26,232 nucleotides of DNA. Origin: a virus. Made by a program: the position numbers and the translations under genes. The DNA lies in IMG/VR virus record IMGVR_UViG_3300042556_000736, positions 1-26,232 of that record. One strand, written 5' to 3'. Below, one piece after another: positions 1-26,232 of this stretch; position 1 is the stretch's first letter, and each line of letters opens with the position of its first letter. A model generated the notes under the pieces. That model saw nothing but the letters and a program-made list of their open reading frames with translations, was not told the DNA's origin and did no database searches.

Positions 1-922
1 TTTGGGCGGCATCGTCGACAGCAGACGCACCAATAAACTGATCTTCGCCAGCCGATGGGAATTCACCGTAGACCTCAACCCTAGCCTGTGGCGAATCCTC
101 GCCATACTCCGCAATGATCTGCTCATAGATTTGCTTGTCCGTGTCCTCGACCGTTCTGGAGTCGATGTTCTCCGTTTGCCAGAAGTTACGCTTGGCGTGG
201 AAGCACTCGTAGAAGTAGCCTTGATTACGCCGGGGGTTGGAGAACGCGAACCAGTACCTGTCCAGTATCGGTTCCGTAAAGAAGCCCGCCCCCACCGACC
301 AAATGCCGTCTGGAATACCGGACGCCTCATCAAAGATCAGCATCATGCCGTCGTGGTTGTGAACACCGGCGTAGCTGTCGGGATTCTCTTCCGACCAGAG
401 CTTGCCCTCCGCTGCCCAGTAGCGCGTACCCTTTTTCAAGTCCCGCTCGACCAGCTCGGTTAGCCACTTAGCGGGCACCAGCTTGGTTGCGCTGATCTCC
501 CACCAGTGGTTGTTAATCACCATCGCCTGCCACTTGGTCAGCTCACCCCATGTGACCGACCGCAGCTGCGCTTCGCTGTTGGCTGACACGATCACGGAGG
601 AGCCTATGCGGGTCGACAGCATCCACAAGACGAGCCAAGAGACGAGCGCGGACTTACCAATCCCTCGACCGGACGCGACCGCTGTTCTCAAGGCGTCCAT
701 GTCAATCTGACCGCGGTTATTCTTGATGTGGCTGGCTATCCTGCGCAGTATCTTGCGTTGCCAGGTGCGCGGGCCTTTGAACTTGGCCAGTGGCGTGTTG
801 GGTTGCCCCCACGGGAACGCGAACAGCACGAACGCCTCAGGGTCGTCAGCGATGGTCGGCGCCCAGAGGCGCGTCATTAGGAGCTGCTCGCCCTCGGCGT
901 CATAGATCGGCTGTTGCGCCAT
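1..922 (-). CDS. terL: Phage terminase large subunit, partial (C-terminus beyond window)
   Basis: The minus strand is open from ATG at 922 to the left edge, giving 307 codons without a stop. It encodes the ATPase half of the DNA-packaging motor, which cuts concatemers and pumps DNA into the prohead. Visible motifs are a Walker A-type SGRGIGKS at residues 84-91, a Walker B MMLIFDEA at 193-200 with D198 and E199, and a motif III-like FSNP at 227-230. The RNase H-like nuclease domain would lie beyond the window. The start overlaps the stop of the upstream gene as TAATG, which suggests translational coupling. The family is clear; the exact terminase clade is not. Confidence 0.93.
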   Translation of the reverse strand, partial: MAQQPIYDAEGEQLLMTRLWAPTIADDPEAFVLFAFPWGQPNTPLAKFKGPRTWQRKILRRIASHIKNNRGQIDMDALRTAVASGRGIGKSALVSWLVLWMLSTRIGSSVIVSANSEAQLRSVTWGELTKWQAMVINNHWWEISATKLVPAKWLTELVERDLKKGTRYWAAEGKLWSEENPDSYAGVHNHDGMMLIFDEASGIPDGIWSVGAGFFTEPILDRYWFAFSNPRRNQGYFYECFHAKRNFWQTENIDSRTVEDTDKQIYEQIIAEYGEDSPQARVEVYGEFPSAGEDQFIGASAVDDAAQ

Positions 923-1608
923 TATTTACCTTGCAGTCGTTTCAAGTCTTGCAGGTGGTCGGAGCCTATAAAGTACACGCCTTTGGGCTGCGACAGCAAC
1001 CAGCGTTGACGGTACTCGTTGGCTTTGTTGGCCATCTGGCGTGCGGGCGTGTCGTCAGACTCCCACATGTCGCGTTCGCCTCTATCCAGAAACGCAGCCA
1101 CGTTTTCCTTTGACGCCGGGCGCTGGGCTTCTTGCAAGAACTCCGGCCCCATGTTTTGCAGGAAAGTTGCCAAGGTCTTGCTGTCAAACTTGCGGTCTTT
1201 AAAGTACCCGAACTTGTCTTGGTTTTCCAAGATGCTGTCAAATATCGTCTTGTCGCTAGGCAGTATGTCTTTTTGCTTGTTTACGTCCGTGTTGGTGAAC
1301 AGCGTAAACAAGAATTCTGACGGGTAGCCTTTGACCGCCTTAGACGCCGCGTCATCCCACGACCCTTTATATGACACGCCCGGCAGTTTGTCGCCGCCCG
1401 TGCCTTCATAGTACGCGCCGTGTTGCGCAGCCTCTGCTTTGATGCGAGCAGGCAGCGTCATGGGTTCGCCATGCACTTGCCCGACAAAGGTCACGCCGGG
1501 GCGTGGTGAGTAAGTCTGTATTGGCGCGGTAGGTGTGGCGTAGGCGTCAGCGCCGACTGCTTGACGCAGTACATTAACCGACGGTGGCGCGAGTGCGTTC
1601 AGTGGCAT
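922..1608 (-). CDS. Unknown protein encoded between the terminase subunits
   Basis: A 228-residue soluble protein that I do not recognise. It overlaps the small terminase gene by 35 bp and the large terminase start by one base, so it is embedded in the packaging operon. The N-terminal 50 residues are Pro/Ala-rich and probably disordered; the rest is charged and probably helical. No signal peptide or membrane segment is visible. An internal Met at residue 50 (MTLPAR) could be an alternative start. Its position makes a role in packaging or prohead maturation possible, but that is inference only. Confidence 0.8.
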   Translation of the reverse strand: MPLNALAPPSVNVLRQAVGADAYATPTAPIQTYSPRPGVTFVGQVHGEPMTLPARIKAEAAQHGAYYEGTGGDKLPGVSYKGSWDDAASKAVKGYPSEFLFTLFTNTDVNKQKDILPSDKTIFDSILENQDKFGYFKDRKFDSKTLATFLQNMGPEFLQEAQRPASKENVAAFLDRGERDMWESDDTPARQMANKANEYRQRWLLSQPKGVYFIGSDHLQDLKRLQGK

Positions 1609-2023
1609 TTTCCAAATACTCCGGTTGCTGTTCCGTAATCAGCCCGTCCAAGACGCGCTCTTGTGCCTGCTGCAGCGCCTGCGTGATGCTGATCTTGTTG
1701 GTGATGTCGACACTAATCTCTTGGCGGGCCGTCCAGCCGTGGGCGTGCTGCAGAATAGCCAGCGCTGCCTTGCTGTCGCCAGACCGGGCTGCTTCGCGCA
1801 GGTGGGCTGATGCCTCCATCTCGCTGTCGGCGCGGCCTTTCATGGCTGCCATGTCGGCGGCCGGGTCAAGCTCGCACAGTTGCCTGAACTCGGTGGGCAG
1901 CATACCAGCGGCCAAGGCAAGCGAGTCGCCCTTCAGACCCAAGGCAGCCGCGTCATAGATGGCCTGCAGCCTGGCTTCGGTCGCCTCGACTTTGCGCGGT
2001 GAGAAGGGTATCGATTTGAACAT
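1574..2023 (-). CDS. terS: Phage terminase small subunit
   Basis: A 149-residue protein encoded just upstream of the large subunit. The N-terminal half (about residues 14-55) reads as a helix-turn-helix of the small-terminase type: alternating helices with LAAGMLPTEFRQLCEL. The motif KAALAILQHAHGW near residues 85-97 and the C-terminal ITNKISITQALQQAQERVLDG region are typical of phage TerS proteins. It would bind the packaging site and regulate the large subunit. The leader has no clear Shine-Dalgarno sequence. The assignment rests on motif style plus gene order, with no alignment. Confidence 0.82.
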   Translation of the reverse strand: MFKSIPFSPRKVEATEARLQAIYDAAALGLKGDSLALAAGMLPTEFRQLCELDPAADMAAMKGRADSEMEASAHLREAARSGDSKAALAILQHAHGWTARQEISVDITNKISITQALQQAQERVLDGLITEQQPEYLENATERTRATVG

Positions 2024-2159
2024 ACGCGGATATTAGCAAAGTGTGGGCAATGTGGGCTACTTTTTTGGCGGTCGGTATTGAGCTTTTAAAAAAAATAAAA
2101 AATTTCTTCTGACACCTCCGTGGCCGCGACCGGCCTGCCGCGGGCCCCCCACCCCCCAG

Positions 2160-2300
2160 GTTAGTGAGCACTTACTTTTGTGTTGTCAGCCTGGCAAGTT
2201 AGTAAGCACTAACTAACCAGGTTAGTGAGTACTCACTTACAAAGTTAGTGGTCACTAACATGACAGGTTAGTGGTCACTAACTGTTAGCATAATGCTACC
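2160..2300. repeat. Phased 16-bp palindromic iterons (GTTAGTG-N2-CACTAAC)
   Basis: Repeats begin at 2160, 2198, 2221, 2244 and 2267. The last four starts are exactly 23 bp apart, about two helical turns. The copies at 2244-2259 and 2267-2282 have perfect 7-bp arms around GT. Those at 2160-2175 and 2198-2213 have AG in the centre and one arm mismatch each. The copy at 2221-2240 has a longer centre. A related inverted repeat, GTTAGCA-TAA-TGCTACC, occupies 2284-2300. Same-face spacing of dyad sites implies cooperative binding of a dimeric protein, either an origin-binding protein or a repressor. Confidence 0.8.
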
Positions 2301-2305
2301 AAACC

Positions 2306-2314
2306 TGTGGATAA
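2306..2314 (-). promoter_or_regulatory. Perfect consensus DnaA box
   Basis: The minus strand reads TTATCCACA, the strict DnaA-box consensus, six bases past the last palindromic repeat. Its place between the iterons and the AT-rich segment matches many plasmid and phage origins that recruit host DnaA. A single 9-mer can occur by chance, so the support comes mainly from context. Confidence 0.6.
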
Positions 2315-2430
2315 CTTTGCTTGTTGTCATTCTGCTATGTAGGCAATGTTGGCTATGTTGGCTATGGTTTAAAATCGCTGCCGCTGTCGTGCGTGCGCGC
2401 CTATTCCTACATTATTGCCATATAGATAAC

Positions 2431-2465
2431 GCTTTTTAAATTTTTTGAGTTTAGTTTTTAAAATA
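2431..2465. other. AT-rich segment, candidate DNA unwinding element
   Basis: Thirty-five bases almost free of G and C, with T5, T6 and T5 runs and several A runs, lie directly beside the inverted copy of the 18-bp repeat. This would be the easiest place in the gap to melt. Function is inferred from composition and context only. Confidence 0.45.
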
Positions 2466-2690
2466 GCCAACATTGCCTACAAATAGCAAAAAGCCGCTTC
2501 CAGACTAGGTTATCACGTTGGCGTTTTCTTCCGTTTTTGATGCCAACATCGCGCCAACATTGGCGACAAATTGACACCAAAATAAATGCAAAACATTCCT
2601 TTACATTTTTTTAGACATGGACTAACATGGTGTTCAGCAACAGATTGTGTAGCAAAATAACTGCCTAATTTTTAAGCAAAGGGGAACAAA

Positions 2691-2780
2691 ATGCAAAAAC
2701 CTACCATTCTCGAAATCGCTTGCGCCGTGTTCGGATTCGCAGCACTCGCGCTATTTGTTTTTCTTTGCCTTGCATATTAA
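2691..2780 (+). CDS. 29-residue membrane micro-protein
   Basis: ATG at 2691 follows a good Shine-Dalgarno AAGGGGA and opens a 29-codon frame ending TAA. The sequence is MQKPTILEIACAVFGF followed by a run of Ala, Leu, Phe, Val and Cys, so residues 9-28 form one hydrophobic helix. It is the first gene of the rightward small-gene operon. Many phages encode such single-pass peptides early, but no function can be assigned. It is below the usual length limit of gene callers. Confidence 0.6.
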   Translation: MQKPTILEIACAVFGFAALALFVFLCLAY

Positions 2781-2800
2781 CTAACTAAGGAGAATCGACC

Positions 2801-2977
2801 ATGCAAAATCAATTTCAGGTATTAGTCAACGGCGAAAATGTTTGGACGATCGACGGCGCGCCGTGGTTTTTTGACAGTTTTGAAGCCGCTGCCGCTGAAT
2901 TAGCAGAGACGTTTAAAGATATGAACGATGCCGGCATGGACTATGAGCCGTCCGAATATCGTATTGAAGCTGTTTAA
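2801..2977 (+). CDS. Small acidic phage protein, unknown
   Basis: A 58-residue frame starts with ATG at 2801 behind the strong ribosome site AAGGAG. The protein (MQNQFQVLVNGENVW, ending SEYRIEAV) looks like two or three beta strands followed by an acidic helix (FEAAAAELAETF) and a short strand. No signal or membrane segment is visible. It lies 20 bp after the micro-protein gene and 22 bp before the next gene, clearly within one operon. Confidence 0.7.
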   Translation: MQNQFQVLVNGENVWTIDGAPWFFDSFEAAAAELAETFKDMNDAGMDYEPSEYRIEAV

Positions 2978-2999
2978 TCAATCATAAGGAATCGACCAA

Positions 3000-3752
3000 A
3001 TGCAAAATCCATTTAAAGCACAATTAAAACGTGAAGGTTTACCTTATCGCCGCGTTTTGGGTGAATCCAGCGCCAAAACAATCAAAGGCGAGAAAATCGG
3101 CTACTTGACGGCCATATGCTATCTAGTACCAGATGAAAAGCTCTGCCCGTTTGCAATACAGGCGGGTTGTTTTGAACCGTGCCTGAAATCGGCCGGCCGT
3201 GGTGCGTTTAATGCCGTGCAAGCGGCACGCGCCGCGAAAACAGCGTTTTTCCGTGAGAATCAACGCGCGTTTATGCTCTCAATGGCCGCTGATACATGGT
3301 CGCACGCACGCCGTGCCGAAAAGCTCGGATTGATTCCACTGGTACGGCCAAACGGCACGTCAGATATCCCGTTTGAAAATATCCTGATCGACGGCCGGAC
3401 TATTTTCCAATTGTTTGCGGACGTGCAATTCTACGATTACACCAAACACCCTAGCCGGAATTTAACCGGCAAAACGGCCGGCAACTATGATCTGACGTAT
3501 TCATTCAGCGCGATAACACCAAAACCGATTTCAATCAAAGGCCTGATTAATCCGGCCAATAAACGCACGGCCGTAGTGTTCCAAAAGCAAACCGATATAC
3601 CGGCCGAATTTCGCGGATGGCCTGTCGTTGACGGCGACGACACTGACGTACGCCATATTGAGCCGGCCGGCGTGGTAGTGGCTTTATATGCCAAGGGCAA
3701 AGCAAAACGTGACACCGGCGGTTTTGTTCAAATTAAGGGCCGCGACTATTGA
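3000..3752 (+). CDS. Cysteine-motif phage protein (GP88/DUF7227-like), unknown function
   Basis: This 250-residue protein is preceded by an AAGGAA ribosome site. Its core has C49-PFAIQAG-C57-FEP-C61 and then AGRG, a C-x7-C-x3-C arrangement, with C40 nearby. After that come NGTSDIPFE near residues 118-126 and QFYDYTKHPSR near 142-152. I associate this pattern with a widespread but uncharacterised phage family (GP88/DUF7227 type). The clustered cysteines could hold a metal or an Fe-S cluster; that is inference. It is the largest protein of the rightward early operon. Confidence 0.75.
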   Translation: MQNPFKAQLKREGLPYRRVLGESSAKTIKGEKIGYLTAICYLVPDEKLCPFAIQAGCFEPCLKSAGRGAFNAVQAARAAKTAFFRENQRAFMLSMAADTWSHARRAEKLGLIPLVRPNGTSDIPFENILIDGRTIFQLFADVQFYDYTKHPSRNLTGKTAGNYDLTYSFSAITPKPISIKGLINPANKRTAVVFQKQTDIPAEFRGWPVVDGDDTDVRHIEPAGVVVALYAKGKAKRDTGGFVQIKGRDY

Positions 3753-3910
3753 TCCGCTATCGCCTGCAGTATGGCCGGCTGGATGACTTTGGCGCCGTCA
3801 TCCGCTGGTTAGATTATCCGCCGGCTAATGGCCGGTATATCACGCGGCGCGTGCCCGTACCGGCGCGCCAAGTTCCGACAATCAACACTCATGGGAGGGC
3901 TTTATGGTGA
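3749..3910 (+). CDS. Possible 53-residue protein with TTG start
   Basis: The TTG at 3749 overlaps the stop of the previous gene and opens 53 codons that end inside the next gene, at 3910. The product would start MIRYRLQYGRLDDFGAV and contains a plausible helix (DDFGAVIRWLDY) and a basic segment. It fills an otherwise empty 150-bp gap in a very tightly packed operon. Against it are the rare start codon and only a weak upstream ribosome site (AAGGG about 10 bases before). Confidence 0.42.
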   Translation: MIRYRLQYGRLDDFGAVIRWLDYPPANGRYITRRVPVPARQVPTINTHGRALW

Positions 3911-4137
3911 CACTATTTAAAACCGGCGATCGCGTGCAGTATGCGCGCCAGTGGTTGCGCTCGACCGGTCAATTGACCGGCGATATACCGCACGCAAAAG
4001 GGCGGATTATCAGTCTCTCACCGGTATCCAATGGCCTGAACATTGCGACCATTGAATGGGACCGGCCGGGCTTATCGGCCAAAGTATTGACGTCAAATCT
4101 GGTCCGAATGGACCGCAAACAATTTGAGAGGGTTTAA
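3904..4137 (+). CDS. Small SH3-like protein, unknown
   Basis: A 77-residue basic protein starting at ATG 3904 behind GGGAGGG. The pattern FKTGDRVQYARQWLRSTG, then GRIISLSPVSN, then ATIEWDRPG, then VLTSNLVRMD resembles a small beta-barrel of the KOW/SH3 type, as in many phage and plasmid accessory proteins. A nucleic-acid or protein contact role would fit but is not shown. A perfect 16-bp palindrome sits inside the gene at 3965-3980. Confidence 0.7.
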   Translation: MVTLFKTGDRVQYARQWLRSTGQLTGDIPHAKGRIISLSPVSNGLNIATIEWDRPGLSAKVLTSNLVRMDRKQFERV

Positions 4138-4139
4138 TC

Positions 4140-4343
4140 ATGGGCAAGCTTAAACAAGCGGCAATTGCCGCGCAGGAAACCGCCGATATTACCGGCGCAA
4201 ATGAATCGCTACTCTGGCAAGCGCGCGCAGCGCTATCAGATGCAATCAATAATCCTGAACCGGATGAGGGCCTGACAAGCGCTGAACAAGCGCTGTTCCT
4301 GATCAATACTTACCTTATGGAGTCTGAGCTATGCAAACGATAA
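4140..4343 (+). CDS. Small helical protein, unknown
   Basis: A 67-residue protein whose start lies two bases after the preceding stop, with AGAGGG upstream. It is Ala-rich and predicted all-helical (KQAAIAAQETADI, LLWQARAALSDAINN, AEQALFLINTYLM). No membrane segment or motif is recognised. It overlaps the next gene by 13 bp, so the two are probably translationally coupled. Confidence 0.65.
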   Translation: MGKLKQAAIAAQETADITGANESLLWQARAALSDAINNPEPDEGLTSAEQALFLINTYLMESELCKR

Positions 4344-4609
4344 AAATTGACGGAACGACCTATAAAGTGAAATTTGACCGCGATCCGGTCGAACTAGCCA
4401 AAGCGGCGCGCAAAGCCTGGAAACCCAAAAAGCCGAAAGATATCCGCAAATTTCCGGTCCGGTCCGATTTAAGTACCGCTGAATACGTGCGACAGTATGA
4501 TGCGCTCAATTTTCGCGTGCCGGTCCAATATTGGCCCGAATTGAACAGCGAAAGCACTGCGCAATACGATCCGACAATTCCACTACTCGAGGAAATTACC
4601 GATGAATAA
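4331..4609 (+). CDS. Small basic/acidic phage protein, unknown
   Basis: A 92-residue protein starting at ATG 4331 with GGAG upstream. The N-terminal half is basic (FDRDPVELAKAARKAWKPKKPK), while the C-terminal tail is acidic (IPLLEEITDE). I do not recognise a family. It overlaps its neighbours at both ends (13 bp and 8 bp), typical of this operon. Confidence 0.65.
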   Translation: MQTIKIDGTTYKVKFDRDPVELAKAARKAWKPKKPKDIRKFPVRSDLSTAEYVRQYDALNFRVPVQYWPELNSESTAQYDPTIPLLEEITDE

Positions 4610-4853
4610 GACACTTATCGACACCAGCGCGCCCCATTGGCCCCAAAACCTGTGGCCGTACACGTACACGCACGGCGATACTGAATTGCTTTGCTTTGTC
4701 GATTGGGAACCGGCTGATCGATCTACCGGCTGGGGCGGCGGCGCTTGGTTGATCCACGCGTACGCCGGCGGCGTTGACGTGATAGACCTGCTCAAAGACT
4801 TTATTATCAAAGACATTGAAGCGGAGGCCGCATGTTCGCTCTCATCGGATTAA
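4602..4853 (+). CDS. Small Trp/Gly-rich protein, unknown
   Basis: An 83-residue protein starting at ATG 4602 behind GAGGAA. It is rich in aromatic residues (APHWPQNLWPYTYTHGDTELL, GWGGGAWLIHAYAGG) and ends in an acidic helix (VIDLLKDFIIKDIEAEAA). It has no membrane segment. The C-terminal codons overlap the following micro-protein gene by 22 bp in another frame. No function can be assigned. Confidence 0.65.
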   Translation: MNKTLIDTSAPHWPQNLWPYTYTHGDTELLCFVDWEPADRSTGWGGGAWLIHAYAGGVDVIDLLKDFIIKDIEAEAACSLSSD

Positions 4854-4891
4854 TACTTGCGGCCATGCTCGCCATCGTGCTAGGGTTGTGA
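4832..4891 (+). CDS. 19-residue hydrophobic micro-protein
   Basis: ATG at 4832 follows GGAGG at ideal distance and opens 19 codons (MFALIGLILAAMLAIVLGL), entirely hydrophobic and long enough for one membrane helix. It is the last frame before the operon terminator. The strong ribosome site and the pure transmembrane composition argue for a real gene, but a frame of this length is not firm evidence. Confidence 0.45.
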   Translation: MFALIGLILAAMLAIVLGL

Positions 4892-4936
4892 CGCGCTGCT
4901 CTCTCCCAGCGCTGGCCATGTGGCCATCCTTCGGTT

Positions 4937-4969
4937 GCCCGTCAGATTAAAACCTGACGGGCTTTTTTT
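4937..4969 (+). terminator. Intrinsic terminator of the rightward small-gene operon
   Basis: A perfect 9-bp stem GCCCGTCAG (4937-4945) pairs with CTGACGGGC (4954-4962) across an 8-base loop and is followed by seven T. There is no T run on the other strand, so it acts rightward. It closes the small-gene operon and protects the convergent primase/helicase gene, which ends at 4974. Confidence 0.9.
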
Positions 4970-4973
4970 ACGC

Positions 4974-7286
4974 CTATTTGACCAAGCGAACAGCGGACGG
5001 CGGTGGTGTTTCCTCCACCATGCGCCGGAGTTCTGACTTACTGGCCGTGTCGGCTAGCTCTGGCGCACAAAATATATGCTTCTTAGTTCCAAACTCGCGT
5101 GACGCTAACCGCCCCATGTCTATCCAACCGGCTTCTTTGAGCGCGTGCAAGAGCGCCTGCTGCACCACGCGGGTATTCATCGGCGCACCGCCCTGTAGCC
5201 GGTCACAGAGGCTATAGAACGGTGCAGCCACGACACCACCGGAAAACTCGCCCAGACGGCGCTCAATCATCTCGACCAGATACGACTCGGCGGTCGATCT
5301 GCCCTGCTCGATCATGATGATCTTGGCCTCGGTCAGCGGTGGAGTGGCGCCAGGATTGAACCGCGACACGTCACGCTCGTAAAGCCAGCCGGCAGCCACC
5401 GCCAGCCCGCCGGTTTTGTACCAGTCCCAGATCGCGCAGGCTTCTGACTCGGTCATGCGTGGCGCCTCGGAGTACGTCACAAACCACCGGCGGTCGTCGC
5501 CTGCTAACGAGATCGGGACACGCTCATTGGAAAACGCAAGAACGAAGATACGGTTTAATGCCTGATACGGGTGCATGCCCTTGCGGTTCACCTGCAAAAA
5601 GTCCGGCGGCGCTGCAATGATGGGCTTTAGATGGTTTTCGAGCGCCCTGCGGTCTTTCGCTTCCGCCTGCCGCAGCTCTTCAAACACCATGACTTCAGAC
5701 TCGTACGCGTAACCCCATTGCGACTGTATTTCCTCGTTACGCACGATTGACACGTTCGCGAGCGACTCGCCGCCGATGCCCCACAAGAACGGCTGCCAAA
5801 GGGTGTCCTTGCCGGAGCCTGGGTGACCGATATGCAGTACAGCGTGATTGATCTTGCGGTTCGGGTGCTGGAGCTTGTGCGCCATCACGTCAAGAACGTG
5901 ATTGCGCTCGACCGGGTCGGGCAACATGCGCTCGACATGATCAAGCCACACCTGCGCGTTGCCCGACTTGACCGGCGGACGGTGGTCGACCCACCGATTG
6001 CCGTACACTTGCCCCTCACGCGACACTAAAACGGTCTCGCCAGCGGCGTACGTGATGCCACTGATGGTCAGCGCGTCCTTTGCCTGCCGGTTCTCATCAA
6101 AGCATATTGACGCCTCAACACGGCGTTTCTGCTTGCTCGGGTGGATTGAAAAGCAGGTGACGTGTCGAAAGAGTGCATTAAAAGTACCGCGACTAATCTC
6201 GCGCCGATCGTCCATGTCAAAGTACGCATCTTCGTTTTGAATGTACGCAAAGCGCTTGTACCAATCATCTTTCGTTGTCCTATCCAGTTGTTTTTTCTCA
6301 ACTTCTGCAATGACTTCCGCGCCCTTGTCAGGAAACGCTTCAGTCGGTGTCAGTTTGGATAGCGCCGCGTCCATCGCGTGAGCCAGCAGCTCTTCACGCA
6401 AGCCAGGCGCGTGCTTGGGGCCGCCATTCTCAGCGACCCAATCCAAAAACGCATGCGAGTCGAAGTCAACGCAGTGCGAATGCAGGCATCGATAAGACCG
6501 TGTTGACGGGCTGTAGCCGCCTTCGGGGTTGCCGTCTGTGTGCTGATCCTTATTCGGGCAGATGACAGCCGCCCACCCGCGCGTGTTCGGTGTGGACAGT
6601 AAGACGCCCTGCGCGGACAGCCACGCCATCACGTCATCCGCACCATCGTCTGAGAGCCGGATAGGACGCACGCCCAAGGATGATGGCTCGGACGGCGTGA
6701 CGCCTAAAGCTGCGCAGATTTCGGGCAGAGTGAACTCGCGGTCTGGGTGGAACTCGACCAGGCGCGACGCGAACAGCTCGCGGCCTGGCTTGATGTTGAT
6801 CGACCCCGGCAGGCGGAAGTTGCGCACCGCATTGTTGGCGCCTGGGTCGCAGTAGCCGGCCTTGATAATGGCATCAATGGCTGCGGCGTACTCACCCTTC
6901 GTCGGCTGCTCCGAGAATGCGTAACCCCACTGAAACGACCCCTCGGACGTCTCCATGATCCAAGTCGGCGCAAGAGGTGGGATGTTGGGTGCCTTCTCAG
7001 GATCGCCCACGTCATCCAGCACCATCACAAGAACGTAGTCGCAATTCTCTTTAGACGCGGACACATGGCCGTCCTTGAAGCGGTCGATGATGAAGCTTGC
7101 CGTGTTGCCGTAGATCGCCCAGTCGGGCTTGGTCGGATAGTCCGGCAGGTACGCCGGCCATGTGCAGATCACAGCGCCGTCTGGGTGCAGCTGCACCTGA
7201 CCGCCCTTCAATTTGGGCTTTTGACGGATGACGAGCGCCGTCTCACCCATCGGGGCAAGATTAGTATAAAATTCTAGGAATTCCAT
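4974..7286 (-). CDS. Primase/helicase fusion: RepB-like primase plus SF3 helicase
   Basis: A 770-residue replication protein. The N-terminal part has RepB/AEP-like primase signs: VMVLDDVGD at 88-96 with D91 and D92, and RNFRLPGSINIK at 155-166. A likely zinc site follows: C243, H249, C267 and C272. The C-terminal part is an SF3/D5-like helicase with Walker A GHPGSGKDT at 487-495, Walker B EVMVFEEL at 531-538, motif C FVLAFSNE at 581-588, and Arg 599/600 as arginine-finger candidates. It would unwind and prime phage DNA. AAGGA lies upstream of the ATG. Domain order recalls phage P4 alpha, whose origin also has iterons. It is the last gene of the leftward replication operon. Confidence 0.88.
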   Translation of the reverse strand: MEFLEFYTNLAPMGETALVIRQKPKLKGGQVQLHPDGAVICTWPAYLPDYPTKPDWAIYGNTASFIIDRFKDGHVSASKENCDYVLVMVLDDVGDPEKAPNIPPLAPTWIMETSEGSFQWGYAFSEQPTKGEYAAAIDAIIKAGYCDPGANNAVRNFRLPGSINIKPGRELFASRLVEFHPDREFTLPEICAALGVTPSEPSSLGVRPIRLSDDGADDVMAWLSAQGVLLSTPNTRGWAAVICPNKDQHTDGNPEGGYSPSTRSYRCLHSHCVDFDSHAFLDWVAENGGPKHAPGLREELLAHAMDAALSKLTPTEAFPDKGAEVIAEVEKKQLDRTTKDDWYKRFAYIQNEDAYFDMDDRREISRGTFNALFRHVTCFSIHPSKQKRRVEASICFDENRQAKDALTISGITYAAGETVLVSREGQVYGNRWVDHRPPVKSGNAQVWLDHVERMLPDPVERNHVLDVMAHKLQHPNRKINHAVLHIGHPGSGKDTLWQPFLWGIGGESLANVSIVRNEEIQSQWGYAYESEVMVFEELRQAEAKDRRALENHLKPIIAAPPDFLQVNRKGMHPYQALNRIFVLAFSNERVPISLAGDDRRWFVTYSEAPRMTESEACAIWDWYKTGGLAVAAGWLYERDVSRFNPGATPPLTEAKIIMIEQGRSTAESYLVEMIERRLGEFSGGVVAAPFYSLCDRLQGGAPMNTRVVQQALLHALKEAGWIDMGRLASREFGTKKHIFCAPELADTASKSELRRMVEETPPPSAVRLVK

Positions 7287-7303
7287 TGCAGTCCTTGTAG
7301 TTG

Positions 7304-7332
7304 AAAGAGCCGCCCTGCCAGGCGGCTTTTTT
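7304..7332 (+). terminator. Hairpin with T6 tail, rightward orientation, inside the leftward operon
   Basis: GCCGCC (7309-7314) pairs with GGCGGC (7321-7326), extended by A-T pairs, and six T follow on the plus strand. On the minus strand, the direction of both flanking genes, the stem is followed only by CTTTC. It sits between the polymerase stop and the primase ribosome site. It could stop antisense transcription, attenuate readthrough into the primase gene or stabilise processed mRNA. Confidence 0.6.
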
Positions 7333-7333
7333 A

Positions 7334-9301
7334 TTAGCCCTTGCCGTATCTGTCCATCACTTCTACTTCAGCGGACAAAGGCAGTCCAGCCGCCCAATCA
7401 GGCGGCGTACACATCACTTGCTTTAGGGTATTGGGTGCATCAGGGTCAGCCGTCTCCAGAACGATCTCGTCATGCACATGCAGCACTACGTCAGGAAGCT
7501 GGCGTAAAGCGTGCCGCAGCAGATCGTTGGCGACCGCTTGCGTTATATTCTCACAGGCGAGCCCGCGCCACAAGCGTGCCCGTGGCCATTCCTTCGCATC
7601 CGCTGCCGGCTTCCAGGCTGCTTTGACGTACGTGATCTCGTCACCCTCAAACTTAGCAAATGGATAGCACAAGACACGCCCACTGGGCAGCGCGTACCAG
7701 AGGTGTTGACCGTCATACAGGTAGGTGACCCGACCGGCTGAGAACTCGCGGTTAGGGTTGCGTAGCGCCCGCGTGTAGGCGTCCTCGAGCTTGCCCCAAT
7801 AACGTACCGCCCACGCATTAGCGCGTCGCCATGCGTCTACAATGCGGCGAGAATCGGACTCGGGCATGAAGACACCATAATTGCGACCCATCGCTGAGAA
7901 GGCGCCGATCGACCCACCGAAGCCAAGTGACAGAATGGCAACCTTGCCGATCTGGCGCTGGTCTTTGTCAACGGCATCCTCGGCCACGCGGTAGATGCCG
8001 GCGGCCTCACGCTTGTAGATGTCGCGACCCTCACGGAAGACTTGCAACACGTCGTCGGCCTGCGGGTCGGCTGACGCCCAGGCGGTCACCCGTGCTTCGA
8101 CCGCTGACCAGTCGGCGACCACAAACTGCTTGCCGGGCGCGGGTATCAGTGCGGGCCGGAGCATTCCTTTGAGAACATCCGTAACGCGTTTTCCAAATCT
8201 TGGGACGATGCTGTGGCCTCTGACCATAGCGTGCCTAACGTCATCTGGGGCTGCTGCGCACTTGCGCGTAAAGTTGTGAACTTGCGCGCCATAGCTTGAA
8301 GCTCTTCCGGTGGCAGAACCTCCTGCAAAAACGAAAGCACCTCGTACTCGGTGATCGTCTTCATCTGCCAGACTCGCAAGGCGGCTGAACTTCGCAACTG
8401 ACGACGCCCAGAGGTCATCTGCGCATTGAATGACGTCCGCAACAGTGGTCGGAATCTCATCGGGGTTTTCCTCGGCAAAAGCCAGTAAATTGGCACGTAC
8501 GGACTTGTCGATAGAATACTTCAAGTCGCCGTCCTTGTACGTCTCCATCATCTTCAGCGCCTGCGACCCAACGCGCTCCATCACCCACGACTTCATCTTG
8601 GGGCTGCGCACGGACTTGATCGCACCTGCGGTTAGGTCGGCGACCAGTGTCTCGATCTCTTCAAGCTCGACCGATGCGTAGCGGATTGCAGCCTGTGCCA
8701 GTGGCAGGTCAAGCAGCACGCCACGGTCGTTGATGCGCTCGTTCGTATGGTAGTCGGCCAGCTCCTCGTCCGATAGCGGGCGCATGGCCTTACTGATGGC
8801 GCGCATGGCACGGACATCTTGTTCACAATAACGAATCATCTCGGCCATCAGCTCTGGCGAATTGTTAAACGATCCATCTGCGCGAGGGACGGAAAGAAGT
8901 CGGATAAGCTGGCTTCCTCGGTGGTCTTTTCGCATGACGCTGGAGATGGCGCGTCCGACATCTTCAAGGCTGCCAGGTAAGCAGTTAGCACGCGCTTGTG
9001 TAGCGGTGCAGACGAACTGCTCGAGTTGAAAGTTACACTGTAGGACGTACCAGAAGATGAGGCGCTCAAAGGCAGCATTGTGCGCGTAGATTCGCCCCTT
9101 GTGATGCCGAACCGACTCAGGGAACGGCTGATCGGGAGTCCAGGTGACAACTTCATCGTCATCAAACGCGTAGGACATACAAAGTACATCGGTGGTTCCA
9201 TCTTGCGCATAGTTGTAAACCCCTTTAGAGGACAGGTCGCAACGCGACCGGGTTTCAAAGTCAAGCCAGAGTATTGTCATGGTAGGGGTGACCCCTGTCA
9301 T
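7334..9301 (-). CDS. polA: Family A DNA polymerase with 3'-5' exonuclease domain
   Basis: A 655-residue replicative polymerase. The DnaQ-like proofreading domain appears intact: DFE at 14-16, HNAAFE at 74-79 and Y158-x3-D162. Polymerase motif A is VVADWSAVEARVTAW with D397. Motif B is R449-x3-K453 followed by AILSLGFGG. Motif C is HVHDE with D611. The residue aligning with Pol I F762 is Leu457. There is no 5'-3' exonuclease domain, as in phage enzymes. The first ATG at 9301 has no clear ribosome site; ATG at 9280 (MTILWLDFE) may be the true start. The next gene downstream encodes the primase/helicase. Confidence 0.93.
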   Translation of the reverse strand: MTGVTPTMTILWLDFETRSRCDLSSKGVYNYAQDGTTDVLCMSYAFDDDEVVTWTPDQPFPESVRHHKGRIYAHNAAFERLIFWYVLQCNFQLEQFVCTATQARANCLPGSLEDVGRAISSVMRKDHRGSQLIRLLSVPRADGSFNNSPELMAEMIRYCEQDVRAMRAISKAMRPLSDEELADYHTNERINDRGVLLDLPLAQAAIRYASVELEEIETLVADLTAGAIKSVRSPKMKSWVMERVGSQALKMMETYKDGDLKYSIDKSVRANLLAFAEENPDEIPTTVADVIQCADDLWASSVAKFSRLASLADEDDHRVRGAFVFAGGSATGRASSYGAQVHNFTRKCAAAPDDVRHAMVRGHSIVPRFGKRVTDVLKGMLRPALIPAPGKQFVVADWSAVEARVTAWASADPQADDVLQVFREGRDIYKREAAGIYRVAEDAVDKDQRQIGKVAILSLGFGGSIGAFSAMGRNYGVFMPESDSRRIVDAWRRANAWAVRYWGKLEDAYTRALRNPNREFSAGRVTYLYDGQHLWYALPSGRVLCYPFAKFEGDEITYVKAAWKPAADAKEWPRARLWRGLACENITQAVANDLLRHALRQLPDVVLHVHDEIVLETADPDAPNTLKQVMCTPPDWAAGLPLSAEVEVMDRYGKG

Positions 9302-9424
9302 CTTGCCAGCATCAGGTCGAACCGACCAAGGAAGAGCCTGATGATTAGATGACCGGGGTCATAGAAAAGGTGGGGTACTCGCTGCGTCCGTCAACCGCCC
9401 GGCATCCGCTTTCCCCCATGCTAC

Positions 9425-10090
9425 TTAGCCGCGACGGCGGCGGGCAGGTGCTGCTTCGGCTGCAGGCGCTTCTTCAGCTTCGGCTTCTTCTGCTTTTACT
9501 TCACCATCCATCGACATCCAATCAACAACCTTAAAAATTGGGTTGAAGATTTTTCCGTACTTTTTGTGTTTGTACGGCTCTGCGACAAGTTGAATCACTG
9601 GCACAGGCTTGCTTGGGTCTTTCTTCACTTGCTCTGCAATAGCGATAGCGATGTTTTGCCAGCCTTTTTTACCTCCCACAGAGGTAGCAGCGTATCGTGC
9701 TTCCATACCTTCATCTTCGCCGCTCAAGCATTTGAGTGACATACCCACTTGCTTTTGCCAGCCCAACGTTGAATGCGCAGGCGCTGCAGGTGTTTCCGGT
9801 AACGGGTCAGACACCGACGCCATCATCTCACCAAGCACGGTGCCTGCTGCCGGAGTATCGTCGCCGCCCCACGCAATGTAGCCGTGAGTAAACGAATAGG
9901 GATTCACTGCCCACGTTGCGTCTTCATCAACTTCGGTTTGGTCTGCACCAAACACCCAGTGACCGGTCTTGTCCATTTTCAGGATAACCGTGCCGCCAGC
10001 ACCAACGTCAATATCAACCGAACGCAACGCAGTAGCGATCGAATCTACTGAAGGAAGGTTTGCACTCTGAAAGTTTACTAGATTAGACAT
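9425..10090 (-). CDS. Candidate phage ssDNA-binding or replication accessory protein
   Basis: A 221-residue protein preceded by AAGGA and encoded between the DUF2800 nuclease and the polymerase, a place often taken by phage ssDNA-binding proteins. It has a globular region of about 190 residues with aromatic and glycine-rich strands (TGHWVFGADQTEV, YSFTHGYIAWGG, KKGWQNIAIAIAEQV). A low-complexity tail follows (EVKAEEAEAEEAPAAEAAPA) and ends in RRRRG. Acidic tails are usual in ssDNA-binding proteins, but an Arg terminus is not. The role is inferred from position and architecture; no OB-fold was recognised directly. Confidence 0.6.
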   Translation of the reverse strand: MSNLVNFQSANLPSVDSIATALRSVDIDVGAGGTVILKMDKTGHWVFGADQTEVDEDATWAVNPYSFTHGYIAWGGDDTPAAGTVLGEMMASVSDPLPETPAAPAHSTLGWQKQVGMSLKCLSGEDEGMEARYAATSVGGKKGWQNIAIAIAEQVKKDPSKPVPVIQLVAEPYKHKKYGKIFNPIFKVVDWMSMDGEVKAEEAEAEEAPAAEAAPARRRRG

Positions 10091-10101
10091 GATTGTTTCC
10101 T

Positions 10102-11223
10102 TTACTGTAGTTTATTTAAAGCCGCCGTAAGCTGGCGACCAATTTGCAACACCGCTGGCCTCGGGTCAGATTCCGGTGCCAACGTACTCCCCGACGAGAT
10201 CGATACAACCAAATCCGACGGGAAATCTAGTGTAGTCTTTTTCAAGACTTTTTCAAGCTGTGCGGGCGATTTAATTTTTGTGTCGTAGGCGTCTTCTACG
10301 CCATTCGCATCCGCCCACGCTTCAATCCTTGCCTCGTCCACCCACTGGCGTGTGCCACGCTTGGCGACCAGTTTGTAGCCTGGCACGGGGCGCTCGTTCT
10401 CAAGCATCTGGAACGCAAGCGCCCGCAGCTCTTTAATGTAATCCTCCAGCATATCAGCCTGACGCAGCTGCGTTGCGATCTGTTCTGCCGGCAACGCTGC
10501 GAGCTGCACCTTCAATGCACGATCAGCTGCACCGGTCATGCGTGGGCAGATGGGTTTTGCCGCACACCAGCGGCAGTGGTCGCCGGTTGCAAACGGCGCC
10601 TCTGGCCATGATGAAAGACGCACAGCGTACAAGAGTTCTTGCTCAAACTCTTTGATGCGCGCAGGTGTTGTCACCCAACGGCGAATCGATGGCGGCTGCA
10701 CAATGACGCACTCGATCTCTTCAGCGCCTTCGAACACCCATTGCGCAGCTGGCGTTCTCATGGCTGCTGCTGCGTAAAATAAGAGCTGAGGATTGTTTTC
10801 AGCATCCACAAGTACGCCATCGCCAAATTTCCAATCAAGAACGATCGCGCGTTTACCTTTACGCCCAAGTAAGTCAGTGCTACCAAAGACACCAGGCAGA
10901 AAATCGCCAAAGGCAACTCGGGTTTCAACCATGTACTCCATCTTTTTTTCGGGATCGACTTCGTCGAGTAACGCAAGAGCGGGGATAATCTTTTCATCGA
11001 GTAGCTCCGGTGTGAGTATCTGATCTTTGTACTGCGCGCCCAAGCACTGCTCTGGCCGCTTGTCGAACTCCAAGAGTTCGGCAATGACATTATGCAAAAG
11101 AGTTCCGCGTGCTGCGTGTTCGGACTCGGCTTGTGGTGGCATCTGTTGCACTAGCTTGACTGATGCCGGGCAGTTGATGACGCGTTTGGCGGTGCTACCG
11201 CCGACGATATTGGAATGTGACAT
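10102..11223 (-). CDS. DUF2800 Cas4/RecB-like nuclease
   Basis: With the start at ATG 11223 (GGGAG at 9-base spacing) the protein has 373 residues. The frame remains open to 11316, but that longer start would precede the promoter. PD-(D/E)XK signs are GTLLHN at 40-45, GSTD with D117, D130-W-K132 and the Q146 region. One early cysteine (C18) plus C217-x2-C220-x5-C226 matches the four-cysteine Fe-S arrangement of AddB and Cas4 nucleases. It would process DNA ends in replication or recombination. It is the first gene of the leftward replication operon, 11 bp before the ssDNA-binding candidate. Confidence 0.85.
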   Translation of the reverse strand: MSHSNIVGGSTAKRVINCPASVKLVQQMPPQAESEHAARGTLLHNVIAELLEFDKRPEQCLGAQYKDQILTPELLDEKIIPALALLDEVDPEKKMEYMVETRVAFGDFLPGVFGSTDLLGRKGKRAIVLDWKFGDGVLVDAENNPQLLFYAAAAMRTPAAQWVFEGAEEIECVIVQPPSIRRWVTTPARIKEFEQELLYAVRLSSWPEAPFATGDHCRWCAAKPICPRMTGAADRALKVQLAALPAEQIATQLRQADMLEDYIKELRALAFQMLENERPVPGYKLVAKRGTRQWVDEARIEAWADANGVEDAYDTKIKSPAQLEKVLKKTTLDFPSDLVVSISSGSTLAPESDPRPAVLQIGRQLTAALNKLQ

Positions 11224-11256
11224 TGAACTGTACTCCCGTGTAGTGATTGAGCCTCG

Positions 11257-11285
11257 ACTGTAGACCCTAAAATAATCCTTGTCAA
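11257..11285 (-). promoter_or_regulatory. Sigma-70 promoter for the leftward replication operon
   Basis: On the minus strand TTGACA (11285-11280) is followed by a 17-bp spacer and TACAGT (11262-11257). The -35 is perfect and the -10 has four of six consensus bases. Transcription would begin near 11250, giving a leader of about 27 nt with GGGAG before ATG 11223. The position supports the shorter DUF2800 start. Confidence 0.8.
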
Positions 11286-11307
11286 ATACTTTTTGATGCC
11301 TTATATT
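11279..11307 (+). promoter_or_regulatory. Sigma-70 promoter for the rightward nuclease/helicase operon
   Basis: TTGTCA (11279-11284), a 17-bp spacer and TATATT (11302-11307) each match five of six consensus bases. The -35 shares five bases with the opposing promoter's -35. The expected start point, about 11314-11315, falls on the ATG of the first gene, so the mRNA would be leaderless. Confidence 0.75.
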
Positions 11308-11314
11308 TCGCAGC

Positions 11315-11587
11315 ATGTTAGAAAAAGAAATCGAGAACTACTTTGTTTGGACGGTCGAGCGTGCTGGCGGCAAGACGTACAAGTTCAGGTCAGTCAACCA
11401 GCGCGGTGTAAGTGACCGCATCGCTTGTATGCCTGATGGCAGCACATGGTTTGTCGAATTGAAAACCAAAGGTGGTCGGTTGTCAGAGCTGCAAAAGATA
11501 TTTCGCAACGACGTGTTGCGCTTAAAACAAAACTACGCCTGTTTATGGTCGAAGGAGATGATTGATGAGTGGATTAGAGAGAGATGA
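11315..11587 (+). CDS. VRR-NUC domain nuclease
   Basis: A 90-residue stand-alone VRR-NUC protein of the PD-(D/E)XK superfamily, related to Holliday-junction resolvase-like and structure-specific nucleases. Key residues are E5, GVSDR with D34, VELKTKGG with E48 and K50, and Q60. No Shine-Dalgarno sequence precedes the ATG. An in-frame stop lies 18 bp upstream with no other start between, so the start is fixed and the message is probably leaderless. It heads the operon with the SNF2 helicase, a common phage pairing for branched-DNA processing. Confidence 0.9.
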   Translation: MLEKEIENYFVWTVERAGGKTYKFRSVNQRGVSDRIACMPDGSTWFVELKTKGGRLSELQKIFRNDVLRLKQNYACLWSKEMIDEWIRER

Positions 11588-11786
11588 CATCCTGCACATG
11601 GTTCGCGAAGTTGCTGACAAAGACAAGGTCGACCCTATGCATAACGACATGGTGACGCTAACCGTTGACGAGCTGGGCAGGCTGTTGGCAGCAGAACGCG
11701 AGGCGTGTGCTGTGATTGCGTTTAACGCGAAGACATACCTAGAGGCCGCCGCAGCTATCCGCGCCAGAGGCAACGATGCAGCTTAG
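11565..11786 (+). CDS. Small helical phage protein between nuclease and helicase genes
   Basis: The ATG at 11565 follows AAGGAG and gives 73 residues; a TTG one codon earlier is less likely. The protein is charged and helical (ILHMVREVADKDKVD, VTLTVDELGRLLAAEREACAVIAFNAKTY, then an Ala-rich helix). It overlaps the nuclease gene by 23 bp and the helicase gene by 11 bp. I recognise no function; similar short proteins with LERLAAAERE-like helices are common in phages. Confidence 0.7.
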   Translation: MSGLERDDILHMVREVADKDKVDPMHNDMVTLTVDELGRLLAAEREACAVIAFNAKTYLEAAAAIRARGNDAA

Positions 11787-13113
11787 ACCTTACCAAGATG
11801 AAGCAGCTGACTTCCTGTACGAGCGTGACCGGGCGATGATCTTGGCGCCCGTGGGCGCAGGCAAGACGGCCATCACACTGACCGCTATGCAGGCGATGGT
11901 CAAGGACGGCTACGCGTCACGCTTTCTTGTCTTGGCACCTAAGCGTGTCTGCACGGATGTATGGCCGATCGAGGTGCCCAAGTGGGCGCCAGAGTTAGAC
12001 CACCGCGTGGCCGTGGGCGCGCCTAAAGATCGAGCGGCAGCACTGCGCTCGTTCGTAGCCGTAGTGGTCACTAACTACGACAACATCCAGTGGCTAGCCG
12101 AGCAGGACTTGTCTGATTTTGACGCGATCGTGTTCGACGAGTTGACCAAACTGAAGAACCCGTCAGGCACACGCTTCAAAGCACTGCACAAAGTGATCGA
12201 CCAGTTCAAGATTCGCTGGGGTCTGACCGGATCGTTCACCAGTAACGGCCTGGAAGACGTCTTCGGTCAGTGCAAGATCGTCGATGAGAAGCTCTTAGGC
12301 CGTGCCAAAGGCGCCTTCCTGCAGCAATACTTTGTATGTATGAACCGCGACTTCGGCGAGTGGTTGCCACGCCCAGGTGCCCTGCCGCTGGTTATGGAGC
12401 GCATCAAGCCAGCGACGTTCGTACTGGAGCCGGGCGTTTACAAGGACAAGCTGCCACCCTGTCATGTGGTCGAGCTGCGCAGCCAGCTGGACGACCGCGC
12501 GCCATACGAGAAAATGAAGCGTGATTTTGTGGTGCAGTTTCCAACGGCTGAGATTTTAGCGGCTAACGCTGCTGCCGTTACATCAAAGTTGCAACAGATG
12601 GCGTCTGGGTTTGTTTACGACAGCACCCGCGTGGCGTCCGCTGTGCCGGGTCAGTTCACATCCAGCAAGACGGCGGTGTGGTTTAGCAGTCACAAGTTTG
12701 ATCGATTAGACGAACTACTAGAGGAGAACCAACATGCGAATACGCTTATCGTTTACCAGTTTCAGGAAGAGGTGGCAGAACTTCGTCGCCGCTATCCAAG
12801 GCTTGCCACCCTCGACGACACCGACGCCATCAAACGATGGAACGCCGGACAAATCGAACTCCTTGCCGTCCATCCTAAGTCAGCGGGACATGGACTTAAT
12901 CTACAGCACGGGGGAAGCCACATGGTATTTCTGTCGTTGCCGTGGAGCCTGGAGCTGTACGAACAAACCGTTGGACGGCTGCACCGTTCCGGGCAACTGC
13001 ACGACGTCTGGGTCTATATCCTACTCGCCGAGAAGACAGTTGACGAAAAGATCTGGGCAGCCCTGCACGACAAACGAGCAATTTCCGACATAGCGATGGA
13101 GGCACTGAAATGA
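11776..13113 (+). CDS. SNF2/DEAD-like DNA helicase
   Basis: A 445-residue superfamily 2 helicase of the short phage SNF2 type. The N-terminal RecA-like lobe has RPYQDEA at 4-10 (Q-motif-like), Walker A APVGAGKT at 24-31, DELT at 121-124 (motif II) and LTGSFTSN at 150-157 (motif III). The C-terminal lobe has ANTLIVYQFQ at 321-330, GHGLNLQ at 371-377 and QTVGRLHRSGQ at 397-407 (motif VI with Arg finger). It likely remodels replication or recombination intermediates together with the VRR-NUC nuclease encoded upstream. It is complete, and its stop overlaps the next start as ATGA. Confidence 0.92.
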   Translation: MQLRPYQDEAADFLYERDRAMILAPVGAGKTAITLTAMQAMVKDGYASRFLVLAPKRVCTDVWPIEVPKWAPELDHRVAVGAPKDRAAALRSFVAVVVTNYDNIQWLAEQDLSDFDAIVFDELTKLKNPSGTRFKALHKVIDQFKIRWGLTGSFTSNGLEDVFGQCKIVDEKLLGRAKGAFLQQYFVCMNRDFGEWLPRPGALPLVMERIKPATFVLEPGVYKDKLPPCHVVELRSQLDDRAPYEKMKRDFVVQFPTAEILAANAAAVTSKLQQMASGFVYDSTRVASAVPGQFTSSKTAVWFSSHKFDRLDELLEENQHANTLIVYQFQEEVAELRRRYPRLATLDDTDAIKRWNAGQIELLAVHPKSAGHGLNLQHGGSHMVFLSLPWSLELYEQTVGRLHRSGQLHDVWVYILLAEKTVDEKIWAALHDKRAISDIAMEALK

Positions 13114-13388
13114 AATACCTACTTTTATTACTGGCGGCACCCGCGGTGGCTGCTGCGCCCGACTACCTGACGTACACGAACGACATCAGTGTGCAGACCG
13201 TGCTGACCCAAGACCGCCCTAGCTGGTGCCACGGCATGAAGATGGCCTTCGACATCGACGGGCTAAACCGTGCGTACTATGGCTGCTGGGCGGCCTCGCA
13301 GGGGTTCGTGCACATTGAAATGTTGGACGGCAGCAAGCGTATTATCCCGATCTCTCGATTTACCAAACCCAAGGAGGATGCAAAATGA
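13110..13388 (+). CDS. Small exported protein with signal peptide
   Basis: The 92-residue product begins MKYLLLLLAAPAVAAAPDY: a short positive start, a hydrophobic core of about 12 residues and an Ala-x-Ala cleavage site near residue 15. The mature part has two cysteines (C40, C59), which could form a disulfide in the periplasm, and a C-terminal SKRIIPISRF strand. An early-operon periplasmic protein could act in envelope modification or superinfection exclusion; nothing in the sequence decides this. The start overlaps the helicase stop (ATGA). Confidence 0.75.
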   Translation: MKYLLLLLAAPAVAAAPDYLTYTNDISVQTVLTQDRPSWCHGMKMAFDIDGLNRAYYGCWAASQGFVHIEMLDGSKRIIPISRFTKPKEDAK

Positions 13389-13531
13389 TGGACTTTACCA
13401 AGTATGAGACGCAGCGTGAGATTCTGATCGACTACCTGCACGTCATGATCGCTAGATCCGATTGGCATGGCGTCTCAGACGTTGCTAACGATCTGCGTGA
13501 GCTGGAGGCCGAACAACGTGAAAAGAATTGA
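13385..13531 (+). CDS. 48-residue helical protein, unknown
   Basis: ATG at 13385 follows the strong site AAGGAGG and overlaps the preceding stop; a second ATG directly follows. The product (MMDFTKYETQREILID, VANDLRELEAEQREKN) is nearly all helical and charged. It overlaps the next gene by 14 bp. The ribosome site and coupling support it despite its length. Similar short DRE-rich phage proteins exist, but no function is known to me. Confidence 0.65.
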   Translation: MMDFTKYETQREILIDYLHVMIARSDWHGVSDVANDLRELEAEQREKN

Positions 13532-13691
13532 CTACTGGAAGGCCAAACTAAAGGCCGCGCAGACCGAGGAGCGCATACGCCAGAAGGAACTAAACCAGAT
13601 GGCCAAAGCGTTTGAGCGGGCACTGCAGCAGGTTAATGACATAGAACAAAGGATACAAGATGAAAAAGCAAAGCTGGCGCGCACTGAATGA
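13518..13691 (+). CDS. 57-residue coiled-coil protein, GTG start
   Basis: GTG at 13518 lies nine bases after GGAGG, far better than the upstream ATG at 13467, which would run through the preceding gene. The product (MKRIDYWKAKLKAAQTEERI and so on, read as Met at GTG) is a continuous heptad-rich, highly charged helix over residues 4-55. It is probably an oligomerising or scaffold-like small protein, with no assigned function. Confidence 0.65.
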   Translation: MKRIDYWKAKLKAAQTEERIRQKELNQMAKAFERALQQVNDIEQRIQDEKAKLARTE

Positions 13692-13854
13692 CGTTCTGTC
13701 GTCGCTGTCAGAAGACGAGGTGTTCGCCCTACTGACGCATGAGACGTTGAACGAGCGCCGCAGCTCTCATCTGCAGCGCCTGCACCAGCGCTACTGCGCA
13801 CTGCGTGACGCCCGTGAACGGCTGGAGATTATGGCGAAGGCAATACGTTTATGA
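13660..13854 (+). CDS. Small helical protein, unknown
   Basis: A 64-residue protein starting at ATG 13660 behind AAAGGA, overlapping the previous gene by 32 bp. It is basic and helical: LNDVLSSLSEDEVFALLTHE followed by NERRSSHLQRLHQRYCALRDARERLEIMA. No family is recognised. The stop overlaps the start of the zinc-ribbon gene (ATGA). Confidence 0.62.
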   Translation: MKKQSWRALNDVLSSLSEDEVFALLTHETLNERRSSHLQRLHQRYCALRDARERLEIMAKAIRL

Positions 13855-14096
13855 AATGTCAGCACTGCGGCAGTAAGACCGTTGTTGTAAACACCATCCA
13901 GCAGCCAGGCGGCGTACGGCGGCAACGCAGGTGCCCATCATGCAAGAACAATGCCTACTCAGCAGAGGTGTGGGTTGCAGGTAACGTAATGGTGGAGAAA
14001 TCGATCTATACTAATGACGAGGCAGCGTTGATAAAAAAGAAAGGCGTTGACGTTCGCCGCGCAAACGAAGATAGGAGGAAAGACAATGCTACGTGA
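13851..14096 (+). CDS. NrdR-like zinc-ribbon protein
   Basis: An 81-residue protein with a zinc ribbon: C3-x2-C6 and C28-x2-C31 separated by a basic strand (GGVRRQRRCPSCKNNAYSAEVWV). The spacing and the VNT...RR.RCPSC...AYSAE pattern resemble the N-terminal zinc ribbon of NrdR, the repressor of ribonucleotide reductase genes. The ATP-cone domain is absent and the tail is charged. It may be a DNA-binding regulator of host or phage genes; this is inference. It overlaps both neighbours. Confidence 0.75.
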   Translation: MKCQHCGSKTVVVNTIQQPGGVRRQRRCPSCKNNAYSAEVWVAGNVMVEKSIYTNDEAALIKKKGVDVRRANEDRRKDNAT

Positions 14097-14268
14097 TGGA
14101 TACTTTATTAAGGAAGAGCCACCCAAGATTGGCGCGCACTACATACCGCAGTTCTATTCGCGGCCTTCAACCCCAGAGGAGCGGTTTGTACAGGACATCA
14201 TGTTGGGCGCTAAGCCCTACTATGAGTCGCCGCTAGTTAAACTGTTTGGCCGGCTCTTGAGCGTATGA
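14086..14268 (+). CDS. 60-residue protein, unknown
   Basis: The ATG at 14086 is preceded by TAGGAGGAAA, a near-perfect ribosome site, so it is preferred to the in-frame ATG at 14047, which would sit deep in the previous gene. The product is aromatic and proline-rich (GYFIKEEPPKIGAHYIPQFYSRP), with a helix TPEERFVQDIMLG and a basic end. It is soluble and unrecognised. Confidence 0.62.
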   Translation: MLRDGYFIKEEPPKIGAHYIPQFYSRPSTPEERFVQDIMLGAKPYYESPLVKLFGRLLSV

Positions 14269-14453
14269 AAGAACTCGTCCTTATCTACTACGCCGCCATC
14301 GTGGTGGCCACGGTGGGCTTTCTGGCGGTCTTTGTGCCAGAGCAGCCCCGGCCTACCGCCGCTGAGTGCGGTGTGGCCGAGTTTGCGCCTGACATGTCGG
14401 TGCGAGATCGTGAGGTCTGCCGCCAATTACGCCAGCATCGTCACCGCATGTGA
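14265..14453 (+). CDS. Small membrane protein with periplasmic cysteines
   Basis: A 62-residue protein with one N-terminal transmembrane helix (LVLIYYAAIVVATVGFLAVFV, residues 4-24), a Pro-rich linker and a C-terminal domain with two cysteines (C35 and C52). It is the last gene of the rightward operon and overlaps the convergent lysozyme gene by 27 bp, with no terminator between them. Function is unknown. The topology would place the cysteines outside the inner membrane if the N-terminus is cytoplasmic. Confidence 0.68.
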   Translation: MKELVLIYYAAIVVATVGFLAVFVPEQPRPTAAECGVAEFAPDMSVRDREVCRQLRQHRHRM

Positions 14454-14939
14454 TTGCGCCTCTGCTACCCGACGCATCCAGCCTTTGCCGAAGGTTGCGA
14501 ACGTCGGGAGCGCCTTGTAGAACAGCTCCTTCTCCATGCTGAACTTAGCGATCAAGTCCTTCTGATCGGCGTCTTTCAACGCTTGCATGGTCTTGGGGCC
14601 GATGGCGCCATCAGGGGTCGTTCCGATCGCTTTCTGCATGGTTTTGATCGCTCTGCCTGGCCCTGCATTGATCGCAAAGTCGAACATCAGATAGTCGAGC
14701 CCCGTTGGCAGCTCGTCGGCCTTGACCGCATCCCAGTATTTCTTGCGGTACATCGGCCCCACTATAGCCGGGGTCAACGCCCGCATTTCGCTTTCGCCAA
14801 CAGCTTTGCCGACCCATTCTTCCCACACTTTCTTGGTGACACCCAAGTTCGTCATGCCGCCTGGGTCTTTGGGATGATTAACAAACCCGCCTTCGTGCTT
14901 CAGGATTGCTTTAAGGGCTTCGTCGAAGTTCTCTTTCAT
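14427..14939 (-). CDS. GH108 family endolysin (N-acetylmuramidase)
   Basis: A 170-residue lysozyme that cleaves the glycan backbone of peptidoglycan at lysis. The N-terminal signature KHEGGFVNHPKDPGGMTNLGVT contains catalytic-type E16 and the EGG and GG.TN.GVT motifs of glycosyl hydrolase family 108. The C-terminal part (GAIGPKTMQAL) fits the peptidoglycan-binding segment usual in this family. No signal peptide is present, so export would rely on the holin encoded directly upstream; the two genes overlap by 4 bp. Confidence 0.9.
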   Translation of the reverse strand: MKENFDEALKAILKHEGGFVNHPKDPGGMTNLGVTKKVWEEWVGKAVGESEMRALTPAIVGPMYRKKYWDAVKADELPTGLDYLMFDFAINAGPGRAIKTMQKAIGTTPDGAIGPKTMQALKDADQKDLIAKFSMEKELFYKALPTFATFGKGWMRRVAEAQSHAVTMLA

Positions 14940-15346
14940 TTTTTCGCTCGCATATCAATGATCTTCTCAAGCGTTCTGCCGCCAAAGTAGAACGACATCA
15001 CCAGCATGCCCCACTGACCTAGCAGCTCGACGAACGAGTCGGCGATATCAACCAGCGCAGCGTCAAGGATCGCTAACGCCATGTAGGCGACCAAGATGTA
15101 CACCAGCGTCAACGGGCGGATGTTCTTAGACAGCCAGCTGTCGCTGGCCATGTCGGCTTTTAGCCGGTCGGTCAGGTTGTTTTGTTCCGACTTGTACAAG
15201 TCGGTCTCGTTGGCCATCTTGGCCAACTCGCCGTCCTGCGCCATCTTGGCGAGTTCTAGCTGCGCCTTGGCCTTCTGTTCAGGGTCAGGAATCAGTTTGT
15301 CGATCAGTTTGCCGCCAATACCCAGCAGCGCGTCAAGTCCTAGCAT
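14936..15346 (-). CDS. Holin, 3TM superfamily type
   Basis: A 136-residue protein with an amphipathic, charged N-terminal half (IDKLIPDPEQKAKAQLELAKMA) and two clear membrane helices, near residues 77-97 (LTLVYILVAYMALAILDAAL) and 107-123. It ends in FGGRTLEKIIDMRAKK. The PDPEQKA..L segment and the GGRTLEKI end are typical of the phage 3TM holin family, which forms inner-membrane lesions for endolysin release. AAGGAGG precedes the ATG. Gene order with the GH108 enzyme supports the call. Confidence 0.87.
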   Translation of the reverse strand: MLGLDALLGIGGKLIDKLIPDPEQKAKAQLELAKMAQDGELAKMANETDLYKSEQNNLTDRLKADMASDSWLSKNIRPLTLVYILVAYMALAILDAALVDIADSFVELLGQWGMLVMSFYFGGRTLEKIIDMRAKK

Positions 15347-15347
15347 G

Positions 15348-15965
15348 TCAACCTCCTTGTTGGAACATCCACCGTATAGCCCAGCAGAACATCAAAATAA
15401 TAATGACGATAACGATACCTGCACCTACTGTTTCAACACTATCTATTAGGCGCTGCCGTTCGCGGCGCTTCTTCATCTCTAAGGTCTTTTCATGCAGGCG
15501 CTTTTCTGTCTCAGCCTGCCTGGCTGCTTCGGCCTTGGCCTCGCGTTCGGCTCGCAGCTTACCCATGCGCTGCCAGAACTCATCCCACATGCCGGCTTCT
15601 TGAAAATGGTAGGTGAAGATGTGCTTGATGTCGTCGTAATACTGCTTGATCTGACGATCAATAATCATCAGCTCCATGACGTACTCAGCATCTGATACGT
15701 AGTCGGGCGCCGGCTCGCCTTTGGCAACTGCCGCCTCTTGGGCAACCTTGGCCTCTTCAAGTTGACTGCGTTTGGTCTCGTACTTGCCGGCAGCTGAGAA
15801 GAACTTAGTGACGCCCGACATAGAGTCGGCCAAGGTCTTGCCAGACTCGACTGCACCGTTAATCTCGTCAAACGCTTCTTTGGCAAGTGCAGCCGCTTCT
15901 TTGACGCCAGTGACAACCGCCTTGACGCCTGCAATGGCCAAGCCGATGGTCACCGGATCGATCAT
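15348..15965 (-). CDS. Coiled-coil membrane protein of the late operon, unknown
   Basis: A 205-residue protein with three parts: a small-residue-rich amphipathic N-terminus (MIDPVTIGLAIAGVKAVV), a long charged coiled coil with aromatic centre (about residues 50-170) and one transmembrane helix (VETVGAGIVIVIIILMFCWAIRWMF, about 178-202). Similar proteins beginning MIDPVTIGLAIAG occur near lysis genes of many aquatic phages. A role in lysis timing or as a spanin-like protein is possible, but there is no lipobox or secretion signal. It overlaps the upstream gene by 4 bp. Confidence 0.75.
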   Translation of the reverse strand: MIDPVTIGLAIAGVKAVVTGVKEAAALAKEAFDEINGAVESGKTLADSMSGVTKFFSAAGKYETKRSQLEEAKVAQEAAVAKGEPAPDYVSDAEYVMELMIIDRQIKQYYDDIKHIFTYHFQEAGMWDEFWQRMGKLRAEREAKAEAARQAETEKRLHEKTLEMKKRRERQRLIDSVETVGAGIVIVIIILMFCWAIRWMFQQGG

Positions 15966-16183
15966 TTATCCTGCTTGGCCTCTAAGCGGTCAAATATCTT
16001 GCCCAGCATCTCTTTGACTTCGCGCATGTCGTCCTTGTAGTCCTCACGCGTGACGTAGACGTGGGGCATGGCACGCACGTCTGTGTCTAACCGGTCGATC
16101 GAGCGGTGAATGTTGTTTAGAATCCAGCCGCCGAAGAACCCGGCAATCGCAACAGCGATATTAAAAAGCACTTGCGAATCCAT
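15962..16183 (-). CDS. Small membrane-anchored coiled-coil protein
   Basis: A 73-residue protein with an N-terminal membrane helix (VLFNIAVAIAGFFGGWILNNI, residues 4-24) followed by a charged helix (DDMREVKEMLGKIFDRLEAKQDK) likely to form a coiled coil. The layout is common for small phage proteins beside holins and resembles spanin-like or holin-accessory proteins. Its start is 3 bp after the fibre gene. It would act at the inner membrane. Confidence 0.7.
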   Translation of the reverse strand: MDSQVLFNIAVAIAGFFGGWILNNIHRSIDRLDTDVRAMPHVYVTREDYKDDMREVKEMLGKIFDRLEAKQDK

Positions 16184-16186
16184 GCG

Positions 16187-16726
16187 TCACTCGTAGAGAA
16201 TGTTGATAGTGCCAGCGTCGAAAAACTGAGTTCCGTCAATGTAAAGGCGAACACTGGTTAGTGTGTCTGATAATGATTTAGCACCTGCGACGTAATACGA
16301 ACCACCTAGCGCAGAAGCACAAATTGCACCTTGAATTGCCCAAGTATTAGTAGCTGCGTTTAACAAAGATATAATTACAGAGCCATGTAACACCGCAGCA
16401 GCACTTGCGTTATTTATGCCAAACGCAGACGTATAGGATGCAACAGTGCCACTTTGGTTTGTTGACGTTGCCGCATACCCTGTAATCTCATACCCGCCAG
16501 CGTCACCTAACTGAATTAAAGGGTTTCCTGTGCTACTTGTACTAACTCCATTAAACATTACGGTAATACGCTTAACCCACGACGGTATGCCAGTAAACGC
16601 TGGTGCAGTTTGATTAGTCAGCGTAATAGCCGTACCCGACACAATCGGGTATAGCTGACCCGTTACGCCATCAACTTCAAAGTCTGGCGAGCTAACGCCG
16701 TTTGTACCATCAATAACTACTGGCAT
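16187..16726 (-). CDS. Short tail fibre or receptor-binding protein, paralogue of 17621-18199
   Basis: A 179-residue beta-rich protein, Thr/Ser/Gly/Asn-rich and low in charge, as in fibre tips. From about residue 25 it aligns with the protein of 17621-18199: PIVSGT, then IPSWVKRITVMFNG, then GY and related strands, ending FDAGTINILYE against FDANGGVNILYE. The N-terminal MPVVIDGTNGVSSPDF is different. It is probably a virion tip or receptor-binding module. Its start overlaps the upstream gene by 10 bp. Confidence 0.75.
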   Translation of the reverse strand: MPVVIDGTNGVSSPDFEVDGVTGQLYPIVSGTAITLTNQTAPAFTGIPSWVKRITVMFNGVSTSSTGNPLIQLGDAGGYEITGYAATSTNQSGTVASYTSAFGINNASAAAVLHGSVIISLLNAATNTWAIQGAICASALGGSYYVAGAKSLSDTLTSVRLYIDGTQFFDAGTINILYE

Positions 16727-16941
16727 GACAGCCCCCTCAGTTCATCTAAAGTCGTGCAGGTGTCCACTTGAGCCGTGATGTCACGCAAGCGCTGCTTCTC
16801 AGCCACAACCGCAGCCGTATCGCCATTAGACTCTAGCGCACGTTGAAATGCCACATCTTGAGCAGCTAGGAGTGGTGTACGTTCAGCACGTAGCCGGTCT
16901 TTGGTAATCGCTTGCGCTTTAGCGAAGTCAATCGTAATCAT
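16717..16941 (-). CDS. Tail-fibre-associated small helical protein (assembly-like)
   Basis: A 74-residue protein starting MITIDFAKAQAITKDRLRAERTPLL, then two charged helices and a Cys-containing end. This style (MITID..KA..I..D..RA.R...) is common for small proteins beside phage tail-fibre genes, often annotated as fibre assembly or XkdW-like proteins. GAGGTG precedes the ATG. Whether it is a chaperone or a virion part cannot be told here. Confidence 0.65.
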   Translation of the reverse strand: MITIDFAKAQAITKDRLRAERTPLLAAQDVAFQRALESNGDTAAVVAEKQRLRDITAQVDTCTTLDELRGLSCQ

Positions 16942-17141
16942 TCAGTCACCTCAGTAAAGTCAGCCGTCCAAGCGTTACGGAAGGTGCGGTCAGCAGGTAC
17001 ATCAGCCGCATCAATGATTTTGTAAGGCTTGCCAGCAGGAACATCCTTAGCAGCAATCTCCTCAATACTCAGACCGCACTCAGGTGCAGGAGTCAGGACG
17101 CAGATGCCGATGGTGTCGTTAGGGTAGATGATTAGTTTCAT
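16938..17141 (-). CDS. Small tail-module protein, unknown
   Basis: A 67-residue acidic, beta-rich protein (MKLIIYPNDTIGICVLTPAPECGL ... YKIIDAADVPADRTFRNAWTADF). This layout, including KIID..D.P.DR.FR.AW, recurs in phage tail-fibre clusters next to assembly-like proteins. AAGGAC precedes the start, and the stop overlaps the next start by 4 bp. Its function is not known to me. Confidence 0.65.
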   Translation of the reverse strand: MKLIIYPNDTIGICVLTPAPECGLSIEEIAAKDVPAGKPYKIIDAADVPADRTFRNAWTADFTEVTE

Positions 17142-17149
17142 GGTTGTCC

Positions 17150-17611
17150 TTAACGGAAGATTGCAACATTAACTGGGTTTTGATCTACTTTAGATGATGT
17201 GCTAGCCATTATTAAAACTCGTACAGAACCAACAAGAACAGAAGTAGAGGTTTCAGCCCCAGCAGTAGCTACATAAACCCCGATTGATCTGTTTGATGAT
17301 GAAGCACTAGAGTTTTGAACAGCAGTTGCCAAAGTAGCGTAATTTGCATCTGGCATTGCATTGGTAAAATTTACCGTGTAATCGCCCGTACCATTATCCG
17401 CAACCGACGTTACATTAAACGAACCGGCAATCGTACAAAAGCCGCCTGTGTTCGTTGTGCCGTTAAAGTTCACCCACGCACGACAGAACGTACCAATTTG
17501 CGTACCTGCGCTATCCTGAATGGTTGGTGGCGTGTTCGCTACACCGTTCTTTAGCACCAGCGTACTTGTCGACGCGGCTTCTAGTTGATCTGCTACGATA
17601 GTTCCAGCCAT
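17150..17611 (-). CDS. Short tail fibre-like protein
   Basis: A 153-residue protein with a typical phage fibre pattern: MAGTIVADQLEAASTSTLVLKNG, then CRAWVNFNGTTNTGGFCTI, then ASFNV-like GSFNVTSVADNGTGDYTVNF, then a Ser-rich variable region. The RAWVNFNGT and NGTGDYTVNFT motifs recur in tail fibre and receptor-binding proteins. It is likely a trimeric beta-rich virion component. GAGGA precedes the ATG. Confidence 0.78.
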   Translation of the reverse strand: MAGTIVADQLEAASTSTLVLKNGVANTPPTIQDSAGTQIGTFCRAWVNFNGTTNTGGFCTIAGSFNVTSVADNGTGDYTVNFTNAMPDANYATLATAVQNSSASSSNRSIGVYVATAGAETSTSVLVGSVRVLIMASTSSKVDQNPVNVAIFR

Positions 17612-17620
17612 GATGTCCTC

Positions 17621-18199
17621 TTATTCGTAGAGAATGTTAACGCCGCCGTTGGCGTCGAAAGTGTCTGTACCACTAACCGTCGTAACTCGAATCATATCTA
17701 GCGTACCGGCAAGCGTTTTAGTGCCAGAAATTGAGTTTGCACCAACTAAAGATGTCGCTATTATTCCGTTTGCAACCCACGCGTTACTGCCAATCAGTGA
17801 AAATGTTACTGCACCATAAGCGGCTGTTGCCGCAGTCAAAGCGCCATACATATCGAAACCAGCGGTAAACGACTGCACTGTCGGCGATGCTGCTGAGTTA
17901 ATGGTTGTACCTACATAACCTGAAGTTTCAACTACGCCTCCCGTCCCTAACCTAAATCGAAGGGTAGATGTGCTGCTAAGACTTAAACCATTAAACATTA
18001 CCGTAATTCGTTTTACCCATGATGGAATGCTAGTAAAATCAATGCTAGTGCCGCCAGTAGTAGTGACCACCGTGCCCGACACAATCGGAGCCAGCGTGCC
18101 TGTGGTCGCAACCAACGTCTGCGTATTGCTGCCAGAGACAGCAGGGGCAGACACCGTAATCGTGCCGCTGGTGTCGCCTGAAAGAACTAAAGATGCCAT
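17621..18199 (-). CDS. Short tail fibre or receptor-binding protein, paralogue of 16187-16726
   Basis: A 192-residue beta-rich protein. It begins MASLVLSGDTSGTITVSAPAVSGSNTQTL, a segment common at fibre N-termini, and then shares the module PIVSGT-IPSWVKRITVMFNG-...-NILYE with the protein of 16187-16726. At DNA level the shared stretch is visibly related but diverged at many codons, so the duplication is old or the modules were acquired separately. AAGGA lies upstream of the ATG. Confidence 0.78.
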   Translation of the reverse strand: MASLVLSGDTSGTITVSAPAVSGSNTQTLVATTGTLAPIVSGTVVTTTGGTSIDFTSIPSWVKRITVMFNGLSLSSTSTLRFRLGTGGVVETSGYVGTTINSAASPTVQSFTAGFDMYGALTAATAAYGAVTFSLIGSNAWVANGIIATSLVGANSISGTKTLAGTLDMIRVTTVSGTDTFDANGGVNILYE

Positions 18200-18209
18200 G
18201 ATTTATCCT

Positions 18210-19100
18210 TTACAAAACAACCCAGCGACTGCCGGATGAGACGGTGACAATCACCGCCGCAGTGATCGCATCTACCGATGCTGACTGCGAGATGTCCACT
18301 TCGTAAGTGCCAATACCACCGGTACCGGTGCCCAACGTTACGATCGTTGTGCCAGCCGTTACGTTGACACCTGCGACAATCGACCCAACGCCCAACAGGC
18401 CGGAGGTCGCCGTGTCGACCGTCAGCGTCGTGCCTGCAATACTGCCCGTGCCAACAAAGCCAGCATCCAACGTGATTGGGCCGGTGGTCATGGCGTTCTT
18501 GGTAGCCGGAATTGTATAACTGATCGTAACCGTCTGGTCGTTTTCGATAAAGACCTCGTCGTTGCCGCCGCCGGTCGCGCCCGCAGCACCGCCCACCTGA
18601 CCCCACTGGCTATTGCTAAAGCCTTCAAACAGATCCAGCGTGCTGTTATAGCGGAACATGCCTTCAGCTGGCGTGGCTGGACGGTCAGTCGTTGCACCCA
18701 CAGGCATCTGAACGTAGCCAAAGCCGGAGAAGGTGACATCTTGTGTCGCCGACAGGGTAGTGAACGCGCCCGTGTTAGGCGCTACGTCACCGATCGGAGG
18801 CGGCGAGCCGAACGACAGGTTGTCCACAGGCACTAGGATATTGTCCGTGGTGTATTGGGTGACGTCGTTGCTGTCAGTGATTAAGAACTTGTACGCGATC
18901 GTTGGCTGCAGCCAGATGTTGGCCATACCACGCGAGTCCAAGATGATCGGGTTGGTGTTGGCCGTGCCGCCTGCTTGGTCGGTGTAGGTCGCAATCGGTG
19001 TCGTTGTGCCGCCGGCGTAGGTGTAGACCTTACCGGCTACCAGCGGGTTACCGTTGGCATCGAAGAACTGCTGCTTGGGTGTTGGGGTTAGGGATGCCAT
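18210..19100 (-). CDS. Tail fibre with virion-attachment N-terminus
   Basis: A 296-residue protein. The N-terminal 65 residues ([27 protein letters not shown] ... [14 protein letters not shown]) form a well-known phage fibre attachment segment. A linker with [38 protein letters not shown] follows, a pattern of fibre shafts. The end is Thr/Gly/Val-rich and closes with [10 protein letters not shown], shared with the large fibre at the right edge (SGSRWVVV). It likely anchors the short fibre proteins encoded downstream. GAGGA precedes the ATG. Confidence 0.83.
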
Positions 19101-21299
19101 TTATTTCCTCAAATTGTTTCGGTTTTCCGGCGCTAACACGTTGACCACAGCCCCGCGCCCTTCTTTTGGAATTACCGCCCATTCCTGCGGGTTATTAAAA
19201 ACGCGCAGTACAGTAGTGCGCTCGGCAGCAGGTAATGTATCAATTAACTGCGCCATATTCTTGCCGGATTTAGACGCCTCGGTCAACCTATCCATTACTT
19301 TTTTACCTAACCGGCGCGACAGCTCGTCAAGCGTGGTATTGCCCGCCGTAGTGGCGCGGTTAAATGCAAAGTCAGGAAAACGAAAGCGCGATTTATTTGC
19401 ATCTAACAGTTCGACTAATGCATCATGCCCCATCTCGACTTGCTTCAATATGCGCTTATCTCGTTTAACTTCGTCAGCAAGTTTGGTAAGCTTTGACATT
19501 GCAGCTTCGCTCATTTCTTTAGCGACGTCGTAGCTGCCGGAGCCAAATATTTTTTCAACCGCTTTAGTGTTGTTCCCCTCCACTAATTTGACAAAAGTCG
19601 ACGGGTCGGTTTGGTACAGTTGCAATGCTTCAGCCGACAGCTTTTTTTCACTGACCGCTTTTAAGCCTGCCGAATACGCATCCAAATAGGCGCCGTAACC
19701 GGTGCCGCCCGCATCTTCAATTGCTTTCCTAATCATCGGCCCAACACTAGCGGTAACTTTAGCTGCGAGTTCTTTTTGTGCTGTTGGATCGTTAGGAGCT
19801 AATTTACGCGCGTTAGCACCTAAATTTTTACGAAGCGTCTCATACGCATACGCGTCAATAACGCCGCCTGCGTTTGTCCACTTAAGAATATCGTTTTTCG
19901 CCATTGTCAGCAAACGCGTCAAATCCCTCGCACCAGGAGCCAACGTAACGTCAGTCAACAGCTTATCAATGTTTTGAATTACTTTGTCAGTCTTGAGTGG
20001 CTTGTACCCATGCGCTGCCAAGCTGTCCGCTGCGGCGGTCGCAAAGCGTGAAGCCTCACCAAATATCAGCGAGCCTTCGGCGGCTTGTGCTGCTACTTCA
20101 TCGGCGCGTTTAGCCAACTCACCCTCGTAAGTAAAACGACCTGTACTAACCGGACGGCCAAGTTCGATAGATTTTTGCTGGCCTTTTTCCAGCAAGCGCG
20201 TGCCTGCAGGCACTGCCGCCTCTGCTGCGGGCACTAAACCTGTTACAGGCTCTTGTTTTATTACGCCCGGCGGTACGGCTGAAAAGCGGCGTACTTGATC
20301 CGCTTTTTCGGCGGCCACAGCGCCCATGCGCTCGGCTTGCGCTCTTAGCTGGGGCTCTAACGTGCCCGCCAAATTAGCGTTATACATAGCTTGTTCTAGC
20401 TCAGGCAACAACTGCTTACGCAGCGCGTTCTTAGCTTCCCCTCTTGCGGTTCTAGCGCTTGCTTGCGTTGCGCCGCCAGCCTCTTCAGCAAGCTGGTTAA
20501 TGCGCGCGGCTTGCTCTAATTCTTCATTTATTAACTGAAAACGTGGGTCGCGTTTGGCATATTTAGCTAAAAGCGCTTGCGTAGTTGGTGATGCAAGACT
20601 TGCGATTGACTGCGCGGCAGTTAACTCACTTCCACCCTCACGCGCCAAAGCGCGGGCGGCGGCCACATCTACGCCCAACGAGTCACGCAGAATCTTGGCA
20701 GCCTTTTGCGAACCAAGCTGACCGGTCAAAGTGTCAAACAGCCAGCCCAAACCGCGCCCACCCAGCTGCAACGCTTTGTCAACATAAGGCGCTGCAACCT
20801 GACCGCCAGCTTCATAAATAGCGCCCATTAGCAGGTCGCGGGTACCTGCCTCAATACCTTGCATTGGGGTCATCTCAGGCTGGTTGCCCAACGCAATGTC
20901 AGCTTGACGCAACAAACCTGACGCTAGCCCGTAGCCGCCAGCCGAACCCATAACAACGCCGGCGGGGCCAGCTGGTGCCCCAAAAAAACCACCCGCTATT
21001 GCACTGCCCGCCTCCAATGTCGGGCCAAGAAATTGCCGTGTAGTTTGCGCAGCACTATATAGGCCGGGGTAATCTTTGGCAAACGGAGGTGGTTGCACGC
21101 GGGGGCCAGGCACTTCGCTAACCGCCGGAGCTAATTCGGGTGCGGCTGGCGGCGGTTCGTCAAGCATCCATTTGCCGCCGATACGATAGGCTTTTTTGCC
21201 TTCTGCGTTCGTAGCCGTATCTTCAATAGGCAGCCACTTACCATCAACTAACGCAGCTCGTTCGCCAGTTTTAGGGTTAGTCGCAGTTTCAATAGCCAT
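19101..21299 (-). CDS. Large internal virion or DNA-ejection protein, candidate
   Basis: A 732-residue protein, Ala-rich and mostly helical. The N-terminus has short repeats about the product of Trp-containing strands (GKWLPIEDT, GGKWMLDEP) and a Pro-rich linker. Hydrophobic Gly/Ala segments follow (about residues 98-130: AGSAIAGGFFGAPAGPAGVVMG), able to insert in a membrane, then long helices. Size, composition and position as the third gene of the block resemble T7 gp16 or P22 gp16-type ejection proteins. No lytic transglycosylase motif was seen. Function is by analogy. Confidence 0.65.
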   Translation of the reverse strand: MAIETATNPKTGERAALVDGKWLPIEDTATNAEGKKAYRIGGKWMLDEPPPAAPELAPAVSEVPGPRVQPPPFAKDYPGLYSAAQTTRQFLGPTLEAGSAIAGGFFGAPAGPAGVVMGSAGGYGLASGLLRQADIALGNQPEMTPMQGIEAGTRDLLMGAIYEAGGQVAAPYVDKALQLGGRGLGWLFDTLTGQLGSQKAAKILRDSLGVDVAAARALAREGGSELTAAQSIASLASPTTQALLAKYAKRDPRFQLINEELEQAARINQLAEEAGGATQASARTARGEAKNALRKQLLPELEQAMYNANLAGTLEPQLRAQAERMGAVAAEKADQVRRFSAVPPGVIKQEPVTGLVPAAEAAVPAGTRLLEKGQQKSIELGRPVSTGRFTYEGELAKRADEVAAQAAEGSLIFGEASRFATAAADSLAAHGYKPLKTDKVIQNIDKLLTDVTLAPGARDLTRLLTMAKNDILKWTNAGGVIDAYAYETLRKNLGANARKLAPNDPTAQKELAAKVTASVGPMIRKAIEDAGGTGYGAYLDAYSAGLKAVSEKKLSAEALQLYQTDPSTFVKLVEGNNTKAVEKIFGSGSYDVAKEMSEAAMSKLTKLADEVKRDKRILKQVEMGHDALVELLDANKSRFRFPDFAFNRATTAGNTTLDELSRRLGKKVMDRLTEASKSGKNMAQLIDTLPAAERTTVLRVFNNPQEWAVIPKEGRGAVVNVLAPENRNNLRK

Positions 21300-21301
21300 T
21301 A

Positions 21302-23377
21302 TTATTTATCCCGTACATAACCTGTTGGGGGTTCAACTCTACCTCCACCACTTGCGTCAAGTTCCGAGCCTTTCAAAATAAACTGACCTTTATGTTGTTT
21401 CATAAACCTCAAAACAATTTCGCCAGCGGCTTTACGTTTTTCTGCGGGCAATAGTGGGTTTGCTAAATCACCTGCAGCACGCTCATAAAACTTACGATCG
21501 GCTTCAGATTGCGGGCCTTCAAAACGCGGTACGGTCATGGTAATCATGGCCGCGATAGGCTCCAACCTACTTGAAGCAATAGAGCCTGCAGTAGCATAAC
21601 CAAAAAATTCTGTGGCAAAATCAACCGCCCTACCTGCGCCGCTGCCGGTGGATTGGTCAAGCAGCCCGTCTTTTTTAATCATCTCCTCTACATCAGGAAT
21701 CAAAGACTCAATAGTGCGCAAAGCTTCTGCCCTTGCCTGTTCGGCTTTAATTACGTTCGGGCTACGCTTACCAACGTTAGGTATTCTGCGTATTTCTTGA
21801 CCTCTTCCATTAAAAAGCGTCACGTTGCCGTTATCGTCAACTTGCGTCGTGGCAACTTGATTTACTTTGTCCGCTTGCAGGTAGTATTGATTTCTTGCTA
21901 TACCTTCCATAACTTTAGCGTGGCGCTGCCGTTCTTTTGCTTCGTCTTGTTGACGATTTTCGCTGCGCCGTGCAATGTCTTCCATTGCACGTCTGTGCTC
22001 AATATCAGCTAACAGTCGATCGCTATCCAATTTTCTCTTGGCAACATTCGCAGGGCTGTTTTCGTTTTGCAACATTTTTGCAAGCTCAAGTCTGCCTTCT
22101 TTACCTTGTGCTATAAGCAGACTTGCCACTCGACGATCTACGCCGGGAAAGCCGTATGTAGCTCCTACACTTGGCAGTGCAGCGTCCGTTGTAGTTTCAG
22201 GCGCAGCAACCGCAGCTTCAGGCGCAGCGGCAGGCGCAGCGGCAGGCGCAGCGGCAGGCGCAGCTTCAGGTGCAGCAACCGCAGGTGCAGCAACCGCAGG
22301 TGCTTCAGCAGCGGGTGCAGCAACCGCAGGTGCTTCAGCGGGTGATCTCAATTTAGCCAAGTAATCAGCGCGGAACTCCGATCTTGTCATTGGATACTTA
22401 TTGTTTGCTGCTGATTCAAAGACGTGTTCTTGAAACGCCTCTTCCATCTGTTGCTCAGTACGCTCTTGTGATTTTTGGCGGGCTTCTAATATGTCTTTGC
22501 CCGACATGTTCATCATCGTAGCGATGTAGTTTTCCGCGTTTTGGTTATAGTTCTCAATATGTTGCTTTATGGCCTCTTCTTCAGGCATAAATGCTGCCGC
22601 TTCTTTTCCTAATACGGGATGCTTATATAGCGCCCTTATCCGCTGCGTGATTTGCGCGGCGCCTACTTTTTTATCCGTAGTTGAAATTAAAGCTGGGTTG
22701 TACACTGCATTAAATCTAGCTAAATATCTATCTAAATTTTCAGACTCAAATTTAGCCCTGTCTTGCGCTTGTTTTTCGCCGGCGCGTTGCTCTTCAAAAA
22801 CTTTTTCTGCAGGCAACAGGCCGGTCAGAACGTTAGCTCTAAACTGATTCATGTCAGGCTGCCCTGAAGCATACAGCGGCGCTAACATATCGTCTGCTTC
22901 TTCACGGCTGATATCGCCATTTCGTACAAACCGTTCAGCTAAACTAGCTGCTTGGCCAAAATCTTGTGCGTTAGCAATATAGCGAAATGCGTTCCCGCGC
23001 CTAGCTTCTTTAGTTTTTCTTTCAGCTTCTTCCTTCTCTTGTTCGCGTTTTTGTTGGGTTAAAAGCGCTGTCTGCCGTTCCGATTCTGATTTTCGGCGCT
23101 TTTCTACGGCACTAGCAATCGGCTCAACATAACTAGGCGCTTCAACAGAAAGCCTATTAAAAAATTCATCTGATCCATAAGGTATGCCGCTGCCTATCAA
23201 CTTAGCCAGCGCATTTTTTTCCTGCTGCTGTTGTTGATACTCTTGCGCTTTCAACGCATTCATTTGCGAAGACTCTTGCAAACCGCGCAACTGCAACGCT
23301 TGCGTCATAGCGTTTATGGGCGATTCAAGTTGAATCGGTTTAATTTGCCCTAAGATGTTGTAGTCAATACCGGCCAT
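21302..23377 (-). CDS. Internal virion or DNA-ejection protein with Ala/Pro linker
   Basis: A 691-residue, highly charged helical protein. The N-terminus MAGIDYNILGQIKPIQLESPINAMTQALQLRG is typical of podovirus ejection-type proteins. Coiled-coil stretches rich in Gln, Lys and Glu follow (about residues 40-125). An Ala/Pro low-complexity linker occupies about residues 345-393, and the C-terminal part is helical. GGAGGGGG stands before the ATG. It is flanked by the other two presumed ejection proteins. Position and architecture match T7 gp15/P22 gp20-like components, without a diagnostic motif. Confidence 0.68.
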   Translation of the reverse strand: MAGIDYNILGQIKPIQLESPINAMTQALQLRGLQESSQMNALKAQEYQQQQQEKNALAKLIGSGIPYGSDEFFNRLSVEAPSYVEPIASAVEKRRKSESERQTALLTQQKREQEKEEAERKTKEARRGNAFRYIANAQDFGQAASLAERFVRNGDISREEADDMLAPLYASGQPDMNQFRANVLTGLLPAEKVFEEQRAGEKQAQDRAKFESENLDRYLARFNAVYNPALISTTDKKVGAAQITQRIRALYKHPVLGKEAAAFMPEEEAIKQHIENYNQNAENYIATMMNMSGKDILEARQKSQERTEQQMEEAFQEHVFESAANNKYPMTRSEFRADYLAKLRSPAEAPAVAAPAAEAPAVAAPAVAAPEAAPAAAPAAAPAAAPEAAVAAPETTTDAALPSVGATYGFPGVDRRVASLLIAQGKEGRLELAKMLQNENSPANVAKRKLDSDRLLADIEHRRAMEDIARRSENRQQDEAKERQRHAKVMEGIARNQYYLQADKVNQVATTQVDDNGNVTLFNGRGQEIRRIPNVGKRSPNVIKAEQARAEALRTIESLIPDVEEMIKKDGLLDQSTGSGAGRAVDFATEFFGYATAGSIASSRLEPIAAMITMTVPRFEGPQSEADRKFYERAAGDLANPLLPAEKRKAAGEIVLRFMKQHKGQFILKGSELDASGGGRVEPPTGYVRDK
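22200..22340 (-). repeat. Tandem 12-15 bp repeats encoding an Ala/Pro linker
   Basis: Four copies or near-copies of the 12-mer GCAGCGGCAGGC are followed by 15-bp variants (GCAACCGCAGGTGCA and relatives). Together they encode PAAA-, PAVAA- and PEAA-type repeats within the ejection-protein gene. All steps are multiples of three, so copy-number changes would keep the frame. The protein segment is probably a flexible hinge. Confidence 0.8.
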
Positions 23378-23380
23378 AAT

Positions 23381-24100
23381 TTAACCCCCTCCCATGCCCG
23401 GAATACCTTCAAAATTACTCACATCATTTTGAAACATAAACGTATTTGTATAAGGCGTTTGAGCAGCGGGTGTTTTTAGGGGGAGTACGCGATCCATCCA
23501 GTCTTGAGTCTGTTGCCGGTTTAAGTACCCACTCAGACCACCCGTTAATGCGTTGGCTACGTTTGCATACCCAGACGCGCGCATATTACCTCGCATGTAA
23601 GCATTTTCAGCCATGTTCTGACCATACTGACCTGCTTGTTGCGCCATAGTTGCCGCATTAGATTGCCCCATGCCCGCTAAACTTTGCAGCGGGTTTAAAC
23701 GAGCCGCGCGTTCGGCTTGATAGCGGTTGAACGCATTACCAAACTCTTGCGACCCTAACTCTTGGCCGTAGCGCGTTAACCCGCGCATGGCATTACCTGA
23801 TAGCAAACCGCCGCGTGCAGCCGCGCTATTCTCTAGCGCGCGCAACCCTTCTTTAAGCCGAAAACCATAGCCGGGATCTGCTTGGAATTGTTCCATGCCA
23901 AACGGGGTGTAGCGAGAGGCTTCAATCAACTCAGGCAGCGCATTGACACCTGCTTGGCGAAAAGGCTCTTGCAGTTCAATCTGACGATTAAACGCGCGCT
24001 CTTGCGCGGCAGTCGCGCGGTCGGCGGCTTTAGCTTGTTCTCTAGCGCCGGCGTAAGACGCGCCGCCACTAATTACGCTACCTGCTATAAATCCTGACAT
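23381..24100 (-). CDS. DNA transfer protein, P22 gp7-like ejection component
   Basis: A 239-residue protein with a Gly/Ala-rich, membrane-like N-terminus (SGFIAGSVISGGASYAGA) and a helix with Gln-rich repeats. The characteristic block FQADPGYGFRLKEGLRALENSAAARGGLLSG lies at about residues 73-103 and recurs in podovirus DNA-transfer proteins. Many Asn, Gln and Gly residues follow (MGQSNAATMAQQAGQYGQNMA). It probably leaves the virion with the DNA and helps form the channel through the envelope. GGAG precedes the ATG; the start overlaps the SET gene end by 16 bp. Confidence 0.78.
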   Translation of the reverse strand: MSGFIAGSVISGGASYAGAREQAKAADRATAAQERAFNRQIELQEPFRQAGVNALPELIEASRYTPFGMEQFQADPGYGFRLKEGLRALENSAAARGGLLSGNAMRGLTRYGQELGSQEFGNAFNRYQAERAARLNPLQSLAGMGQSNAATMAQQAGQYGQNMAENAYMRGNMRASGYANVANALTGGLSGYLNRQQTQDWMDRVLPLKTPAAQTPYTNTFMFQNDVSNFEGIPGMGGG

Positions 24101-24966
24101 AGTGTTTCTCCAGATAAGTAAAAGCCAAAATTTGTGCCTACAGCGTCGCGGTAGTTAATTAAAAGTTCACTGCCAACGCCCACATCTTTTAAGGCAATTA
24201 CATATAAATCATCACCAAACTTGTACGGCATTACATTTGCATCGTGCGAGTGGTTGATGTAGCGCCCAGCTGGGGTGCGCTTGCCATCCAATCGACCAGG
24301 GCAAATAACTTCACCTGCAAAAAAGTATCGTGTAGCAAACATGCCAATACCATGCACTGGCGACGCTTTTAACTCTACATCGTGCCCTTCTGGCATATCA
24401 ACTAGATCACTTTCAATGGTCACTATGGCGTCCATTGTGGGTTGATCCACCCCTAACTGCGCTAAAAACAACTGATAGTCTGCGCGCGCCGATTCAATTG
24501 CTAATTGGCGTCGAGTATCGCCTAGCCCACATTCCGGCACTACGTACAGCCTGTCTTCTAACGTCGGTATATCTTGGCAATCGTCTGGGTTAGGGTAAAT
24601 GTCCACCCATACCACTTCATCCTCAAACACTCGCCCTGCGCGCTGCTCACCTGCTTTTGCATCAAACTCACACGGCGCGGTTAGCACAACAACTTCCGTG
24701 TCACGGTTTACGGCAATTGTGCCCTTTTCTAACCGCACGCGGTAGTCCGTTTTGTGCGCTGCGCCTGTCAATATTGTCCACGGCGGTATCGTAATCTTTC
24801 GCTCGTACACGCCTGGCAAAAACGTGTGTGTCGTCACAATGTCAGCCTGCGGCATTTGCAGCAATTCATCCTGCAGCGCCACGACTTTCTGCCGCATTAA
24901 CTCCGGCGTAACGACCGCCGTACTGTCAGGGTTAAATATCTCAACCGCGTTCACACCACCACCCAT
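24085..24966 (-). CDS. Cupin-like domain fused to SET-domain protein lysine methyltransferase
   Basis: A 293-residue, two-domain protein. Residues about 43-135 (TFLPGVYERKITIPPWTILTGAAHKT ... FEDEVVWVDIYPNPDD) match a small cupin-like beta-barrel module frequent in phage tail regions. Residues about 196-275 form a SET domain: G206-I-G-M-F-A at the start, YINHSHDAN at 236-244 with N238, H239 and S240, VIALKDVGVGSELLINY with E267 and catalytic-type Y272. SET proteins transfer methyl groups from S-adenosylmethionine to lysine. The core motifs look intact. The gene sits between the fibre and ejection genes and overlaps both by 16 bp, so it is expressed late. Confidence 0.85.
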   Translation of the reverse strand: MGGGVNAVEIFNPDSTAVVTPELMRQKVVALQDELLQMPQADIVTTHTFLPGVYERKITIPPWTILTGAAHKTDYRVRLEKGTIAVNRDTEVVVLTAPCEFDAKAGEQRAGRVFEDEVVWVDIYPNPDDCQDIPTLEDRLYVVPECGLGDTRRQLAIESARADYQLFLAQLGVDQPTMDAIVTIESDLVDMPEGHDVELKASPVHGIGMFATRYFFAGEVICPGRLDGKRTPAGRYINHSHDANVMPYKFGDDLYVIALKDVGVGSELLINYRDAVGTNFGFYLSGETLCQDL

Positions 24967-26232
24967 CGTGAGCCGCTAGACACCGTCACCGTGGTGCCAC
25001 TGGCTACCGTTACCGGGCCAGCTGACATGCCTGACGTGCCTGCAGCAATTGTGTAGCTGGTATCAATAGTTAAACTATTGACAAATATACCATTGCCCGC
25101 TACGAAATGCTCCGATGTTAATTCACCTGTGCTGGGTTTGTACAGATATTTGGCGTTGCTGGTATAGATGGTCGACAGCGAACCGGACGTGGCAGCCGCA
25201 AACGTCGGGAAGACGTTCGTTGACGTACTGGTGTCGTTCGTAATCGTTGCGCCCGAGCCGCTGGCTACCGCCCAAGTTGCTGTTGTGCCGTTCGATGTCA
25301 GCACGTAATTATTGGCACCAATCGGCAGGCGAGTCGAGCTGTTGGCGCCATTGCCAATAATCAAGTCGCCCGTGCTAGTGACCGGTGACAAAGCATTGAA
25401 GGCTGCACTGGCAGTCGTCTGGCCTGTGCCGCCGTTGGCAATCGGCAGTGTGCCAGTTACTTGGCTGGTCAGATCCACGCCGGTCAGGGTGCCACCTAGT
25501 GTCAGGCTGCCGCTGGATGTGACCGTGCCAGACAGGCTAATGCCGTTGACCGTACCGGTGCCAGAGACGCTAGTAACCGTGCCCACGTACTGGTCGTTCG
25601 ACGTGATGGTGAAGTTGGGGTACGTGCCCGAGATGCTGGTCGTGCCCGCCCCGGTCAACGACACCACTTGGTCAGGTAGGGTGTTGGTAATCGTAAAGTT
25701 AGGGTACGTGCCCGACGTGCTGATGCCTGTGCCGCCCGTCAACACCACCGTCTGGTCTGGCGCGGTGTTGGTAATCGTAAAGTTAGGGTAGGTGCCCGAC
25801 GTGCTGATGCCTGTGCCGCCCGTCAACACCACCGTCTGGTCTGGCGCGGTGTTGGTGATAGTTACCGCGCCCGTGCCAGACGACACCGAGATGCCGGTGC
25901 CTGCTACGGCGCTGGTCACACCCGTGTTGGCAATCGTAATAGACCCGGCACCATTAGTGACACTGATGGCCGTGCCAGCCGTCAGGTTGGCGTTCTCCCA
26001 CACACCTGCCACGGCGTCGTAAATCAGCGTGTTGCCGGAGGCCAACGACGTAAAGTTGACGTTGCCGTCGGTTCCGCCCAGCACCGAACCGTAAGTCGGG
26101 CGTACAAACAAAATGCCGTTAGACACACCTACGTTAATTACCGCAGCTACCGAACAGATGGCGGCAGGGGCGGTGGGTTTTGTCTTGGTTAACCCGCCGG
26201 TTACTAGTGGGTTGTAATAAAGAACATCACCC
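24951..26232 (-). CDS. Tail fibre, partial (N-terminus beyond window)
   Basis: The frame stays open through the right edge. A GTG at 26126 is not the true start, because reading upstream continues with GDVLYYNPLVTGGLTKTK, a usual fibre motif. The visible 427 residues carry repeats of TGGTGISTSGTYPNFTITNT, then GTVTSVSGTGTVNGISLSGTVTSSGSLTLGG, then LPIANGGTGQTTASAAFNAL, then GDLIIGNGANSSTRLPIGANNYVLTSNG. These are classical long-fibre motifs. The C-terminus ends SGSRWVVV, as in the fibre of 18210-19100. It overlaps the SET gene by 16 bp. Confidence 0.87.
   Translation of the reverse strand, partial: GDVLYYNPLVTGGLTKTKPTAPAAICSVAAVINVGVSNGILFVRPTYGSVLGGTDGNVNFTSLASGNTLIYDAVAGVWENANLTAGTAISVTNGAGSITIANTGVTSAVAGTGISVSSGTGAVTITNTAPDQTVVLTGGTGISTSGTYPNFTITNTAPDQTVVLTGGTGISTSGTYPNFTITNTLPDQVVSLTGAGTTSISGTYPNFTITSNDQYVGTVTSVSGTGTVNGISLSGTVTSSGSLTLGGTLTGVDLTSQVTGTLPIANGGTGQTTASAAFNALSPVTSTGDLIIGNGANSSTRLPIGANNYVLTSNGTTATWAVASGSGATITNDTSTSTNVFPTFAAATSGSLSTIYTSNAKYLYKPSTGELTSEHFVAGNGIFVNSLTIDTSYTIAAGTSGMSAGPVTVASGTTVTVSSGSRWVVV
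25681..25848 (-). repeat. Two 84-bp tandem direct repeats within the tail fibre gene
   Basis: Units 25681-25764 and 25765-25848 differ by one base (C at 25707, G at 25791). Each encodes 28 residues of the TGGTGISTSGTYPNF type. A diverged copy lies at about 25597-25680. Near identity indicates recent duplication or ongoing recombination that alters fibre length in frame. Confidence 0.9.

What the first reader, a model, noticed from the sequence alone, without database searches (positions are those of the whole stretch)
24085..24966. SET-domain methyltransferase fused to a cupin-like module within the virion genes
SET domains are best known as histone and protein lysine methyltransferases. Here the motifs GIGMFA, NHS and ELLINY with Y272 look intact, and the gene overlaps both a tail fibre gene and an ejection-protein gene. 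Late expression and location suggest it methylates a virion protein (fibre or ejection protein) or is carried into the host to modify host proteins. The N-terminal fusion to the cupin-like barrel usual in tail regions may anchor it in the particle.
Basis: partly seen in the sequence, partly recalled or inferred. Interest (0 to 1): 0.65.

Follow-up and report, generated by a model that had tools for sequence, protein, structure and literature searches.

The report
Phage tail-module cupin fused to SET methyltransferase
A short-tailed bacterial virus, like hundreds of relatives, carries in its tail and DNA-ejection gene block a protein that joins a cupin barrel to a miniature SET domain (the enzyme fold that methylates histones), with the catalytic residues unchanged throughout the family; what it methylates, and whether it rides in the virus particle, is unknown.

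Summary
ORF 24085-24966(-), 293 aa, is a cupin barrel (model residues 41-144), a helical linker and a SET domain (191-273). The AlphaFold2 model has pLDDT 90.7; its SET part matches MLL1 at 1.6 A over 78 residues. Across 71 relatives (mostly 25-66% identical) the SET signature (S202, G208, RT--GR--NH, E267, Y272) is invariant; dN/dS is about 0.08. The gene overlaps a fibre-like gene and a P22-gp7-like ejection gene by 16 bp each; the ejection gene follows in 226 of 256 testable relatives.

(1) It is a mini-SET: motif I to NHS spans exactly 38 residues in all 71, against 68-79 in host bacterial SETs, so the SET-I insert is missing. (2) SET is an exchangeable cassette on a phage cupin, gained or lost about 16 times, once a separate overlapping gene, elsewhere free-standing. 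(3) No lysine in the three downstream ejection proteins tracks SET presence.

An active protein methyltransferase carried by a tail/ejection-module protein is most likely. Virion presence, activity and substrate are untested. I found no paper describing the arrangement; PHROG 34170 lists it as unknown.

The parts
24085..24966 (-). cupin-SET gene, 293 aa
   Evidence: ORF; Pfam SET E 1.3e-8; PHROG 34170 over residues 23-277 E 1.5e-35
24535..24846 (-). cupin barrel, residues 41-144
   Evidence: AF2 model; Z up to 11.7 to cupins; PHROG 12032 'short tail fiber' E 6e-22. No HxH metal motif in the family columns
24421..24525 (-). helical linker, residues 148-182; stays with SET when SET is a separate gene
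   Evidence: DSSP of model; unfused SET proteins L265-L267 begin with the same DY..FL..G helix
24148..24396 (-). mini-SET domain, residues 191-273, without SET-I insert
   Evidence: MLL1 7u5v Z 10.7, rmsd 1.6 A, 78 residues, 30% identity; S202-H239 spacing 38 in 71/71
24337..24351 (-). SET motif I GIGMF, residues 206-210
   Evidence: G206 70/71, G208 71/71, F210 64/71
24247..24255 (-). NHS, residues 238-240, cofactor-binding motif
   Evidence: N238 and H239 invariant in 71/71
24151..24168 (-). ELLINY, residues 267-272, with catalytic tyrosine Y272
   Evidence: E267 and Y272 invariant in 71/71
24106..24111 (-). GGAGAA Shine-Dalgarno-like site of the ejection gene, inside the end of the SET reading frame
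   Evidence: sequence; explains the recurrent C-terminal '..GE' in SET+ and SET- relatives
23381..24100 (-). P22 gp7-like DNA ejection protein, immediately downstream
   Evidence: PHROG 598 E 2.7e-40; follows in 194/222 SET+ and 32/34 SET- loci
24951..26231 (-). fibre-like gene immediately upstream, incomplete at the contig end
   Evidence: phrog_31660 tail fiber E 5e-4
21302..23377 (-). probable second ejection-module protein, 691 aa (position only)
   Evidence: phrog_33352 unknown function E 9e-17
19101..21299 (-). probable third ejection-module protein, 732 aa (position only)
   Evidence: no family hit

Best explanation
The protein is an S-adenosylmethionine-dependent protein methyltransferase built onto a cupin subunit of the short-tail/DNA-ejection module. 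The cupin is the near-constant part and probably docks the protein to the tail base or ejection complex (inferred from synteny). The SET is optional cargo that methylates a protein, most likely on lysine. Shown by computation: both folds, invariance of the catalytic core, purifying selection, synteny, repeated cassette gain and loss, and absence of the SET-I insert. Inferred: catalysis, presence in the virion, target. For the target I favour a host protein met at or soon after DNA entry (about 0.45) over virion proteins during assembly (about 0.3); the rest is open.
For: SET residues S202, G208, R230, T231, G234, R235, N238, H239, E267 and Y272 are invariant in 71 sequences down to about 25% identity to the window. 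dN/dS of the SET part is 0.08, close to the cupin's 0.06. Confident model with the SET fold. Cupin and SET distances correlate at r 0.85, Mantel 0/500, so the fusion is old. The cupin family sits beside ejection or internal-virion genes in P22-like and T7-like phages. Unfused SET genes recur beside virion genes: just before an ejection-like gene block in L266 and beside baseplate wedge gene gp25 in cyanophage P-RSM6. Accessory distribution, no lysine in the ejection-module proteins tracking SET, and free-standing relatives far from tail genes (P-SSM7 next to nrdAB; L267) favour a target outside the ejection proteins.
Against: No biochemical data. SET-I, which in known SETs forms part of the peptide groove and carries an aromatic residue of the lysine channel, is absent; activity could need a partner, or the chemistry may differ. 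No proteomics or solved structure places this cupin in a virion; no PDB sequence relative was found. In BPP-1, Foturvirus and L265 the cupin lies nearer the terminase, portal or RNA-polymerase genes, so 'tail' is not its only context.
Confidence: 0.55

Rival explanations
1. It methylates virion proteins (fibre, portal, coat or ejection proteins) during assembly and does nothing in the new host.
For: Gene overlaps fibre-like and ejection genes; the ejection gene's Shine-Dalgarno-like site lies inside the SET reading frame, suggesting coupled translation; standalone SET beside a baseplate gene in P-RSM6.
Against: No conserved lysine in the three downstream ejection-module proteins of SET+ relatives and no column tracking SET (fibre, coat and portal not tested); close relatives lack SET while keeping the same module.
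Confidence: 0.25
2. The mini-SET is no longer an enzyme; it is a structural or binding domain of the tail protein.
For: SET-I and the aromatic residues it normally supplies are missing; fused to a cupin without a recognisable metal site; dispensable in many relatives.
Against: The residues retained without exception are those of cofactor binding and catalysis (NH, E267, Y272), not just core positions; free-standing copies exist in unrelated phages.
Confidence: 0.15
3. The enzyme is never packaged: it acts in the infected cell during late infection, on host or phage non-structural proteins, and sits in this operon only for expression timing.
For: Several SET-bearing or cupin genes lie near replication or terminase genes; no evidence of packaging.
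Against: The fusion partner is a protein family that in most P22-like relatives is followed at once by the ejection gene, including 32/34 SET- loci.
Confidence: 0.25

Closest known systems
PHROG 34170 (unknown function), including Rhodoferax phage P26218 gp30 and Pseudoalteromonas phage PH1 gp49
   Same: Same cupin-SET architecture over nearly the full length, same position before the gp7-like ejection gene
   Different: Only about 27-32% identical; annotated hypothetical, no function proposed
PHROG 12032 / 24280 'short tail fiber protein' / 'tail fiber adhesin' (BPP-1 Bbp23, Thalassomonas phage BA3)
   Same: Cupin domain and, in P22-like phages, the same gene position
   Different: No SET domain; the annotation as a fibre is not backed by any experiment I found
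KMT2A/MLL1 and other SET lysine methyltransferases
   Same: SET fold, motif I, NHS and catalytic tyrosine
   Different: Phage domain lacks SET-I (about 35 residues shorter between motif I and NHS) and has an invariant RT--GR segment instead
PBCV-1 vSET (A612L)
   Same: Small viral SET protein
   Different: Eukaryotic virus, free-standing, longer SET-I, histone H3K27 target; no cupin
PHROG 28741 cyanophage/SAR11-phage mini-SET (P-SSM7, P-RSM6, Kolga)
   Same: Short SET with an RTP-G----NHS signature, about 100 aa in P-SSM7
   Different: Free-standing, no cupin, distantly related
T4 Alt (ADP-ribosyltransferase injected with the DNA; from own knowledge)
   Same: Works-like analogy: a host-modifying enzyme delivered by the particle
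   Different: Different chemistry and family; delivery is demonstrated for Alt and only hypothesised here

Membership tests
SET domain (PF00856) | Profile match above curated cut-off | tested here: met
   35.7 versus 22.4 bits; 69/71 relatives match at E 0.01
SET domain (PF00856) | Motif I GxG, NHS motif, catalytic tyrosine in ExxxxY | tested here: met
   G206 70/71; G208, N238, H239, E267, Y272 71/71
SET domain (PF00856) | SET fold | tested here: met
   AF2 model against MLL1: Z 10.7, 1.6 A over 78 residues
SET domain (PF00856) | SET-I insert of typical length | tested here: not met
   38 residues S202-H239 in 71/71 versus 68-79 in bacterial SETs of host genomes. SET-I is variable and not part of the family definition, so this marks a variant, not exclusion
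SET protein-lysine methyltransferase (activity) | S-adenosylmethionine-dependent methyl transfer to lysine | not testable with these tools
   needs an assay
Cupin superfamily | double-stranded beta-helix barrel | tested here: met
   4e2g_A Z 11.7, rmsd 3.0 A, 94 residues; 5j4g_A Z 11.4, rmsd 2.2 A, 86 residues
Cupin superfamily | metal-binding HxH(x3-4)E motif | tested here: not met
   columns 69-75 vary and no HxH is conserved; many cupins lack metal, so the fold is claimed and metal chemistry is not
PHROG 34170 | full-length match | tested here: met
   E 1.5e-35, residues 23-277 to 15-280 of 296
Virion/tail structural protein | presence in purified particles | not testable with these tools
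   no proteome found in the papers read; no PDB sequence relative

The most novel reading that the evidence does not exclude
A large, widely distributed group of podophages packages a minimal SET methyltransferase on the cupin of its ejection module and delivers it with the DNA, so that host proteins are methylated at the moment of infection; this SET works without the SET-I insert, making it among the smallest SET enzymes.
Probability: 0.28. Interest if true: 0.85.

Novelty: new variant of a known kind. Interest (0 to 1): 0.6.

Why it matters
Protein methylation by SET enzymes is studied almost entirely in eukaryotes. A widespread phage family with an invariant catalytic core, tied to the ejection module and present in two cultured phages (P26218, PH1), gives a testable case of phage-made protein methylation. 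The absent SET-I tests how little of the SET fold is needed for catalysis. Natural SET+ and SET- pairs of closely related phages are ready-made comparisons.

Tried and rejected
Lysines in the gp7-like, 691-aa and 732-aa downstream proteins as dedicated substrates: no column has lysine in at least 95% of SET+ relatives and none is associated with SET in a convincing way (best p 0.002, uncorrected over hundreds of columns and opposite in direction). SET moved elsewhere in SET- relatives: no SET found in any frame of those loci, which are partial contigs. The shared C-terminal '..GE(..)LDG' in SET+ and SET- proteins looked like a conserved tail; it is the Shine-Dalgarno-like site and start region of the ejection gene read in the upstream frame. 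Virion structure or proteome for the cupin family: no PDB sequence relative, nothing in the papers read. Literature on phage SET proteins: the ten searches gave one passing mention, Stenotrophomonas phage Ps15 ORF62 (PMC9025141); hits in PMC9022992 and PMC10172136 are immunoglobulin 'I-set'/'C2-set' domains. Promoter and terminator scan of the module: at chance level. Truncated records such as L047, first counted as SET-, were left out of the later tree.

Full report
What is there. The ORF at 24085-24966 on the minus strand (293 aa) is real. Pfam SET matches residues 233-272 with 35.7 bits (cut-off 22.4). PHROG 34170, unknown function, matches residues 23-277 (E 1.5e-35), and the first 125 residues match PHROG 12032 'short tail fiber' and 24280 'tail fiber adhesin'. 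The gene overlaps the upstream fibre-like ORF and the downstream ejection gene by 16 bp each. The ejection gene matches PHROG 598 (E 2.7e-40). The window is a 26-kb virus record with a terminase-like ORF (weak), a family A DNA polymerase, a PHROG DNA-primase match, a helicase and a 3TM holin-type protein.

Structure. An AlphaFold2 model from 71 aligned relatives has mean pLDDT 90.7, with residues 191-270 near 98. Residues 41-144 are a cupin barrel (4e2g Z 11.7; 5j4g Z 11.4 at 2.2 A). Residues 191-273 are a SET domain (MLL1 7u5v: Z 10.7, 1.6 A over 78 residues, 30% identity; EZH2 Z 10.6). pTM is only 0.66, so the arrangement of the two domains is uncertain.

Conservation. In 71 sequences, chosen to be under 80% identical to one another and mostly 25-66% identical to the window, S202, G208, R230, T231, G234, R235, N238, H239, E267 and Y272 never change. 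dN/dS among close relatives is 0.08 for SET and 0.06 for the cupin. This is what an active enzyme family looks like, but it is not an assay.

A mini-SET. The stretch from S202 to H239 is exactly 38 residues in all 71. SET proteins encoded by the bacterial genomes that carry related prophages or phage contigs have 68-79. In MLL1 the gap can be read from the profile alignment as about 35 residues longer. The missing part is SET-I, which in typical SETs builds part of the substrate groove and holds an aromatic residue of the lysine channel (established knowledge). An invariant RT--GR segment stands in its place. Free-standing small proteins of cyanophages P-SSM7 and P-RSM6 and SAR11 phage Kolga are related; the 99-residue P-SSM7 protein shows the short form and the RTP-G----NHS signature, so this looks like a phage type of SET. 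Whether the lysine channel is complete cannot be told from sequence.

Spread and module behaviour. Cultured members are Rhodoferax phage P26218 gp30 and Pseudoalteromonas phage PH1 gp49. Most relatives among deposited phage records carry the cupin alone (46 of 54 records do not cover 80% of the query). Very close relatives differ in having or lacking the SET cassette; the DNA similarity ends just after the cupin and the ejection gene follows in both. On a cupin tree of 192 sequences, SET presence changes at least 16 times (28 expected for shuffled labels). Closely related contigs recombine, so this is a rough count. Yet cupin and SET distances agree over the whole family (r 0.85; Mantel 0/500), so the fusion is old and was then lost or re-acquired often. 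In a Paraburkholderia ferrariae contig (L265) cupin and SET are two genes overlapping by 4 bp; in L266 and L267 SET stands without the cupin.

Position. A gp7-like gene follows at once in 194 of 222 SET+ and 32 of 34 SET- loci. The GGAGAA site before the gp7-like start lies in the SET reading frame. The cupin alone sits before ejection or internal-virion genes in P22-like and T7-like phages, but near terminase, portal or RNA polymerase in BPP-1, Foturvirus and L265. Standalone SET lies beside baseplate wedge gene gp25 in P-RSM6, but beside nrdAB in P-SSM7.

Substrate. In the clade that mixes SET+ and SET- phages, no lysine position in the three downstream ejection-module proteins is kept in SET+ phages or tracks SET. 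This weighs against those proteins as dedicated targets; fibre, coat and portal were not tested, and a non-conserved site would be missed. Optional presence and free-standing relatives fit a host target better, but weakly.

Conclusion. The best reading is a protein methyltransferase carried on a cupin of the tail/ejection module. Shown: folds, invariant core, selection, synteny, cassette behaviour, missing SET-I. Inferred: activity, packaging, target. No paper describing the fusion was found in a library that lacks most subscription journals. The families are catalogued as unknown, so I rate it a new variant of a known kind.

Noticed in passing
L085:9480-10399 (BPP-1 bbp24/bbp23): In BPP-1 a GNAT acetyltransferase gene overlaps the cupin gene directly upstream: a second protein-modifying enzyme type beside this cupin.
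   Followed up: no
L265:7225-8672: Paraburkholderia ferrariae contig: cupin and SET as separate genes with a 4-bp overlap, between a replication-type gene and a possible terminase small-subunit gene.
   Followed up: partly
L083:3809-5237 (MW202557.1): The deposited annotation has a minus-strand gene ('contryphan-vn-tryptophan') reaching into the start of the cupin-SET gene and omits the real gene.
   Followed up: no
L288:2995-3741 (cyanophage P-RSM6): Free-standing mini-SET gene directly upstream of the gp25-like baseplate wedge gene.
   Followed up: no
window 21302-23377: The 691-aa protein holds a long Ala/Pro/Glu-rich low-complexity stretch of repeated 'AAPAAAPA' type.
   Followed up: no
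window 24951-26231: Fibre-like ORF with repeated 'TGGTGISTSGTYPNFTITNT' modules, incomplete at the contig end.
   Followed up: no
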